64,000 nt of DNA from Pseudobutyrivibrio sp. ACV-2 (lineage in GTDB: Bacteria; Bacillota; Clostridia; Lachnospirales; Lachnospiraceae), in contig NZ_FNQZ01000013.1 of assembly GCF_900107545.1 (NCBI RefSeq), positions 1 through 64,000 on the forward strand, written 5' to 3'. The notes beneath the pieces were generated by a model, which was given only the letters and a program-made list of their open reading frames with translations, was not told the origin of the DNA and searched no databases. The position numbers were made by a program, and so were the translations under genes. This document shows positions 1-64,000 of this stretch, piece by piece. Numbering within the stretch: the first letter of the stretch is position 1; the number at the start of each line of letters is the position of its first letter.

Positions 1-7
1 TCTTCCA

Positions 8-80
8 TAAAAGAACATCCTCCCTTGTGTGTATAGTTTTCGCAAACCAATACCTTATCACAAAGAAGGATGTTCTTTTA
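8..80. repeat. Inverted repeat with 14-bp perfect arms
   Basis: Arms at 8-21 (TAAAAGAACATCCT) and 67-80 (AGGATGTTCTTTTA) are exact reverse complements around a 45-nt spacer. On the plus strand the second arm runs into a T-rich stretch (TTTTATTATTT), so it may be the terminator of a gene left of the window. It could also mark the end of a mobile element. Nothing in the window decides between these. Confidence 0.5.
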
Positions 81-185
81 TTATTTGTGTATATTTTCCG
101 AGAAAATTTTTACGCTAGCCATAATCATTATCAAAAACAAGCACTACAACACAAATGCTAAACAAATCCCGACTTATCAATGTCT

Positions 186-476
186 TTATTCTGAACTTGC
201 TAATAAAGATTCCAATAGTTCAACGTATTCTTTAAACTGTGTTCTTCCAAATTCAGTAAGTGTATAGGTGGTTTGGGGTTTGTTGTTAACAAATGCTTTT
301 TCAATCGTTAAATATTCCATTTCGCTTAATTTATTAAGCTGTATACCTAAGTTTCCGTCAGTTGCTGAGGTTATAGTTTTCAATTCTTTGAAACTCTTTG
401 TACCAGTCAGCAGAGCAGATAATACCGCTAACCTAAGCTTCGTTTGAAAAGCTTCTGGTATTGTATTTATTTCCAT
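186..476 (-). CDS. Winged-helix DNA-binding transcriptional regulator (HTH_34/PF13601-like)
   Basis: A 96-residue protein that is almost entirely one winged helix. The recognition-helix region contains FKELKTITSATDGNLGIQLN, followed by KLSEMEYLTIEK and a wing with KPQTTYTLTEFGR, the pattern of PF13601-type regulators. These small proteins usually repress their own operon and a neighbouring membrane or transport gene. Its start overlaps the end of the upstream membrane-protein gene by 44 bp, so the two are probably translationally coupled. The likely operator is the palindrome at 1173-1190. The ligand is unknown. Confidence 0.8.
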   Translation of the reverse strand: MEINTIPEAFQTKLRLAVLSALLTGTKSFKELKTITSATDGNLGIQLNKLSEMEYLTIEKAFVNNKPQTTYTLTEFGRTQFKEYVELLESLLASSE

Positions 477-1146
477 GATTCTTTGCTCCTATCCTAAAAA
501 ACAGTCCTAATGCAACCATTCCGAAAATCATTACTACCCTGATACTAAAGCTACTAACTGAAATCAAAGTACCTTTTCCACCTATTGTCCCGAAAGGCAT
601 CTCTTTCATACTCATAAACAAAATCAGATACAATACACTATAGCATGCTGTGCAAATTGTTATTAGTTTTCTTTGTGTAAGTATACCTGTCATAAATAAG
701 GCAAAAATAATCGGCAAAATTTCTAATAATTCTTTACATCTCCATAGAGTAACAATTTGATCATTATTGCCAGTAGGAATCAAATTCATATACAAGATAA
801 TAAATACGTATGAACCAATCAAAAAAATTCCCCATATTTTTAGCATACCATTGCTGATTTCGTTATTTGTGATTTTTAGTTTTCGTGAAAAGTAAAGAAA
901 AAGAATAATATATCCTATAATTTTAATCAAATAATAGCCTACTCCAAATATCCGAACTAGGCTTGAACCATATCCAATAGTATTTCTACAAAAATACATC
1001 AATTGTTCTACAATGGCTGCGATTCCATTAATCATCCCCACGCCTATAAAGAAAGGTGCGATTTTAGAAAAATCTTGTTGTGTACGTTCAATTACTGTTT
1101 TGATAAGCGAAATGTCATCTAGTGCAAGTTCAATATTTTTATCCAT
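433..1146 (-). CDS. Polytopic membrane protein of unknown function, operon partner of the winged-helix regulator
   Basis: A 237-residue integral membrane protein with about six hydrophobic segments (for example around FFIGVGMINGIAAIVEQLM, YLIKIIGYIILFLYF and VVMIFGMVALGLFF). It starts at an ATG preceded by the strong ribosome-binding site AGGAGGG. No catalytic motif is visible, and I do not recognise the family. It is first in the operon, with the small winged-helix regulator overlapping its 3' end. Such pairs are common in Firmicutes, where the regulator controls abundance of the membrane protein, but its substrate cannot be inferred. Confidence 0.75.
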   Translation of the reverse strand: MDKNIELALDDISLIKTVIERTQQDFSKIAPFFIGVGMINGIAAIVEQLMYFCRNTIGYGSSLVRIFGVGYYLIKIIGYIILFLYFSRKLKITNNEISNGMLKIWGIFLIGSYVFIILYMNLIPTGNNDQIVTLWRCKELLEILPIIFALFMTGILTQRKLITICTACYSVLYLILFMSMKEMPFGTIGGKGTLISVSSFSIRVVMIFGMVALGLFFRIGAKNHGNKYNTRSFSNEA

Positions 1147-1171
1147 AATTACCCTCCTGATTACGCTTTAT

Positions 1172-1200
1172 ATTATAGAGTTCTCTATAAGCTGATAATA
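1172..1200 (-). promoter_or_regulatory. Promoter -10 overlapped by an 18-bp palindromic operator
   Basis: TTATAGAGTTCTCTATAA at 1173-1190 is a perfect 8-2-8 palindrome. Reading the minus strand, a TATAAT -10 element lies at 1172-1177, inside the palindrome, 26 bp upstream of the membrane-protein ATG. The -35 is weak (TATTAT about 17 bp upstream). A dimeric repressor bound here would block RNA polymerase. The downstream winged-helix protein is the obvious candidate, by inference. Confidence 0.55.
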
Positions 1201-1232
1201 TAACAAACAAATTCTTTTTGCAACTATAGAAT

Positions 1233-1258
1233 ATAAAAAAAAGCCTCCAACAGGAGGC
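1233..1258 (-). terminator. Rho-independent terminator
   Basis: Stem GCCTCC/GGAGGC (1243-1248 and 1253-1258) with an AACA loop. On the minus strand it is followed by a run of nine T residues (complement of 1233-1242). It lies just downstream of the two gene remnants read on the minus strand. Confidence 0.85.
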
Positions 1259-1292
1259 AAAAGTATCTGAACAACGAAAAACAGAGCTAACA

Positions 1293-1373
1293 TCACACTA
1301 TGTGCAAGTCCGCCTTAGGAAACTTACGAATCCCCTCAATATTTTTTTGCTTCAATTCATCTATAAAACCCAT
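1293..1373 (-). pseudogene. Remnant: first 26 codons of an adenosine deaminase-like gene
   Basis: A good ribosome-binding site (AAAAGGGGAA) precedes an ATG at 1373. The short frame reads MGFIDELKQKN...IRKFPKADLHIV and then stops at 1293. 'FPKADLH.H' is the N-terminal metal-ligand motif of adenosine/AMP deaminases, in which the DxHxH-type histidines bind zinc. Here the frame is lost directly after the first histidine, and the terminator at 1243-1258 follows. The rest of the gene (about 300 codons) is absent, so a deletion removed it. An alternative is a chance or functional micropeptide, but the match to the family start makes a remnant more likely. Confidence 0.55.
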
Positions 1374-1385
1374 TTATTCCCCTTT

Positions 1386-2337
1386 TTATTCAGCCTCAGT
1401 ATCCAGCAATCGTTTTAATTCTTCTATATCTGGCAATGCCTTTTTTAATTCTTCAGACATATCTTTAGATGTCTTATACGTCGCAACTCCCATAGGTTTT
1501 GAATAATCTTGAATTACATAATCAACAAATGACTTGTTCATATCCCTACATAAAATAACCCCTATCGCTGGATTCTCATGAGGTTTCTTTTCAAAACCAT
1601 CAAGTATGCTTAAATAACCTTGAAGCTGGCCCAAATATGATGGTTTAAACTTTCCTTTCTTAAGCTCAACCGCAACAAGACAATTTAATTCCCTGTTAAA
1701 AAATAGTAAATCAATGTATTGATCTTCTCCAAATGCATCTAAGTGATATTGGTTACCTATAAACGCAAAATCTCTTCCAAATGTTAAAATGAAATTCTTA
1801 ACATTATTTACTATTGCATTTTCTACAACTTTTTCATCTATATCAGCTGAATCACGAATATCAATTTCTTCAACATTTATGTAATCAAGTAGATATTCGT
1901 CTTTAAATGTATTAATTGCTTTAAACGCTTTTACTGCTGGACTTAATGTACTTGAAAAATTGTTAGACAAATTTCCTTGATGCTCAAAATCATTAGCTGC
2001 TATACTCTGCTTTAATTGTTCAAGTGAATACTTTTCGCTAGCGCTTCTTTTAATATAAAATATTCGTTCATCATAACTTTTTACTTTTGAAATTATTAGC
2101 AAATGATTACTAAAACTAATTCCTAAAAAAGCTTCTACTGAAAATGATTCTAAATTTGACAGACGGTTCTGCCAAATTTGAACATCAAAATCCATTTCTT
2201 GAATTAAGTGATATATATTTTCCAATGCCAAAATAGAGCATTAATTGATTCGCATTAACATTTTTAGCAGCTTCATATTGGCTTTGAAGAATGGCCGTCT
2301 TTATTAATTCCACTGCATCTCTATATTTTTGATCCAT
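1386..2337 (-). pseudogene. Broken DUF1016/YhcG-type PD-(D/E)XK nuclease
   Basis: The original start is an ATG at 2335-2337 behind GGAGGTC. That frame encodes a typical DUF1016 N-terminus (MDQKYRDAVELIK..., ...LMLYFGIGKYISLNSRNGF) but stops at 2185. The remaining 280 codons continue in another frame, down to 1386, and carry the C-terminal nuclease domain: FLGISFSNH..., FIGNQYHLDAFGEDQYIDLLFFNR, CLVAVELKKGKFKPSYLGQL and ENPAIGVILC. The D..E.K catalytic core (YIDLLF...VELKKG) is intact. Compared with the family, the segment between 'NSRxGF' and 'FLGISF' is largely missing, so a deletion plus frameshift is likely. The C-terminal part could still be made from a TTG at 2231, but no good ribosome-binding site supports it. 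Confidence 0.7.
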
Positions 2338-2500
2338 ATCAGACCTCCATAATCTTGTTATCACTATTAAGAAAAATAATACTACATACTTTTAAACAAA
2401 TCCAAATATTTCTCATGATAGCCCGTGAACTCTGTCGAGTGGCAAGCAATGATTTGGTCGGACAAATCGCCTATTCGACCTACAATACATTTTCCAAATG

Positions 2501-3790
2501 TTAGTTTTCTCGCTTACGCTCGCTTGAATCTCTACCATTTTCCTCTCCATAAAACATTTCACTCATCACATCTTCAAACTTCTCCATGGCTGTCGATTTA
2601 CATTCCGTGTTAACAGTATTGTATATTTCCAGCGTTGTTCTGATGTTGGTGTGACCCATAATATCCTGTATCACGCGCACATTATGCTCTATTTCACATA
2701 AACGTGTGCAAAATGTATGTCTAAATACATGTACAGAAATATCGGGAAGATACTCTACATCTGCATTTTTTAAATAATTACTAGTCCCATGATTATTATA
2801 TTTTTTAATTATTCTTTTCAGGGCATTATTTATTTCATCGCCATTATAGACATTCCCCATCCTGTTTATAAAAATAAAATCTGTCATACCATCTACGTTT
2901 ACCTGTGGCTTGCTTATATTATTATTTCTCTCTTTTAAATTTCTAAATGCACTATATACCGATTCGGTCATTGGAATCATCCTAATCCCCGCATTTGTTT
3001 TGGGAGTGCTAACAATTAAGCGCTGAGATTTTTCACCAGTTCTTGTTCTCTCCCGTACCAAAATATGATTTATGTTTATCGTCCTATGCATCATGTCAAC
3101 ATCACACCATCGCAAGCCTATAAGTTCCCCTAATCTTAATCCAGTATGAAGAAAAATCACAAACATAGGCTCCCAGGTGGCAAATTCACTGTTATTACTA
3201 ATGAAATTAAGAAAGGCTTTTTCTTGATCCCTTGTCAACGCTTTCCTGCAACCTTTGTTGTGAGGGATTTTATTGCTAAATTCTGAATATATACCATCAC
3301 ACGGGTTTTTAACAGGAAAATCCATATCTATAGCATACTCAAATAAATTACTAATCAACCCAAGCAGACCGGCCAATGTAGAAAAGTACATGCCAGTTTC
3401 ATTATGAACATTCTTTAAAAACCTTCTTACTGTATCCTTTTTAATATTGATAATCTTCAGACGGCCTATTGAATATTTTATGTGTCTATTGTACATAGAT
3501 ACATTATTTGCTTCTGTACCTTTACTCCAAGATATTCTACTTGCTACGTAGTCTTCAAAAATATCGTTTAAAGTGATATTCCTATTTCTATATTTTTCAA
3601 TAGAATTTTGCAGTTCCTCCCTTATTTCCTTCTCTTTATCTCGTAAACTATCTAAAGATACCGCATATAATGATTCGCGTTTCCCATTAAATGGATTTTT
3701 ATAGTTATAGACATACCTGCCATCATAATCCCTATAGTATTCACCCCTTTCCAGTATATTTCCCTTTGGATCTAATCTTACTTGTTTCAA
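2501..3790 (-). CDS. Tyrosine recombinase/integrase of a mobile element
   Basis: A site-specific recombinase of about 429 residues with the Tn916/phage integrase layout: an N-terminal arm-binding region (DYDGRYVYNYKNPF), a SAM-like core-binding domain (NDIFEDYVASRISWS...), and a C-terminal catalytic domain. Visible active-site residues are the first Arg in FLHTGLRLGELIGLRW, HxxR in HVFRHTFCTRL, the His in MGHTN and the Tyr in TLEIYNTV. The start was set to the TTG at 3788-3790 because TAAGGAGGAT lies 6 nt upstream. The longer frame to 3868 would begin inside the rpsR terminator. No excisionase or transfer genes are seen, so the element is a remnant or extends differently in relatives. Confidence 0.9.
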   Translation of the reverse strand: MKQVRLDPKGNILERGEYYRDYDGRYVYNYKNPFNGKRESLYAVSLDSLRDKEKEIREELQNSIEKYRNRNITLNDIFEDYVASRISWSKGTEANNVSMYNRHIKYSIGRLKIINIKKDTVRRFLKNVHNETGMYFSTLAGLLGLISNLFEYAIDMDFPVKNPCDGIYSEFSNKIPHNKGCRKALTRDQEKAFLNFISNNSEFATWEPMFVIFLHTGLRLGELIGLRWCDVDMMHRTININHILVRERTRTGEKSQRLIVSTPKTNAGIRMIPMTESVYSAFRNLKERNNNISKPQVNVDGMTDFIFINRMGNVYNGDEINNALKRIIKKYNNHGTSNYLKNADVEYLPDISVHVFRHTFCTRLCEIEHNVRVIQDIMGHTNIRTTLEIYNTVNTECKSTAMEKFEDVMSEMFYGEENGRDSSERKREN

Positions 3791-3831
3791 ATTCTTATCC
3801 TCCTTAAAATCAAAGAGGATAGTATACATTA

Positions 3832-3881
3832 AATAAAATAAAAAAACACTTTCCGGATGATTTCTCATCTAGAAAGTGTTT
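3832..3881 (-). terminator. Terminator of the rpsF-ssb-rpsR operon
   Basis: Perfect arms AAACACTTTC (3844-3853) and GAAAGTGTTT (3872-3881), with an inner GATGA/TCATC helix and a TTTC loop, give a long hairpin. On the minus strand it is followed by TTTTTTTATTTTATTT. It lies between rpsR and the integrase, so the ribosomal operon is insulated from the mobile gene. Confidence 0.85.
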
Positions 3882-3899
3882 GTAGTCATTTTGTAGTCA
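3879..3899. repeat. Two 10-bp direct repeats next to the integrase
   Basis: TTTGTAGTCA occurs at 3879-3888 and again at 3890-3899, one helical turn (11 bp) apart, between the rpsR stop and the integrase. Short phased direct repeats next to an integrase gene are typical of arm-type binding sites or of an attachment-site edge. Which of the two is not decidable here. Confidence 0.5.
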
Positions 3900-3939
3900 A
3901 AAGCTTTTTCAAGCCTGTAACCATGCTATATTACTAGGA

Positions 3940-4194
3940 TTAATCCTGTACGTAAGGCATAAGTGCCACGTGACGAGCACGCTTGATAGCTACTGTAAGA
4001 GCTCTTTGGTGCTTAGCACATGTACCTGTGATACGACGTGGAAGAATCTTTCCACGCTCAGAAATGTACTTCTTAAGCTTTGCTGTATCCTTGTAGTCGA
4101 TAACGTTATCTTTACCACAGAAAACACAGACTTTCTTTCTTCTATGCATTGGTCTTCTTCTCTGCTGACCATCGCCTGTCTTATTAAAAGCCAT
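3940..4194 (-). CDS. rpsR: 30S ribosomal protein S18
   Basis: 84 residues, full family length. S18 binds next to S6 on the platform of the small subunit. The C-terminal core [24 protein letters not shown] is canonical, and the N-terminal CVFCGK together with Cys/His in TGTCAKH gives the zinc-binding form of the protein. It is the last gene of rpsF-ssb-rpsR and is followed by a strong terminator. Confidence 0.98.
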
Positions 4195-4240
4195 GATTTA
4201 ACCTCCTATTGATGTTAGTCAAAGCTTTCGTCGCCTTGAC

Positions 4241-4681
4241 TTAGTTGAACGGTAATTCCTCGTCAATTCCATCAGGGATATTCATAAATCCGTCGCCTGC
4301 ATCAGAGCTTGGTGTAAAAGTGCTGCCACCGTCAAAGCCGCTATTGCCGCCACCCTGTGCATTCTTGCTCTCTGCGAATTCAACATTCTCGCAAACAACG
4401 TCGGTAGTGTAAACCTTCTGTCCGTCTTTGTTTGTGTAAGAACCAGTCTGGATACGACCTTCTACTACAAACTTTGTGCCCTTACGAGCATACTTCTCAA
4501 GGAACTCAGCTGTCTTACCAAAAGCTACGCAGTTAATAAAATCTGCTGTCTGGTCATCGCCGTCTCTCTTGAATCTACGATCTACAGCAAGAGAAAATCT
4601 TGCAACAGCTGAATTGTTTGCTCCACCGTAACGAACCTCTGGGTCTCTTGTGAGACGTCCCATAAGAATAACTTTATTCAT
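4241..4681 (-). CDS. ssb: Single-stranded DNA-binding protein
   Basis: 146 residues: an OB-fold (MNKVILMGRLTRDPEVRY... to about residue 105), then a glycine-rich linker (GGGNSGFDGGS) and a short acidic tail. SSB coats single-stranded DNA in replication and repair, and its C-terminal tip recruits partner proteins. The tip here reads DEELPFN, with one residue after the usually terminal Phe. It is the middle gene of the S6-SSB-S18 operon, 29 bp after rpsF. Confidence 0.97.
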   Translation of the reverse strand: MNKVILMGRLTRDPEVRYGGANNSAVARFSLAVDRRFKRDGDDQTADFINCVAFGKTAEFLEKYARKGTKFVVEGRIQTGSYTNKDGQKVYTTDVVCENVEFAESKNAQGGGNSGFDGGSTFTPSSDAGDGFMNIPDGIDEELPFN

Positions 4682-4710
4682 AATTGATTTAATCTCCTTG
4701 TCTTATACTA

Positions 4711-5001
4711 TTAAGCCTCGTCAGCTCTAACGCATAAGAAACGAAGTACGTTGTCCATGATACGAACATTCTCTTCAACCTGTGCAGGTACGCCTGCCTC
4801 AGCATCGAAGTGGATGAAGTAATAGAAACCTTCATTCATCTTCTGAATTTCGTAAGCAAGTCTCTTCTTGCCCCAATCATCGACGTCTGTGATCTGTCCA
4901 CCAAAGCGAGTGATATACTCCTTTGCTTTTTCAACTGTGGCAGTTCTTGCATCGTCTTCGATCTTCGCATTAACAACGAGTGCTAATTCATACTTATTCA
5001 T
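4711..5001 (-). CDS. rpsF: 30S ribosomal protein S6
   Basis: 96 residues of the S6 ferredoxin-like fold (MNKYELALVVNAKI, GGQITDVDDWGKKRLAYEIQK, GFYYFIHFDA). It forms a dimer with S18 on the 30S platform. The AGGAGGTAG ribosome-binding site is close to consensus. It is first in the operon, driven by the promoter at 5086-5114 and preceded by a leader hairpin. Confidence 0.98.
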   Translation of the reverse strand: MNKYELALVVNAKIEDDARTATVEKAKEYITRFGGQITDVDDWGKKRLAYEIQKMNEGFYYFIHFDAEAGVPAQVEENVRIMDNVLRFLCVRADEA

Positions 5002-5027
5002 GCTTTCTACCTCCTTTTGGTCTTTAG

Positions 5028-5052
5028 GCCAAGCTATGTCATATAGCCTAGC
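5028..5052 (-). promoter_or_regulatory. Hairpin in the rpsF mRNA leader
   Basis: On the minus strand GCTAG-GCTAT-ATGAC-ATAGC-TTGGC can form a 10-bp stem with a 5-nt loop, about 26 nt upstream of the rpsF ATG. S6:S18 autoregulates rpsF leaders in many bacteria. The conserved CCG-containing bulge of that described motif is not evident here, so this is only a candidate. Confidence 0.4.
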
Positions 5053-5085
5053 AAGGATATAAATTGTTTTATACCACGAATTAAG

Positions 5086-5114
5086 ATATTAACATGAACC
5101 TCTGCGTTTTTCAA
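5086..5114 (-). promoter_or_regulatory. Sigma-A promoter of rpsF-ssb-rpsR
   Basis: Minus strand: TTGAAA (5109-5114), an exact 17-bp spacer, and TAATAT (5086-5091). This leaves a leader of roughly 75 nt before the rpsF start. Confidence 0.8.
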
Positions 5115-5147
5115 GGCTTATTTCACATTTTATTGTTTTTTCACACT

Positions 5148-5906
5148 TTAAAGAGTTATGCCCTGCAACTTTGCAAGCTCTGAGAAAACCTCGCCAATCT
5201 TGTCCTGAATTACAAGTACATTCTCACCAACTCTGATGTTCAGTGGATCCCTGTTTATTATCACAAGATTGCGTCCCTTGAAATAATTTACAAATGATGC
5301 CGCTGGATATACCGTCAAAGATGTGCCACCTATTATCATCATATCTGCACTTGAAATGGCATTTATTGCGCCCTGAACCTGGTCTTCAGGAAGTCCCTCT
5401 TCATATAATGTGATATCTGCTCTTACCGTTCCACCACAGTAATCACATTTTGGAATCTCATCCTCTGAATCAAAAATATAATCCACAGGATATGGGGTTC
5501 CACACTTCATGCAGTAATTTCTAAGGGCACTACCGTGGATTTCAAATACCTTTTGACTTCCTGCCTTTTGATGAAGTCCATCGATATTTTGAGTTACTAC
5601 ACCGATGAGCTTTCCCTGTTCCTCAAGCTTTGCCAGATATTTGTGAGCATTGTTAGGCTCGATGTTTCTGGTATCCATCTTTTGCCTGTGAAATTCAAAA
5701 TATACCTTTGGCTCGTGCATCAAACAACTATGACTTAACAGATATTCAGGCTGATACTTGTCAAATCTCACATCGTGCTGATTGTAAAGACCATCCTTGC
5801 TACGAAAATCAGGAATGCCGCTCTCTGTAGATACTCCCGCGCCCCCAAAAAACACGATTTTTGATGACTCATCAATCATTTCGCGTAGCTTTTCAATATT
5901 TTCCAT
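5148..5906 (-). CDS. NAD-dependent protein deacylase, sirtuin family
   Basis: 252 residues of the Sir2 fold. The NAD-binding motif GGAGVSTESGIPDFRS is at the N-terminus, and VTQNIDGLHQKAG plus the catalytic His in EIHGS follow. The zinc ribbon is made by CMKCGTPY...CDYCGG, and GTSLTVYPAA is the second NAD site. It removes acyl groups from lysines using NAD+. The start was moved to the ATG at 5904-5906 because AAGGGGGG lies just upstream of it. It sits between rsmI and the ribosomal operon. Confidence 0.95.
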   Translation of the reverse strand: MENIEKLREMIDESSKIVFFGGAGVSTESGIPDFRSKDGLYNQHDVRFDKYQPEYLLSHSCLMHEPKVYFEFHRQKMDTRNIEPNNAHKYLAKLEEQGKLIGVVTQNIDGLHQKAGSQKVFEIHGSALRNYCMKCGTPYPVDYIFDSEDEIPKCDYCGGTVRADITLYEEGLPEDQVQGAINAISSADMMIIGGTSLTVYPAASFVNYFKGRNLVIINRDPLNIRVGENVLVIQDKIGEVFSELAKLQGITL

Positions 5907-5950
5907 GTAAGTCCCCCCTTCGATCATCCAGTTAATGATTTATATAAATG

Positions 5951-6790
5951 TTAAAGAAGCGCATTGTAAATATCACGCTTGCTAACACCCCTGTCCTTTG
6001 CCACAGCCTTCATGGCTTCCTTTTTATCCATACCTTTTGAAAGATACATATCCATGTGTTCCTGTATGCTCATTTCTTCAAAAACAGCTCTGGCTTCTTC
6101 TATAACCTCAGCTTTTGATTTACCGGCTATTACAAGAACATATTCCCCTCTTGGTTCTTTAGTTTCGTAGGATTTTAGAGCGCCGCCTAAAGTAGTCTTT
6201 TCCTTTTCCTCGTGCTTTTTAGTGAGCTCCCTGCAAAGAGTAATGCCCCTATCCTCACCTAGAACCTCTGCAAGCTCCTTTAATGTGCCAATCAAATGAT
6301 GCGGAGCCTCATAAATGATGATAGTTCTGGTTTCGTTCTTTGTCTCCTCTAGTACTCTACGACGTTCTTTTTTGTCTTTTGGAAGAAAAGCCTCGAAAGC
6401 AAAGCGTCTGCAAGCCTGACCAGACATTGTGACAGCTGTTATACAAGCCGCAGGTCCTGGCACCGAAGTGACCTCAATACCCTCCTCGTAGCACATGGCT
6501 ACCAGCTCTTCACCAGGATCTGAAATGCCTGGTGTGCCGGCATCTGTTACAACAGCTATGTTCTGTCCCTCCTTTAGCTTGGCTATCAAAGTCAATGCCT
6601 TATCCACCTTGTTGAACTCATGATAGCTTGTCATTGGAGTATCTATTTCAAAATGGTTAAGTAGCTTTATGGAATTTCTGGTATCCTCCGCTGCAATCAA
6701 ATCCACTTCCTTAAGAATTCGAACTGCTCGAAAAGTCATATCTTCAAGATTTCCTATTGGAGTTGCTACTAAATATAATGTTCCACTCAT
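5951..6790 (-). CDS. rsmI: 16S rRNA (cytidine(1402)-2'-O)-methyltransferase
   Basis: 279 residues of the tetrapyrrole-methylase fold: LYLVATPIGNLEDMTFRAV at the N-terminus, IAAEDTRNSIKLLNHF, and VVTDAGTPGISDPGEELV, all diagnostic of RsmI/YraL. It methylates the ribose of C1402 in the decoding centre. It is in the same position as Bacillus yabC, at the end of the yaaO-to-yabC-like cluster. Confidence 0.96.
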   Translation of the reverse strand: MSGTLYLVATPIGNLEDMTFRAVRILKEVDLIAAEDTRNSIKLLNHFEIDTPMTSYHEFNKVDKALTLIAKLKEGQNIAVVTDAGTPGISDPGEELVAMCYEEGIEVTSVPGPAACITAVTMSGQACRRFAFEAFLPKDKKERRRVLEETKNETRTIIIYEAPHHLIGTLKELAEVLGEDRGITLCRELTKKHEEKEKTTLGGALKSYETKEPRGEYVLVIAGKSKAEVIEEARAVFEEMSIQEHMDMYLSKGMDKKEAMKAVAKDRGVSKRDIYNALL

Positions 6791-6879
6791 TTACACCTCA
6801 TCCGCCCTTCGGGCACCTTCCCCCTCGCCGGGGTGGCAGATAACGCTAAAGCATTATCTCATCCCTCAAGGGGAAGGCT
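6791..6879. repeat. Palindromic intergenic repeat element
   Basis: About 90 bp made of nested hairpins: GCCC-ttc-GGGC, CCCC-tcgcc-GGGG and GATAAcGCT-aa-AGCaTTATC, with CCTTCCCC and GGGGAAGG as outer inverted arms and TCATCC repeated directly. It is GC-rich compared with its surroundings and fills the gap between trmN6 and rsmI. From memory, similar CCTTCCCC...GGGGAAGG elements are scattered through genomes of gut Firmicutes. It shows no coding capacity. Confidence 0.65.
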
Positions 6880-7626
6880 TTAGTTCATTATCATTCCGTA
6901 AATTTCATAAATCTCATCCGTGTACTGCCCTGGCGCATCGTACACAATCAGCGGTGCTTCCACTGTAAGCTGAGGGCCACCGCCCCTGACGCCTTCTATC
7001 AAAACCATATTTGGCTCTTTATCCACGAATGGATATACCAGCCGCATTCGTTTAGGCTCAAGCTTATATTTTTTCATTAATGTGATGATTTCTACCAATC
7101 TAAATGGTCTGTGGACGAAATAACATCTTCCCATGGGCCTAAGTACGGCAGCAGTCTGCGATATAACATCCTCAAGGGAGCATAAAAGCTCGTGTCTTGC
7201 AATGGCCTTGGCATCATTTGGATTTTTCAGACCATGATGATTAGTCATATATGGTGGATTACTTGTAACCACATCCATATTTCCCTTGCCAAAAATCTCT
7301 GATGCAGACTTGATATCTCCCTCTATTATATCAATTTTGTCCTGCAATCCGTTAAATAAAACAGAGCGGGTTGCCATTTCGGCACTTTCAGGTTGAATTT
7401 CAAGGCCTGTGAAATGTAAGCCCTCTGTTTTGGCCTCTAATAAAATAGGCAAAATTCCTGTGCCTGTGCCCATATCAAGGACTTTTTCACCTGGTTTGAC
7501 CCTTGCGAAGTCAGATAGCAAGACAGCATCCATGCCAAAACAGAATTTGTCAGGATGCTGAATAATTTTATAGCCCTTTATTTGTAGATCATCTAATCGC
7601 TCATCATCGCGAACAAGATTTTCCAT
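6880..7626 (-). CDS. tRNA1(Val) (adenine(37)-N6)-methyltransferase family protein
   Basis: 248 residues. A class I SAM-dependent methyltransferase with VLDMGTGTGILPILL as motif I and SNPPYMTNHHG as the NPPY catalytic motif of N6-adenine methylases. It matches the YfiC/TrmN6/YabB family. The N-terminal stretch GYKIIQHPDKFCFGMDAVLLSDF is characteristic. Its ATG overlaps the ricT stop (TAATG), and gene order is as in Bacillus yaaT-(yabA)-yabB. Confidence 0.9.
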   Translation of the reverse strand: MENLVRDDERLDDLQIKGYKIIQHPDKFCFGMDAVLLSDFARVKPGEKVLDMGTGTGILPILLEAKTEGLHFTGLEIQPESAEMATRSVLFNGLQDKIDIIEGDIKSASEIFGKGNMDVVTSNPPYMTNHHGLKNPNDAKAIARHELLCSLEDVISQTAAVLRPMGRCYFVHRPFRLVEIITLMKKYKLEPKRMRLVYPFVDKEPNMVLIEGVRGGGPQLTVEAPLIVYDAPGQYTDEIYEIYGMIMN

Positions 7627-8504
7627 TAATTGTTATCCTCCAGACCTGCTAATTCCTTAGCCTCTTCCTTAGATACCTGGACCTTTTTCTTGCGAGGCTT
7701 AAACTTAAGCTCTGTAGTTGGATAATCCTTTACTTCTTTTAAGTCGCCCTCTTCAAATAGTACTTTTACTGTCTGACGAAGTACGTTTACAGATTGAACT
7801 GTGCCCTTGTAGCCCTCTGGTGTGGTGACTGTGTCGTTGATACCAGGAAGACGACTGTTCAAATATTCGTAGGTCTCCTGCTCATTTTTCAGGCAGCACA
7901 TAAGTCTGCCACAAAGACCGGAAATTTTAGTAGGGTTAAGAGAAAGGTTCTGCTCCTTTGCCATCTTTATTGAAACAGGAACAAAATCTGCCAGATAGCT
8001 CTTGCAGCAAAGCTCTCTGCCGCAGATTCCGATTCCACCCATAAGCTTTGTCTCGTCACGGACACCGATCTGTCTAAGCTCGATACGTGTGTGGAACACA
8101 GCCGCCAAATCCTTTACTAATTCACGAAAGTCAATACGACCATCAGCTGTGAAATAGAAAATAAGCTTGTTGTTATCGAAGGTGTATTCAGCACCTACCA
8201 GCTTCATTTCAAGCTCTCGCTTTGCGATTTTCTCTTCGCAAATCTTCATAGCTTCTTTTTCTTTTTCAATATTTTTAGCCGCTCTTTTTACATCCTCAGG
8301 ACTGGCTTTTCTGATAATCTTTTTAATTGGACCTGGTACTTCATCGTCAGAAATCTGCTTGTCTACAAGTAAAACCGTACCGATTTCTACACCACGTACT
8401 GTCTCTACAATTACCTGGTCTTCTCTTTTTAAATCAACCCCGTTTGGGTCGAAGTAATATACTTTTCCGCCGCCTCTAAAGCGTACGCCTATAACCTTTA
8501 TCAT
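7626..8504 (-). CDS. ricT: PSP1-domain protein RicT/YaaT
   Basis: 292 residues with the PSP1 C-terminal domain. The cysteine-rich core (GGIGICGRELCCKSYL and GLCGRLMCCLKNE) is the set known to take part in Fe-S binding in the RicA-RicF-RicT complex, which promotes RNase Y-dependent mRNA maturation in Bacillus. C-terminal lysine-rich tail (KFKPRKKKVQVSKEEA). It overlaps holB by 4 bp (ATGA). No ricA or ricF partner is in this window. Confidence 0.93.
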   Translation of the reverse strand: MIKVIGVRFRGGGKVYYFDPNGVDLKREDQVIVETVRGVEIGTVLLVDKQISDDEVPGPIKKIIRKASPEDVKRAAKNIEKEKEAMKICEEKIAKRELEMKLVGAEYTFDNNKLIFYFTADGRIDFRELVKDLAAVFHTRIELRQIGVRDETKLMGGIGICGRELCCKSYLADFVPVSIKMAKEQNLSLNPTKISGLCGRLMCCLKNEQETYEYLNSRLPGINDTVTTPEGYKGTVQSVNVLRQTVKVLFEEGDLKEVKDYPTTELKFKPRKKKVQVSKEEAKELAGLEDNN

Positions 8505-9568
8505 CTGGTGTTCTCCTTTATTGCTTGTATGAGAAGCATAATCGTCAATTCAAAATTGACATTTGCCTTAAGTCTGGCTCTGGTTTCCGATATTTCATCA
8601 ATTATTTTATTTAAACCGCCATATGAGCAGCTTGAAGCCTGCTCGTGTATATCAAAGGCGTCCTCCTTAAATAAAAGAAGTTCGTCATTTAATGTCGCTT
8701 TATATAATAGCACATCTCTGAACCAAAGGGTTATTAAATCTAGCATTTGCTCTACAAACCCCTGGAATTTCTCATTTTCAGAGTCCTCAGCTTTTTTATC
8801 TGAATTATTGGCATCATTTATATATTTTACTTCATCTGCTATCTGCTGCTCATCCATTTTTGATGCTCTTTTACAGATAGTGACAACTTTTGTCCTAACT
8901 TCTGCAAAGCTCGTATCTGTGGCAAGTGCGATGGCCTTCCCCACATTTCCCTGGGCAAAATTCGCCACCATCTTAGCCTGATAATCCACAGTTTCATACT
9001 TGTTTTGGAGAATTTGCTGTATATCTCTGGCAGAAACTGTCTTCATTTGGATAAGTACACATCTGGATAAAATCGTCTGGAGGAATGCATTATGATTTGT
9101 GGTAAGCAGAATGATTATGGCATATTCAGGTGGCTCCTCAATGGTCTTTAGTATTGCATTTTGCGCCTGAGGATTCATTTTTTCTGCTTCATCCACAATA
9201 TAGATTTTATATTTATTGGCCTGATATGGCTTTATGTCCACATCATTAATAATCCGCTCTCTCACCACATCTACGCTGAGACTGCTTTTTCCATCTTCTC
9301 TTTTAACATAGATGATATCTGGATTATTTCGACCTAGAGACTGTTTACAGCTGTGGCACTGCCCACATGCATCCTCATCTGTTGGAGAATCACACTGAAG
9401 CATGGCTGCAAAAGCCTCTGCTAACATCATTTTTCCTGAGCCTTTTTCTCCGCTGAAAATATAGGCGTGGCTATGATTTCCTGTTTTTACTGCATTTCTA
9501 AGGAGGTTTTTTGCATCCTCCTGTCCCATTATTTCCGCAAAGCTCAAAATTTTATTCTCCCATTTCAA
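8501..9568 (-). CDS. holB: DNA polymerase III subunit delta'
   Basis: 355 residues of an AAA+ clamp-loader subunit. The P-loop is FSGEKGSGKMMLA. The zinc module is CDSPTDEDACGQCHSCKQ, KIYIVDEAEKMNPQAQNAILKTIEEPP is the Walker B/sensor region, and the arginine-finger motif is SRC. The start is a TTG at 9566-9568, 3 nt after the yaaR-like stop, with only a weak ribosome-binding site, so translational coupling is likely. Confidence 0.93.
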   Translation of the reverse strand: MKWENKILSFAEIMGQEDAKNLLRNAVKTGNHSHAYIFSGEKGSGKMMLAEAFAAMLQCDSPTDEDACGQCHSCKQSLGRNNPDIIYVKREDGKSSLSVDVVRERIINDVDIKPYQANKYKIYIVDEAEKMNPQAQNAILKTIEEPPEYAIIILLTTNHNAFLQTILSRCVLIQMKTVSARDIQQILQNKYETVDYQAKMVANFAQGNVGKAIALATDTSFAEVRTKVVTICKRASKMDEQQIADEVKYINDANNSDKKAEDSENEKFQGFVEQMLDLITLWFRDVLLYKATLNDELLLFKEDAFDIHEQASSCSYGGLNKIIDEISETRARLKANVNFELTIMLLIQAIKENTR

Positions 9569-9571
9569 TAC

Positions 9572-10012
9572 TTAGGTGATGATATCTAAAAGTAAGCCTC
9601 TGATTTCATCCACTCTATCTAAAATCCCAAGATGGTCCTTTTCATCCTGCACAAGTGCCGTGGCAAGCTCGTCCATCTTTTCATCCACCAGCTTAATCAT
9701 TCCATAAACTCTATGGCGTCCCTTTCTATCAAGGAAATTTTCTCTGGAAAACTTGTGACTACGATTGACCACCTCGTTAAGGAAATCCTTAACAAGTCCC
9801 CTGTAACGCTTCATATCACGTACATCCATGTGCTCAGACAAAAGCTTGCCCTGTGTAGTGATATCATTTAAAAGATTTGTCAGCTTTTCCTGAAGCTGGG
9901 CATCGTCAACTGCTGCCGCTAAAGTGAATTTAAATGAACCATCAACTGGTGCAGTAGCCTTTGGGGCTTCTGTTGGTTGGATTTGATTTACATCGCTTAC
10001 TCTAATATCCAT
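9572..10012 (-). CDS. YaaR family protein (DUF327)
   Basis: 146 residues, mostly helical: a variable N-terminus, then [20 protein letters not shown] and the conserved [22 protein letters not shown]...[18 protein letters not shown]. The function is unknown. The gene is recognised by family sequence and by its conserved place directly upstream of holB, as yaaR is in Bacillus. Confidence 0.88.
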
Positions 10013-10024
10013 AAAAGCACCTAC

Positions 10025-10609
10025 CTATTTGTTTATGAATGCTGCTATGTTGTCACTAGTAATTACGCTGTCATTGTTATTGTTAAATACATTGGTGATT
10101 CCGGCTTTTTTAAGATTTTCCTCTGAGAAATCCTTTTGATCTGCAAGGAACCTTCGGCACATTTCCTCATATTTAGGATGCTCCTGAGATCTCTCACGCT
10201 CTAAAGCGCGGCTAAGCCTTATGCCATCATCTACCTCTATGTATATCGGCAAAACCTTGTCCTCTCCATAGTAGTCACGGATTTTAACAAAACTCTCCAC
10301 CGTTCCTATAATAAGGTAGTCATTGTTTGCCAAATCAACACTTCCATCATCCACAGTAAAATAAAACCATGGACCGTGAACTGTGTTGTATTCGCGAATC
10401 TCTATAACCTTTCCTTCCGCTAAAAGCCTGTCCTTTTCCTCTATGGTAACGAAATTGTACTCGTCCCCAGGCTTTTCAAGGCTTCTGATAGGACGTGTGG
10501 TATATGAAACTATGGTCTTTAGATTAACGTCCTTTCTTCCAAGTAAAATCTTGAATATTGTGTCTTTTCCTGAAGAGCTTTTGCCCATTATGCAATATAT
10601 TTTGCCCAT
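10025..10609 (-). CDS. Guanylate kinase-like P-loop protein
   Basis: 194 residues. The N-terminal P-loop is IMGKSSSGKDTI, with Asp where guanylate kinase normally has Ser or Thr. It is followed by the GMP-binding-type motif VSYTTRPIRSLEKPGDEYNF and by Arg-rich IRLSRALERERSQ. This is the guanylate-kinase fold rather than thymidylate kinase. In Bacillus the same slot between yaaO and yaaR holds tmk, so this may be a lineage-specific nucleotide kinase. Activity on GMP is not certain from sequence, and a true gmk may lie elsewhere. Confidence 0.8.
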   Translation of the reverse strand: MGKIYCIMGKSSSGKDTIFKILLGRKDVNLKTIVSYTTRPIRSLEKPGDEYNFVTIEEKDRLLAEGKVIEIREYNTVHGPWFYFTVDDGSVDLANNDYLIIGTVESFVKIRDYYGEDKVLPIYIEVDDGIRLSRALERERSQEHPKYEEMCRRFLADQKDFSEENLKKAGITNVFNNNNDSVITSDNIAAFINK

Positions 10610-10656
10610 GTTGTCCTCGTAAATATTTTAGTAATAAAAGTATAATTCACTGAAGC

Positions 10657-12015
10657 TTAATTGACAATCAAGATACTGTCTTCATTGAGCCCTGTGACGT
10701 GTAATCTGCTTTTTTGGGCATTTTTTATAAGTGCCAGGCTTGCCTCTGTGATTACCTCTCCAGGCACGATAATTGGTGAACCCGGTGGATAGATGCAAAC
10801 CATTGATGCAGATATTTTTCCTAAGGCTTCTCTCAAGTTTATTTGGGATTGGTCACCAGCCTTTGCCTCGTAAATTTCGATTTTTTTAGGTGATTGTAGT
10901 TTAATATTTGGAACAATATAATGCTCTTTCTTAAGAGTTTTATCTATTTCTTTTAAAGCGTTAGCCAGTCTTTCAAATCCTTCCTGTGTATCCATAAAGC
11001 TTGTCATTGCAAGTACATAAGCAAAGCTAGAAAGCTCTGTTTCTATTTCGTATTTCTCTCTAAGAATTTTTGCAAGCTCTACCCCGGAAATATTTGTGTA
11101 TTCTGTGGATATGATTATCTTTCCAGGATCCTTTTGTTCATAAGTATCCTGGATTAGCCTCAGGTGTTTTAATTCTCCACAGGCTTTATAAAAATCCGAC
11201 AGGTTATCCACATATCCCCTGAATAATTCACATGAATTCTCTAAAATATCCATACACTGGCTTATAGAATTCATCAAAACATAGGATGGGGAGCTGGTTT
11301 CAAATATATCAAGGGCTTCTCGTATCCTTTGCCTGTTAATCCTATCTCCTGAAACATGCAGTGCTGCAGTCTGGGTGAGGGATGGCAATGTTTTATGCAA
11401 ACTTTGAATGGTTATGTCTGCTAGTCCCACTGCACCATTTGTAAAATGTGGATCAAAGCCTAAATGTGCTCCATGGGCCTGGTCTACTATTAGGATAATC
11501 CCATTTTCATGACAATAGTCCGCTATCTCTTGCAAGTTACAGTGGAATCCCTCGTAGGTTGGGCTTGTAAGCACCAGGGCTTTTGTGGAAGGATTTTTCT
11601 CTACTGAAATTTTAACCTGCTCTAGTGTAACAGCCTTATAAATTCCATTATCATAAATATCAGGCCAGATATAATCCACCTTTAAGTGCCTGAGCATCAC
11701 AGCATTGTATACACTTTTGTGGGAATTTCTCTGAATGATAATATTATCACCTTCATTGCAGGCGGCGTATATTGCTGCCAGATTTCCCACCGTGGAGCCT
11801 CCTACAAGCATAAAGCTCTCATCTGCTCCAAAAATCCTGGCCATGCGTGTTTGTTCATCAAGAATTACATCTGTGGGGTCATGTAAATCATCTACCCCCT
11901 CCACCTCTGTCATATCTATAGCATATGCCCCTTCCAGCATTCGCTTATGCCCTGGCATATGAAATGGATAAATGTTTGATTTTGAGTATTTTTCTAGTGT
12001 ATCTTTAAGATTCAT
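10657..12015 (-). CDS. Orn/Lys/Arg decarboxylase family PLP enzyme
   Basis: 452 residues of fold type I, the short YaaO-like form. PFHMPGHKR opens the protein, LVGGSTVGNLAAI binds the PLP phosphate, LVDQAHGAHLGF carries the PLP-ring Asp, and SLHKTLPSLTQTA holds the Schiff-base Lys. The C-terminal domain has MVCIYPPGSPIIVPGEVI. It would make cadaverine, putrescine or agmatine; the substrate is not resolvable by eye. It is the first gene of the conserved cluster and diverges from the mobA-like gene with 67 bp between them. Confidence 0.9.
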   Translation of the reverse strand: MNLKDTLEKYSKSNIYPFHMPGHKRMLEGAYAIDMTEVEGVDDLHDPTDVILDEQTRMARIFGADESFMLVGGSTVGNLAAIYAACNEGDNIIIQRNSHKSVYNAVMLRHLKVDYIWPDIYDNGIYKAVTLEQVKISVEKNPSTKALVLTSPTYEGFHCNLQEIADYCHENGIILIVDQAHGAHLGFDPHFTNGAVGLADITIQSLHKTLPSLTQTAALHVSGDRINRQRIREALDIFETSSPSYVLMNSISQCMDILENSCELFRGYVDNLSDFYKACGELKHLRLIQDTYEQKDPGKIIISTEYTNISGVELAKILREKYEIETELSSFAYVLAMTSFMDTQEGFERLANALKEIDKTLKKEHYIVPNIKLQSPKKIEIYEAKAGDQSQINLREALGKISASMVCIYPPGSPIIVPGEVITEASLALIKNAQKSRLHVTGLNEDSILIVN

Positions 12016-12082
12016 CGTTTCTTTCGTCTTTTATTTTCTATGTAAAATGAATATAATTAACCTAAATCATCAGGAGGCAGAC

Positions 12083-12700
12083 ATGAACAGAACTTTAGTT
12101 ATTCTTTGCGGTGGCGACAGCTCTCGCATGGGCACCAAAAAAGCACTACTTCCCTTTGAAGATAAAACAATGGTTGAATATATCTATGATAAATTCAGCC
12201 CTTTTTTTGATAAGGTTTATTTGTCTGTAAATGAGCGCGGAGATTTGGCTCATCTTGGTCTTGATGCGCAGGAAATCCCTGATATTTCAAGAAATGCAGG
12301 CCCTTATGGCGCAATTCTATCCTGCCTTACTATGATTACAGGTGACAGGGCATTTTTTATGTCCGTTGATACTCCATTTTTGGATCCTCGTACTGCTGTC
12401 TATCTTTATGATCAATCCTACAATTACGATATAACCACATTCAGATTTCCTGATAATTTGCTGGATACCATTTGCGGTGTATACAATAAAAGATGTATCG
12501 GTGCATTTTTCAAAAGTCTTTTCTTTAAAAAGACTACCAGGAATTACGTGGAGGATCGTTGCTATACTAATATCATCGATACCAAATTAATTGAAGATAT
12601 TTCAACTGTCTCCATGGAGCAACAATTCTACAAAGTTAACGATAGACAATCCTACTATTATGCAGTTTTCTCTATCTTAAAACGTAACTTTACCTGTTAA
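12083..12700 (+). CDS. MobA-like nucleotidyltransferase (molybdenum cofactor guanylyltransferase type)
   Basis: 205 residues. The N-terminal LVILCGGDSSRMGTKKALLP fits LxGGxSxRMGxDKAxL of MobA-type NTP transferases, with FFMSVDTPFLDPRTA as the metal-binding DxPF segment. The start is the ATG at 12083 behind AGGAGG (12072-12077), not the longer frame. One of the few plus-strand genes left of the origin. No other molybdenum cofactor genes are nearby, so the acceptor is open. It converges on the AbiE-like pair with only 7 bp between stop codons. Confidence 0.8.
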   Translation: MNRTLVILCGGDSSRMGTKKALLPFEDKTMVEYIYDKFSPFFDKVYLSVNERGDLAHLGLDAQEIPDISRNAGPYGAILSCLTMITGDRAFFMSVDTPFLDPRTAVYLYDQSYNYDITTFRFPDNLLDTICGVYNKRCIGAFFKSLFFKKTTRNYVEDRCYTNIIDTKLIEDISTVSMEQQFYKVNDRQSYYYAVFSILKRNFTC

Positions 12701-12707
12701 TCGTGGA

Positions 12708-13562
12708 TTAATCAAGGAAACGTTTAATATGAGGCATCCAGTCTCCCAGGAATACCATATTTTTTTCCATGGTATCCCATATTGGGGCTAAAAAGTTAAT
12801 TAGACATTTATTTACGTCTGACCAGCTTGGTTCAGACTTCTTTTTTTGTCGTAATTCCACTTTCCACTTTCTTTTCATGTAGGTGTATTCGCTGTAGCTT
12901 TTTAACATATTTATTCTGGTATCATCTATTACAATATTTTTTTCCTGTAATGTTTTTACCAACATGTCCTTTACTTTTCTTCCATTCACAGGATAGGCAG
13001 TCAGTATTTCATATACCAGATAATAATGATCCATATCGTTTATAAGCTCAAGTTTTTCGATAATCTCTGCCAGATGATTTACAAGCTCGTTTTCTTTTGG
13101 ATTTGTTAAAACATCAACAACTCTGTTTTCATAAGCTGTAAGCTTTAATGTTAGACGCTCTGGCTCATGAGCCCCCATATGTCTTCTAAAATAAATCTTA
13201 AGGGGAATATACATTTCATCTACAGTTATTTTAAGCGTGATTCCGTTTTCATCCACACTTCCATTTACCGCAAATCCCTCTAATGCCGCCTTTGCCATGA
13301 TTTCCTTCAGCACATCCCTCATATAAAGGATGGCCATTTTATCATTCACATCCTTGATATACTCATAGTAGATGTTTGTAATGCATAAGTCCTTGTATAT
13401 CTCTGGCTTGAAGTCGACAGTATTGCACAAATACAGCTCGTTGCAGTATTTTCCATTTGCTAAAAGCTCGATAATTATTTCCGCAACAGCAGCACTCAAA
13501 AGATTTTTGAAGGGGATATTCAGTTGTTCTGACTTTTCCTTTATCCGTAAACGATTTATCAT
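12708..13562 (-). CDS. AbiEii-like toxin homologue lacking a recognisable nucleotidyltransferase signature
   Basis: 284 residues. The C-terminal half resembles the helical domain of AbiEii/AbiGii toxins (VYEILTAYPVNGRKVKDMLVK, then the WSDVNKCLINFLAPIWDTM-like end). The N-terminal half begins like AbiEii (RIKEKSEQLNIPFKNLLSAAV), but the GGTxL...RxTxDID-type NTase motifs are not visible. ATG at 13560-13562 overlaps the upstream stop (TAATG); a GTG 9 nt earlier is the alternative. Overlap with an AbiEi-like gene supports a type IV toxin-antitoxin relationship. The degenerate N-terminus suggests a changed or lost activity. Confidence 0.6.
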   Translation of the reverse strand: MINRLRIKEKSEQLNIPFKNLLSAAVAEIIIELLANGKYCNELYLCNTVDFKPEIYKDLCITNIYYEYIKDVNDKMAILYMRDVLKEIMAKAALEGFAVNGSVDENGITLKITVDEMYIPLKIYFRRHMGAHEPERLTLKLTAYENRVVDVLTNPKENELVNHLAEIIEKLELINDMDHYYLVYEILTAYPVNGRKVKDMLVKTLQEKNIVIDDTRINMLKSYSEYTYMKRKWKVELRQKKKSEPSWSDVNKCLINFLAPIWDTMEKNMVFLGDWMPHIKRFLD

Positions 13563-14194
13563 TAAAGCCACACACCTATCATTGACTGAACTTTTTTCAA
13601 CACCTTACGTTCCTTGGCATATTCCATCAGCTTTGCCACATCTTTGTTTTCATCCATGATGTATGCCCACACACCTTTTTTGAAATCTTCTCTATCCACT
13701 TTTTCCTGATATTTTAGAAAATCACAGATAAGGCGTTCCTTTGTGTAAATCTTCATCTTAGCACCTGCAAAATCTGCCTCAGTCACACCGATTTCTAGCA
13801 CCTCAGGCTCTGTATAGTAAGGCTCAACTATTGGATAATCGATGTTGAATCGAGATTTGCTGGTGTTCTTGTTTATGGCTATACTCCACTTATAGGGCCT
13901 GTCCTTAAGATATCCATAAACGTACAAGGCAGATTCCATAGTGAGAATTCCGTCTTCCCCAAACAATTTATATATCCACTGATCCTCGTCACACTCGAAG
14001 TATTTCGTGGTATAATATCCACTTTTTACTCTGATAAGATATCCCTCATCCACAAATTTCAACACCCGCCTGTAATCTACCCCAAGCGCATCTATATCAC
14101 TGGCTTTTACAAGACCTCCATTGGCCTCAACCAAATCATTGATCTGCTCCAGCTGATATTGCTTTTTTTCATCTCGTGATAATAGCATTTCCAT
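13562..14194 (-). CDS. AbiEi-like antitoxin / winged-helix regulator
   Basis: 210 residues. The N-terminal winged helix NGGLVKASDIDALGVDYRRV, followed by KFVDEGYLIRVKSGYYTT, is typical of the AbiEi_4 domain. The C-terminal domain contains MKIYTKERLICDFLKYQ, the conserved 'TxERTLxDxL' region of AbiEi antitoxins. These proteins bind their own promoter and neutralise the partner nucleotidyltransferase. Start placed at the ATG at 14192-14194 because AAGGAG lies 9 nt upstream. It diverges from the ArgR-like gene. Confidence 0.75.
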   Translation of the reverse strand: MEMLLSRDEKKQYQLEQINDLVEANGGLVKASDIDALGVDYRRVLKFVDEGYLIRVKSGYYTTKYFECDEDQWIYKLFGEDGILTMESALYVYGYLKDRPYKWSIAINKNTSKSRFNIDYPIVEPYYTEPEVLEIGVTEADFAGAKMKIYTKERLICDFLKYQEKVDREDFKKGVWAYIMDENKDVAKLMEYAKERKVLKKVQSMIGVWL

Positions 14195-14388
14195 TTTTCC
14201 CCACTCCTTACTCATTCACGCGGTATATATTTAATTATCACATCTAAAAAAATTGCTGTCAAACCCTATATTTTGGGCAATTTTGCTTCCTCTTTATTTG
14301 AGTTTTTTGACTTTTCTGTCTTTTACCTACTCACTAATTGTCTTATAATATTATTAATACAAATAATTATGTCTTTAAGGAGGAAATT

Positions 14389-14901
14389 ATGTCCGAAAAT
14401 ACTATTAATCTTAGGAAAAATCCCTCTCGTAAGGAATGTGAAAAAATTATTAAAAAGATACTTATTACTGAAGTATTAGAGCGCGGTACCAACCAACATT
14501 TCAAAACTGCATCTGATTTTATGAACTATTTTCAGTCTCTATATCCTGCCAGTGATAGCTTGACCAAGCAGGTTCAGCGAGCTGTAAAAGCACTTCAGAT
14601 GCCAAAGGATGAAAGAGGCTATTTCATTATCAATAAAACGGAAGCTCAGCTGAATCAGGATAAAGAAATCGCTTTTATCATGAAAAAAACGAATGCCAGC
14701 CTTGAGCCTTTTTCAGAATATGAAACTATGTTTCTTAAATGTGATGGTGCTTATAAGGACTACCTGTATCAGCTTCTTACAGAATCAGAAACATTTGCTG
14801 ATAAGATAATAACTATGATTAATTCATCAAATGGGATAATATTGTTTACGAATAATAAACATCAATTAGAAATTATGGTTAATAGTTTGATAAATAGATA
14901 A
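14389..14901 (+). CDS. Divergent ArgR-like transcriptional regulator (tentative)
   Basis: 170 residues from the ATG at 14389, with AAGGAGG at 14378-14383. The N-terminal half has an ArgR-type helix arrangement: SDFMNYFQSLYPASDSLTKQ, then VQRAVKALQMPKDERGYF. The C-terminal half (ADKIITMINSSNGIILFTNN) is similar in pattern to the arginine-binding oligomerisation domain ('ADxIAxxID...I.GTI...ddTIL'). Overall identity looks low, and the protein is about 20 residues longer than ArgR. It could be an orphan regulator. No arginine genes lie nearby. Confidence 0.45.
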   Translation: MSENTINLRKNPSRKECEKIIKKILITEVLERGTNQHFKTASDFMNYFQSLYPASDSLTKQVQRAVKALQMPKDERGYFIINKTEAQLNQDKEIAFIMKKTNASLEPFSEYETMFLKCDGAYKDYLYQLLTESETFADKIITMINSSNGIILFTNNKHQLEIMVNSLINR

Positions 14902-14949
14902 ATTATTTATTTATATGAGAAAATTTATTTGCAGTCTGAATAATAAAAG

Positions 14950-14986
14950 AACGACAGATATCATATGATATTCTGTCGTTTTTTAT
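14950..14986. terminator. Probable bidirectional terminator
   Basis: AACGACAGA (14950-14958) pairs with TCTGTCGTT (14972-14980), the inner ATATCATATGATAT adds pairing, and a T6 run follows on the plus strand. A-rich sequence on the left gives T-rich RNA on the minus strand. It separates the convergent ArgR-like gene and dacF. Confidence 0.8.
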
Positions 14987-15030
14987 TAATATAGTCTTAT
15001 TAAATATCCTATAAGATATATTTTGTCGTT

Positions 15031-16422
15031 TTATTTACGTCTTCTGCGTCTCTTACCATTATCTCTGATAATAGTCATATTTGTTTTTGCTGGTTTTGCA
15101 TGTTTACTTTTGTATCTATGTCTGAAAAGCAATATCTCGCTTGATTTACTTCTGATGTAGAGGGCAATCAAAACTAAAACCAGTATAATAGCAAGGGCTA
15201 TTCCAATCTTTGGATAGTCAATCTGAATATATTCCTTACCACTACCTCCCTGCTCCACCGGAAGATTATCGAAAGGATAACTCTCAACCTCTGCATTGGT
15301 AAATATAAGATTTGCTTCTCCAACATTTCTATCTGCATAGGTATATTTCAGCTGTCCTACAATAGATTTATCATTTTCATCACTATAAGGAACTACTGAT
15401 GATGTGACATCTAAAACGCTTGCTGTTTTTGGAATAACTATGATTCCAGATTTGTCTATCTTTATAAGCTCACTGTTTTCGCTTAATATTCCTGTCACAT
15501 CTGTGTCTGTCTCCGAGATTGAAGCGAAATCAGCAACAGTGTATTTGCTAAAATTATTGAAGCAATATTCAAAAAGATTTGTGGTATCCAAATACTGATC
15601 CTTTACGTTGTCTTTCATAACAACACAAATCAATGTCATCCCATCTTTTTTCGCATAGGTTACAAGCGTAGCTCCCGCAATAACCGTATATCCTGTTTTA
15701 CCACCTAAACATGGTTCATAGATATATTTATTTGATTTGTAAAAATGTAACATCTGATGATGATTGTTAAGTGGTGTTGGGTCCGCATGCTTGTTTGTAG
15801 GTGGAATAGTGTAATTTTTGGTACCTACAATTTCTGCAAATTTAGGAATCGAATAAGCCGCTCTTGCTATGAGAGCCATGTCGTAAGCGCTAGTGTAATG
15901 ATCATCATCAGGAAGACCGTTTGTATTATTGAAGTGAGTATTTTTCGCTCCAAGCTCCTTGGCCTTCTTGTTCATCATATCAACAAATGTCGGTATATCG
16001 CCTGCTACATGCTCGCCTAAAGCATATGCACATTCATTTGCGGACTCAAGCATCATTCCATACAATGTCTGCTCGACTGTCATCTCTTCGTCTACATCTC
16101 TGGCAATACTTGAAGAACCAAGCTCAGTACCATACACTGCCTCAGGTGAAAAATGTACTATTTCATCAAGCTGACAGTTTTCCAATACAATAAGAGCAGT
16201 CATTATTTTGGTGATACTGGCTGGAAAATGAACTGCGTCCGCATTTTTCGAATAAAGGATAGTTCCTGTTTCCTGCTCCATGATAATTGCAGAATCTGCC
16301 ACTACATCAATTCCACCGGGCCAATAATCCTCTGCCTCCACAGTCTCGTAACTGAAAAATAAAACCGCATTCAGTAAAATTACGAATGCTAAAACCTTAC
16401 TAACTATTTTTTTTAATTTCAT
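15031..16422 (-). CDS. D-alanyl-D-alanine carboxypeptidase (PBP5/DacF type)
   Basis: 463 residues with an N-terminal signal peptide (VLAFVILLNAVLFFSYETVEA). The penicillin-binding triad is complete: SxxK in PASITKIMTAL, SxN in LESANECAYAL, and KTG in LGGKTGYTVIAG. It trims the terminal D-Ala from peptidoglycan stem peptides outside the cell. A C-terminal membrane helix (IALAIILVLVLIALYI) and a basic tail (GKRRRRRK) anchor it. It starts 3 bp after telA and is the last gene of the xpaC-telA-dacF operon. Confidence 0.93.
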   Translation of the reverse strand: MKLKKIVSKVLAFVILLNAVLFFSYETVEAEDYWPGGIDVVADSAIIMEQETGTILYSKNADAVHFPASITKIMTALIVLENCQLDEIVHFSPEAVYGTELGSSSIARDVDEEMTVEQTLYGMMLESANECAYALGEHVAGDIPTFVDMMNKKAKELGAKNTHFNNTNGLPDDDHYTSAYDMALIARAAYSIPKFAEIVGTKNYTIPPTNKHADPTPLNNHHQMLHFYKSNKYIYEPCLGGKTGYTVIAGATLVTYAKKDGMTLICVVMKDNVKDQYLDTTNLFEYCFNNFSKYTVADFASISETDTDVTGILSENSELIKIDKSGIIVIPKTASVLDVTSSVVPYSDENDKSIVGQLKYTYADRNVGEANLIFTNAEVESYPFDNLPVEQGGSGKEYIQIDYPKIGIALAIILVLVLIALYIRSKSSEILLFRHRYKSKHAKPAKTNMTIIRDNGKRRRRRK

Positions 16423-16425
16423 AAC

Positions 16426-17547
16426 TTATGATTTCGATGCCTCTAAAAGCTTTGTCTTTAATTCATGCTCAATCTGTGACAATTCCTGCTCGGCATTACG
16501 ACGTCTTTCCTTTCCTTCTGCCTGAATCCTTAAAACTTCATCCATAGTGCTGATGAGCTGCTGGTTTGTGTGCTTTATGGTTTCTATATCTACAATGCCA
16601 CGTTCTGATTCTTTAACTGTAGCAATTGTGGCGCTTTTTAGAGCTTCAGCATTCTTTTTAAGAAGATCATTTGTCATATCTGACACTTCTCTTTGAGCCT
16701 TTGCTGCCTGGTTTGAGTGTTCCACACCGATTGCAATTACCATCTGATTTTTCCACAATGGAATAGTATTTACTATTGTGGATTGAATTTTTTCTGCCAT
16801 CATTGTATCAGAACTCTGGACCATTCTGATTTGTGGGCCACTTTGAAGTGCAATTGTTCTTGTGAGCTGCAAATCATATATTTTCTTTTCAAAACGGTCG
16901 CACATAGCCGCCAAATCCTTCGCTGCCTGAACATCTTCAGGAAGACCTGTCTCTACCGCTTTGTTTCGAAGCTCCTTGAGCTCTTTATTTCTCGTATCTT
17001 CAAGCTTTTTCTTTCCAGCTGCGATATACATAGAAAGCTCTTTAAAGTAAGCTAGGTTTGCATCATACATTTGATCAAGCATAGCTACATCCTTAAGGAG
17101 TATTGTCTCATGTTTTTCAAGCTCAGTAGTGATAACATTTACATTTGTTTCCACTTTGGCATACTTTGCCTTAAGTGCTGTAAGTCTGCGTGAGCTTTTT
17201 CTGAATAATGCTCTAAGACCTCTTTCTTCCTCTTCTACATCAAATTCTTTCAGTTCACCTATAAGTTTGGTAATCATTTCACCTACCTCACCTATATCCT
17301 TTGTGCGAACTGTATCCAATGCTTTCTCCGAAAAATCAGAAAGCTTTTTCTGTGTTCCAGCGCCATAATTTAATATTGCTGTAGAATTTGAAAGGTCAAT
17401 CTGCCTTGCAAAAGCTTCTACCTGAGCCTGTTCTTCCGCTGTTAGAACTATCTCCTCTTTCATTTCTTTTTCAGCAGGAAAATTGATTTTTTCCGCTGAA
17501 TTCAAATCATCAAAAACCAATGTTGGTGTATCTGTTTTATATTCCAT
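16426..17547 (-). CDS. TelA/toxic anion resistance family protein (PF05816)
   Basis: 373 residues, almost wholly alpha-helical and charged. The pattern matches TelA: ILNYGAGTQKKLSDFSEKAL near residue 60, EEEERGLRALFRKSSRRL, LQLTRTIALQSGPQIRMVQ, and TIPLWKNQMVIAIGVEHS. The family is linked to tellurite and cell-envelope stress tolerance, with unknown biochemical action. It lies between xpaC and dacF; the xpaC-telA pairing is conserved in Firmicutes. Confidence 0.92.
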   Translation of the reverse strand: MEYKTDTPTLVFDDLNSAEKINFPAEKEMKEEIVLTAEEQAQVEAFARQIDLSNSTAILNYGAGTQKKLSDFSEKALDTVRTKDIGEVGEMITKLIGELKEFDVEEEERGLRALFRKSSRRLTALKAKYAKVETNVNVITTELEKHETILLKDVAMLDQMYDANLAYFKELSMYIAAGKKKLEDTRNKELKELRNKAVETGLPEDVQAAKDLAAMCDRFEKKIYDLQLTRTIALQSGPQIRMVQSSDTMMAEKIQSTIVNTIPLWKNQMVIAIGVEHSNQAAKAQREVSDMTNDLLKKNAEALKSATIATVKESERGIVDIETIKHTNQQLISTMDEVLRIQAEGKERRRNAEQELSQIEHELKTKLLEASKS

Positions 17548-17570
17548 TTTTTCCCCCTATTCTATGGATA

Positions 17571-18824
17571 CTAAATTAAAGAATCCTGTTTCATCATTGT
17601 CTTCATAACTGATATATCTGATGAAATATCCCATGCTGACGACTCAAAGAGCTGATTTAAAAACTTTACAAAGGCATCGTTTATCACATCTGTAGCTTCT
17701 TCTATTTCTCTTTGAGATTTTCTAATATTTTCAACATCTATGTTTTGTTTTCTGAGGTCAACATAGCTTTGCAAAAGCTTTTCGGTGGTAGGCAGATAGT
17801 ATGCCATAAATTTTCTTAGATCACCTGCTACTTCAGGCTCGTCTTTAAGCTTTTTAAATATAGAAAGAACTGTGGCCTCAAGGGTGTAAAGCTTGTCAGA
17901 CATTGGTTCTGTATCAGGAATCAAATCATTGTAGTAGCGAATTTTATTGAGATATTCGTTACCCTCTTCTAATATGCCTTTAACATCCTCTGGCAAATTC
18001 TCATCTATTGTATAATACTTGACCTTTTGATTTTCATCCTTTTTATCAGCTTTAGGATTCTCATGTGCTCTCTCTTTATTATATTCTACGCTTCTTGAAT
18101 ATTGCTGATAAACTTCATCCGTAAGCATTAAAGTAGTCTGAGCCTCATCAATAGACGCATATGGAAGATATCCACGCCTTCTCATTTTCCTGATTTGACG
18201 GATGATTTTATCTCTTGCAATTCCAGTTTTATCTTCAAGCTCTCTTAATTCGACGTAGGACCTGTTACCCACAATCTTTCCAAAATTGAAGTAGTTTTTC
18301 AACAATGTCCTGTTATTTTTCCCCGCTATCAAAAGTCCTATTCCTGCAGCAAGTGAAAGTGCCTCGACAGTGACAAAACTGATAAGCATTGTAGGATGCT
18401 CAGCACTCATAATTGGAAGGATCGCAAGACTGCTAAGAACACCCAAAACTCCATACATTGTAATAAATGAACCTGCAACCAGTTTACCAATTCCCTTTGA
18501 TCTATTGACCTTTACAGCAAAATATGGTGTCCTGGTATCCTTTTTCTTTGGGAGGAAATTTCTGATGGTTGATTCAATAGAATCCCTTAATTCTTCCCCT
18601 AAATCATATCCCAGATTTCCTGGTTCTACGGTTCTTTCCACTTCTCTATATTCAGCTTTTTTATATTTAGGGCCGCTATAGCCGGATTTTTTAAATCCAT
18701 TTGTGGCATCATTAACAAAGGATTTCACATCTTTACTAAGATTAGAGAAATCCCCCGATTCTGCTGCTCTATTAATGCTATTTAAAATCGCTTCCCCATA
18801 TTTATAAAAATCTTTGTTGTTCAT
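17571..18824 (-). CDS. XpaC-like protein (5-bromo-4-chloroindolyl phosphate hydrolysis family)
   Basis: 417 residues. Two adjacent hydrophobic helices in the first half (LVAGSFITMYGVLGVLSSLAIL and MLISFVTVEALSLAAGIGLLIAG) are followed by a helical cytoplasmic domain with DKIIRQIRKMRRRGYLPYAS and a long C-terminal helical bundle. This is the PF10112 architecture, the usual partner of TelA. Phosphatase activity suggested by the name is not established. First gene of the operon. Confidence 0.85.
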   Translation of the reverse strand: MNNKDFYKYGEAILNSINRAAESGDFSNLSKDVKSFVNDATNGFKKSGYSGPKYKKAEYREVERTVEPGNLGYDLGEELRDSIESTIRNFLPKKKDTRTPYFAVKVNRSKGIGKLVAGSFITMYGVLGVLSSLAILPIMSAEHPTMLISFVTVEALSLAAGIGLLIAGKNNRTLLKNYFNFGKIVGNRSYVELRELEDKTGIARDKIIRQIRKMRRRGYLPYASIDEAQTTLMLTDEVYQQYSRSVEYNKERAHENPKADKKDENQKVKYYTIDENLPEDVKGILEEGNEYLNKIRYYNDLIPDTEPMSDKLYTLEATVLSIFKKLKDEPEVAGDLRKFMAYYLPTTEKLLQSYVDLRKQNIDVENIRKSQREIEEATDVINDAFVKFLNQLFESSAWDISSDISVMKTMMKQDSLI

Positions 18825-18930
18825 AACATAGATTATAAATAAATTATTGTAGTTTAGCCACTTTTTTGTTGGACGATGTTACTGAATTCTTGATATTACA
18901 CACTCTTTGAATGATTTAGTCAAAAGTTTG

Positions 18931-18939
18931 TGATATAAT
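18931..18939 (+). promoter_or_regulatory. Extended -10 promoter of trmB
   Basis: TG-A-TATAAT at 18931-18939, 31 bp upstream of the trmB ATG. No well-spaced -35 is visible, which fits an extended -10 promoter. Confidence 0.55.
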
Positions 18940-18969
18940 GCATAGAGTTTTCATTTCATGGAGGTATAT

Positions 18970-19614
18970 ATGAGACTTAGGAATATTCCTGGTGCGGATG
19001 AAGTAGTAGCAAATAGCAGCTACGTTATTGATAATCCCGCTCAGTTTAAAGGCATATTTAAATCAGAGATTTTCAAAAATAATAATCCACTATACATCGA
19101 GATAGGCATGGGTAAAGGTCAGTTCATCACTACCCTTGCAAAGCAAAATCCAAATATTAATTACATCGGTATCGAAAGATACACCAGTGTTCTTCTTAGA
19201 GCTATACAAAAGGTTGAAGAGGAAGATATCCCAAATCTTAGATTCATTTGCTTTGATGCAGCTGATATTCTTGATATTTTTGCCTGTCGTGAAGTAGATA
19301 AAATCTATCTTAACTTCAGCGATCCATGGCCAAAGGACAGACACAGCAAGCGCAGACTTACATCTTCTACTTTCCTTAACAGATACAATACTATTTTGGC
19401 TTTAGATGGAAATATCGAGTTTAAAACAGATAACAAAGATTTATTTGATTTTTCAGTTGAAGAAATAAATAACCATCCATTATGGCATTTAGATGGTGTA
19501 ACCTACGACCTTCACAATGATTCAACTATGAATGAAGGAAATGTAATGACTGAATACGAAGAAAAGTTTTCTTCTCAGGGAAATCCTATTTGTAAGCTTG
19601 TAGCCAGCAGATAA
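18970..19614 (+). CDS. trmB: tRNA (guanine(46)-N7)-methyltransferase
   Basis: 214 residues. IEIGMGKGQFITTLAKQNP is the SAM-binding motif, and YLNFSDPWPKDRHSKRRL is the TrmB signature (FPDPWPKxRHxKRR), here with Ser for Pro. It methylates G46 in the variable loop of tRNA. Start at the ATG at 18970 because GGAGG lies at 18960-18964; the in-frame ATG at 18958 would overlap that site. It is a plus-strand gene among minus-strand neighbours. Confidence 0.95.
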   Translation: MRLRNIPGADEVVANSSYVIDNPAQFKGIFKSEIFKNNNPLYIEIGMGKGQFITTLAKQNPNINYIGIERYTSVLLRAIQKVEEEDIPNLRFICFDAADILDIFACREVDKIYLNFSDPWPKDRHSKRRLTSSTFLNRYNTILALDGNIEFKTDNKDLFDFSVEEINNHPLWHLDGVTYDLHNDSTMNEGNVMTEYEEKFSSQGNPICKLVASR

Positions 19615-19621
19615 ATATTTT

Positions 19622-19667
19622 AAAAGTGGTCTAATTTCTTATTATAAGAATTGGACCACTTTTTTTA
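19622..19667 (+). terminator. Terminator of trmB
   Basis: AAAAGTGGTC and GGACCACTTTT arms, with an inner TTCTTATTATAAGAA helix, followed by T7. Begins directly after the trmB stop. Confidence 0.85.
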
Positions 19668-19688
19668 TTGTCATTTATAGATTTTGAC

Positions 19689-19720
19689 AAAAAAATAACG
19701 CCGAGGATAATCTCGACGTT
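19689..19720 (-). terminator. Terminator of tRNA-Lys
   Basis: AACGcCGAG (19697-19705) pairs with CTCGaCGTT (19712-19720) around a 6-nt loop. On the minus strand it is followed by a T-rich tail (ATTTTTTT), 5 nt beyond the tRNA 3' end. Confidence 0.75.
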
Positions 19721-19724
19721 TTAA

Positions 19725-19797
19725 TGCGCGACCAGGGGTTCGAACCCTGGACACCCTGATTAAGAGTCAGGTGCTCTGCCAGCTGAGCTAGTCGCGC
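19725..19797 (-). tRNA. tRNA-Lys (anticodon CTT)
   Basis: A 73-nt cloverleaf: acceptor GCGCGAC/GTCGCGC with discriminator A, D-arm with AGCTCAGCTGG, anticodon loop CTCTTAA in a 5-bp CCTGA/TCAGG stem, and the T-arm GGTTCGAACC. CCA is not encoded. Confidence 0.96.
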
Positions 19798-19938
19798 TTA
19801 TTCATTTAATTGCCTCAGCAACGAAATAAAGTATATAGCCTTTTTACTTTTTTTGCAAGCCCTTTTTTGAAAAATTTTCATTTTTTTCGCATTTTTTATT
19901 ATTGCACCTGCCTTCATTAAAAGACAGGTGCATAAATA

Positions 19939-21723
19939 TCATATACTTGCAAACAATTTTTCTATTTCCTCAGCACTCATTACCCTGTTAGGATCTGTTA
20001 AATCTACTCCTACATCTGGAATAATTATCTCGTCATTTTCTGGCTCAGGCTCTGGTTCAGGTTCCGGCTCTGGTTCAGGTTCTGGCTCTGGTTCGCCAAT
20101 TTCATCTAACAAGGCATCGAGTTCTGCACCAGGATCTATAGGTGGTGTATTTTCCAATACTATTTCTTCTACTGGTTCATCACCTGTAAGAATGATCTCC
20201 TCTTCTGGTGGTGTTGCTTCCAGTACTATCTCTTCAGGTTGTGAAGGAGCTGCTTCAGGTGTTACATCCATCTGTGGTACATCTGGTATCTCTATAGTTT
20301 CTTCTATTGGTGTCTCTACTGTTACTGGAGTTTCAGGAATTGAAGTTTCCAGTTCCACAGGAACTTCTTCAACTACTGCCTCTTGCTCTAATGGAATTTC
20401 TGCCATGACAGGCATCTCTTCTGCTGGTGGTACTTCTTCAACTATAGGTATCTCCTCAAGTTGAGGTTCTTCCACTGTAGGTTCCTCTGTGACAGCCATA
20501 TCAAGGTCAATACCAATATCTTCGGTTATTTCCTCTTGAGGTGCCGCTTCTAGGTCTATTCCTATATCTTCAGTCACTTCTTCTTGAGGTACCGCTTCTA
20601 GATCAATACCTATATCCTCAGTTACTTCTTCAGGTTGCGGCTCTAAGTCTATGCCTATATCTTCAGTAACCTCTTCTACTGGAGTCTCTAAGTCTATGCC
20701 TATATCCTCGGTTACCTCTTCAGGTTGTGCCTCTAAGTCAATTCCTATATCTTCAGTTATCTCTTCCTGTGGAGTTTCTAAATCAATTCCAATATCTTCT
20801 ACCGGTGCTTCTAAGTCTAATCCTACATCCTCTGTGATTGGTTCTGTGGTATTTTCTAATTCAATACCAACATCCATCATATTATCAACAGCAGGTTCTT
20901 CTATAGGATTATCAATAGCTGGCTCTACTGGAATTTCTTCCATAACAGGAACTTCTTCTGGCATTGGCTCAGGTATTGGTTCTGGTATGATTTCAGGTGC
21001 AGGTTCTGGTACAGGAGCCGGTGCAGGAGCTACAGCAACCTCAGGTTCTGGCATAACCGGTGGAGCCTGATAAACAGGTGGTGGCGCCATCTGTATTGGC
21101 TGTGCCACTACTTGGATGCCATTTTGGATTTTTCCTTCTAAGCTAGAAACCTTTGCTGATAAATCAATTATCTTTTGCTGAATATCTAAATTACTTTCCT
21201 TTAAGAGTGCCTGTTGTTTTTCTATTATTTGACTATTAAATGTATCTAACTTTTCCTTAATCGAAAACATCTGATTAATCAGTTCATCATTTGAATTCAT
21301 TAATGCATCAGCGTTTTCTTTACTTCTTGAAATTGTCACCTTAGCCACTGCCTTTTGGGCACTTATAATATCCTCCGCAGGGAGAAAATTACTTTGCTCC
21401 ATATGCCTTAATCTAAGGTCCAATTCTTCAAAACTCTTTTTTATAACTAGATACGAAGCTTTCTGAGCATTGTAAATATCTTGATACTTCTGCTCTTCCA
21501 TATCTTTAGTTTTTAATGATATATCAAGAATCGCACTAATCAGGAAAAAAAGCGCAACAATTATCAACAGTAAACCTGCTGCCATAAAAATAAAATTATC
21601 TTTGATATTAATCATGATGTATAGTTCCATCAAGATTAATACAGCGACTCCCATACCTGAAAGTATAAGCTGAATTTTATCCTTTTGTATTTCCTTCTGT
21701 AGCTTCTTGGTATTTTCGTCCAT
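19939..21723 (-). CDS. Membrane-anchored acidic repeat protein with FliM/FliY-like C-terminal peptides
   Basis: 594 residues; I know of no named family. Two membrane helices (about residues 17-40 and 44-68) are followed by a helical, probably coiled-coil stretch (about 75-205), a Pro-rich linker (205-260), and tandem copies of a 14-16-residue unit containing EDIGIDLE (about 285-408). After a second acidic Pro/Glu region come (EP)n at about 544-562 and a short end. Residues 534-539 read ELDALL, and the end reads VMSAEEIEKLFASI. Both resemble the CheY-P-binding peptide LSQxEIDALL of FliM and FliY. It lies 8 bp after a CheC/FliY-type phosphatase gene, with ribosome-binding site AGGGGA. Inferred role: a membrane scaffold in a two-component or chemotaxis-like pathway. 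Confidence 0.6.
   Translation of the reverse strand: MDENTKKLQKEIQKDKIQLILSGMGVAVLILMELYIMINIKDNFIFMAAGLLLIIVALFFLISAILDISLKTKDMEEQKYQDIYNAQKASYLVIKKSFEELDLRLRHMEQSNFLPAEDIISAQKAVAKVTISRSKENADALMNSNDELINQMFSIKEKLDTFNSQIIEKQQALLKESNLDIQQKIIDLSAKVSSLEGKIQNGIQVVAQPIQMAPPPVYQAPPVMPEPEVAVAPAPAPVPEPAPEIIPEPIPEPMPEEVPVMEEIPVEPAIDNPIEEPAVDNMMDVGIELENTTEPITEDVGLDLEAPVEDIGIDLETPQEEITEDIGIDLEAQPEEVTEDIGIDLETPVEEVTEDIGIDLEPQPEEVTEDIGIDLEAVPQEEVTEDIGIDLEAAPQEEITEDIGIDLDMAVTEEPTVEEPQLEEIPIVEEVPPAEEMPVMAEIPLEQEAVVEEVPVELETSIPETPVTVETPIEETIEIPDVPQMDVTPEAAPSQPEEIVLEATPPEEEIILTGDEPVEEIVLENTPPIDPGAELDALLDEIGEPEPEPEPEPEPEPEPEPENDEIIIPDVGVDLTDPNRVMSAEEIEKLFASI
20038..20094. repeat. Hexanucleotide tandem repeat coding for (EP)n
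   Basis: Variants of GGTTCA/GGCTCT/GGTTCC hexamers repeat about nine times and encode Glu-Pro dipeptides on the minus strand. Slippage in whole hexamer units would change linker length without a frameshift. Confidence 0.8.
20500..20871. repeat. Tandem 45-48 bp coding repeats (EDIGIDLE units)
   Basis: Eight or more imperfect copies of a 45-48 bp unit, built around 'tctattcctatatcttc' and close variants, encode EE[VI]TEDIGIDLE[AT]xP. Third-position differences between copies show the array is not a recent expansion, yet the protein motif is held nearly constant, which suggests selection on it. Confidence 0.85.
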
Positions 21724-21731
21724 TTTTTCCC

Positions 21732-22343
21732 CTAACCTTCATCCTTTTTGTCAAATAGATGTACCATATCAAGCGCAAACGTTATAGGATACAGTTGTAC
21801 CATAACCGAATCAATCAAATTTCCAATTTTTAAATCGAATGTTATTTTTACAAAATCAATTTCTGGAGATTCAAATAATTTCTCAAAAATTTTAACACTT
21901 TCAACATCAATGTTATCTGTCTTTGGTGGAGAAATATCTACTATACGATTGAGTAACTGAGACATTGAAGATGCTGCACTACCCATCATCTGATTCATTG
22001 CCTCTGATACAGCACTTAGCTGTATTTCCCCAATTTCACCTGCTGTATTACTTCCATCGCCTCCCATCATCAGGTCAGCAATTACTTTTACATCATTTTC
22101 TTTAAGGATTAATACATTACTTCCTGATAACCCCTTCACATAGTTGATGTGCACAAGTACACACACATTATGATAATCGTCTAAGGCTTCGCTTTTTCTT
22201 ATTAAATCAATCTTTGGCGTTGTGATATCTACCTTGAGATTATTTAACAATGCACTAAGTGAAGTTGCTGACGATCCCATACTGATATTGGCAATTTCAC
22301 CTAATGTATCTTGCTGCTCTTTAGACAATGTCATTTCTGCCAT
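21732..22343 (-). CDS. CheC/FliY-type phosphatase, stand-alone
   Basis: 203 residues that match the middle (CheC-like) part of FliY. Both phosphatase motifs are visible. The first reads DTLGEIAN...ISMGSSATSLSALL...VDITTP, and the second SAVSEAMN...GSAASSMSQLL...VDISPP, each fitting [DS]xxxExxN...P. The first has one extra residue between Asn and Pro compared with FliY. The protein lacks both the N-terminal EIDALL peptide and the C-terminal FliN/SpoA domain of FliY. It should dephosphorylate CheY-like response regulators. ATG at 22341-22343 behind AGGAGGA. No flagellar or che genes are in the window. Operon with the acidic repeat protein. Confidence 0.85.
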   Translation of the reverse strand: MAEMTLSKEQQDTLGEIANISMGSSATSLSALLNNLKVDITTPKIDLIRKSEALDDYHNVCVLVHINYVKGLSGSNVLILKENDVKVIADLMMGGDGSNTAGEIGEIQLSAVSEAMNQMMGSAASSMSQLLNRIVDISPPKTDNIDVESVKIFEKLFESPEIDFVKITFDLKIGNLIDSVMVQLYPITFALDMVHLFDKKDEG

Positions 22344-22526
22344 ATACACCCGTCCTCCTATTTGTGTATTTTACCCCTATAAAATTACTATTAGCAAAAT
22401 ATTCTAAATTTATTATACATTACTTATAATTATTAGACTATATTCTGTATAGAAGTATTTTACTCTAATATTGCGAATTTTGTGTGTGCAATTATATTAT
22501 ATTACTCAAAATATTTACTTTTGGTT

Positions 22527-22553
22527 AAAAAAAGAAGCCGCCTCAGCGACTTC
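22527..22553 (-). terminator. Terminator of the AEC transporter gene
   Basis: GAAGCCGC/GCGACTTC stem (22534-22541 and 22546-22553, with one G-T pair in RNA), loop CTCA, then a T7 run on the minus strand. Confidence 0.8.
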
Positions 22554-22570
22554 TCAAGTTTGATTATATA

Positions 22571-23500
22571 TTATATAAAGAATGCAACAAGTGGAATTGT
22601 TATTATAGAAAGCAAAGTAGTAATTATAGTTGTTTTACTGCACAGGCTTTCATCCCCACCGTATTCTTTTATTAACATTGTTACTATACTTCCTACCGGC
22701 ATAGCAAACATCAATATAAATACACCAAATATCACATTATTATTTTCTAATCCTCTAAATACAAAGCTTGCAAATATTGGAATAATCAAAAGTGTAATAA
22801 GAGAAAATCCATATACTCTCATTCCTTTGAATACTTCTTTGAGAGGCATCTTTGCTACAGACACTCCAATTACCATCATTGAAAGTGGTATCGTTGCATT
22901 TCCAACATAATCAAAAAATGCAACAATTGAATCATTAAATTGAAATCCTGAAAAATAAATTATAACTGCAAGTACTGAACATATAGTTCCAATATTTAAA
23001 AGTCCTGATAATCCATTTTTTCTTTCTTCTTTTGGTAGATTTCGTTGTGCTATTAACATCCCGATTGTATAAAGAATTAAATTGTAGGCCAGCATATAAA
23101 ATGTCACATATATAATACTGCCTTCACCATAAATACTTGATACAACAGGTATTCCCATAAATCCTACATTAGAAAAAATAGTCATGAGCTGAAACATGTT
23201 TTTCTGTCCAGAATCTTTGCCAAACACCGCTGATAATGGATAACTTAATGCTATACAGACCACGTAGTATATAACTACAAACATAAGATTTTCTTTAACC
23301 AGGCCTATATCTGCAGCACCAGATGCAGTGGCTGTTATAGCACCATTGATTACAAGAGCTGGATTAAAAATATTTACTACCACTTCAGACAGTTTCTTAT
23401 AGCTATTATCTTCTAGCCACTTTTTCCTGTAGCAAATAAAACCTAGTCCCATCATTGCAAGTAGCATTAACATTCTTTGAAAAATTATAATGATATTCAT
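22571..23500 (-). CDS. AEC family transporter (auxin efflux carrier superfamily)
   Basis: 309 residues with about ten membrane helices in two inverted halves (for example LLAMMGLGFICYRKKW, YVVCIALSYPLSAVFG, LITLLIIPIFASFVFRG). SNVGFMGIPVV is the conserved discontinuous-helix motif of the AEC/BASS fold, and MLIKEYGGDESLCSKTTIITTLLSIITIP closes the protein in family style. Probably exports or exchanges an organic anion; the substrate is unknown. Start at the ATG at 23498-23500 behind AAAGGGG. It follows the tRNA-Arg gene. Confidence 0.88.
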   Translation of the reverse strand: MNIIIIFQRMLMLLAMMGLGFICYRKKWLEDNSYKKLSEVVVNIFNPALVINGAITATASGAADIGLVKENLMFVVIYYVVCIALSYPLSAVFGKDSGQKNMFQLMTIFSNVGFMGIPVVSSIYGEGSIIYVTFYMLAYNLILYTIGMLIAQRNLPKEERKNGLSGLLNIGTICSVLAVIIYFSGFQFNDSIVAFFDYVGNATIPLSMMVIGVSVAKMPLKEVFKGMRVYGFSLITLLIIPIFASFVFRGLENNNVIFGVFILMFAMPVGSIVTMLIKEYGGDESLCSKTTIITTLLSIITIPLVAFFI

Positions 23501-23521
23501 ATTTACCCCTTTATACAATAA

Positions 23522-23541
23522 TAGGAGCCTTTCGGCTCCCT
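23522..23541 (-). terminator. Short hairpin after tRNA-Arg (weak terminator)
   Basis: GGAGCC (23524-23529) and GGCTCC (23534-23539) with loop TTTC; on the minus strand followed by ATTATTGTAT. It lies between tRNA-Arg and the AEC gene, so it could end tRNA transcripts or act as an attenuator. Confidence 0.55.
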
Positions 23542-23547
23542 TAAAAA

Positions 23548-23621
23548 TGTTCGAGATGGGATTCGAACCCACGACCTTCCGCTTAGGAGGCGGACGCTCT
23601 ATCCAGCTGAGCTACTCAAAC
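23548..23621 (-). tRNA. tRNA-Arg (anticodon CCT)
   Basis: A 74-nt cloverleaf: acceptor GTTTGAG/CTCGAAC with one G-U pair and discriminator A, D-arm AGCTCAGCTGGA, anticodon loop CTCCTAA in a TCCGC/GCGGA stem, T-arm GGGTTCGAATCCC. It reads AGG codons. CCA is not encoded. Confidence 0.96.
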
Positions 23622-23661
23622 ATGATACAATTTGTAACTATTAAATTCTAATCTAATGATT

Positions 23662-23711
23662 ACAAAAAATCAAGGTTTCAATGCATTAAATATGTAATGC
23701 ATTGAAACCTT
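23662..23711 (-). terminator. Terminator of the parAB-DUF4446-DUF3881 operon
   Basis: A 16-bp perfect stem, AAGGTTTCAATGCATT (23672-23687) and its complement (23696-23711), with an 8-nt loop. On the minus strand it is followed by GATTTTTTG. It lies 4 bp after the DUF3881 stop. Confidence 0.88.
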
Positions 23712-23714
23712 TTA

Positions 23715-24590
23715 TTACTCAAATGCTACTGTTCCCTGTAGCCAAATTATTCCTTTGAATCTTCTACCTATGGCTGGTTCTCCGTATAGATCATTTTTGT
23801 TAATGCATACTTCTAGTATAACATCATTACTATCTATGACCATAAGCACAAGCTCTTCCATTGTGATGTGATTTACAAGATATTTAACATCTAGTATGTT
23901 ACCTAAAATCTCGTATTTATCATTTTCTATTCCATAAGGCATGAAGAATGTGGTAACAACACTAAAGATATCTTCTCTAGCAACACGACGAGATATCTTT
24001 TGATATAAATCAATCTCATCTATTGTAAGATTTTCAAGTGCTTCTTCATTGCCCTCTCTTGCTTGCTCCACCAGATTAATTCTTTTTTCGTTATTCATCT
24101 TTTCCTTAATACGACTTTTTTCATTGTCATAAACAGGAAGAATTATCTTACCTTCTGTAGAAAGTGCAGCAAGTTTAATATCTCGTTTTGCTGTTTTTCC
24201 AGCTGTTAAATTTTTTCTGAGATATTCTCCCATATTTTGAAGCTGGAAAATGAGATTAACACCAAGTCTTATCTCATCACACATTGCATAATAATTTTCT
24301 TTATCTGTCTGCTTAATGACCTCAACATCATTATTGATAGAAACAGTATCACCTATATATGTAGGATAATAATAATCTAAGATAAATTCATCATTATCAT
24401 CATAGATGCCCCTGAGGACAAGGCCTATATTATCTGCAACCATATATCTGAGTTCTACAAACTGATTACCTTCGAAATCTATTGCTGACTCTTGATAATC
24501 TGGTCTCAATATTATTTCATTTATTAAATTCTCAAGCTCGGTTTTCGATATTTTACTGAAACCGATAGCTGGTAAATATTTATGCTTCAA
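23715..24590 (-). CDS. DUF3881 family protein
   Basis: 291 residues of unknown function, family recognised by HKYLPAIGFSKI at the start and by MCDEIRLGVNLIFQLQN and VVTTFFMPYGIENDKYEILG further on. The family appears confined to Lachnospiraceae and close relatives. No membrane segments or catalytic motifs are visible. TTG at 24588-24590 is the most likely start: it follows the DUF4446 stop by 1 nt, has AGGTGG 8 nt upstream, and gives the usual family N-terminus. A GTG at 24602 is the alternative. Confidence 0.8.
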   Translation of the reverse strand: MKHKYLPAIGFSKISKTELENLINEIILRPDYQESAIDFEGNQFVELRYMVADNIGLVLRGIYDDNDEFILDYYYPTYIGDTVSINNDVEVIKQTDKENYYAMCDEIRLGVNLIFQLQNMGEYLRKNLTAGKTAKRDIKLAALSTEGKIILPVYDNEKSRIKEKMNNEKRINLVEQAREGNEEALENLTIDEIDLYQKISRRVAREDIFSVVTTFFMPYGIENDKYEILGNILDVKYLVNHITMEELVLMVIDSNDVILEVCINKNDLYGEPAIGRRFKGIIWLQGTVAFE

Positions 24591-24591
24591 A

Positions 24592-25086
24592 TTACATTCC
24601 ACCTAAAGCTTGTTCTAAAGCTTGCTTTTCCTCTTCTGCTAACTGTATTATAGAATTTCCATCTATAATCTCCTTAACATAAGTATAACATCCTTCTCTA
24701 GAATGCATAGCATTAATTATATATCCTGAATTTTTTTCATTTAACATACAAAGAGAAAAGCTGAGCTTTCCGCCCATTTCATTAAAAGCATCATACTTAA
24801 CTAGGCCTAATTTTTGGAAACATCCTTGCATATTTTTGAAAATAGCGTCGATGTTTCTCTCATTGCTGGCGTTTGCTTCAATAAGTTCATCAACCTGCTC
24901 TAGTCTATATATCAATGTATCCTCTAATGATCTGGCATTGCTTCCTTCCATAAAAATCTTATATCTCTTTTTTAACTGAGACATCTGAGAAATAAATACT
25001 ATTAAAAGTATTATCATTATCAGCACTAAAGCTGAGAGTCCTATAATAATATAATCTGAACTAAAACCTAAATATTGCTCTATCAT
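24592..25086 (-). CDS. DUF4446 family membrane-anchored protein
   Basis: 164 residues: one N-terminal membrane helix (YIIIGLSALVLIMIILLIVFI), a charged helix (KKRYKIFMEGSNARSLEDTL), and a C-terminal domain with LVKYDAFNEMGGKLSFSLCMLNE, the DUF4446 signature. The gene is often found next to parB in Clostridia, as here. Its function is unknown. Confidence 0.88.
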   Translation of the reverse strand: MIEQYLGFSSDYIIIGLSALVLIMIILLIVFISQMSQLKKRYKIFMEGSNARSLEDTLIYRLEQVDELIEANASNERNIDAIFKNMQGCFQKLGLVKYDAFNEMGGKLSFSLCMLNEKNSGYIINAMHSREGCYTYVKEIIDGNSIIQLAEEEKQALEQALGGM

Positions 25087-25121
25087 TTTTGCTCCTATAA
25101 CCAGTTTTATAAACGTACGTT

Positions 25122-26015
25122 TTATCGTATACTTTCAAGTAATTCTACTATTCTATTTAATTCATCCTGTGAATAGTATTCAATCTCAAGTCTACCTGAC
25201 TTATTATCCTTGGCATTGATGACGACCTTTGTACCAAGCACACCCTTAAGTTTTTCCTGAGTATCCTGATAAATAATAGCAAGCTGAGGATCTAATCCAT
25301 TACTCTTAGATTTCTTATCAGACTGATTGTCATTTAAAAGTTTTTTAACTTCACGTTCAACATCACGAACTGACATTTTTTCATCGAAAGCTCTTTCAGC
25401 AAACTCATACTGCTTATCTGGATCAGTGATTGAAAGCATAGCTCTGGCATGTCCAGTTGTAAGCTTATCATCGATAATCATTTCCTGAACGCGCTTATCT
25501 AACTTTAATAATCTAAGTGCATTTGTGATAGTAGTTCTGCTCTTAGATACTCTTTCAGCCACTTCATCCTGCTTAAGATCAAATTCGTCTATAAGTCTGG
25601 CAAAAGCCATAGCTTCTTCAATAGGATTAAGCTGCTCACGCTGAATATTATCAATAAGAGAAATCTCTACAAATTCCTGCTCGCTGAGCTTTTTAATTAT
25701 TACTGGAACTTTCTTATAACCAGCTAATCTTGCTGCTCTCCATCTACGCTCACCACCAATTATTTCATAATATGAACCTCTATCCTGAACAATAAGTGGA
25801 TTGACTATTCCATGAAGTTTTATATTTTCAGTAAGTTCCTGTAGCTTATCCTCATCAAAGTTTTTTCTTGGCTGTAATTTATTTGGCTCAATTTTATTAA
25901 TATCTACTTCTACTGGTGAACCATGTTCCTCAGGATTAGCAAGAACTACACCCTCATTTTTATTTACAATAAGAGAATCTAATCCCTTGCCAAGTCCTCC
26001 TTTTTTTGCTGCCAT
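25122..26015 (-). CDS. parB: Chromosome partitioning protein ParB (Spo0J)
   Basis: 297 residues. GLGKGLDSLI at the N-terminus, the CTP-binding/hydrolysing ParB-N domain with GERRWRAARLAGYKKVPVI, an HTH region (LKQDEVAERVSKSRTTITNAL) and a C-terminal dimerisation domain. It loads at parS and spreads as a clamp to organise the origin. It starts 2 bp after parA ends. Two perfect parS sites lie just upstream of the operon. Confidence 0.97.
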   Translation of the reverse strand: MAAKKGGLGKGLDSLIVNKNEGVVLANPEEHGSPVEVDINKIEPNKLQPRKNFDEDKLQELTENIKLHGIVNPLIVQDRGSYYEIIGGERRWRAARLAGYKKVPVIIKKLSEQEFVEISLIDNIQREQLNPIEEAMAFARLIDEFDLKQDEVAERVSKSRTTITNALRLLKLDKRVQEMIIDDKLTTGHARAMLSITDPDKQYEFAERAFDEKMSVRDVEREVKKLLNDNQSDKKSKSNGLDPQLAIIYQDTQEKLKGVLGTKVVINAKDNKSGRLEIEYYSQDELNRIVELLESIR

Positions 26016-26017
26016 TA

Positions 26018-26788
26018 TTAAATATCCTTTCTACCGATAATTTCTTTTGCAAGATTACGATAACTCTCTGCACCTGTAGACTTGCTATCATATAAATTAA
26101 TAGGAAGTCCATGTGAAGGAGCTTCTGCAAGACGTACATTTCTAGGAATGATTGTCTGATAAACTGTTGCATTAAGATTGTTCTTTACAGTATCAACCAC
26201 ATCAGAAGAAAGATTTGTTCTAGCATCATACATTGTAAATACTACGCCATCTATCTTAAGCTTTGGATTCAGTCTCTGTTGAACAAGGTCTATTGTATGT
26301 ATTAACTGGCTGATACCTTCGAGTGCGTAGTACTCACACTGAATAGGAACCAACACCGAATCTGCAGTAGTCATAGCATTGATAGTAAGCATATTTAATG
26401 AAGGAGGACAATCAATGATTACATAATCAAAATCATCCTTAACATAATCAACTGCATTACGAAGAATATATTCTTTTTCATTTATACCAAGAAGTTCGAT
26501 TTCTGCACCAGCTAAATCTACATTAGAAGGAATAACTGTAAGATTAGGAATATTCTCAATCTTATACATACACTCCTTGATACTGCACTGGTCTAAAACT
26601 AAATCATAAACTGTATTTTCACATTCATCCTTATCAAGTCCTAATCCGCTTGTTGCATTTCCCTGAGGATCAGTATCAATAACAAGAACTTTCTTTCCAG
26701 CTTCTGCTAAGCATGCTGAAAGGTTAATACTAGTCGTAGTTTTACCAACACCGCCTTTTTGATTAGCAATAGCAATTACTCTTTTCAT
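26018..26788 (-). CDS. parA: Chromosome partitioning ATPase ParA (Soj)
   Basis: 256 residues with the deviant Walker A motif KGGVGKTTTSINL (KGGxGKTT) at the N-terminus, DTDPQGNATSGLG as A', and VIIDCPPSLNMLTINAM as Walker B. A dimerising ATPase that acts with ParB-parS and, in Bacillus, also modulates DnaA. First gene of the operon, with 314 bp of non-coding DNA upstream. Confidence 0.97.
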   Translation of the reverse strand: MKRVIAIANQKGGVGKTTTSINLSACLAEAGKKVLVIDTDPQGNATSGLGLDKDECENTVYDLVLDQCSIKECMYKIENIPNLTVIPSNVDLAGAEIELLGINEKEYILRNAVDYVKDDFDYVIIDCPPSLNMLTINAMTTADSVLVPIQCEYYALEGISQLIHTIDLVQQRLNPKLKIDGVVFTMYDARTNLSSDVVDTVKNNLNATVYQTIIPRNVRLAEAPSHGLPINLYDSKSTGAESYRNLAKEIIGRKDI

Positions 26789-26959
26789 TTATTATCTCCC
26801 TCTTTTATTATAGTCTTCTCTTCTGTTTACTATTTTACTTTAGCAACTTATTAGAGTATATCATTCTGAAGATTTCAATTCTACCAATAAATCTATAGGT
26901 TTATGCCATATTTGATAGTCTATATCACAATATCTAGTACTAGATTTTGCGTTTAACAG

Positions 26960-26975
26960 TGTTTCACGTGAAACA
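26960..26975. promoter_or_regulatory. parS site 1
   Basis: TGTTTCACGTGAAACA, an exact match to the bacterial parS consensus, in the parA upstream region. The rest of the 314-bp gap (26789-27102) is AT-rich and shows no gene; I could not assign a clear parA promoter. Confidence 0.95.
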
Positions 26976-27061
26976 TTTTAATATATTAATAGCAATATAT
27001 AGGAGTTGAATCAAAAATCATACTACTATATTTTGTATTAAATTTGATAATATATAAAGAA

Positions 27062-27077
27062 TGTTTCACGTGAAACA
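27062..27077. promoter_or_regulatory. parS site 2
   Basis: A second exact TGTTTCACGTGAAACA, 102 bp from the first (start to start) and 26 bp from the end of the coiled-coil gene. Two sites so close together about 8 kb from dnaA make a strong ParB loading centre. Confidence 0.95.
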
Positions 27078-27102
27078 TTCCTATATTTAGATTATGCAAT
27101 TT

Positions 27103-27567
27103 TTATATAGTAGAAATTATTTTTTCTAGTTCAATTTGAGCTCTTTGTGGATCTAATAAAACTATATTTTTAACTTCAGTTAATGCTGAAATAATAGATT
27201 CCTTATCTATATTATTATTTTCTTTATTAGAGTTTTCGGATACAGTTTCTACTTTTATCGAAGAATTTAGAAGGTTATCAATTTCAGATATTCTTCCATC
27301 ATAGAATTGCATTTGTTGATTTTTATATTCTATTTGAGATTCTAATTGAGCAATATACTCTTTTGTCTCTTCTGCTTTTTTCGTATTTTTAGCATTAATA
27401 TCTCTAGGTGTAAATTCTTTAAAATATGTTTCATTAGATTCTAACAATAAAGCTAAAAATTTATTTTCTTCTTTTATTTTAGACTCTAATAAATCTATAT
27501 CTTCTTTTATTTGTATTCTTTCAGAAAAAAGTTCTTCCTGATATTTTTTTAGGAAGTCATTTATCAT
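27103..27567 (-). CDS. Coiled-coil protein of unknown function between rsmG and parS
   Basis: 154 residues, nearly all charged helix: MINDFLKKYQEELFSERIQI, IDLLESKIKEENKFLALLLE and EYIAQLESQIEYKNQQM have heptad character. A low-complexity spacer (NSNKENNNIDKE) and a last helix (DPQRAQIELEKIISTI) follow. No membrane segment or enzyme motif. It is 32 bp after rsmG, so likely the end of that operon, and its stop is 26 bp from parS. Its role is unknown. Confidence 0.7.
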   Translation of the reverse strand: MINDFLKKYQEELFSERIQIKEDIDLLESKIKEENKFLALLLESNETYFKEFTPRDINAKNTKKAEETKEYIAQLESQIEYKNQQMQFYDGRISEIDNLLNSSIKVETVSENSNKENNNIDKESIISALTEVKNIVLLDPQRAQIELEKIISTI

Positions 27568-27599
27568 TTAACCTTATCCCCCATGATAATTTACTTTAA

Positions 27600-28316
27600 T
27601 TAGGTAAGAGGTTCTTTACTTGGAGTACCTGCTTTTCTAGGATAGCTCTTTGGAGTTTTCTTTTCTTTTTTTATAATTAAAAAAGATCTGGCTATATCTG
27701 TCTCAGGTAATTCAAAATAAACAGGTTCATCCATACTTCCACCTAATTTATTAATTGCAGAACCAGATGCAATAATCTCCTCTGAAATATTTCCAGATTT
27801 AAAACTAATAAAATAACCACCTAAATTTACCAAAGGCAAGCAATACTCAGATAATGTAGAAATATTAGCAACTGCACGTGAAACAACTAAATCAAATTGT
27901 TCTCTGTAAAGTTTATTCCTACCTGCCTCTTCTGCCCTTGCATGAATAAGTGTAACATTAGTAAGTCCTAACGCATCAACAACTTCTTGTAGAAATTTAA
28001 TTCTTTTATTCAAAGAATCTATTAATGTAAATTGAAGGTTAGGATATGCGATAGCCATAGGTATACCAGGAAAACCTGCCCCGGTACCTAAATCACAAAC
28101 AGTATTAATATTTTCAGGTAATACTTTACATATAGAAAGACTATCTGCAAAATGCTTTACAACTACTTCATCAAATTCAGTTATGGCAGTTAAATTCATT
28201 ACCTTATTTTTTTCGATAAGAAGATTGTAAAATAAATCCAACTGCTCGTACTGCGAATCTGTAAGAGTAAAGTTCCAACTATTTAAAACATTTTTTAGGT
28301 ATGTATAATCATTCAC
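27600..28316 (-). CDS. rsmG: 16S rRNA (guanine(527)-N7)-methyltransferase
   Basis: 238 residues. VCDLGTGAGFPGIPMAIAYP is the SAM motif of RsmG/GidB, with LIDSLNKRIKFLQEV and VVSRAVANISTLSEYCLPL following. It methylates G527 of 16S rRNA. The start is the GTG at 28314-28316; an out-of-frame ATG lies 4 nt away. The C-terminus ends in a basic extension (KKEKKTPKSYPRKAGTPSK). It follows mnmG in the classic order. Confidence 0.96.
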   Translation of the reverse strand: MNDYTYLKNVLNSWNFTLTDSQYEQLDLFYNLLIEKNKVMNLTAITEFDEVVVKHFADSLSICKVLPENINTVCDLGTGAGFPGIPMAIAYPNLQFTLIDSLNKRIKFLQEVVDALGLTNVTLIHARAEEAGRNKLYREQFDLVVSRAVANISTLSEYCLPLVNLGGYFISFKSGNISEEIIASGSAINKLGGSMDEPVYFELPETDIARSFLIIKKEKKTPKSYPRKAGTPSKEPLT

Positions 28317-28377
28317 TCAACAACACCTCATTAACTCACGTAAAGTGATAAATAAAATATAAAATAAATTATGAATA

Positions 28378-30258
28378 CTAATCATATTTATAAGTTTCAA
28401 GATAAACTAATAAAACAGAAATATCTGCAGGACTTACTCCAGAAATTCGTGACGCCTGTCCAATATTCGCTGGACGTAATTTTGTAAGCTTTTGTCTCGC
28501 TTCAACACGTAAACTAGAAACATCATCATAATTGATATTTTGTGGTATCACTTTAGACTCTAATTTTTTAAATTGTTTTACCTGCTTTTCCTGACGTGTA
28601 AGATAGCCTTCGTATTTAATATAGATATTAACCTCTTCTCTCACCTCATCAGAAAGCTCTGGCCTATCTGGATCGATAGGAGCCAACTTATCGTAATCTA
28701 ATTCTGGTCGTCTAATTAAATCTACAAGTTTAATACCATTTGAAAGAGGAATACTTCCATAAGATTCTAGCAATTCCTGAACTTCTTTTCTGGCACCAAT
28801 ATTTATCTCTTTTAATCTAGCTACTTCATCATTAATTAAACGTTCTTTTTCAACAACATGATCATAACGTTCTTTTGATAAAAGTCCTACCTCGTATCCA
28901 ATTTTAGAGAGGCGTAAATCTGCATTATCTTGCCTTAATAAAAGTCTATACTCTGCTCTTGATGTCATCATACGATATGGTTCTTTTGTTTCTTTAGTAA
29001 CCAAATCATCAATTAGTACACCTATATATGAATTAGAACGATCTAAAATCATAGGTTCTTTATCAAGTAGTTTTAAAGCTGCATTTATACCTGCAACAAT
29101 ACCTTGTGCAGCTGCTTCTTCATAACCACTACTTCCATTAAACTGACCAGCTGCAAAAAGACCATCGATATCTTTAAACTCAAGAGACGCTTTTAACTGA
29201 GTCGCATTAATACAATCATATTCTATAGCATATGCATTACGAACTATCTTTGCATTTTCCAATCCAGGAACTGTATGGTACATTGCATATTGTACATCTT
29301 CTGGCATAGAAGAACTCATACCACCAATATACATTTCATGTGTATTTAAACCTTCTGGCTCAACAAACAATTGATGTCTGCTTTTATCTGCAAATCGTAC
29401 TACCTTATCTTCAATACTTGGACAGTATCTTGGACCAACTCCCTCGATTACTCCTGAATACATAGGCGATCTGTCAAGGTTGGCTCTTATAATCTCATGA
29501 GTCTTTTCATTAGTGTAAGTTAAATAACAAGGTACCTGTTCTATCTGAACATCCTCTCTTTTTGTACTAAATGAAAAAGGGATTACAGGAGTATCGCCAA
29601 GCTGCACTTCCATCTTTGAATAATCGATAGTTCTTCCATCAATTCTCGCAGGAGTACCTGTTTTAAAACGATTCATTTCGACATCATTTGCAAGTAAAGA
29701 ATTAGTTAAAAAATTTGCAGCCTTTAAACCATTTGGACCGCAATGTTCAATTACATCACCATAAAGACATCTGGCCTTCAGATAAGTACCTGTACAAATA
29801 ACTACGGCTCTACAATGATATGTAGCACCTGATAAAGTCTTTACACCTTTAATTTTCTTATCTTCAATGATTAATTCAGTAACCTCTGCCTGTCGAAGAG
29901 TAAGATTGTCAGTCTCTTGCATAGTCTTTCTCATTGATAAAGAATATGCTGCTTTATCAGCCTGAGCTCTAAGAGAATGAACAGCAGGGCCTTTAGAAGC
30001 ATTAAGCATTTTAGACTGAATAAAAGTATGATCTATATTAATACCCATTTGTCCACCAAGAGCATCTAACTCACGAACAAGATGCCCCTTTGAACTTCCA
30101 CCAATATTTGGATTGCAAGGCATTAAAGCAACAGAATCCATACTTACTGTAAAACAAATTGTATTAAGACCCATTCTTGCTGAAGCAAGTGCAGCCTCAC
30201 ATCCAGCGTGACCTGCTCCAATAACAACAACATCATAGGACTCTTCAACGTATGACAT
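28378..30258 (-). CDS. mnmG: tRNA uridine-5-carboxymethylaminomethyl modification enzyme MnmG
   Basis: 626 residues. The N-terminal FAD site is [21 protein letters not shown], followed by [17 protein letters not shown] and the family motif [16 protein letters not shown]. The C-terminal helical domain has [20 protein letters not shown]. With MnmE it modifies wobble uridine 34 of tRNAs. It lies 24 bp after mnmE, starts at ATG and has a strong ribosome-binding site. Confidence 0.98.
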
Positions 30259-30282
30259 AATTACTCCTTTTATATAACAAAA

Positions 30283-31653
30283 TTATTTTCCCATACAAAA
30301 CTCTGAAAAGATTTTATTAGCCAAATCATCATCAATAGTTTCACCGGTGATTTCACCTAAATGATTGTAGGCATCCATTAAATCAATCGAAAAGAAATCT
30401 TCTGGCATCATATTATCAATGGATGAAAGCACATTAGTTAAACTTATTTTTGCATTTAATAAACAAGATGCTTGTCTAGAGTTTGTAATATATAAAGTGC
30501 TATCTGATTTAACATATCCTGAAAAGAACATATCAGTGATTTTATCTTCTAAAGTTTTTAATCCATCTAAATTAACAGAAGAAAAAGAAACTACAGGTTT
30601 ATTATATTTTTTACATATATCTTCCTCGTTAATCTGCGATACGAGGTCAGATTTATTAAGTAATATAATTACTTTTTTATCCATAATCTTGTTAATAATA
30701 AATTCATCATTCTCATCAAGTGGTCTTGATGAATCAACTACAAACAAAATTAAATCAGCATCGTTAATAGAATCGATAGCTTTATCTACTCCAATTTTTT
30801 CAACTATATCATCTGTTTCTCGAATACCTGCAGTATCAATAATATTTAAAGCAACACCATTTATAGTAATCTGCTCTTCCAAAGTATCACGAGTGGTTCC
30901 TGGAATATCTGTGACTATCGCTCTCTCTCTTCTAGAAAGAGTATTCAACAAAGATGACTTTCCTGCATTTGGCTTACCTAAAATAAGAGTATTTATTCCC
31001 TCTTTTAAAATGTGACCAGAATTAAATGAATCAATTAAATCATCAATAGACTCTATCATTGAATTAACTTTATTAGAAAGTTCATCAGGATATCCTGTTA
31101 AATCATAATGTTCCGGATCATCCAAAGCTGACTCTATGTAAGCAGTCTCATATAAAATCTTATCCCTTAAATCTACAATGATTTTATTTAAGGATCCTGA
31201 AAGCTGCTTTATAGAATTTTTCATGGCAAGCTCTGAATTTGATGAAATCAAATCCATGATTGATTCTGCTTCGGATAAATCTATACGTCCATTTAAAAAT
31301 GCTCTTTTTGTAAACTCACCAGGCTCTGCTATTCTTGCTCCAGCTTTAACAAGTAAAGATAAAACTTTTTTGAGAATTAAAATACCACCATGACAATCTA
31401 TTTCAATAGTATCTTCTGTAGTATATGAACGAGGTGCTTTCATAATCATAATAAGTACCTCATCAATTAACTCATCTCCATCATAAATATGACCGTATTG
31501 GATAGTATGACTATCACAATCAGCGATTTTATTTTTTCCACGAAAAATAGAATCCACGATTTTAATGGATTCTTCACCGCTAACTCTGATAATCCCAATA
31601 CCAGCACTATTCATTGAAGTGGCTATAGCACAAATAGTATCAGTTTGATACAT
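30283..31653 (-). CDS. mnmE: tRNA modification GTPase MnmE
   Basis: 456 residues. The N-terminal formyl-THF-binding domain begins TDTICAIATSMNSAGIGIIR. The embedded G domain has GKPNAGKSSLLN (G1), DIPGTTRDT (G2), DTAGIRET (G3) and NKSD (G4), and the C-terminal end is FCMGK, the conserved CxGK. The start was placed at the ATG at 31651-31653 behind GGAGGAT. It is the partner of MnmG, immediately downstream. Confidence 0.97.
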   Translation of the reverse strand: MYQTDTICAIATSMNSAGIGIIRVSGEESIKIVDSIFRGKNKIADCDSHTIQYGHIYDGDELIDEVLIMIMKAPRSYTTEDTIEIDCHGGILILKKVLSLLVKAGARIAEPGEFTKRAFLNGRIDLSEAESIMDLISSNSELAMKNSIKQLSGSLNKIIVDLRDKILYETAYIESALDDPEHYDLTGYPDELSNKVNSMIESIDDLIDSFNSGHILKEGINTLILGKPNAGKSSLLNTLSRRERAIVTDIPGTTRDTLEEQITINGVALNIIDTAGIRETDDIVEKIGVDKAIDSINDADLILFVVDSSRPLDENDEFIINKIMDKKVIILLNKSDLVSQINEEDICKKYNKPVVSFSSVNLDGLKTLEDKITDMFFSGYVKSDSTLYITNSRQASCLLNAKISLTNVLSSIDNMMPEDFFSIDLMDAYNHLGEITGETIDDDLANKIFSEFCMGK

Positions 31654-31674
31654 AATATCCTCCAACATAAACAA

Positions 31675-31703
31675 AGGGCTAGTCTATATTATAAGACTAA
31701 CCC
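31675..31703 (-). terminator. Hairpin between jag and mnmE (weak terminator or attenuator)
   Basis: AGGGCTAGTCT (31675-31685) pairs with AGACTAaCCCT (31693-31703). On the minus strand it is followed by TTTGTTTATG, an imperfect U-tract, and then at once by the mnmE ribosome-binding site. It may partly separate ribosome/insertase genes from tRNA-modification genes. Confidence 0.55.
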
Positions 31704-31718
31704 TAAAAAATCTAAAGA

Positions 31719-32348
31719 TTATTTCTTAAGAGTAATTACAACGTAACGATATGGCTCTTCACCCTCTGAATGAGTAGCAACATGATTATCATTCTGAAGT
31801 GCAGAATGAATAATACGTCTCTCATAAGGATTCATAGCTTCAAGAGTAACAGCCTTCTTTGTTCTCTTAACCTTGTTCGCCATATTCTTTGCAAGATTTT
31901 CTAATGTCTCTTTTCTACGACGTCTGTAATCTTCAGTATCAATCTTAACTCTTGTATAATTTTCAGATGAACGATTAACTGCTAAATTAGTAAGATACTG
32001 TAATGAGTCAAGTGTCTGACCACGCTTACCAATTAAAACTCCCATCTCTGGGCCAGCTAAATCAATTGAAAGTGTATTATCACTTTCATCAAGTGACATA
32101 GTAAGATTTACTTCAAGCTGCATTGCTTCAAAAACACCATCAAGGAATTCTTTAGCAACCTGTTTTGGATCTTCAGCGACAGAAATAGCTACTCTGATGA
32201 TAGCATCCTTTGAACCAATTCCAAGGAAACCAGAGCTTCCTTCTGCAACTACTTCATACTTAATCTCACTAGATGTAACACCTAAAGCTACTGTAGCATT
32301 TGTAATAGCATCATCTACAGATTTTCCAGTAAACTCTCTGTATTCCAT
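31719..32348 (-). CDS. khpB: RNA-binding protein Jag/KhpB
   Basis: 209 residues: an N-terminal Jag-N domain (MEYREFTGKSVDDAITNATVALG), a KH domain with VLIGKRGQTLDSLQYLTNLAVNR, and an R3H domain with ANKVKRTKKAVTLEAMNPYERRIIHSAL split over its two helices. It binds RNA with KhpA and influences cell division and elongation in Gram-positives. 12 bp after yidC. Confidence 0.95.
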   Translation of the reverse strand: MEYREFTGKSVDDAITNATVALGVTSSEIKYEVVAEGSSGFLGIGSKDAIIRVAISVAEDPKQVAKEFLDGVFEAMQLEVNLTMSLDESDNTLSIDLAGPEMGVLIGKRGQTLDSLQYLTNLAVNRSSENYTRVKIDTEDYRRRRKETLENLAKNMANKVKRTKKAVTLEAMNPYERRIIHSALQNDNHVATHSEGEEPYRYVVITLKK

Positions 32349-32360
32349 TATTATTCCCCC

Positions 32361-33635
32361 TTATTTATTATTCATTTCATTAAATTCTTTTACAAGATTT
32401 GCTTTTGCAGCAAGCGAGTTAGAATTAGCCTTTGCTCTAAATTCATCAGCCTTCTTAAGAGCTTCAGACTCTGAATTAACTAAGTTTGCCTTATCAGCCA
32501 TAGAAGAATTCTTAGTACTCATACGAGCTGCTTCGTAAATCTGAGCCTGGCGAATACCACGCTTTTCTGCCTTAGCAGCAGCTTTTTCTTTATTTTTCTC
32601 AATAATGCTTTCAAGATCAATCTTTTCAAAATGCTTATTTAAGAAATACTGCTGAATAATACGAACAACAGCACCAGCAATCCAGTAAAGACCAAGACCA
32701 ACAGGAACTGAAAAAGCAATGAATAATGACATAAGTGGCATCATAAGATTCATTGTCTTCATCTGCTGAGCCATCTGCTCTGACTGACCTTCAGTTGAGG
32801 TTGGTGTAAGCTTGATATTTGCAAGCTGTGATAAATAAGAAAATACAGGAATAAGAAGCGCACAAACGATAAGTGCAAAATTCTTATTGCTAGCAGACCA
32901 TCCATCTTTAATAAGGTTAAGTGGAGTGTCTGAAATGTTTAACATAAATAAATAGTTAATCCTTTCAAGCTTTGCAACAACAGTATCAACTGATGATGCT
33001 AAATCTGGAAAAGAAGCTGTTACTGCTTCCCAGCCTGATGTTGGGAGCTTGTATAAAACATCAATAATTGAATCTGAAATTACTGATGTATCTGAACCTG
33101 AAAATGTAGGATTAAGATTTTTAACACCAGAATTTTCAAAAACACCCTGCATTTTATTTGCAAATCCATCTGTAGCCATAATACCACTTACAAGATCTGT
33201 AAAGATATTTTTTACAGAAGAAATATAAGCTGGAACATTATAGAATACACGATAAAGTGCAAAAAGAATTGGCATTTGGATTAACATAAATCCACAGCTA
33301 CCAACCTGAGAAATTCCATATTTGTCATAAAGACTCTGGATTTCATTTTGCTGAGCCTGCATAGAAGCCTGGTCTTTTTTACCTTTATATTTGTCCTGAA
33401 TAGCCTTCATTTCAGGCTGCATCTTACGCTGAAGTACAGCAAACTTCTGCTGCTGATAGGTAAGAGGGAACATACAAATGTAAATAAAGAAAGTAAAAAC
33501 AATAATAGTAAGAGCTATACTTTGAAATCCAAGAGCAGAAAGCAAAATATAAATCTTGTCCATAAACCATCCAAGAACCTTAGCGATAGGTCCAAGAATG
33601 GAACCGTTGTAAGCGGTTAATAAAAGTTCGCTCAA
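32361..33635 (-). CDS. yidC: Membrane protein insertase YidC/OxaA/SpoIIIJ
   Basis: 424 residues, with five membrane helices of the YidC core: ALTIIVFTFFIYICMFPL near the start, ILFALYRVFYNVPAYISSV, and LMMPLMSLFIAFSVPVGLGLYWIAGAVVRI. It lacks a cleavable lipoprotein signal. An insertion of about 100 residues lies in the periplasmic region after YISSVKNIF, and the tail is long and charged (EKNKEKAAAKAEKRG). The start is a TTG at 33633-33635 behind GGAGG. Confidence 0.94.
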   Translation of the reverse strand: MSELLLTAYNGSILGPIAKVLGWFMDKIYILLSALGFQSIALTIIVFTFFIYICMFPLTYQQQKFAVLQRKMQPEMKAIQDKYKGKKDQASMQAQQNEIQSLYDKYGISQVGSCGFMLIQMPILFALYRVFYNVPAYISSVKNIFTDLVSGIMATDGFANKMQGVFENSGVKNLNPTFSGSDTSVISDSIIDVLYKLPTSGWEAVTASFPDLASSVDTVVAKLERINYLFMLNISDTPLNLIKDGWSASNKNFALIVCALLIPVFSYLSQLANIKLTPTSTEGQSEQMAQQMKTMNLMMPLMSLFIAFSVPVGLGLYWIAGAVVRIIQQYFLNKHFEKIDLESIIEKNKEKAAAKAEKRGIRQAQIYEAARMSTKNSSMADKANLVNSESEALKKADEFRAKANSNSLAAKANLVKEFNEMNNK

Positions 33636-33652
33636 TGTAAAACCTCCAGTTT

Positions 33653-33865
33653 TTAAGGAACTGGATCAAATCCACCATGAGATAAAGGATTACAGCGGAT
33701 AATACGCCATAATGCCAAACCACCACCCTTTATTGCACCATATTTTTCAACCGCCTGCAAACCATAATTCGAACATGTAGGACAATAAGGGCATTTATAA
33801 GATTTCATTGGAGATAAATATTTTTGGTATAGCTTAATTAAAAATATAAAAACTCTCTTTAACAT
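33653..33865 (-). CDS. yidD: Membrane protein insertion efficiency factor YidD
   Basis: 70 residues, full family length: [34 protein letters not shown], with conserved cysteines, then [21 protein letters not shown]. It assists YidC-dependent insertion. It sits between rnpA and yidC in the usual order. Confidence 0.96.
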
Positions 33866-33898
33866 GATTATTCAACACAATGGAAATGTCCATTCCAA

Positions 33899-34237
33899 TT
33901 ATTTACGAGTTACTTTATGAAGATTTGCAAGATGAAGCAAAGAATTTTGTATTTCTTCGAAATTAGCAGAAGCAGAAGCTTCTCTTGCAACGACTACAAT
34001 GTCCAAACCACTATTGAACATCTCTTCATTAAGTCTATAACTTTCTCTTATCAGTCTCGTCAAATGATGTCTAACTACTGAATTTCCAACCTTTTTACTA
34101 ACAGAAATTCCAATTCGATTTCGATCCGTTTTATTATGGTATATATACATCACAAGCTGCCTGTTAGCTTTTGACACACCTCTTCTGTATACAGTTGTGA
34201 AGTCCTTATTCTTTTTTAGAGATTCACTAAATTCCAT
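33899..34237 (-). CDS. rnpA: Ribonuclease P protein component
   Basis: 112 residues. The RNR-type motif NRIGISVSKKVGNSVVRHHLTRLIRESYR is split by the usual basic helix. It binds the RNase P RNA to process tRNA 5' ends. A short hairpin (CCACA/TGTGG, 34270-34284) lies between rpmH and rnpA and may tune relative expression. Confidence 0.97.
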   Translation of the reverse strand: MEFSESLKKNKDFTTVYRRGVSKANRQLVMYIYHNKTDRNRIGISVSKKVGNSVVRHHLTRLIRESYRLNEEMFNSGLDIVVVAREASASANFEEIQNSLLHLANLHKVTRK

Positions 34238-34285
34238 AACAAATATTTTCCTTTAAATAGAAAGAAAGACCACATGGTCTGTGGC

Positions 34286-34420
34286 CTAAGCTGATAATTT
34301 CTTTCTTCCTTTTGCACGTCTAGCAGCAAGAACCTTACGTCCACCTGCTGTGCTCATTCTAGATCTAAATCCATGAACTTTGGATCTCTGTCTCTTTTTT
34401 GGTTGATATGTCATCTTCAT
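34286..34420 (-). CDS. rpmH: 50S ribosomal protein L34
   Basis: 44 residues, translated directly from the minus strand: [18 protein letters not shown], then [20 protein letters not shown] and RKKLSA. This is canonical L34. The ribosome-binding site is AGAGGAGGTGG. It is the first gene of the left origin arm. Confidence 0.98.
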
Positions 34421-34423
34421 AAT

Positions 34424-34893
34424 ATATCCACCTCCTCTTTATGAGAAAACATCAGTTGAAATTATAATGGCAAAAGCCCATAAAGTCAATAAATTTTGCA
34501 ATATTTAAATTATGAAAAATCTGTGGATAAGTAAAAAACACAATATCTTAATAAATCGAATATATCTATACACTAAATATAGTGGAATTTTAAATAAAAA
34601 ATTTTTAGAGTTATCTACAATCTGTGGAAAACTCTGTGGATAAGTGTATAATTTTTAACACTTATCCACATTTATAATCAAAAATGCTTTAAAATAAGCT
34701 ATAATAATGTGGAAAAATGATAATACACATATGTGGACAATAAAACGCACTATATATACGGCCTCAAATTTCGAAAATAAGGCCTTTTAAACCTCAAACG
34801 ACCCCCCACACCATTTATTAGTGAATATTGCTAAAATCGCTTATTTGGTTTATTATAGAAAAGAATATAAAATGTGGATAAAAAGGATCATTT
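34424..34893. other. oriC: Chromosomal replication origin region (oriC, rpmH-dnaA gap)
   Basis: A 470-bp AT-rich gene-free stretch with clustered DnaA boxes. Exact TTATCCACA or its complement lies at 34522-34530, 34635-34643, 34662-34670 and 34873-34881. One-mismatch boxes lie at 34611-34619, 34623-34631, 34709-34717 and 34732-34740. An A/T-only tract (about 34580-34608) could be the unwinding element. A GGCCT...AGGCC hairpin lies near 34760-34785. Coding strand switches across this region. Confidence 0.93.
34828..34856 (+). promoter_or_regulatory. dnaA promoter
   Basis: TTGCTA (34828-34833), a 17-bp spacer and TATTAT (34851-34856). The exact DnaA box at 34873-34881 lies just downstream, between the probable transcription start and the dnaA ATG, so autorepression by DnaA is likely. 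Confidence 0.7.
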
Positions 34894-36282
34894 ATGGAAG
34901 AGATTGTTAAAAAATGGGAAGAGATACTTTCCTATTTAAAAAATGAATACGCTATCACAGACGTATCATACGATTCATGGATAAAACCTCTTGAATTATT
35001 TCAAATAGAAGATAATAAATTATATCTTACATATGGCGGTGAGCAAAGTACTATGACACTTGGATATGTCACAAGAAAATACGCCACCCCGCTAAAAGTA
35101 ACAATAGCAGAAATTACTGGAATTCAATTCGATGAAATTTTAGTTATATCCCAAGAAAACGCAAAGCAAATTAATAGAGAAAAAAATGTTGTATCTATTA
35201 ATATGGAAGAAACATCATCTTTTGAAGCAAACAAAAAGATGGGAAATTCTTCTATAAATCCTAAGTTTACTTTTGATAATTTTGTCGTTGGCCGAAATAA
35301 CAGATTTGCTCAGACTGCAGCTCTTGCAGTTGCGGAGTCTCCTGGCGAATTCTATAACCCACTTTATATTTATGGTGGGCCGGGACTTGGTAAGACTCAC
35401 CTAATGCAGGCTATTGGAAACTACATTGGAAAACAAAATCCAAATACTCATATATTATATGTAACTTCCGAGGAATTCACTAACGAAGTTATTGAAAACA
35501 TGAGAACCAATAACAATGCTTCAGCAATGCAGCGCTTCAGAGATAAATATCGTACCGTAGACGTTCTTATGGTAGACGATATTCAGTTCATCATTGGTAA
35601 GGAAGCAACACAGGAAGAATTTTTCCACACTTTCAATGCTCTCCACGCTATGGGAAAGCAGATTGTAATTTCATCAGATAAACCACCTAAGGACATGGAA
35701 ACTCTTGATGATCGTTTTAAATCAAGATTCGATATGGGACTTATGGCAGATATTGGCTATCCAGACTATGAAACACGTATGGCCATCCTTAGTAAAAAAA
35801 TAGAAGAAAAAGATTTTAATCTTGATGAATCAATCAGAAAATACATTGCTGAAAACATTCAATCAAACATTAGAGAAATCGAAGGAGCTTTGAATAAGCT
35901 CATAGCTTTTTCGCGACTTGAAAAAATAGATATCACAATGGAAATAGCTGAACGAGAGCTCCAGAATTTTATTTCTCCAAATATTTCAAGAGAAATAACT
36001 CCTCAGCTTATTATAGAAGTAGTCTCTGAACACTTTAATCTTACTGTTGATCAGATGGCTTCAAAAAACAGATCAAGTAATGTTGCAAGACCACGACAAA
36101 TTGCCATGTATCTTTGCAACACTATGACTGATTCATCGCTTCAAGCTATAGGTCTTCTTCTTGGAGGACGAGATCATTCTACTATTATTCACGGTGCAAA
36201 CAAAATCGGGGAAGAAATAGAAAAGGATGAAAGTACTAGAAACCTTGTTGAAACTATAAAAAAGAAAATCAATCCTAATTAA
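34894..36282 (+). CDS. dnaA: Chromosomal replication initiator protein DnaA
   Basis: 462 residues in four domains: N-terminal KIVKKWEEIL-like domain I (YDSWIKPLEL), a short linker, AAA+ domain III with GGPGLGKTHLMQAIGNY and VLMVDDIQFIIGK, and the domain IV helix-turn-helix ending in GGRDHSTIIHGANKI, the DnaA signature that reads the box. It opens the origin. ATG start 13 bp after a DnaA box and GGATC-type ribosome-binding site. Confidence 0.99.
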   Translation: MEEIVKKWEEILSYLKNEYAITDVSYDSWIKPLELFQIEDNKLYLTYGGEQSTMTLGYVTRKYATPLKVTIAEITGIQFDEILVISQENAKQINREKNVVSINMEETSSFEANKKMGNSSINPKFTFDNFVVGRNNRFAQTAALAVAESPGEFYNPLYIYGGPGLGKTHLMQAIGNYIGKQNPNTHILYVTSEEFTNEVIENMRTNNNASAMQRFRDKYRTVDVLMVDDIQFIIGKEATQEEFFHTFNALHAMGKQIVISSDKPPKDMETLDDRFKSRFDMGLMADIGYPDYETRMAILSKKIEEKDFNLDESIRKYIAENIQSNIREIEGALNKLIAFSRLEKIDITMEIAERELQNFISPNISREITPQLIIEVVSEHFNLTVDQMASKNRSSNVARPRQIAMYLCNTMTDSSLQAIGLLLGGRDHSTIIHGANKIGEEIEKDESTRNLVETIKKKINPN

Positions 36283-36566
36283 TGTTTATAACTTGTTTAT
36301 AACATTATGGATAATTTGTGAACAGCCTGTTAGTCCTATTTGATAACCAATAGATGGTTGTAAATATCAAAATATTCAGACACTTTTTGTTCACATATTA
36401 TCCATAGATTATCAATACAAAATTCACACTTTTTTTAGATTTAACATTTTATGTTTTACGCATAAATACTTGGGGTTTCACAGTTATATACAAATCCACA
36501 ACCTATAAGAAGAGTACTTAGAAATATATATTTATTTTATTTTTTTTAGAAAGGGAGCACTCACTC
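36283..36566. promoter_or_regulatory. dnaA-dnaN intergenic region with DnaA-box-like sites
   Basis: 284 bp without a gene. TTATCCATA-type boxes lie at 36307-36315 (complement) and 36398-36406, with AAATCCACA at 36492-36500. As in Bacillus, the second half of a bipartite origin may sit here. The region is AT-rich and ends with the AAAGGGAG ribosome-binding site of dnaN. No clear dnaN promoter was found. Confidence 0.6.
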
Positions 36567-37682
36567 ATGAAAATCACTTGTCACGCAGCCGACCTTGTTA
36601 AAGGTGTTAATATTGTCTCAAAAGCAGTTCCGACCCGAACAACTATGGCAATACTTGAATGTATTCTTATAGATGCATCCTCAGGCGAGATAAAACTTAC
36701 AGCCAATGATATGGAAATTGGTATAGAGACTATTGTTCAGGGTTCTATATTAGAAAGAGGCATCATCGCGCTTGATGCAAAGAAATTCTCTGAGATTGTT
36801 AGAAAGCTTCCTAAAAACGAAGTTACTATAGAGACAGATTCAACTTTCAAAACATCTATTACATGTGAAAAGGCAAAATTTGATATTATAGGAAAATCTG
36901 GCGAAGATTTTTCTTATATTCCAAATCCAAATAGAAATCAACCTGTTATTATTTCTCAGTACACACTTAGAGATATCATTAGCAGAACTATTTTTTCTGT
37001 TGCTGATAATGAAAACAACAAAATGATGATGGGTGAGCTCCTTGAAATCAAAGACAATAAGCTTAAAGTTGTTGCTCTTGATGGTCATAGAGTGTCAATC
37101 AGATATGTTGAACTGAAAAATCCAGCTGAAGATGTTAAGGTTGTAGTTCCAAAGAAGACCCTCAATGAAATCATCAAGATTATTGATGGTGGAGTTGACG
37201 ATGTAGTTAATATTTTCGTTACAGAAAATCATATTATTTTTGAATTTGATCAGACTACTGTCGTATCTCGAATTATTGAAGGTGAATACTTTAAGATTGA
37301 GCAGATGCTTTCTGCAGATTATGAAACAAAGGTTAAAATCAATAAAAGAGAATTTTTCGAGTGTATTGATAGAGCAACAATCCTTGTAAATGAAGGTGAT
37401 AAAAAGCCAATTATCGTGAGCACTTCAGACAGCACTATGTCTATTTCAATATCATCATTCATTGGTTCCATGAATGAAAGTATTGATATTGTCAAAGAAG
37501 GCAAGGATATTATGATTGGCTTCAATCCAAAATTTGTTATGGATGCACTTAGAGCAATCGATGATGAAGAAATCAGTCTTTATATGCTTAATGCAAAGAG
37601 CCCTTGCTTCATTAAGGCTGACGATGGTTCATACATTTACATTGTTCTTCCTGTAAACTTTAACAATCCTGGAGCCAACTAG
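36567..37682 (+). CDS. dnaN: DNA polymerase III beta sliding clamp
   Basis: 371 residues forming three repeated clamp domains (MKITCHAADLVKGVNIVSKA..., the central VADNENNKMMMGELLEI, and the C-terminal FNPKFVMDALRAIDDEEISL). The end LPVNFNNPGAN is a variant of the usual LPxRL tail. It tethers polymerase to DNA. It is followed 9 bp later by the S4 protein. Confidence 0.98.
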   Translation: MKITCHAADLVKGVNIVSKAVPTRTTMAILECILIDASSGEIKLTANDMEIGIETIVQGSILERGIIALDAKKFSEIVRKLPKNEVTIETDSTFKTSITCEKAKFDIIGKSGEDFSYIPNPNRNQPVIISQYTLRDIISRTIFSVADNENNKMMMGELLEIKDNKLKVVALDGHRVSIRYVELKNPAEDVKVVVPKKTLNEIIKIIDGGVDDVVNIFVTENHIIFEFDQTTVVSRIIEGEYFKIEQMLSADYETKVKINKREFFECIDRATILVNEGDKKPIIVSTSDSTMSISISSFIGSMNESIDIVKEGKDIMIGFNPKFVMDALRAIDDEEISLYMLNAKSPCFIKADDGSYIYIVLPVNFNNPGAN

Positions 37683-37691
37683 GAGTAAGAA

Positions 37692-37907
37692 ATGGAAAAA
37701 ATACAGATTAGAGATGAATTTATAAAATTAGGCCAGCTTTTAAAGCTTGCCAATTTAGTAGAGTCTGGCGCAATGGCAAAAGATGTCATAGAAGAAGGCC
37801 TGGTAAAATATAATGGCGAGGTTGAAACACGCCGTGGCAAAAAAGTTTATCCTGGAGATATTGTTGAATTTAATGGAGAAAGTGTAACAGTTACCAATGA
37901 TAATTAA
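37692..37907 (+). CDS. S4-domain RNA-binding protein (YaaA/RlbA family)
   Basis: 71 residues that are one S4 domain: FIKLGQLLKLANLVESGAMA, then EEGLVKYNGEVETRRGKKVY and PGDIVEFNG. Small S4 proteins between dnaN and recF are conserved in Firmicutes and probably act in ribosome assembly. Overlaps recF by 11 bp. Confidence 0.93.
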   Translation: MEKIQIRDEFIKLGQLLKLANLVESGAMAKDVIEEGLVKYNGEVETRRGKKVYPGDIVEFNGESVTVTNDN

Positions 37908-39006
37908 ATCCATTGAATTAGAGAATTTTAGAAATTATGATTCACTTAGTATTAATTTTGATGAACATACTACTATTCTCTTTGGAAATAATGCTCAAGG
38001 AAAGACAAATATTTTAGAGTCTGCCTATATGAGTGGTACTACTAAATCCCATAAGGGCAGCCGTGATAAAGAAATAATCAAATTTGATAAAAATGAGAGT
38101 CATATAAAGACAATCATTTCAAAAAATGACCGTGATTATCAGATTGATATTCACCTTAGAAAAAATAAATCAAAAGGAATCGCAATAAACAGGGTGCCAA
38201 TCAAAAAAGCATCGGATTTATTTGGTCTTATAAATATAATATTCTTCTCTCCTGAGGATCTAAATATTATAAAAAATGGTCCTGCTGAGAGAAGAAAATT
38301 TATGGATGCTGAGCTTTGTCAAATAGACAAAATTTATCTTTCTGACCTTACAAATTACAATAAAGCTTTAAATCAGCGTAATGCTCTGCTAAAAGAGATG
38401 GTTTACAAGCCAGATTTAAAAGAGACACTATCCCTTTGGGATGAGCAGCTTATATCTTACGGTAAAAAGATAATAACAAGACGCCAGCAATTTATTAACG
38501 ATATCAACATTATCGTCAAAGAAATCCACAATAAAATCACTTCTGGCAAGGAAAATATAGATGTCACTTATGATCCAAATATTGATGACATATTTTTTCT
38601 TGATGAATTAGTCAAAAATAAAGAAAAAGATATGAGATTCTGTCAGACCTCAGTAGGTCCGCACAGGGATGATATAAAAATAACTGTCGATGGAATCGAT
38701 ATCAGAAAATACGGAAGTCAGGGACAACAGCGAACTTGTGCTCTCTCACTTAAGCTTTCTGAGATAAAGCTTGTTGAAGATACAATTAACGACAAGCCTA
38801 TTCTTCTTCTTGATGACGTTTTATCTGAGCTGGATAAAAATCGTCAAAGTGATCTTTTAGATAATCTTCTTGATACACAAACAATCATTACCTGTACAGG
38901 TATAGATGAATTTGTTAAAAATAGATTCAAGTTAAACACCGTTTATAAAGTTACAAATGGTTCTATAGAATTAATTACGGAGGAACTAGATGGCAAGCGA
39001 AATTAA
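37897..39006 (+). CDS. recF: DNA replication and repair protein RecF
   Basis: 369 residues. The N-terminal ATP site is [35 protein letters not shown] is the ABC-type signature, and [15 protein letters not shown] is Walker B. It loads RecA at single-stranded gaps. Overlaps both neighbours (11 bp with the S4 gene, 17 bp with gyrB), so expression is coupled. Confidence 0.97.
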
Positions 39007-40918
39007 TCAGGAATATGGTGCAGACCAAATACAGATTTTGGAAGGACTTGAAGCAGTTCGTAAACGTCCAGGTATGTATATTGGCTCAACTTCAGAGAGA
39101 GGTCTTCATCATTTGGTGTACGAAATCGTAGATAATGCAGTTGATGAGGCATTGGCAGGTTTTTGTACACATATAAAAGTGACTATTAATCCAGATAATT
39201 CCGTGACTGTTGTAGATGATGGTCGTGGAATTCCTACAGGAATCAACAGCAAGGCTGGAATTCCAGCTGTAGAAGTAGTATTTACAGTACTTCATGCAGG
39301 TGGTAAATTCGGCGGTGGCGGCTACAAGGTTTCAGGTGGTCTTCACGGTGTAGGTGCGTCTGTTGTTAATGCCCTTTCAAACTGGGTTGAAGTTGAAATT
39401 AAACGTGATGGAAAAATCTTCAAACAGCGTTATGAGCGTGGAAAGACCATGTATCCTCTTAAGGAAATCGGTACATGCCCTATGGAAGAGACAGGTACAA
39501 AGGTCACTTTCCTTCCAGACGACACTATTTTTGAAACAACTGTCTTTGATTATAAAACTTTAAAGGTTCGTCTTCGTGAAACAGCATTCCTTACAAAGGG
39601 ACTTCGCATCACTCTTTCAGATACCAGAAGTGAAGAGATCAAAGAAGAAAGCTTCCACTACGAAGGTGGTATCAAGGAATTTGTTCAATACATCAATCGT
39701 GGTAACAAGCCACTTTACGAAGATGTTATCTATTGCGAAGGTACAAAGGATAATATTTACGTTGAAGTTGCTATGCAGCATAACGATGGTTATCAGGATC
39801 AGGCTTACAGCTATGTAAATAATATCGTTACTCCTGAAGGTGGTACACATCTTACAGGTTTCAGGGGTGCCCTTACAAAAGTATTTAATAAATATGCCAG
39901 AGACAACAAGATTTTAAAGGACAGTGACCCACAGTTAGAGGGTGACGATATTCGTGAGGGACTTGCTGCAATCATCTCTATCAAAATCGAGGAGCCACAG
40001 TTTGAAGGACAGACAAAGCAAAAACTTGGCAACTCAGAGGCTAGAGGAGCGGTAGATTCTATTGTTACAGAACAGTTAACATGGTTCTTAGAGCAAAATC
40101 CTGCCACAGCAAGACTTATTTGTGAAAAATCTCTTCAGGCTCAAAGAGCCAGAGAGGCTGCAAGAAAAGCCAGAGATTTGAGCAGAAGAAAAACTCCACT
40201 TGAAGGTATGTCTCTTCCTGGAAAACTTGCCGATTGTTCAGACAAGGATCCAAAGAATTGTGAAATCTTTATCGTAGAGGGTGATTCCGCTGGTGGTTCT
40301 GCAAAGACAGCCAGAAGTCGTGCTACCCAGGCTATTCTTCCACTTCGTGGAAAAATCCTAAACGTAGAAAAAGCTCGCGAAGACAGAATCTATGGAAATG
40401 CAGAAATTCAGGCGATGATTACTGCATTTGGTACAGGTATTCATGAGAACTTTGATATATCAAAGCTTCGTTACCACAAGATTATTATCATGACTGATGC
40501 CGATGTTGATGGAGCTCACATTGCAACACTTATGCTTACATTCCTTTACAGATTTATGCCTGAGCTTATCAAGCAGGGATATGTTTACCTTGCTACTCCA
40601 CCACTCTACAAGCTGGAGAAAAATAAAAAAATCTGGTATGCATATTCAGACGAAGAATTAAACAAGATTCTTACTGAAGTTGGCCGTGACTCAAGTAATA
40701 AGATTCAGCGTTACAAAGGACTTGGTGAGATGGATGCCGAGCAGCTTTGGGAGACAACAATGGATCCTGAAAAGAGAATCTTAAAGCGTGTTGTTATTGA
40801 TGATGAAGATGTGTCTGAAATTAACGTTACTTTCTCAACTCTCATGGGTGATAACGTAGAGCCAAGACGAGAATTCATCGAAGCTAACGCTAAATACGTA
40901 CAGAATCTTGATATATAA
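38990..40918 (+). CDS. gyrB: DNA gyrase subunit B
   Basis: 642 residues. The GHKL ATPase has [16 protein letters not shown] and [12 protein letters not shown], and [15 protein letters not shown] follows. The TOPRIM domain has [15 protein letters not shown] and [14 protein letters not shown], and the end is [13 protein letters not shown]. The ATPase half of gyrase. ATG is preceded by GGAGGAAC inside recF. Confidence 0.99.
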
Positions 40919-40935
40919 AAATTCTTAATATTTTT

Positions 40936-40948
40936 CGGGCTACGCCCG
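40936..40948 (+). other. Small hairpin between gyrB and gyrA
   Basis: CGGGC-TAC-GCCCG in the 45-bp gap, flanked by TTTTT before and GAAAA after it. Too short for a terminator in this orientation; it may influence mRNA processing or gyrA translation. Confidence 0.4.
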
Positions 40949-40963
40949 TAGAAAAGGTAAAAT

Positions 40964-43498
40964 ATGGACGACAAAATTTTTGATAATATTCATGATGTTG
41001 ACCTGAAAGAAACAATGGAAAACTCTTACATCGATTATGCCATGAGTGTAATCGCATCTCGTGCCCTTCCTGATGTAAGAGATGGTCTAAAACCTGTTCA
41101 ACGTAGAGTACTTTTCTCTATGATTGAGTTAAATAACGGTCCCGACAAGCCTCACAGAAAATGTGCTCGTATTGTCGGTGACACAATGGGTAAATATCAC
41201 CCTCATGGTGATAGTTCTATTTATGGTGCTCTTGTAAATATGGCCCAGGAATGGAATACCCGCTACCCACTTGTTGATGGACATGGTAACTTTGGTTCAG
41301 TGGATGGCGACGGCGCAGCTGCCATGCGATACACTGAAGCCCGTCTTTCTAAAATTTCCATGACCATGTTTGGTATCAATTTCAAGGATGATAAATTCAC
41401 CCTCGGAAAAGATATCGATATGGATGGCGTAGATTTCATGCCAAACTTTGACGAGACTGAAAAGGAACCAACAGTTCTTCCAGCTCGATATCCAAACCTT
41501 CTTGTAAATGGTACTACCGGTATCGCAGTAGGTATGGCAACCAATATTCCACCACATAACCTTCGTGAAATCATTGGTGCAGTTAATAAAATAATTGATA
41601 ACCAGATTGAAGAGGACAGAGATACTGATATAGAGGAATTATTAGGCATTGTTAAAGGACCAGATTTTCCAACTGGGGGCGTAATCCTCGGAAAAGCTGG
41701 TATTGAGGAAGCTTACCGTACAGGTAAAGCAAAAATCAGGGTTCGTGCTGTATCTGAAATTGAACCAATGGACAACGGCAAGAACCGAATTGTTGTTACC
41801 GAAATCCCATACAACGTTAACAAAGCTAGACTTATCGAAAAGATTGCCGAGCTTCACAAAGATAAAAAAATAGATGGTATCACAGATCTTCGTGATGAAT
41901 CTTCACGAGAAGGTATGCGTATTTGTATCGAGCTTAGACGTGATGTAAATCCAAATATCATCCTAAATCAGCTCTACAAGCACACACAGCTTCAGGATAC
42001 TTTCGGTGTAATCATGCTTGCCTTGGTTGACAATCAACCAAAGATTCTCAATCTTAAGGAAATGCTTACACACTACCTTAATCACCAAAAAGACGTTGTT
42101 ACTCGTCGTACAAAATATGAGCTTAATAAAGCTGAGGAGCGTGCCCACATCTTAGAGGGATTACTTATCGCTCTTGACAATATCGATGAGGTCATCCAAA
42201 TCATCCGCAGTTCTGCAGATGTTGCCACAGCCAAGGCCACATTGATGGAGCGTTTTGGTCTTTCAGATGCTCAGGCCCAGGCTATTGTAGATATGCGTCT
42301 TCGTGCTCTTACAGGTTTGGAGCGTGAAAAGATTCAGGCAGAATACGATGAATTACAGGTGCTTATTGGAAAATTGAAAGCTATTCTTGCAGATGAAAAG
42401 GTACTTCTTTCAGTTATCAAGACAGAAATCACTGAAATAGCTGATAAATACGGTGATGACAGACGTACCTCTATCGGATATGACGAATATGACATCAATA
42501 TGGAGGATATGATTCCTGTAACCAACACAGTTGTTACATTTACAAAGCTTGGATACATTAAGCGTATGAATGAGGACAACTTTAAGGCTCAGCACCGAGG
42601 CGGTAAAGGAATCAAGGGTATGGAGACAATCGACGAAGATTACGTTGTTGAAATGCTCATGATGTCTTCTCACGATTACCTACTCTTCTTCTCTAACAAG
42701 GGTCGAGTATACAGAATCAAAGCATATGAGATTCCTGAAAGTAGCCGTACAAGCCGAGGAATTGCCATTGTAAATATTCTTCAGCTTCAGCCAGATGAAA
42801 AAATCACAGCAATGATTCCTATCGAGGATTATTCTGAAGATAAATATCTGTTTATGGCTACAGCAGATGGATTTGTTAAGAAAACCAAGATTACAGAATA
42901 TGACAACATCAGAAAGAATGGACTTACAGCAATTACTCTTCGTGATGACGATAAGCTCATCGAAGTTAAGCTTACTGATGGTGAAGAAGATGTAATAATG
43001 GTTACAAAATTTGGCCAGGCAATACGTTTCCCTGAGACAGAGGTTCGTCCAACAGGCCGTGCAACAATGGGTGTTATCGGAATGAATCTTGCTGCAGATG
43101 ATATGATTATCGGCATGCAGATGATTTCCCAGGGTGAAAGTCTCATGACTGTTTCAGAAAATGGTCTTGGAAAATGTACTTTAATGTCTGAATTTAACAC
43201 TATCCACCGTGGTGGTAAGGGTGTTAAATGCTATAAGATTACAGAAAAAACAGGAAATCTTATTGGTGCAAAGGCAGTTGAACGTGATGACGAAGTAATG
43301 CTTATTAACACTGCTGGTACAATTATCAGAATCGAAGTTTCTGGTACAGCCCTGCTTAGTAGAATTACATCAGGCGTAAAATTGATAGATTTAAAAGAAA
43401 ATACTAAGCTTATTAGTATTGCAAAAGTTAGAAAAAGTGATACAATACTCTCGGAAGAGGTTGAAGAATTAAATGAAGGTTCAACAACCGAATCATAG
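40964..43498 (+). CDS. gyrA: DNA gyrase subunit A
   Basis: 844 residues. The winged-helix region contains YHPHGDSSIYGALVNMAQEW (quinolone-resistance region) and AAMRYTEARLSKI with the DNA-linking Tyr. A coiled-coil arm follows, then the six-bladed C-terminal DNA-wrapping domain with the GyrA-box QHRGGKGIKGM. The residue equivalent to E. coli Asp87 is Gly here. Followed by a strong terminator. Confidence 0.99.
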   Translation: MDDKIFDNIHDVDLKETMENSYIDYAMSVIASRALPDVRDGLKPVQRRVLFSMIELNNGPDKPHRKCARIVGDTMGKYHPHGDSSIYGALVNMAQEWNTRYPLVDGHGNFGSVDGDGAAAMRYTEARLSKISMTMFGINFKDDKFTLGKDIDMDGVDFMPNFDETEKEPTVLPARYPNLLVNGTTGIAVGMATNIPPHNLREIIGAVNKIIDNQIEEDRDTDIEELLGIVKGPDFPTGGVILGKAGIEEAYRTGKAKIRVRAVSEIEPMDNGKNRIVVTEIPYNVNKARLIEKIAELHKDKKIDGITDLRDESSREGMRICIELRRDVNPNIILNQLYKHTQLQDTFGVIMLALVDNQPKILNLKEMLTHYLNHQKDVVTRRTKYELNKAEERAHILEGLLIALDNIDEVIQIIRSSADVATAKATLMERFGLSDAQAQAIVDMRLRALTGLEREKIQAEYDELQVLIGKLKAILADEKVLLSVIKTEITEIADKYGDDRRTSIGYDEYDINMEDMIPVTNTVVTFTKLGYIKRMNEDNFKAQHRGGKGIKGMETIDEDYVVEMLMMSSHDYLLFFSNKGRVYRIKAYEIPESSRTSRGIAIVNILQLQPDEKITAMIPIEDYSEDKYLFMATADGFVKKTKITEYDNIRKNGLTAITLRDDDKLIEVKLTDGEEDVIMVTKFGQAIRFPETEVRPTGRATMGVIGMNLAADDMIIGMQMISQGESLMTVSENGLGKCTLMSEFNTIHRGGKGVKCYKITEKTGNLIGAKAVERDDEVMLINTAGTIIRIEVSGTALLSRITSGVKLIDLKENTKLISIAKVRKSDTILSEEVEELNEGSTTES

Positions 43499-43525
43499 TT
43501 TTGTGTATTAACTTTTAATAGCAAT

Positions 43526-43563
43526 GGGGCTGTTATTTAGTAAAATAGCAGTCCCTTCTTTTT
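43526..43563 (+). terminator. Terminator of the dnaN-gyrA transcript
   Basis: GGGGCTGTTATTT pairs with AAATAGCAGTCCC (43526-43554) around a short loop, followed by TTCTTTTT. It lies 27 bp after the gyrA stop. Confidence 0.85.
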
Positions 43564-43607
43564 CAAAAATACACTTTAATCATTTAAAGTATTAACAGGA
43601 TATTGTA

Positions 43608-44450
43608 ATGAAGGTAATCGAGACAAAAGACATTATTGAGACTGTTAGTGAAATGTGCATAAGAGCTAATCATTATTTATCCGACGATATGAAATTAGCA
43701 CTTAACAATTCTGTTAATAGCGAAAAATCAGAGCTTGGCAAGAAAATTTTAAATCAGCTTCAAGAAAATCTTGATATTGCTGATAAAGAACAGATTCCAA
43801 TTTGTCAGGACACAGGAATGGCAGTATTTTTTGTGGAACTTGGTCAAGAAGTCCATATAGAAGGCGGTCTCCTATCTGATGCTATAAACGAAGGGGTTAG
43901 AAAAGGTTACACTGAAGGATACCTTAGAAAATCTGTTGTAGGTGATCCAATCGAAAGGGTTAACACAAAGGACAATACTCCAGCCATAATTCACTATGAC
44001 ATCGTAGCTGGTGATGGACTTAAAATCACTTTAGCACCAAAGGGATTTGGCTCAGAAAATATGAGTCGAGTATTTATGCTTAAGCCTGCTGATGGTATCG
44101 AAGGGGTAAAAGAAGCAATACTTACAGCTGTTAAGGATGCTGGCCCAAACGCCTGTCCACCAATGGTAGTTGGTGTAGGTATAGGTGGTACATTTGAAAA
44201 ATCAGCACTTATGGCAAAGCAAGCACTTACCAGAGAATTTTCAGCACGTCCTACTATTTCTTGGGTAAAGGATTTAGAGGATGAAATGCTTGAAAAAATA
44301 AATAAACTTGGCATAGGGCCAGGGGGACTTGGTGGAACTACCACTGCTCTTGCGGTAAATATTAATACTTTTGCTACACACATAGCAGGACTCCCAGTTG
44401 CAATTAATATTTGCTGTCATGTAAACAGACATATTACGAGGACACTATAA
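43608..44450 (+). CDS. Class I fumarate hydratase, alpha subunit (FeS-dependent)
   Basis: 280 residues of the Fe-S hydro-lyase alpha family: PICQDTGMAVFFVELGQEV carries the first cluster Cys, NACPPMVVGVGIGGTFEKS the second, and NICCHVNRHITRTL ends the protein with a third. Converts fumarate and malate. The stop overlaps the beta-subunit ATG (TAATG). L-tartrate dehydratase alpha is the main alternative. Confidence 0.9.
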   Translation: MKVIETKDIIETVSEMCIRANHYLSDDMKLALNNSVNSEKSELGKKILNQLQENLDIADKEQIPICQDTGMAVFFVELGQEVHIEGGLLSDAINEGVRKGYTEGYLRKSVVGDPIERVNTKDNTPAIIHYDIVAGDGLKITLAPKGFGSENMSRVFMLKPADGIEGVKEAILTAVKDAGPNACPPMVVGVGIGGTFEKSALMAKQALTREFSARPTISWVKDLEDEMLEKINKLGIGPGGLGGTTTALAVNINTFATHIAGLPVAINICCHVNRHITRTL

Positions 44451-45001
44451 TGGAGCAGAGAATAACAACACCAATCACATCTGAAGTTTCTTCAAAGCTT
44501 CATTCAGGAGACTATTGTTATATCACTGGCGAGATATATGTTGCCAGAGATGCAGCTCACAAACGAATGAGCGAAGCTTTACAAAGGGGAGAAGAACTTC
44601 CAATACCAATTGAAAATTGCACTATCTACTACATGGGTCCATCTCCAGCAAGAGAAGGCAGACCTATCGGTTCTGCAGGTCCAACCACTGCCAGTCGTAT
44701 GGATAAATACGCACCAAAGCTTTTAGATTTAGGTCTTAAAGCTATGATTGGAAAGGGCAAACGTACAAAAGAGGTAATTGATGCCATAGTTAGAAATAAT
44801 GGCGTTTATTTTGCCGCAGTAGGTGGAGCAGGTGCACTTTTATCAAAATGCATCAAATCTTCAGAAGTTATCTGTTACGATGACTTGGGTGCAGAAGCTA
44901 TTAGAAAGCTTTATGTAGAGGATTTTCCGGTAATAGTTGTTGTAGATTCTGAGGGGAATAACCTATACGAGACAGCTATAAAAGAATTCCAAAAAATTTA
45001 G
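44450..45001 (+). CDS. Class I fumarate hydratase, beta subunit
   Basis: 183 residues of the swivelling beta domain: GEIYVARDAAHKRMSEALQR, YYMGPSPAREGRPIGSAGPTT with SRMDKYAP, and KGKRTKEVIDA. It completes the active site with the alpha subunit. Start at ATG 44450, overlapping the alpha stop. A weak AAAAAAC...GTTTTTT hairpin follows at about 45005-45029. Confidence 0.9.
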   Translation: MEQRITTPITSEVSSKLHSGDYCYITGEIYVARDAAHKRMSEALQRGEELPIPIENCTIYYMGPSPAREGRPIGSAGPTTASRMDKYAPKLLDLGLKAMIGKGKRTKEVIDAIVRNNGVYFAAVGGAGALLSKCIKSSEVICYDDLGAEAIRKLYVEDFPVIVVVDSEGNNLYETAIKEFQKI

Positions 45002-45059
45002 ATTAAAAAACGGGGATAGGTTTTTTAATTAAGTAGTACATGAAAAGGAGTATAAAAAA

Positions 45060-45971
45060 TTGGCAAAATACGTAGTAAAAAGAGTTTTGCTAGCATTCGT
45101 AACTGTAATTGTTATCAGTTTAATTACATTCTTTGCAATGAATGCTATTCCAGGCGGTCCTTTCAACAAAGAAAAGGCTGTAAACGAAGCTGTAATCAGA
45201 CAGCTTGAGGCCAGATATAATCTGGATAAACCTCTTTGGGAGCAGTACATTCTGTACATGAAAAATTTGGCTCATGGTGATTTCGGTGTATCTTTAAAGA
45301 ATAACCGTGAGATTAGTGATATTTTTGCTGAGAGTTTTCCTATTTCAGCAAAAATCGGATTAATTGCTGCAGTTATAGCTATTATTTCAGGTATTGTACT
45401 TGGTTCAATAGCAGCATTAATGCGAAATAAATGGCCGGATAGAGTAATTATTTTCTTCATAACCATAGTTACCTCCATGCCGTCCTTCGTTGTGGCGACG
45501 TTGTTGCTCTACTATTTCTGTATGGTTCTTGGCATGTTCCAGGCATTCTCTGCAGGAGAAAATATGACAGTACTTCCAGTAATTGCCCTATCTTTATCTC
45601 CAATGGCATACATTACTCGTCTTACAAAGACTTCTATGCTTGATGCATTAGGACAGGATTATATCCGTACAGCAAAAGCAAAGGGTGTTTCACCAAGCAA
45701 AGTAATTTTCGTACATGGTCTTAGAAATGCTCTTATTCCTGTAATTACTTATGTTGGACCTATGATTGCAGGTATCCTTACTGGTTCAATGGTTGTAGAG
45801 GCTATTTTCAATCTTGGCGGACTTGGATCAAAATTCGTTAGTGCCATTACTAACCGCGATTACACACTTATCATGGCAACTACAATTTTCCTTGCAACAG
45901 TAATGGTTATCGCAAACTTACTTACAGATATTGTATACAAAATCATAGATCCACGTATTAAGCTTGACTAA
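45060..45971 (+). CDS. oppB: Oligopeptide ABC transporter permease OppB
   Basis: 303 residues with six membrane helices. The N-terminal YVVKRVLLAFVTVIVISLITFFAMN is typical of OppB/DppB, and the EAA loop is RTAKAKGVSPSKVIFVHGLRNALIPV. The start is a TTG at 45060 with AAGGAG 9 nt upstream. First gene of oppBCDF-oppA. Confidence 0.94.
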   Translation: MAKYVVKRVLLAFVTVIVISLITFFAMNAIPGGPFNKEKAVNEAVIRQLEARYNLDKPLWEQYILYMKNLAHGDFGVSLKNNREISDIFAESFPISAKIGLIAAVIAIISGIVLGSIAALMRNKWPDRVIIFFITIVTSMPSFVVATLLLYYFCMVLGMFQAFSAGENMTVLPVIALSLSPMAYITRLTKTSMLDALGQDYIRTAKAKGVSPSKVIFVHGLRNALIPVITYVGPMIAGILTGSMVVEAIFNLGGLGSKFVSAITNRDYTLIMATTIFLATVMVIANLLTDIVYKIIDPRIKLD

Positions 45972-45993
45972 GGAATAAAGGAGTATTTTATAA

Positions 45994-47052
45994 ATGAACG
46001 AGAATTTAAAAAAAGCGCCTTTCTCTGCACAGATTAATCTTAGTAAGTTTAATATGCAGGATTTTGAAAAGGCCACTGATGAAGAAAAAAGACAGCAGGA
46101 AGTTATGGGCGAGCCTACTACCTTCTTCAAGGATAGTATGAAGCGTCTAAGAAAGAATCCGCTTGCGATGCTTTCAATTGTCATTCTTGCTTTACTTTTA
46201 TTAGTTATTATTTTTGCACCACTTGTAGTACCTTACGGCTACGCAGATATCGTAAAGGGTACAGCAAATCTTCACCCAATGCAGTACAGTACCTCTGAAC
46301 TTAAGCAGATTGCAAACGGTGAAAGTGTTTTTCCACACCTTTTTGGAACCGACTCACTTGGTAGAGATTACTTTATCCGTGTAGTTTACGGTGCCAGAGT
46401 TTCTCTTGGTGTAGGTATTTTCGCATCTATCCTTGTACTTGCTATCGGTATGCTTTATGGCTCAGTTTCAGGTTACCTTGGTGGAAAAGTAGACCTTGTT
46501 ATGATGCGTATTGTTGATATCATTTATTCACTACCAGACATGCTTCTTATCATCCTTCTTGCCGTAGTTTTAAATGAGACTCTTACACCACTTATCGAGG
46601 GTACAATTTTAGCAAAACTTGGAACAAATATGATCGCACTTTTCATCGTATTTGGACTCCTTTACTGGGTAGGTATGGCTCGTCTTATCAGAGGCCAGAT
46701 TCTCACAATCAAACAGAACGAATATGTACTTGCAGCTCAGTGTATTGGAACTTCCACAGCACGCACAATCAGAAGACATATTTTACCTAACTGCTTATCA
46801 GTAATTATTATTACTACTGCCCTTCAGATTCCTTCAGCTATCTTTACAGAAAGCTACCTTTCATTCTTAGGACTTGGTGTTTCAGCTCCTATGCCATCGC
46901 TTGGTTCACTTGCAAACGATGCAAGAGCCGGTATGATGACATACCCTGAAAGACTTTTGTTCCCAGCATTTGCAATCTGTTTGATTGTTCTTGCATTAAA
47001 CTTACTTGGTGATGGTCTTCGTGACGCATTCGATCCAAAGTTAGCTAAATAA
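45994..47052 (+). CDS. oppC: Oligopeptide ABC transporter permease OppC
   Basis: 352 residues. An N-terminal cytoplasmic extension precedes the first helix (LAMLSIVILALLLLVIIFAPL). HLFGTDSLGRDYFIRVVYGARVSL is the OppC/DppC signature, and the EAA loop is VLAAQCIGTSTARTIRRHILPN. Pairs with OppB to form the channel. Confidence 0.95.
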   Translation: MNENLKKAPFSAQINLSKFNMQDFEKATDEEKRQQEVMGEPTTFFKDSMKRLRKNPLAMLSIVILALLLLVIIFAPLVVPYGYADIVKGTANLHPMQYSTSELKQIANGESVFPHLFGTDSLGRDYFIRVVYGARVSLGVGIFASILVLAIGMLYGSVSGYLGGKVDLVMMRIVDIIYSLPDMLLIILLAVVLNETLTPLIEGTILAKLGTNMIALFIVFGLLYWVGMARLIRGQILTIKQNEYVLAAQCIGTSTARTIRRHILPNCLSVIIITTALQIPSAIFTESYLSFLGLGVSAPMPSLGSLANDARAGMMTYPERLLFPAFAICLIVLALNLLGDGLRDAFDPKLAK

Positions 47053-47065
47053 GAGGTGGAAATAA

Positions 47066-48070
47066 ATGAAGGATTATAAATACATATTAGAATTAAAAGA
47101 TTTACATACCACCTTTACTACAGATAACGGTGATGTATGTGCTGTTAATGGCGTTAATTTTTCTCTTGAGCCAGGAAAGACTCTCGGTATCGTAGGTGAG
47201 TCAGGTTCCGGTAAATCAGTTACTGCATATTCAATCATGCAGATTCTTGCTCAAAACGGAAGAATTTCTGGCGGAGAAGTTTTATACAAAGGCGATAATA
47301 TCGTTAATTGGGGACCAAAGGAGATGGCAGGTTTCCGTGGTAGATGTGTTTCAATCATTTTCCAGGATCCTATGACTAGCTTAAACCCTGTATTTTCTAT
47401 TGGATATCAGTTAAAAGAGGCTATTACTCTTCACACTGACAAGAAAAAAGCTGAAGCTGAGGAAAGAGCAAAAGAGCTTCTTACTCTCGTAGGTATCAAT
47501 GAGCCTGAAAAGAGATTAAAGCAGTATCCACATGAGCTTTCAGGTGGTATGAGACAGCGTGTTATGATTGCCATGGCCCTTGCTTGTGAGCCAGATATTC
47601 TTATTGCTGATGAGCCAACAACAGCTCTCGACGTTACAATCCAGGCACAGATTCTTGAACTTATGCAGGATCTTCAGAAAAAGCTTGGTATGGCAATTAT
47701 CATGGTTACACATGACCTTGGTGTTATTGCATCAATGTGTGATGAAATCATTGTTATGTACGGTGGACGTGTATGTGAAAGAGGTACAGCAGATGATATC
47801 TTCTACTCTCCTTCACATGAATATACAAAGGGCTTACTCCGTTCTATTCCTACCAGCGCAAACAGCAAAGAAAGACTTGTACCTATCGGCGGTACACCTA
47901 TCAACCTGTTGAATATGCCACAGGGTTGTGCTTTCTGCCCTCGTTGTGACGAAGCTATGAAGATTTGCCTTAGAGAAAAGCCTGAGGAAATCAGAGTTGG
48001 CGAAACACACATGGCAGCATGCTGGATGAATATCAAGAATATGAAACAGGAGGTAGCTGCAAATGAGTAG
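47066..48070 (+). CDS. oppD: Oligopeptide ABC transporter ATPase OppD
   Basis: 334 residues. Walker [15 protein letters not shown], signature [17 protein letters not shown], Walker [15 protein letters not shown]. The C-terminal oligopeptide-type domain has [14 protein letters not shown], whose cysteines suit the Fe-S or metal site known in this family. Overlaps oppF by 8 bp. Confidence 0.96.
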
Positions 48071-49040
48071 CGAAAATATTTTAGAAGTTAGCCATTTAAA
48101 GCAATACTTCCCAGTAAAAAATGGTTTTAGAACAGTCCCACTTAAGGCTGTTGACGATATTTCTTTTTCTATTAAGCCAGGTGAGACACTTGGTCTTGTT
48201 GGTGAGTCAGGTTGTGGTAAGACTACAGTTGGTCGTACTCTTCTTCGTCTCTACCAGCCAACATCAGGACGTATTGTATTTGATGGTGATGTTCTTTTCG
48301 ATAGTGAGAAAAAAATCGATGTAAACATGCAGCCATATCGTAAGCAGATGCAGATGGTATTCCAGGATCCATACTCATCTCTTAACCCACGTATGACTGT
48401 TGAAGACATTATTGGTGAACCTTTAGATGTACACAAACTTTATTCATCAAAGGGTGAGCGCCACGACAAAATCATCGAGCTTATGGAAACTGTAGGTCTT
48501 AACGCTGAGCATGCAACACGTTATGCTCATGAGTTTTCAGGTGGACAGCGTCAGCGTATCGGTATCGCAAGAGCTCTTGCTGTAGATCCAAAATTCATCG
48601 TTTGTGATGAGCCTGTTTCAGCCCTCGATGTTTCTATTCAGGCACAGGTTGTAAATATGTTTGAAGATTTACAGAAAGAAAGAGGTCTTTCATACCTGTT
48701 TATCGCTCATGATCTTTTAGTTGTACAGCATATTTCTGACAGAATTGCTGTTATGTATCTTGGTCACATGATGGAAATTGCTGAGGCTGATGAGCTTATG
48801 GATAACCCAATTCATCCATATACACAGTCACTGCTTTCTGCTGTTCCAATCCCTGATCCAGAGACAGCAAGAAAGAGTCAGCGAATCATATTAGAGGGAG
48901 ATGTTCCAAGTCCTCTTAAAATGCCTAGCGGATGTCCATTCAGAACACGTTGCCGTTATGCTACTGAGCAGTGTGCACGTGAAATGCCTCCATTTACAGA
49001 TAGAGGAAATGGACACATGGTTGCTTGCTGGAACAAATAG
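48063..49040 (+). CDS. oppF: Oligopeptide ABC transporter ATPase OppF
   Basis: 325 residues. Walker [15 protein letters not shown], signature [16 protein letters not shown], Walker [15 protein letters not shown]. The C-terminal domain has [20 protein letters not shown]. It forms a heterodimer with OppD. An ATTCCT/AGGAAT hairpin follows at 49064-49078, between oppF and oppA, and may stabilise or separate the abundant oppA mRNA. Confidence 0.96.
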
Positions 49041-49111
49041 GAGAAGGTATATATTTGATTTTGATTCCTAACAGGAATTGAAATAGAGATTAAAAATACA
49101 GGAGGGATAGT

Positions 49112-50839
49112 ATGAAAAAGAAATTAGTCTCTTTAGTACTTGTTGCTACAATGGCACTTTCAATGGTTGCATGTGGTAATAAGGCAGCAACTACTGAGAA
49201 CCCTGCATCTACAGGTGAAGCTCCAGAAGTTGCAACAACAAAGGAAGACAAGACAACTCTTAACATCTGGATGTCAAGTGAGCCAGCTCACATCGATCCA
49301 GCGCTTAACTCATCAGTTGATGGTGGATGTCTTGCAGTAAACTCTTTCGAAGGCTTAATGCGTTACAACGAAAAGGGTGAGCTTGAGCCAGCTTGTGCAG
49401 AAAGCTATGAGGTTTCAGAGGACGGACTTACTTACACATTCACAATGCGTGATGGTCTTAAGTGGTCTAACGGTGATGAATTAACAGCTAAGGATTTCGT
49501 TTATTCTTGGAAGCGTGCAGCATCTCCAGAAGTTGCTGCTGATTACAGCTACCTTGCAGAAATTTTCCCAAGCTTCACTTATGAAGAAGGTCTTGGCGAT
49601 GGTGATGTAGTTGCTTCAGAAGATGGTAAGACACTTACAGTAACACTTGGTGCTGTTTGCCCATATTTCCTTGATTTATGTGCATTCCCATTCTTCTTCC
49701 CAGTAAATGAAAAGGCAGTAGAAGCATCTAAGACTGGTGCAGATGATCCTGTAGGTGCATGGGCTAACGATGCAGGCGAAAACTTCGTATGTAACGGTGC
49801 TTATGTTCTTTCATCATGGAACCATGATTCAGATATGACATACGTTAAGAACGACAACTACTGGGATGCTGATTCAGTTTCAGTTACAACTCTTAATGTA
49901 ATGCTTACAGCAGAAAATACAGTTGCTTACACAGCATATCAGACAGGTGACCTTGATTTCATCGATGATATTCCTGTAGCAGAAATGGAAGTTGCTAAGA
50001 CAAGCCCTGAATATGTAGTTCTTGATAACCTTGGTACTTACTATGCATCATTCAACTACAATACAGGTCTTTACAAGGATCTTGGTCTTGATGAGGACCA
50101 GGCTGCTATCTTCCGTCACGCTATTACTCTTCTTATCGATCGTCAGTATATCATCGATACAGTAGCTCAGAATAACCAGGTTGCTGCTACATCATTCATT
50201 CCAGCAGGTTGTGCTGATGGCAACGGTGGTGAATTCAAGAACAAGGATTACTACGGAACAGATTACGATGCTAACGTAGAAGAGGCTAAGTCTCTCCTTG
50301 AGGAAATCGGTTTATTCGATACAGCTTCTGACAAGCTTACAAAGGATATTTCTTTAACATACCTTACAAACAACTCAGAAGGAAATGTTAAGATTGGTGA
50401 GTGTATCCAGGCTGACCTTGCAACAGTTGGAATTAACCTTACAATTGACCAGGAAGAGTGGAACGTATTCCAGGAGACACGTAAGGCTGGTAAGTATGAC
50501 TTCGCTCGTGAAGGTTGGATCATGGATTACAACGATCCTATCAACATGCTTGAAATGTATACAACAAACTCTGGTAACAACAACCCACAGTTTGGTAAGG
50601 ATTCAAGCAAGAAGCTTGATTGGTCTAAGTATGACGATATGATTGCTGGTATCCGTAAGGAAGCTGATCTTGCAGCACGTGCTGACCTTATGCATGAAGC
50701 TGAGGATTACCTCATGGATACATGGTGCATCATCCCTCTCTACTACTACAACGATCCATACATGATCAAGGATTATGTAAAGGGTGTTTATGGTACAGTA
50801 GAAGGAATGAAGTACTTCTATCATGCAACAATCAACTAA
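49112..50839 (+). CDS. oppA: Oligopeptide-binding lipoprotein OppA
   Basis: 575 residues. Lipoprotein signal peptide with lipobox LSMVACGN (mature Cys near residue 21) and a Thr/Ala-rich linker, then a solute-binding protein family 5 fold: LTYTFTMRDGLKWSNGDELTAKDFVYSW is the classic SBP5 signature. It captures peptides outside the membrane for OppBCDF. The GGAGGG ribosome-binding site is strong, and codons here are more GC-rich at third positions than in many neighbours, consistent with high expression. Confidence 0.95.
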   Translation: MKKKLVSLVLVATMALSMVACGNKAATTENPASTGEAPEVATTKEDKTTLNIWMSSEPAHIDPALNSSVDGGCLAVNSFEGLMRYNEKGELEPACAESYEVSEDGLTYTFTMRDGLKWSNGDELTAKDFVYSWKRAASPEVAADYSYLAEIFPSFTYEEGLGDGDVVASEDGKTLTVTLGAVCPYFLDLCAFPFFFPVNEKAVEASKTGADDPVGAWANDAGENFVCNGAYVLSSWNHDSDMTYVKNDNYWDADSVSVTTLNVMLTAENTVAYTAYQTGDLDFIDDIPVAEMEVAKTSPEYVVLDNLGTYYASFNYNTGLYKDLGLDEDQAAIFRHAITLLIDRQYIIDTVAQNNQVAATSFIPAGCADGNGGEFKNKDYYGTDYDANVEEAKSLLEEIGLFDTASDKLTKDISLTYLTNNSEGNVKIGECIQADLATVGINLTIDQEEWNVFQETRKAGKYDFAREGWIMDYNDPINMLEMYTTNSGNNNPQFGKDSSKKLDWSKYDDMIAGIRKEADLAARADLMHEAEDYLMDTWCIIPLYYYNDPYMIKDYVKGVYGTVEGMKYFYHATIN

Positions 50840-50886
50840 TTTTTTATTTGATTTTTATAGCAAAAACAGTGCATAAAAAAAAATTT

Positions 50887-50918
50887 GAGGAAATCGAAAG
50901 ATTTCCTCATTTTTTTGT
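50887..50918 (+). terminator. Terminator of the opp operon
   Basis: A 9-bp perfect stem GAGGAAATC/GATTTCCTC with a GAAA tetraloop, followed by a T7 run. Confidence 0.93.
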
Positions 50919-50946
50919 TGACAATATCATATATGTCCTGTAGAAT
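50918..50946 (+). promoter_or_regulatory. Promoter of the tRNA-Ser/tRNA-Cys transcript
   Basis: TTGACA (50918-50923), 17-bp spacer, TAGAAT (50941-50946), 40 bp upstream of tRNA-Ser. It begins right at the end of the opp terminator T-run. Confidence 0.88.
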
Positions 50947-50986
50947 AACACTTGCGTCGAAACAAAATAAGAAACACCTACAACTT

Positions 50987-51074
50987 GGAGAAGTACTCAA
51001 GAGGCCGAAGAGGCGCCCCTGCTAAGGGTGTAGGTCGGGCAACCGGCGCGAGGGTTCAAATCCCTCCTTCTCCG
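50987..51074 (+). tRNA. tRNA-Ser (anticodon GCT)
   Basis: An 88-nt class II tRNA: acceptor GGAGAAG/CTTCTCC with discriminator G, anticodon loop containing GCT, a long variable arm (GGTCGGGCAACCGGC region) and T-arm GGGTTCAAATCCC. CCA is not encoded. Confidence 0.96.
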
Positions 51075-51089
51075 TTTTATATGTAATAA

Positions 51090-51160
51090 GGTGCCATAGC
51101 CAAGTGGTAAGGCGTGGGACTGCAACTCCCTGATCGGCGGTTCAAATCCGTCTGGCACCT
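51090..51160 (+). tRNA. tRNA-Cys (anticodon GCA)
   Basis: A 71-nt cloverleaf: acceptor GGTGCCA/TGGCACC with discriminator T (U73, the Cys identity base), short D-arm GCCAAGTGGTAAGGC, anticodon loop CTGCAAC, T-arm CGGTTCAAATCCG. It lies 15 bp after tRNA-Ser on the same transcript. Confidence 0.96.
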
Positions 51161-51165
51161 CTTTT

Positions 51166-51202
51166 AATCCCTCGACCCTAGTAATGGGGGCGAGGGATTT
51201 TT
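51166..51202 (+). terminator. Terminator after tRNA-Cys
   Basis: AATCCCTCG (51167-51174 region) pairs with CGAGGGATT (51191-51199), with further CCC/GGG pairing inside, followed by TTTTGTTT. Confidence 0.9.
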
Positions 51203-51251
51203 GTTTATAAAAAACTAACTGTTAAAAAATGTGGGAAAGGAGAATTTTGCA

Positions 51252-52472
51252 ATGACAATTTATGACGAGTTAGTAGCTCGCGGCCTGATTGCCCAGGTAA
51301 CGAACGAAGAAGAAATTAAAAAATTAATAAACGAGGGCAAGGCAACTTTTTATATAGGCTTTGATTGTACTGCAGATAGCCTTACAGCCGGTCACTTTAT
51401 GGCTCTCACATTGATGAAGAGATTACAGATGGCAGGCAATAAACCAATCGCCCTTATCGGTGGCGGTACTACTATGATTGGTGATCCATCTGGTCGTACA
51501 GATATGAGAAAGATGCTCACTCGTGAGGACATCGATCACAACGCTGAATGCTTTAAGCGTCAGATGGAGCGTTTCATCGATTTTTCAGATGACAAGGCTC
51601 TTATGGTTAATAATGCTGATTGGCTTCTTAACCTCAACTATGTAGACCTTCTTAGAGAGGTTGGCGCATGCTTCTCAGTTAACAACATGCTTCGTGCTGA
51701 GTGCTACAAGCAGCGTATGGAAAAAGGTCTTTCATTCCTTGAATTCAACTACATGATTATGCAGTCTTACGACTTCTACTACATGTTCCAGAAATACAAC
51801 TGTAACCTTGAGTTCGGTGGTGACGACCAGTGGTCAAACATGCTTGGTGGTACAGAACTTATCAGACGTAAGCTTGGTAAGGATGCTCACGCTATGACCA
51901 TTACTCTTCTCACTGATTCACAGGGCAAGAAAATGGGTAAGACAGCTGGCAACGCAGTATGGCTTGATCCTAACAAAACATCTCCATTCGAGTTCTACCA
52001 GTACTGGAGAAATGTTGGTGATGCAGATGTTCTTAAGTGCATACGTATGCTTACATTCCTTCCAATGGAAGAAATCGAAAAGATGGACAGCTGGGAAGGT
52101 GCACAGCTCAATGAGGCAAAGGATATCTTAGCTTACGAGCTTACACAGATGGTTCACGGTACAGAAGAAGCTGACAAGGCTCGTGAGGCTTCAAAGGCAC
52201 TTTTTGCTGGCGGAGCAAATTCAGAAAATATTCCTACACATACACTTGCAGCTGAAGACTTCAAAGAAGACAAGGTAGACATCCTTCAGATTCTCGTTTC
52301 AGCAGGTCTTACAGCCAGCCGTGCAGAGGCACGTCGTGCTGTACAGCAGGGTGGCGTTTCTGTAAATGGTGAAAAGGTATCTGATCCTTTCACAGCATAT
52401 GAAAAGAGCGCTTTTGCAGATGAATTCCTTCTTAAAAAAGGCAAGAAATCATTCTGCAAGATTGAAGCATAA
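51252..52472 (+). CDS. tyrS: Tyrosyl-tRNA synthetase
   Basis: 406 residues. Class I synthetase with FDCTADSLTAGHF (HIGH-like), DFYYMFQKYNCNLEFGGDDQW for Tyr binding, and KKMGKTAGNAV (KMSKS-like). A C-terminal S4 domain (VSAGLTASRAEARRAVQQG) ends the protein. Start at ATG 51252, 9 nt after AGGAG; a GTG at 51231 lies upstream of that site. Only about 50 bp separate it from the tRNA terminator, so there is no room for a T-box leader. Confidence 0.97.
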   Translation: MTIYDELVARGLIAQVTNEEEIKKLINEGKATFYIGFDCTADSLTAGHFMALTLMKRLQMAGNKPIALIGGGTTMIGDPSGRTDMRKMLTREDIDHNAECFKRQMERFIDFSDDKALMVNNADWLLNLNYVDLLREVGACFSVNNMLRAECYKQRMEKGLSFLEFNYMIMQSYDFYYMFQKYNCNLEFGGDDQWSNMLGGTELIRRKLGKDAHAMTITLLTDSQGKKMGKTAGNAVWLDPNKTSPFEFYQYWRNVGDADVLKCIRMLTFLPMEEIEKMDSWEGAQLNEAKDILAYELTQMVHGTEEADKAREASKALFAGGANSENIPTHTLAAEDFKEDKVDILQILVSAGLTASRAEARRAVQQGGVSVNGEKVSDPFTAYEKSAFADEFLLKKGKKSFCKIEA

Positions 52473-52506
52473 ATATTTATAGTTAACAACTTATATATTA
52501 AGAGAA

Positions 52507-52537
52507 AAGTGCCTAGGTAAATCCAAGGCACTTTTTT
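52507..52537 (+). terminator. Terminator of tyrS
   Basis: AAGTGCCT (52507-52514) pairs with AGGCACTT (52526-52533), followed by T-rich sequence. Confidence 0.85.
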
Positions 52538-52553
52538 AGAAAGAAGGGTTAAA

Positions 52554-53120
52554 TTGGAAAATATAGGTAATATTTTTTATTTTGACTGGGAACTTGATTT
52601 TCTTCATTGGCTTCAAGGCATGCACAATGATGTTTTGGACTTCATATTGCCTAAAATCACCTTTTTAGGTAATGCAGGCTGGTTTTGGATAGCTGTTATC
52701 CTTCTACTTCTTATATTGCCTTATAATCGAAAATTAGGGGTACAATGTGCCATAGCCTTAATTCTTACAGCCCTAGTATGTAACGTGATTTTAAAGCCAT
52801 CTATAATGAGATGCAGGCCATGCTGGTTGGAACCTGAGATACCTATACTGACAAATATGCCACATGACTATTCATTCCCATCAGGACATTCCAATGTCAG
52901 CTTTACTGTGGCTACTGCTATTCTAACCCGCAATAAAAAGTTTGGAATACCGGCAATCATCCTTGCTGCAATCATAGCCTTTAGTCGCCTGTATTTATTT
53001 GTACACTGGCCAACAGATGTAATTGTGGGCACTATCACAGGTATATGTGGTGGCATAGTTAGCTTTTACATTGTGAATTTCATATACAATAAAATATCTG
53101 CCAAAAAGTTGACAGCATAA
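52554..53120 (+). CDS. PAP2 superfamily membrane phosphatase
   Basis: 188 residues with about five membrane helices. The three lipid-phosphatase motifs are present: KPSIMRCRP, FPSGHSN, and SRLYLFVHWPTDV (SRxxxxxHxxxD). Such enzymes dephosphorylate undecaprenyl pyrophosphate or phosphatidic lipids at the outer membrane face. The start is a TTG at 52554 behind AAGAAGGG. The promoter of the next transcript begins inside its 3' end. Confidence 0.9.
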   Translation: MENIGNIFYFDWELDFLHWLQGMHNDVLDFILPKITFLGNAGWFWIAVILLLLILPYNRKLGVQCAIALILTALVCNVILKPSIMRCRPCWLEPEIPILTNMPHDYSFPSGHSNVSFTVATAILTRNKKFGIPAIILAAIIAFSRLYLFVHWPTDVIVGTITGICGGIVSFYIVNFIYNKISAKKLTA

Positions 53121-53138
53121 GCTAAATTCTAGTATATT
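53109..53138 (+). promoter_or_regulatory. Promoter of the mntP riboswitch transcript
   Basis: TTGACA (53109-53114), 18-bp spacer, TATATT (53133-53138), partly within the end of the PAP2 gene. Confidence 0.7.
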
Positions 53139-53144
53139 GTATAC

Positions 53145-53273
53145 ATCTTCGTGAGGGAGTAGCTAGCGCAATTATGATTGTGTTGTTTGTCAACAGACTC
53201 GGTTAAAACCTGGCAAACATTAAATAGTGAGACTCACGTGTAGTAGAAACTCTACTGCACGTGAGTCTTTTTT
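53145..53273 (+). promoter_or_regulatory. yybP-ykoY manganese riboswitch with terminator
   Basis: The aptamer shows the conserved GGGAGTAGC box (53154-53163), a CAACAGAC segment and GGTTAAAACCTGGCAAAC at the 3' side. It is followed by a strong terminator, GACTCACGTG (53231-53240) pairing with CACGTGAGTC (53258-53267), extended by AGTAGA/TCTACT and followed by T6. In this class Mn2+ binding opens the terminator, so the pump is made when manganese is high. The gene directly downstream is mntP, the classic target. Confidence 0.85.
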
Positions 53274-53302
53274 ATTTCCTTACAGTTTAAAAGGAGTAGA
53301 AT

Positions 53303-53893
53303 ATGAGTGTATTTGATATTTTTCTATTTGGCGTAGGATTATCTATGGATGCATTTGCTGTTGCTATCTGTAAAGGACTGGCCATGAAGCAGGTAAACAA
53401 AAAACAGATGTTTATAATCGCCCTATTCTTCGGTGGCTTTCAGGCACTGATGCCTCTTATTGGATTTATGCTGGGCAGCGCATTTGCAGATAAGATTGTG
53501 GCCTTTGATCACTGGATAGCATTTATACTTCTTCTGTATATCGGTGGAAAAATGTTGATAGATGCCATAAAAGAATGGAAGGATGTGGATAAAGTCGAAG
53601 TGATGGATCCACCCCTTGATATTAAAGAGCTTACACTTATGGCTATAGCTACAAGTATTGATGCACTGGCCTGTGGAGTTACATTTTCATTCAACGAGAA
53701 TTTTAATATTTTCAGAGCTATTACTATAATCGGCATGACTACATTTGTAATATCTTTAGGCGGAGTTTATGTGGGCAATATATTTGGCGGCAAATATAAA
53801 GCAAAGGCTCAGCTTGCAGGCGGCTGTATTTTGATATTTTTAGGTGTAAAAATCCTTTTAGAACATACAATGGGAATCACAATTTTATTTTAG
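53303..53893 (+). CDS. mntP: Manganese efflux pump MntP
   Basis: 196 residues, six membrane helices in two repeats. GLSMDAFAVAICKGLAM and ATSIDALACGVTF are the duplicated Asp-containing motifs of MntP/YebN. Exports Mn2+. Expression is set by the riboswitch just upstream, and AAAAGGAG gives a strong start. The antiporter gene follows 9 bp later, so it is probably co-regulated. Confidence 0.95.
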   Translation: MSVFDIFLFGVGLSMDAFAVAICKGLAMKQVNKKQMFIIALFFGGFQALMPLIGFMLGSAFADKIVAFDHWIAFILLLYIGGKMLIDAIKEWKDVDKVEVMDPPLDIKELTLMAIATSIDALACGVTFSFNENFNIFRAITIIGMTTFVISLGGVYVGNIFGGKYKAKAQLAGGCILIFLGVKILLEHTMGITILF

Positions 53894-53902
53894 GAGGTAG
53901 TT

Positions 53903-54892
53903 ATGATTACATTTTTTTCAACAGTACCTGGTGCACTGATTTTACTGGTAATCGGATTTGTATTTTTGATTAAGGGTGCGGACTTCTTTGTAGAAGGTGC
54001 ATCTGCTGTAGCTAAAAAACTTCACGTACCAGCACTTGTAATTGGTATGACAATCGTTGCCATGGGAACCTCACTTCCAGAGCTTTCTGTATCAGTAACA
54101 GCTTCAATGGCAGGAAGTAATCAGCTTGCAATCGGAAATGTTATTGGTTCTAATATTTTCAATCTAATGGTTGTACTTGGAAGCTGTGCACTATTTTCAG
54201 TATTGGAAGTTGCTGAAGATACAATTAAAAAGGACTTTCCATTTTCTGTAGGTTGTGCTATAGCACTTATGGTTATGGGCTTAATTGGCAATACTGTAGG
54301 GCACATTGATGGATTTATTCTCCTTGCTGCTTTTATCATCTTCCTTTTATCAATGCTAAAAGCTGCTAAAAAATCAAGAACTGATGCCGCAGCACTTGCA
54401 GAAGAAGACGTTGAAAAGGAAATAGTGGATATTCCTACCTGGCTTTGCATTATTTATATTATTGGTGGCGCGGTAGCTATCAAATTTGGTGGTGATTGGG
54501 TTGTTAGCTCATGTACAACGCTCGCACTTAAATTTGGTATGTCAGAAACACTTGTTGGTCTTACAATTGTAGCTCTTGGAACATCACTTCCAGAGCTTGT
54601 TACATCAATAGTTGCAGCAAGAAAGAATGAGCTTGATATGGCTATTGGAAATGTAGTTGGATCGAATGTTTTCAATATTTTATTAATCCTCGGTACTGCT
54701 GGTGCTATCTCACCTATGACTTATCTTTCTGTAAATGCAATTGATACAATCATCCTCGTAGCATTTTCTGCTGTTGTATGGCTTATGTGTCTTGTAAAAA
54801 AGAACCTTGGCAAAATGCAGGGTGTGATAATGCTTACTTTGTATTTTGCATATCTGGCATACATTATCATCAGAGATGGTGGAGTTGCCTAA
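53903..54892 (+). CDS. Calcium/sodium antiporter (CaCA family, YrbG-like)
   Basis: 329 residues, ten membrane helices in two inverted halves. The alpha repeats are GMTIVAMGTSLPELSVSVTAS with AIGNVIGSNIFNL, and GLTIVALGTSLPELVTSIVAA with AIGNVVGSNVFNI. An acidic loop separates the halves (AALAEEDVEKEIVD). Exchanges Ca2+ (or possibly Mn2+) for Na+ or H+. Its position in the mntP operon suggests divalent-metal homeostasis. Confidence 0.93.
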   Translation: MITFFSTVPGALILLVIGFVFLIKGADFFVEGASAVAKKLHVPALVIGMTIVAMGTSLPELSVSVTASMAGSNQLAIGNVIGSNIFNLMVVLGSCALFSVLEVAEDTIKKDFPFSVGCAIALMVMGLIGNTVGHIDGFILLAAFIIFLLSMLKAAKKSRTDAAALAEEDVEKEIVDIPTWLCIIYIIGGAVAIKFGGDWVVSSCTTLALKFGMSETLVGLTIVALGTSLPELVTSIVAARKNELDMAIGNVVGSNVFNILLILGTAGAISPMTYLSVNAIDTIILVAFSAVVWLMCLVKKNLGKMQGVIMLTLYFAYLAYIIIRDGGVA

Positions 54893-54993
54893 TCTGCTAC
54901 TCAGGCACCTTTAAACGGTGGTAAAAAATCCTATGATGTGTTAAAATCATTAGGTTTAATGGGAGTTGATTTGTGAAAGAAAGGGAGGTCATT

Positions 54994-55356
54994 ATGAGTT
55001 TTTTAGACAAACTATCTGATGGTATTGCAAATACCACAAAAGACCTTGGAAATCTGGCTGCTAATGCCACTGATATAACAAAGCTTCAGTATGACAAAAA
55101 AGTCAAAGAAGGCGAGTTAACCAGACTTTATGAAAAGCTTGGTAAGAAATATTACGAAGCACATAAAGACGATGATATGGATGACGAGGATATTAAAGCA
55201 ACTACTGCTGCTATCCTAAGAATAAAAGAAATCTCTGATGAGCTTATGGAGAAAAAGGGTGGAAAAGCCTGCCCTAAGTGTGGAGCTTTGGTGAAAAACG
55301 GCTCTAAATTCTGCAGTGCTTGTGGAGAAAAAATAGATGATATTTTTGAAGAGTAG
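54994..55356 (+). CDS. Small zinc-ribbon protein
   Basis: 120 residues: a helical N-terminal region (MSFLDKLSDGIANTTKDLGN, YEKLGKKYYEAHKDDDMDDE) and a C-terminal zinc ribbon, CPKCGALVKNGSKFCSACGE. The function is unknown; similar proteins occur widely in Clostridia. Start at ATG 54994 behind GGGAGG rather than the GTG at 54973. It lies 12 bp before metG. Confidence 0.8.
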   Translation: MSFLDKLSDGIANTTKDLGNLAANATDITKLQYDKKVKEGELTRLYEKLGKKYYEAHKDDDMDDEDIKATTAAILRIKEISDELMEKKGGKACPKCGALVKNGSKFCSACGEKIDDIFEE

Positions 55357-55368
55357 GAGTAATTAAGA

Positions 55369-57342
55369 ATGAGTAACAAAGGCAATTATTATATTACCAC
55401 AGCCATTGCTTACACATCAGGTAAGCCACATATTGGAAATACTTATGAAATCGTATTAGCAGATTCCATAGCTCGTTTCCGTCGTCAGGAGGGATATGAT
55501 GTTTTCTTCCAGACAGGTACTGATGAGCACGGCCAGAAAATCGAACTTAAGGCTGCAGAAGCTGGTATTACACCAAAGGAATTTGTTGATGATATCTCAG
55601 GTCAGGTTAAAAATATCTGGGATTTGATGAATACATCTTATGACAAATTCATTCGTACAACTGATGAAGACCATGAGAAGCAGGTTAAAAAGATTTTCAA
55701 AAAGCTCTATGACAAGGGCGATATTTATAAGAGCTCTTATGAGGGACTTTACTGTACACCATGTGAGTCTTTCTGGACAGAGTCTCAGCTTGTAGATGGC
55801 AAGTGCCCAGATTGCGGTCGTGAGGTTCAGCCAGCAAAAGAAGAAGCATATTTCTTCAAGATGAGCAAATATGCTGACAAGCTTATTGAATACATCAACA
55901 CTCATCCTGAGTTCATTCAGCCAGTTTCTCGTAAAAACGAGATGATGAACAACTTCCTTCTTCCAGGATTACAGGATCTTTGTGTTTCACGTACATCATT
56001 TACATGGGGTATTCCAGTAGACTTCGATCCAAAGCACGTTGTTTATGTATGGCTTGATGCCCTCACAAACTATATCACTGGTATTGGATATGATTGCGAC
56101 GGCGACTCTACTGATCAGTTCAAGGCTTTATGGCCAGCTGACCTTCACCTTATCGGAAAGGATATCATCCGTTTCCATACAATTTATTGGCCTATTTTCC
56201 TTATGGCACTTGATCTTCCACTTCCAAAGCAGGTATTTGGTCATCCATGGCTTCTTACCAAGGCTGCTGATGGTGGCGATGACAAGATGTCAAAGTCAAA
56301 AGGAAATGTTATCTATGCAGATGAATTAGTTGATTTCTTTGGTGTAGATGCTGTTAGATATTTCGTTCTTCACGAGATGCCTTTTGAAAACGATGGTGCT
56401 ATTTCATGGCCACTTATGGTTGAGCGTGTAAACTCTGACCTTGCAAATACACTTGGAAATCTTGTTAACAGAACAGTATCCATGAGTAATAAATACTTCG
56501 GTGGTGTTGTTGAGGATAAGGGTGTCGCTGAAGAGGTAGATGCAGACCTTAAATCAGTAGTTACTGGTACAGTAGCTGCTGTAGAGACAAAAATGTCTGA
56601 CCTTCGTGTCGCAGATGCTATTACAGAAATCTTCAATCTATTTAAGAGATGCAACAAATATATCGACGAGACAATGCCATGGGCTCTCGCAAAGGATGAA
56701 ACAAAGCAGGATAGACTTGCAACAGTTCTCTACAATCTTGTTGAGGGAATCTCAATTGGTGCTACTCTCCTTAAGGCATTTATGCCAGAGACATCAGAAA
56801 AGGTTCTTGCTCAGATTGGTGCTACAGAGATTCCATACGATGAGCTTTCTACATTTGGTCACTATGTAAACGGTAACAAGGTTACAGAGACACCTGAGAT
56901 TCTTTTCGCTCGTCTCGACCTCGATGAAGTTATGGCAAAAGTTGCAGAGCTTCACCCAGCTCAGCCAGAGGAAACAGAAGCTGACGACGAAGAAGGCATC
57001 GATATCGAAGCAAAGGATGAAATCGAATTTGGCGATTTCATGAAGATGCAGTTCCAGGTAGGAAAGGTTATATCTTGCGAAGCTGTTAAGGGTTCTAAGA
57101 AGCTCCTTTGCTCACAGGTAAAGATTGGCTCAACTACAAAGCAGATTGTTTCAGGAATCAGAAAGTACTACTCTCCTGAAGAAATGGTAGGCAAAAAGGT
57201 TATGGTTCTTGTAAACTTAAAGCCTGCTAAGCTTGCTGGTGTATTGTCAGAAGGCATGCTTCTTTGTGCAGAAGACGCAGAAGGAAACCTTGCCCTCATG
57301 ACCCCAGAAAAGCCAATGCCATCAGGTGCTGAGATTTGCTAA
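55369..57342 (+). CDS. metG: Methionyl-tRNA synthetase
   Basis: 657 residues. AYTSGKPHIGNTYE contains the HIGH motif. The zinc knuckle is CTPCESFW...CPDCGR, and DKMSKSKGNVI is KMSKS. A C-terminal tRNA-binding domain (MQFQVGKVISCEAVKGSKKLL) follows a Glu-rich linker (EETEADDEEGIDIEAKDE). Charges tRNA-Met. Confidence 0.98.
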   Translation: MSNKGNYYITTAIAYTSGKPHIGNTYEIVLADSIARFRRQEGYDVFFQTGTDEHGQKIELKAAEAGITPKEFVDDISGQVKNIWDLMNTSYDKFIRTTDEDHEKQVKKIFKKLYDKGDIYKSSYEGLYCTPCESFWTESQLVDGKCPDCGREVQPAKEEAYFFKMSKYADKLIEYINTHPEFIQPVSRKNEMMNNFLLPGLQDLCVSRTSFTWGIPVDFDPKHVVYVWLDALTNYITGIGYDCDGDSTDQFKALWPADLHLIGKDIIRFHTIYWPIFLMALDLPLPKQVFGHPWLLTKAADGGDDKMSKSKGNVIYADELVDFFGVDAVRYFVLHEMPFENDGAISWPLMVERVNSDLANTLGNLVNRTVSMSNKYFGGVVEDKGVAEEVDADLKSVVTGTVAAVETKMSDLRVADAITEIFNLFKRCNKYIDETMPWALAKDETKQDRLATVLYNLVEGISIGATLLKAFMPETSEKVLAQIGATEIPYDELSTFGHYVNGNKVTETPEILFARLDLDEVMAKVAELHPAQPEETEADDEEGIDIEAKDEIEFGDFMKMQFQVGKVISCEAVKGSKKLLCSQVKIGSTTKQIVSGIRKYYSPEEMVGKKVMVLVNLKPAKLAGVLSEGMLLCAEDAEGNLALMTPEKPMPSGAEIC

Positions 57343-57395
57343 GAAGGAAATGATTTTGCGTAAGAGGGAAAAAAATCTTAAGCAAACTATAAGTA

Positions 57396-57479
57396 GCCTG
57401 TAGTTAACAATCATAAGTGGTACTGGAAGAAACGTGTTAGTGCCTGTAAGTACCACTTATGATTGTTGACGTAACAGGC
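57396..57479. repeat. Long inverted repeat between metG and tatD
   Basis: AACAATCATAAGTGGTACT (57406-57424) is perfectly complementary to 57449-57467, and outer GCCTGT/ACAGGC arms (57396-57401 and 57474-57479) extend it. The spacer is 24 nt. There is no T-run and no ORF. As RNA it would form a roughly 25-bp stem 22 nt upstream of the tatD ATG. Confidence 0.85.
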
Positions 57480-57501
57480 GAGAGATATAATGAGGTTATA
57501 A

Positions 57502-58293
57502 ATGATTTTTGAGACACATGCTCATTATGATGATGAGAAGTTCGACGAAGATAGAGTCGAACTTCTTTCTCATTTATTGAGAGAAAATAATATTGGAAAT
57601 GTAATAAATGTAGGCGCAAGCTTCAGAGGCTGTCAGGATAGCCTAAAGCTTGCAGAAACCTACGATAATGTTTATGCGGCTCTAGGCATCCATCCAGAGG
57701 AACTAGAAGATTTTACCGAGGAAAATCTTAGTTGGATTAAGAAAAATGCAACCAATCCTAAGGTTGTTGCCATCGGCGAGATTGGACTTGATTACTACTG
57801 GATTAAAGATGATGAAGGTCGTGCAAAGCAAAGACTTTGGTTCAAGCGACAGCTTGAATTGGCAAATGAAGTTGATCTTCCAGTAATTATCCACTCAAGG
57901 GATGCTGCAGAAGACACTTTAAACACAATTGTGGAGTATAATACACACTACAACAAAAAAGGCATCATCCACTGCTATTCCTATTCAAAGGAAATAGCAT
58001 TAGAATATATAAAAATGGGATGGTACATTGGTGTTGGTGGAGTTGTAACCTTTAAAAACTCTAAAAAGCTTGTGGAAGCAGTAAAGGCAATCCCAATTGA
58101 AAGCATTGTTTTAGAAACAGATTGCCCGTATATGGCTCCTGTACCACACAGAGGTGAACGTAATAGCTCTATCTACCTTAAATACGTGGCAGAAAAAATA
58201 GCCGAACTGAAGGAAATGAGCGTAGATGATGTAGAGCGTATAACCTACGAAAATGCGTTAAATATATATTCAAAATGTAAAAGGAACGACTAA
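57502..58293 (+). CDS. tatD: TatD family hydrolase
   Basis: 263 residues of a metal-dependent TIM barrel. The first metal motif is usually HxHxD; here the N-terminus reads FETHAHYDDEKFDEDR. AIGEIGLDYYW supplies the bridging Glu, VIIHSRDA and GIIHCYSYS metal histidines, and VLETDCPYMAPVPHRGERN the last Asp. Acts as a 3'-5' DNase/RNase in repair. Abuts rsmA with no gap. Confidence 0.95.
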   Translation: MIFETHAHYDDEKFDEDRVELLSHLLRENNIGNVINVGASFRGCQDSLKLAETYDNVYAALGIHPEELEDFTEENLSWIKKNATNPKVVAIGEIGLDYYWIKDDEGRAKQRLWFKRQLELANEVDLPVIIHSRDAAEDTLNTIVEYNTHYNKKGIIHCYSYSKEIALEYIKMGWYIGVGGVVTFKNSKKLVEAVKAIPIESIVLETDCPYMAPVPHRGERNSSIYLKYVAEKIAELKEMSVDDVERITYENALNIYSKCKRND

Positions 58294-59151
58294 ATGGCAT
58301 ATTTAAGTAATCCAACATATACAAGAGCTGTCTTAGAGGCTCATGGTTTTTCTTTCCAAAAGAAATATGGCCAAAATTTTTTAATAGATGGCAATGTATT
58401 AGATAATATTATAGATGCGGCAGGCATTACCAAAAATGATTTTGTCCTTGAAATTGGACCTGGTATTGGCACAATGACTCAACGTCTATGTGAAGAAGCC
58501 AGAGAGGTTGTTGCAGTAGAAATTGATAAGACTCTCATCCCTATTTTGGATGACACATTATCATCATACAAAAATTGGACTGTTATCAACCAAGATATTT
58601 TAAAGGTAGATATAAATGCACTAGCAGCTGAGAAAAATGGTGGGAAGCCCATAAAAGTAGTTGCAAACCTGCCTTATTACATCACCACTCCAATCATAAT
58701 GGGGCTTTTTGAGAGTCATGTGCCTCTTGAATCTATCACTATTATGGTACAAAAGGAAGTGGCAGACAGAATGCAAGAAGGTCCAGGCTCTAAGGAATAC
58801 GGTGCTCTCTCACTTGCTGTACAGTATTACAGCAATCCTGAAATTGTCTGTGAGGTTCCACCAAGCTGTTTCATGCCACAACCAAAGGTGGCAAGCACAG
58901 TCATTACCTTAAAATGCCACGATAAGCCGCCAGTAGAATGTGACGAAAAGCTACTGTTTCAGATTATCAGGGCATCATTTAATCAGCGTAGAAAAACTTT
59001 ACAAAATGGTCTCGGAAATGGCCTCCACTACTCAAAAGAACAGATTGCAGATGCCATAGCACAGGCTGGCTTTATACCTACAATCCGCGGCGAAGCCCTT
59101 TCACTAGAAGAATTTGCAAAGTTAACAAATATATTAAAAGATATGAAATAA
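58294..59151 (+). CDS. rsmA: 16S rRNA (adenine(1518)/(1519)-N6) dimethyltransferase
   Basis: 285 residues. KKYGQNFLIDGNVLDNI is the KsgA start, LEIGPGIGTMTQRL the SAM motif, VVANLPYYITTPII the NLPY catalytic motif, and FNQRRKTLQNGL the conserved C-terminal segment. Dimethylates two adenines in helix 45. Follows tatD in the common order. Confidence 0.97.
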   Translation: MAYLSNPTYTRAVLEAHGFSFQKKYGQNFLIDGNVLDNIIDAAGITKNDFVLEIGPGIGTMTQRLCEEAREVVAVEIDKTLIPILDDTLSSYKNWTVINQDILKVDINALAAEKNGGKPIKVVANLPYYITTPIIMGLFESHVPLESITIMVQKEVADRMQEGPGSKEYGALSLAVQYYSNPEIVCEVPPSCFMPQPKVASTVITLKCHDKPPVECDEKLLFQIIRASFNQRRKTLQNGLGNGLHYSKEQIADAIAQAGFIPTIRGEALSLEEFAKLTNILKDMK

Positions 59152-59184
59152 CTGTTAAATATACATTAAGGGGAGTGTATATTA

Positions 59185-60798
59185 ATGGACATTCAAACTT
59201 ATAATTATAATAAAGAAGTCCAGCTTCTTATTGGGGAAATTCAGAAAAACAGAGCTATAAACGGAGTGGCACTCATCGAAGCGTGCAATAAGCTTTTAGA
59301 ATATGGTCATAGCATGATGGATGCCGCTTTGGTGGGATATGCCCATTTTTCAAAGGGTGAGACATATTATCTTCTTAACGATGCCTACAATTTCTATTCT
59401 GAAATGCTTGCATCTATCTCACCTCTTGAAAAGGCTCATGATTGGTACAGCGTTGCCATGGCAAATAATATGCTTGGCATCGCTTCTTTAAACAGGGGTA
59501 ATGCTCCTCTCGCCCTAGACTACTTTATAAAGGCAATCAGTATTTGTGAAGACTACACGTTGCCAGATGTAGAGTGGATTATTCATCTTAATTTAGGTTC
59601 TCTATATCTTAATATCGAAGAATACAAGAAATCCATTTCACACACAGAAATTGCATATAGATATATCACTGAACATAAAGACATGGATGGCTACATTGAA
59701 AATATCACTGTGGCCATGCTGGGCTTAGGCCGCGCCTATTTAAAACTTGATGAACAGGAAAAATGTATTGAAATTGAAAAAAAACTTAAGACGGAATGCA
59801 TTCCATATCTTAATGAGACGGAGAAAATAGTAATCTTCTGTTATTTTTCAAGAGTTCACCAGGCGCTTAGGGAATATGATGCCAGAGATTACTGGATTGA
59901 TATGGTAAATACCTACACCAGCGCAAAAATGCCAATTATGGATGTTTTTGACGATTTTTATGACTATCTGGATATGCTTCTTGCCACAAATAAATATGAC
60001 GATTTCTTCAAAGCATACACAGTGCTTGATGATCTGACAAAATATACTTCAATCAAAAATCTTGAAAAAAAGCTTTTAACGCTGAAAATACGCTACTACA
60101 GACGTGTAGGTCAGATTGAAGAATATAAAATTGCTTCAGTCCTCTATTTTGAACTTTCAGAATATATGGAGCGAGAAAATAGATTGATGGTAAGCAATAT
60201 GATCGTTATGCGCAATTCGTTTATGGAGCTTACACAAATCAATAAAAAAGTAGAGGAAGAGAATACATTTTTACAAAAACGTTCAGAGACAGACCCATTA
60301 ACAGGAATGTATAATAGACTGAAACTTAATGAATATAGCGAAAAAGCCTTTGAAAAGGCCAAATCGATGCAATTAAATATTGGAGTAGAAATACTTGATA
60401 TAGATTATTTCAAGCAATTTAATGACAATTATGGTCATCAGGCCGGCGACGATTGCATTAAATTCATAGCAAATAGTCTTATTGATATGGGTAATGATGC
60501 AAATGTATTTGTTGCACGCTATGGCGGCGATGAATTTGTAGTCATTTACGAAGGATTGACAGAAAATCAGATTAAGGAAAAGGCACAAAATCTTAGAAGT
60601 AAGATTTATGAAGCAAACATGGAGCACAGATTTTCACTTTCCGATAGCAGAGTTACCATCTCCCAGGGTATTTGCCAGGGTGTTCCTACTTCTGACAAAG
60701 GATTTTTTGCCTATCTGCAACAGGCAGATAAAATGTTATATGAGGTTAAGCAAAAAAATAGAAATGACATAAAAGTCTGTGATGCATCAGACATATAA
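59185..60798 (+). CDS. TPR-repeat diguanylate cyclase (GGDEF)
   Basis: 537 residues. Residues 1-340 are helical repeats of TPR type (for example NMLGIASLNRGNAPLALDYF, LNLGSLYLNIEEYKKSISH, LGLGRAYLKLDEQEKC). A coiled-coil linker near 345-365 leads into a GGDEF domain from about 367 (SETDPLTGMYNR; metal Asp in DIDYFKQFND; GGDEF at 447-451). The RxxD product-inhibition site is missing (positions 438-441 read DANV). No membrane helix, so it is cytosolic. Makes cyclic di-GMP, with input probably through the TPR part. Confidence 0.92.
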   Translation: MDIQTYNYNKEVQLLIGEIQKNRAINGVALIEACNKLLEYGHSMMDAALVGYAHFSKGETYYLLNDAYNFYSEMLASISPLEKAHDWYSVAMANNMLGIASLNRGNAPLALDYFIKAISICEDYTLPDVEWIIHLNLGSLYLNIEEYKKSISHTEIAYRYITEHKDMDGYIENITVAMLGLGRAYLKLDEQEKCIEIEKKLKTECIPYLNETEKIVIFCYFSRVHQALREYDARDYWIDMVNTYTSAKMPIMDVFDDFYDYLDMLLATNKYDDFFKAYTVLDDLTKYTSIKNLEKKLLTLKIRYYRRVGQIEEYKIASVLYFELSEYMERENRLMVSNMIVMRNSFMELTQINKKVEEENTFLQKRSETDPLTGMYNRLKLNEYSEKAFEKAKSMQLNIGVEILDIDYFKQFNDNYGHQAGDDCIKFIANSLIDMGNDANVFVARYGGDEFVVIYEGLTENQIKEKAQNLRSKIYEANMEHRFSLSDSRVTISQGICQGVPTSDKGFFAYLQQADKMLYEVKQKNRNDIKVCDASDI

Positions 60799-60813
60799 CT
60801 AAAGGGAAATGAT

Positions 60814-62928
60814 ATGAAAAACATATGGAAAATTTTTGTAGATGATATTTTAAGTCTCGTAAAGAATTTCTTCGCGCTTGTAATTGTCATAGGAATCTGT
60901 TTTCTTCCAGCTCTATATGCCTGGTTCAATATTTATTCAAATTGGGATCCATATGGCAATACAGGCGCTCTAAAACTTGCTGCAGTATCTGTAGACAAGG
61001 GCTACACCGATGAAAATGGTGAGTATCATAATCAAGGTGATTCCATAATTGAAAATCTTCATGAAAATACAGCTATCGACTGGCAGTTTGTAGATAACTC
61101 AGACGAGGCTATAGAAGGCGTTTACAGCGGAAAGTATTATGCCGCAGTAGTTGTAGATGAGGATTTCTCCTACAACATGTACAACGCTTTTACAGATGAA
61201 ATAAGACGCCCTACCCTGCATTTTTATGAAAATCAAAAGAAAAATCCAGTTGCCACCAAAATTTCAGATACAGTAATCCAGAATCTTCAAAACACAATTA
61301 ACGTGACATTTACAGAAGTAGTTGTACGTGAAGTGTTTAAAAGTGCAAATAAAGTATCAGAGGATATTAAAGAAGATGACGGCTTGGATGGAGCTATCCT
61401 AAATCTTAAACATCTAAGAGAGGATTTAGATGGCTATCAGGTTACAATCGGAGAAATTATCGAAAATGATGCCAAGCTTCAACAGTCACTGAAGGCGGCG
61501 AAAAATGATGCGACTAATCTGCAACAGGAGGCAAGAAATAGCGCCAATGCAGCAAGAAGCTCAAGTATAGCGGCAGGCCAGACCGAAACCTCTTTGGCAG
61601 AATACTCAAAAAATGTAAATGCAGCATTAAATGAGGTGAATAACAGCATTACAGAAATCGAGGCATTTATCGGCGCAGGCTACATCTCTACTGATGTTAA
61701 AGACATGGAGACTTATTTGCAAAGAAGTGCCAAGGATGCAGCAAATATAGTCAATTACCTGAATATCCTGGCAGCCAGCAAAGTACATGGTCCTATTTTA
61801 AAGAGAAATTTGGACAGGGCAAACGAACTTTATGCTATTTTACAGGAATATGACATCGGCGAACCTACAATAGCAGGAAATATCGTTGCTCACAATGAAC
61901 AACAAATGAAATCCACACTGGAAAAAGCAGGCGGCAAGGTTTCAGAACTAAAGAGTGCCTATAACGACAACCTGGTTGCTGAAGTGAATAATGGTCTTAA
62001 AGAACTAGGTGGCGTACTTGATGATTCAAACAGCTTGCTTAATTCAGCGGGAGATACATTTGGTAGTCTAAAAACCATGTTCACAGCCATTAATAACACT
62101 GTGGATTCAGCAAATGTCAGCTTACAAAAAACAAGTGAAGCACTTTCATTTGTAAATAATCGAATTAAAAGCATAATTGGTGATGTAGATACTGTAGATA
62201 ATTCAGATAAAATACAGGCTTTGGTAAATGGACTTTCAGGTGATCCAAAAGTATATGGCAAATTCTTCTCTCAACCTGTTGAAGTCAAAACAGAGGCTGT
62301 ATACCCAATAGAAAATTATGGATCTGCAGTTGCACCATTTTACTCTACCTTAGCATTTTGGGTTGGAGCTTTGATTTTAACAGCTATCATCAAAGTACAT
62401 CCTGATAAGAAAAAATATCCTGATGCTACAAAAAGACAGTTATATTTTGGAAGATATGTCCTGTATTGGATTTTAGGACAGTTACAAGCGATAATAATAG
62501 TCCTTGGAGACCTGTATCTATTGCATGTACAGTGCGTACATCCAGGTCTATTTATGCTTGCAGGTTCTATTATTGCGACCACATTTACTCTTCTAATATA
62601 CTCATTTGTTATAACCTGGGGTGATGTTGGAAAGGCACTTGCAGTGGTTATTGTCGTAATACAAATAGCAGGAAGTTCTGGAACATATCCAATCGAATTA
62701 CTGCCGGAATTTTTCAAGAAGGTGTATATCTTCTTCCCATTCCCTTATGCTATCAATGCAATCAGAGAATGCCTATGTGGAATGTACGGCAATGATTATA
62801 TTAAGTATTTATGCAGTCTTGGAATATTTATAATAGTCGCTCTTGTAATTGGCTTGCTTGTAAGAATTCCTTTTGAGCCAATTAATCACTACATGGAAGA
62901 GCGAATGGAAGATACTGAGATGATGTAG
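60814..62928 (+). CDS. YhgE/Pip domain membrane protein
   Basis: 704 residues. The N-terminal helix leads into the family motif LPALYAWFNIYSNWDPYGN. A long extracytoplasmic region with helical, Ala/Asn-rich segments (about 190-480) follows, then about five C-terminal membrane helices of ABC-2-permease type (FYSTLAFWVGALILTAI, LFMLAGSIIATTFTLLIYSF, GSSGTYPIELLPEFF). The family includes phage-infection protein Pip and the EsaA-like group. Its function here is unknown. First of a three-gene set. Confidence 0.88.
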   Translation: MKNIWKIFVDDILSLVKNFFALVIVIGICFLPALYAWFNIYSNWDPYGNTGALKLAAVSVDKGYTDENGEYHNQGDSIIENLHENTAIDWQFVDNSDEAIEGVYSGKYYAAVVVDEDFSYNMYNAFTDEIRRPTLHFYENQKKNPVATKISDTVIQNLQNTINVTFTEVVVREVFKSANKVSEDIKEDDGLDGAILNLKHLREDLDGYQVTIGEIIENDAKLQQSLKAAKNDATNLQQEARNSANAARSSSIAAGQTETSLAEYSKNVNAALNEVNNSITEIEAFIGAGYISTDVKDMETYLQRSAKDAANIVNYLNILAASKVHGPILKRNLDRANELYAILQEYDIGEPTIAGNIVAHNEQQMKSTLEKAGGKVSELKSAYNDNLVAEVNNGLKELGGVLDDSNSLLNSAGDTFGSLKTMFTAINNTVDSANVSLQKTSEALSFVNNRIKSIIGDVDTVDNSDKIQALVNGLSGDPKVYGKFFSQPVEVKTEAVYPIENYGSAVAPFYSTLAFWVGALILTAIIKVHPDKKKYPDATKRQLYFGRYVLYWILGQLQAIIIVLGDLYLLHVQCVHPGLFMLAGSIIATTFTLLIYSFVITWGDVGKALAVVIVVIQIAGSSGTYPIELLPEFFKKVYIFFPFPYAINAIRECLCGMYGNDYIKYLCSLGIFIIVALVIGLLVRIPFEPINHYMEERMEDTEMM

Positions 62929-62950
62929 TATGTCTCAGGGAGGAATGATA

Positions 62951-63388
62951 ATGCCAAACGAAAAAGAGATAATGTACGATAGATTCCTGGAATTGCAACA
63001 GCAGGTACATTTAAAAAATCAAAAGAAAATCAGAGTTGGTTTGAAAGTTAATATCATACTGCCGCTTATATTCCTTACAATAAGTTTCTTAAGTAACCGC
63101 TCGAAATTGGTATTTCTTGTCTTATGGATTGTGTCATTATTCGGAATAGCATTTTATCTTCTATATGTTGAATATATGGATTTCAAGCTCCAGGAAAGAA
63201 TGAAAGAATTTGGAATAATTGACAGTGAAGAAAATGAGGCATTGATAGGAAACGAAGTAGTTCAGGGTATGAGGGATATTAACAATGCCCAAAAAGAAAT
63301 GGTCAAAGATATTAAAGAACGCAAAGATGAAATCAAAAAGGAAATAAAGACAGAAGTAAAAAAAGTAGGAGGCAAAATTAAAAAATGA
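62951..63388 (+). CDS. Small membrane protein between two YhgE/Pip genes
   Basis: 145 residues: two membrane helices (VNIILPLIFLTISFL and LVFLVLWIVSLFGIAFYLLYV) and a highly charged C-terminal helix (QKEMVKDIKERKDEIKKEIK) that probably forms a coiled coil. Start at ATG 62951 because GGGAGG lies 7 nt upstream; the frame's first ATG at 62930 would be only 1 nt after the previous stop. Overlaps the next gene by 4 bp (ATGA), so all three are coupled. Confidence 0.7.
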   Translation: MPNEKEIMYDRFLELQQQVHLKNQKKIRVGLKVNIILPLIFLTISFLSNRSKLVFLVLWIVSLFGIAFYLLYVEYMDFKLQERMKEFGIIDSEENEALIGNEVVQGMRDINNAQKEMVKDIKERKDEIKKEIKTEVKKVGGKIKK

Positions 63389-64000
63389 AAAATATCATAA
63401 AAATTATAGCCTCCGACATCAAAAGGATTTCTACCAATGTTGTTGCCATGGTAGTAATAATGGGACTTACAGTAATTCCATGCCTTTACGCCTGGTTTAA
63501 TATCCTTTCAAACTGGGACCCTTATGGAGAAGATGCCACCTCAAACCTGCAGGTTGCGGTAGCTTCAAGTGACCAAGGCATAATGATAGGAACCTATGAA
63601 ATTAATGTAGGTGACATCATCATAAAAAATCTTAAAGAAAATAAAACAATCGGCTGGAGATTCACTGACACCTCAGAGGAGGCTGTAGACGGCGTATATT
63701 CAGGTGATTATTATGCTGCAATCGTCATTGATGAACAGTTTAGCTCGGATATGATTAGTTTTTTAGGTGGTGAAATTGAAAATCCAAAAATCACCTACTA
63801 TGAAAACGAAAAGAAAAATGCAATTGCACCAAAGATTACGGGCAAAGTTAAGACCACCATTCAACGCGAGGTTGATGAGGCCTTTATCAGCACTATTGCG
63901 GAAACTATCCTAAAGGCAGGCGAATACTTTGCAAATCTTGATGAGCAAGGCAATATCACAGGGAAAGGTATCTCAAAGCTGGAACAGTTAGATACGGACC
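63385..64000 (+). CDS. YhgE/Pip domain membrane protein, second copy (partial, runs off the window)
   Basis: About 205 codons are visible from the ATG at 63385. The N-terminal helix and motif IPCLYAWFNILSNWDPYGED match the first copy, as do GVYSGDYYAAIVIDE and YYENEKKNAIAPKIT. The two proteins are therefore tandem paralogues, moderately diverged. The C-terminal membrane half lies beyond position 64000. They probably act together, perhaps as a heteromer. Confidence 0.85.
   Translation, partial: MKNIIKIIASDIKRISTNVVAMVVIMGLTVIPCLYAWFNILSNWDPYGEDATSNLQVAVASSDQGIMIGTYEINVGDIIIKNLKENKTIGWRFTDTSEEAVDGVYSGDYYAAIVIDEQFSSDMISFLGGEIENPKITYYENEKKNAIAPKITGKVKTTIQREVDEAFISTIAETILKAGEYFANLDEQGNITGKGISKLEQLDTD

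Follow-up and report, generated by a model that had tools for sequence, protein, structure and literature searches.

We propose that flagellated Lachnospiraceae carry membrane arms onto which CheY-P or another receiver docks and that, in Pseudobutyrivibrio, these arms are paired with a FliY-derived phosphatase; we give this reading roughly an even chance (about 0.5). The pair was found in a window of 64,000 nucleotides (the whole stretch of DNA analysed) from Pseudobutyrivibrio sp. ACV-2. In the published work examined, EIDALL of FliM and FliY binds CheY-P (PMC9126983), and the peptide is a C-ring feature of these two proteins and, sporadically, of FliN. A literature search, with subscription journals mostly outside it, yielded no earlier description of such membrane arm proteins.

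The phosphatase, P0001, is a stand-alone FliY/CheC-type CheY-P phosphatase of 203 residues encoded at 21732–22343 on the reverse strand. Its open reading frame spans 21732–22349, and congener starts (MAEVTLTKEQ, MADLTLTKQE) agree with the ATG at 22343. P0001 matches Pfam CheC at 102 bits and the NCBIfam FliY phosphatase model at 246.5 bits (cut-off 218), compared with 66 bits for Thermotogales CheC and 35 bits for CheX. As in FliY, a CheC-type phosphatase domain carries two ExxN sites, EIAN (residues 18–21, 22287–22298) and EAMN (residues 116–119, 21993–22004), both on the reverse strand and numbered from 22349. Conservation of these motifs and a homologue (4hyn_A, E=9.8e-39) predict that P0001 hydrolyzes CheY-P. 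Because the match to the FliY model covers only positions 31–222, P0001 lacks both the N-terminal peptide and the FliN part: the protein begins at the CheC domain with no EIDALL peptide before it, and a Pfam search did not find the FliN/SpoA domain (PF01052) in P0001. Both PF01052 matches in the genome lie on contig C38, with none on the contig of P0001, C36. Searches for CheC, FliM/FliN, receiver and CheW domains placed only P0001 on C36, in agreement with the initial annotation, which had described a lone phosphatase with both CheC motifs and no flagellar or chemotaxis gene nearby.

By its position in a phosphatase tree, P0001 is a FliY paralogue. One supported branch (99/90) separates 51 stand-alone rows and two long-branch FliY rows from 69 FliY rows and one stand-alone row; these counts include some identical rows (e.g. 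L020 and L145, also in the FliY tables) and omit L003, for which no match was obtained, and the FliY of L305 was not parsed. The stand-alone phosphatases are not perfectly one clade (two changes), and the stand-alone rows of G004, G006, G060 and G196 have long branches and an unsure placement. The tree, together with a complete FliY containing LSQDEINALL on C38, rules out that P0001 is part of the genome's own FliY split in two. The genome also encodes CheC, CheY, CheA, CheW, CheB, CheD, FlhF and FlhG, named from sequence by eye unless marked by one of the four domain searches; these genes and the complete FliY had escaped the initial annotation.

The neighboring gene, separated by 8 bp, encodes P0002, a type A docking-arm protein of 594 residues (19939–21723, reverse strand, as are all its features; defined from the open reading frame and homologues). 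No Pfam family was found on P0002 at E<=0.01. Hydropathy predicts two transmembrane segments at residues 20–38 and 44–62 (residues 20–62, 21538–21666, a region aligned in alignment A4). A conserved cytoplasmic segment, also in A4, follows at residues 76–200 (21124–21498); 88 of its 125 positions are identical in three Pseudobutyrivibrio proteins, and by eye it probably forms a coiled coil. The acidic linker at residues 201–530 (20134–21123) is variable and probably disordered, with 54 of 330 positions identical and 170 gapped in the same comparison; over residues 213–594, D/E make up 32% and there are only two K/R residues. Within the linker lie nine EDIGIDLE-like repeats, degenerate ones included (residues 284–408, 20500–20874). 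Beyond it are ELDALL (residues 534–539, 20107–20124) and a conserved tail (residues 566–594, 19942–20028) that contains a 21-residue motif, DLTDPNRVMSAEEIEKLFASI, with the EIDALL-like core MSAEEIEKLF (residues 582–591, 19951–19980).

The 8-bp gap, the two helices, the repeats and both peptides were thus correctly described at the outset, and the parts differ in their conservation. The repeats, initially taken as part of the module, were not seen in the homologues compared from other genera, and we rejected them as a functional unit. Whether both peptides are the most conserved segments of the C-terminus had been proposed as a test. This holds for the EIEKLF tail, in which 26 of 29 residues are identical in three Pseudobutyrivibrio proteins, and not for ELDALL: only 8 of 15 residues around it are identical, and xLDALL, present in all four Pseudobutyrivibrio proteins whose C-terminus was seen (P0002 included), is not family-wide. 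Over the last 27 codons of the P0002 gene, synonymous outnumber non-synonymous changes by 10:1 and 7:1 against two congeners. Homologues from many Lachnospiraceae genera share the tail consensus DPNKxMSPDEIAALFAxM; type A proteins carry one to five copies, the last nearly always 0–4 residues before the stop codon. The tail-only profile, A5, matches P0002 at E=1.1e-10, with the P0002 row itself part of the profile. The genome itself gave only one strict pattern match and one profile match, and we rejected the idea that many of its proteins share the tail.

The tail resembles the EIDALL peptides of FliM and FliY above chance. A matrix derived from 44 FliM/FliY peptides, chosen by pattern near the start of open reading frames longer than 240 residues, gives the P0002 core a score of 14.4; the highest score among 200 shuffled versions of P0002 is 12.6. 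Only 2 of 1632 other open reading frames have a C-terminal window scoring at least 12, in a background that still includes FliM/FliY proteins missed by the filter (the top five scorers). The best matrix window is a motif copy in all 17 motif-bearing scaffold rows (L195, an N-terminal fragment, and L200 and L201, which have no motif, were left out), and 12 of the 17 score above the maximum of their 200 shuffles; the other five are L186, L187, L188, L194 and L197. The initial annotation had allowed that the similarity might be accidental; matrix, shuffles, C-terminal background and the synonymous excess all place it beyond chance. The motif does differ from the FliM/FliY peptide, mostly having P or A in place of Q, and its DPN has no counterpart there.

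The same element was found inside FliY. Profile A5 matches the FliY proteins of G107 and G195 within the linker between the CheC and FliN domains, where the copies read NKMMSQEEIEALLAG in proteins without the N-terminal EIDALL peptide. Linker motifs are present in 8 of 15 FliY rows lacking that peptide, compared with none of 73 rows that have it (the latter checked by regular expression only); the remaining 7 of the 15 have neither. In those eight rows a docking-type element takes the place of the N-terminal peptide.

A second membrane family, type B, carries 1 to 13 motif copies per protein in eight genomes. Profile comparison detected no similarity between the membrane parts of types A and B, and a relationship between them was rejected. 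The arms of type B are N-terminal, and the family has its own N-terminal YLDxLL peptide. It is encoded in 84 of 200 Lachnospiraceae genomes sampled, and the motif suggests a likely role for this large set of unannotated membrane proteins. Among type B loci that bear the motif, eight have upstream DNA to examine, and cheV lies upstream in all eight: there is no intervening gene in two of them, a single one in five, and two or more in L262. A CheV-size CheW open reading frame and type B share a contig, about 2–6.5 kb apart as measured between matches, in 9/9 genomes covered by both searches.

The motif is almost confined to flagellated genomes. The motif occurs in 38 of the 200 Lachnospiraceae genomes (E<1e-8, a cut-off set after the table was inspected), 37 of which are FliM/FliN-positive, as are 108 of the whole sample (Fisher p=1.4e-10, kinship ignored); at the search's own E<=0.01 the figure is 41 of 46. 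These counts assume that the separate searches drew one genome set, as the same handles, sizes and genus labels indicate. The sole motif genome with no FliM/FliN match, G168, has CheW matches, one of them in a short open reading frame at the edge of contig C12, and its lack of FliM/FliN may therefore be an assembly gap. CheW is present in all eight motif genomes among 12 checked for it. Type A is carried by 30 genomes, with G011 and G188 assigned by eye and the gene of G153 split over two contigs. Spread of the motif beyond Lachnospiraceae was rejected: in a class sample of 391 genomes, the four matches all fall among 16 listed genomes of the same family, and none (E<=1e-4) among the other 375, taken to lie outside it because the table is ordered by kinship. 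The initial annotation had envisaged a pathway outside the flagellar motor, and perhaps the pair in genomes without flagella. Given the FliM/FliN association, "outside the motor" has to be read as away from the C-ring yet still within flagellated cells.

Nor are the two genes an obligate, always linked module, as had been supposed. In each of the five Pseudobutyrivibrio genomes seen (the locus described here and four named ones), 8–12 bp separate the phosphatase and arm genes, and linkage was seen only in this genus: of 33 named loci with a stand-alone phosphatase, no arm gene was seen flanking the remaining 29, four of which have less than 510 bp downstream. The main-clade phosphatase is missing from 30 of the 38 motif genomes. 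Of the nine genomes that do have it, eight carry the motif (in G079 on type B), and G080 has no motif match.

These patterns bear on what the arms hold. The main rival is that they capture FlhG, a MinD/ParA-like ATPase: much as an acidic polar hub does, they would serve as landmarks or titrate FlhG, and so govern how many flagella form and where. The genome encodes an FlhG with DQAQNLR (read by eye), and in 6 of the 16 loci L184–L199 type A stands directly after DUF3881 in a parA-parB-DUF4446-DUF3881 row, with type A one gene further on in a seventh (genes named by eye). In Geobacillus/Bacillus, the first 36 residues of FliY are reported to be both required and enough for binding to FlhG (PMC12327844), and contact of FlhG with FliY/FliM also appears in another study (PMC12826062). 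However, the parAB neighborhood may be merely ancestral gene order, and the partner of type A in Pseudobutyrivibrio is a CheY-P-type phosphatase, while type B lies near cheV; since both point to receiver signaling, we consider FlhG capture unlikely. The motif could also dock a phosphorylated receiver simply as a buffer, or enrich it locally near receptors or motors, with the phosphatase doing no work and its adjacency incidental. The restriction of linkage to one genus and the many genomes having arms without the stand-alone phosphatase clade are in keeping with this, and up to 13 copies suggest capacity. The conserved spacing in Pseudobutyrivibrio argues otherwise, as does the presence of the motif in 8/9 phosphatase-clade genomes compared with 30/100 other flagellated genomes (p=9e-4, kinship ignored and G168 counted as flagellated), and a buffer with an idle phosphatase seems improbable to us.

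Finally, the tail might be a generic capped helix (self-associating, EF-hand-like or Prok_Ub-like) unrelated to CheY docking. S-P-E/D-E is a common helix N-cap, and there are weak Pfam matches to Prok_Ub (2.4e-4, 0.0037) and EF-hand_15 (0.011), all below cut-off. This explanation is very improbable in view of the linker copies in FliY without the N-terminal peptide, the occurrence of the motif on two unlike membrane families from flagellated genomes, and the matrix result.

In our preferred reading of receiver docking, P0002 would be a membrane-anchored arm in which an anchor of two helices, a probable coiled coil and a long acidic flexible linker present a C-terminal EIDALL-type peptide. At the membrane and away from the motor, this peptide would capture CheY-P or a different phosphorylated receiver (that of CheV, for example), presumably in a phosphorylation-dependent manner. 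In Pseudobutyrivibrio, the neighboring gene would add a FliY-derived phosphatase without peptide or C-ring domain, which may act on what the arm holds; the two would form a split, motor-independent device for CheY-P capture and removal (a sink or buffer) that could affect swimming. More broadly and more tentatively, flagellated Lachnospiraceae may possess a motor-independent chemotaxis layer of multivalent membrane CheY-P docking arrays, built from two families with 1–13 peptides and joined by a soluble, FliY-derived phosphatase in Pseudobutyrivibrio, that sets the level or location of free CheY-P by avidity. We predict binding of the tails to CheY-P or, failing that, to FlhG. The EIDALL-like peptide appears to be a mobile element that has changed position within FliY and forms arrays on two unlike membrane families. 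The arms and the stand-alone phosphatase suggest an unrecognized control layer in bacterial steering, and the arms point to an unstudied layer of chemotactic signaling in a family prominent in the rumen and gut.

The pair combines features of several known systems. Like FliY, it has a phosphatase domain with both ExxN motifs and a docking-type peptide, and both modules are encoded together. Unlike FliY, it consists of two genes, carries the peptide at the C-terminus of a membrane arm, and lacks a FliN domain, so that by sequence P0001 is not a C-ring part. CheZ joins a phosphatase to a C-terminal CheY-binding peptide. That peptide is EIDALL-like, as in P0002, and tethers CheY for dephosphorylation, whereas the CheZ phosphatase fold is unrelated and CheZ is one soluble protein. 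P0001 resembles CheC in being a CheC-family domain on its own, with two ExxN motifs, but it scores far better as FliY than as CheC or CheX, and the genome has a separate CheC gene adjoining cheD. HubP/FimV polar hubs contain acidic repeats; by description, P0002 resembles them in its membrane anchor, acidic repeats and the parAB setting, and differs in that the conserved element of the arms is an EIDALL-like peptide. If our reading is correct, an avidity-based CheY-P array would represent a mode of control unlike CheZ, CheC/CheX or receiver-domain phosphate sinks.

The phosphatase and membrane protein reported in the initial annotation were confirmed as a pair on the minus strand of contig C36: the gene for the phosphatase P0001 (203-205 aa, 21732-22343/22349) lies 8 bp from that for the two-helix membrane protein, here called type A (594 aa, 19939-21723). 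P0001 has both ExxN motifs and scores 102 bits against CheC in a domain-model search and 246.5 bits against FliY (cut-off 218), the latter match covering FliY positions 31-222 only. Among solved structures the nearest is 4hyn_A (E=9.8e-39, residues 6-203), whose deposited name is CheC / FliN fusion protein. Since the 3.66 Mb genome, whose closest named relatives belong to Pseudobutyrivibrio, also encodes a complete FliY with LSQDEINALL, adjoining cheY, and a CheC adjoining cheD, P0001 is a third CheC-family protein. Upstream of the pair lie DUF3881, DUF4446, parB and parA (ParA/ParB named by eye), DUF3881 being separated from it by tRNA-Arg and a membrane transporter gene. The opposite flank comprises tRNA-Lys and a trmB-like methyltransferase gene (plus strand), followed on the minus strand by Halogen_Hydrol-like, TelA and D-Ala-D-Ala carboxypeptidase genes; the TelA gene adjoins the gene weakly similar to Halogen_Hydrol (XpaC-like; 16426-18824). 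The GC skew changes sign at ~32000-40000 with parAB close by, as expected near a replication origin.

Butyrivibrio, Oribacterium and further Lachnospiraceae, mostly from the rumen, also have stand-alone phosphatases. A tree built from 123 rows, 115 of them different, has a branch with support 99/90 that separates 51 stand-alone rows and 2 long-branch FliY from 69 FliY and 1 stand-alone row; two changes are needed on this tree because of a few long-branch rows. General linkage of the two genes did not hold up. The membrane gene adjoins the phosphatase only in Pseudobutyrivibrio loci (the window, L069/L082, apparently one contig, L083, L084 and L085), and the remaining 29 (of 33 named stand-alone loci) did not show it in the flanks examined; four of these 29 (L094, L103, L112, L114) have <510 bp of downstream sequence each.

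Type A homologues were found by an N-terminal profile in 20 of 200 family (Lachnospiraceae) genomes, 19 of them FliM/N-positive, and by a broader profile, whose weakest matches need not be homologues, in 34 (32 FliM/N-positive). Common to them are hydrophobic segments near the N-terminus and a stretch conserved around QKASYL...QKAxAKVTIxRSKENxDALMNSND, after which comes an acidic linker that differs from genus to genus; the EDIGIDLE repeats of the window's protein are a local feature. Most end in DPN[KHR]x[ML][ST]x[DE][DE]IxxLFAxM, with variants. This motif is present in up to five copies per protein, the last nearly always 0-4 residues before the stop. The expected C-terminal conservation was borne out in Pseudobutyrivibrio, where the terminal tail is the most conserved region (26/29 identical, compared with 49/75 in the membrane part, 88/125 in the coil and 54/330 in the linker) and synonymous to non-synonymous codon differences are 10:1 and 7:1. 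By eye, 6 of 16 loci (L184-L199) have type A immediately after DUF3881 and in the same orientation, continuing a parA-parB-DUF4446-DUF3881 row; at a seventh, L190, one gene intervenes. Four short profile matches (L219-L221, L229) lack the motif.

Is the tail an EIDALL-type peptide? A weight matrix trained on 44 FliM/FliY N-terminal peptides placed its best window on a motif copy in 17/17 motif-bearing type A rows, scoring above all 200 shuffles in 12. The window's tail scored 14.4, and a C-terminal window reached >=12 in 2/1632 other ORFs. The strongest evidence was unsought: A5, a 21-column profile built from scaffold motif copies only, matched two FliY proteins (G107, G195). Both lack the N-terminal peptide, and their motif sits in the linker that joins the CheC and FliN domains; G195 has three copies there, reading NKMMSQEEIEALL(A/G)G. 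Linker motifs were found in 8 of 15 FliY rows without the N-terminal peptide (the two A5 matches plus 13 picked among low-identity FliY) vs 0 of 73 with it, whose linkers were checked by regular expression only; the other 7 of the 15 had neither. The eight (L260, L261, L288, L290, L292, L294, L297, L298) carry 1-3 copies, and in these sequences the CheY-docking peptide seems to have been relocated to the linker from its N-terminal position.

In 8 genomes the motif lies on a second architecture, type B, with no similarity to type A detectable by profile comparison. Here an acidic arm at the N-terminus, bearing 1 to 13 motif copies, precedes one hydrophobic segment and a domain that, by its deduced topology, is probably extracytoplasmic; three members scanned had no Pfam match above cut-off. 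cheV lies upstream in 8/8 motif-bearing loci whose upstream DNA could be examined (from 7 of the 8 genomes and from G193, a weaker profile match): it is the adjacent gene in L267 and L277, is separated by a single gene in L264, L265, L266, L269 and L271, and by at least two in L262. CheW and receiver domains were found in 4/4 CheV scanned, the remainder being named by eye, and a CheV-size CheW ORF shared type B's contig in 9/9 genomes searched for both (~2-6.5 kb between matches). Intervening genes in L265 (1332-2144), L266 (1558-2544) and L271 (1183-1989) encode 268-328 aa with no Pfam match. The type B family extends to 84/200 genomes, 81 of them FliM/N-positive. The window's own genome encodes a 646-aa member (L306:6325-8265) after cheV (5342-6265), with N-terminus MSRSEDYLDGLLNSI, one TM segment and no motif copies. 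Type B proteins begin YL[DE]xLL in 15/16 complete loci, which is EIDALL-like by eye; its matrix scores (<=10.7, 5/12 below 7) are within background, so we do not count it as evidence.

At E<1e-8 the motif occurs in 38/200 family genomes, on type A in 30, on type B in 8 and never on both. Among genomes with type B, that protein bears it in 0/27 with vs 8/57 without the type A motif (p=0.05), which is only suggestive. One genome, G052, has a third kind of carrier besides its other one, a 234-aa minus-strand ORF (L268, contig C66, 2181-2882 in reverse-complement numbering) ending in GGDDPNRVLSPDEIQALFAAMGAG, with no Pfam match. Thirty-seven of the 38 are among the 108 genomes with FliM/FliN (Fisher p=1.4e-10, genomes counted without phylogeny correction). 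The exception, G168, has CheW-domain matches, one of which falls within a short ORF where contig C12 ends, as well as a stand-alone phosphatase gene that is intact, so its lack of FliM/N may be an assembly gap; its type A gene (L195) is broken into two ORFs. Relaxing the cut to E<=0.01 gives 46 genomes, of which 41 are FliM/N-positive; the four negatives that this adds (G152, G161, G175, G189; only G152 inspected) are weak partial matches. A class-wide sample gave four matches, all within the same family, and none in its other 375 genomes.

We propose that the arm peptides dock a phosphorylated receiver at the membrane, most likely CheY-P, which in Pseudobutyrivibrio the FliY-like enzyme would dephosphorylate. 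CheV, for which a phosphate-sink role has been proposed (PMC4742279), may be another docking partner. The main rival is that the peptide captures FlhG, given that the N-terminal 36 residues of FliY are reported to bind FlhG (PMC12327844). We favor receiver docking because in Pseudobutyrivibrio the neighbor of type A is a phosphatase gene, and type B has cheV nearby. The initial interpretation, of a membrane scaffold that would present a receiver to the phosphatase, is partly supported, and is broadened from one gene pair to a set of membrane proteins. Such proteins are apparently undescribed in the literature searched; they form a family-wide set bearing, to judge from sequence comparison, probable CheY-docking peptides, akin to the EIDALL peptide of FliM/FliY reported to bind CheY-P (PMC9126983; for FliM also PMC6946799).
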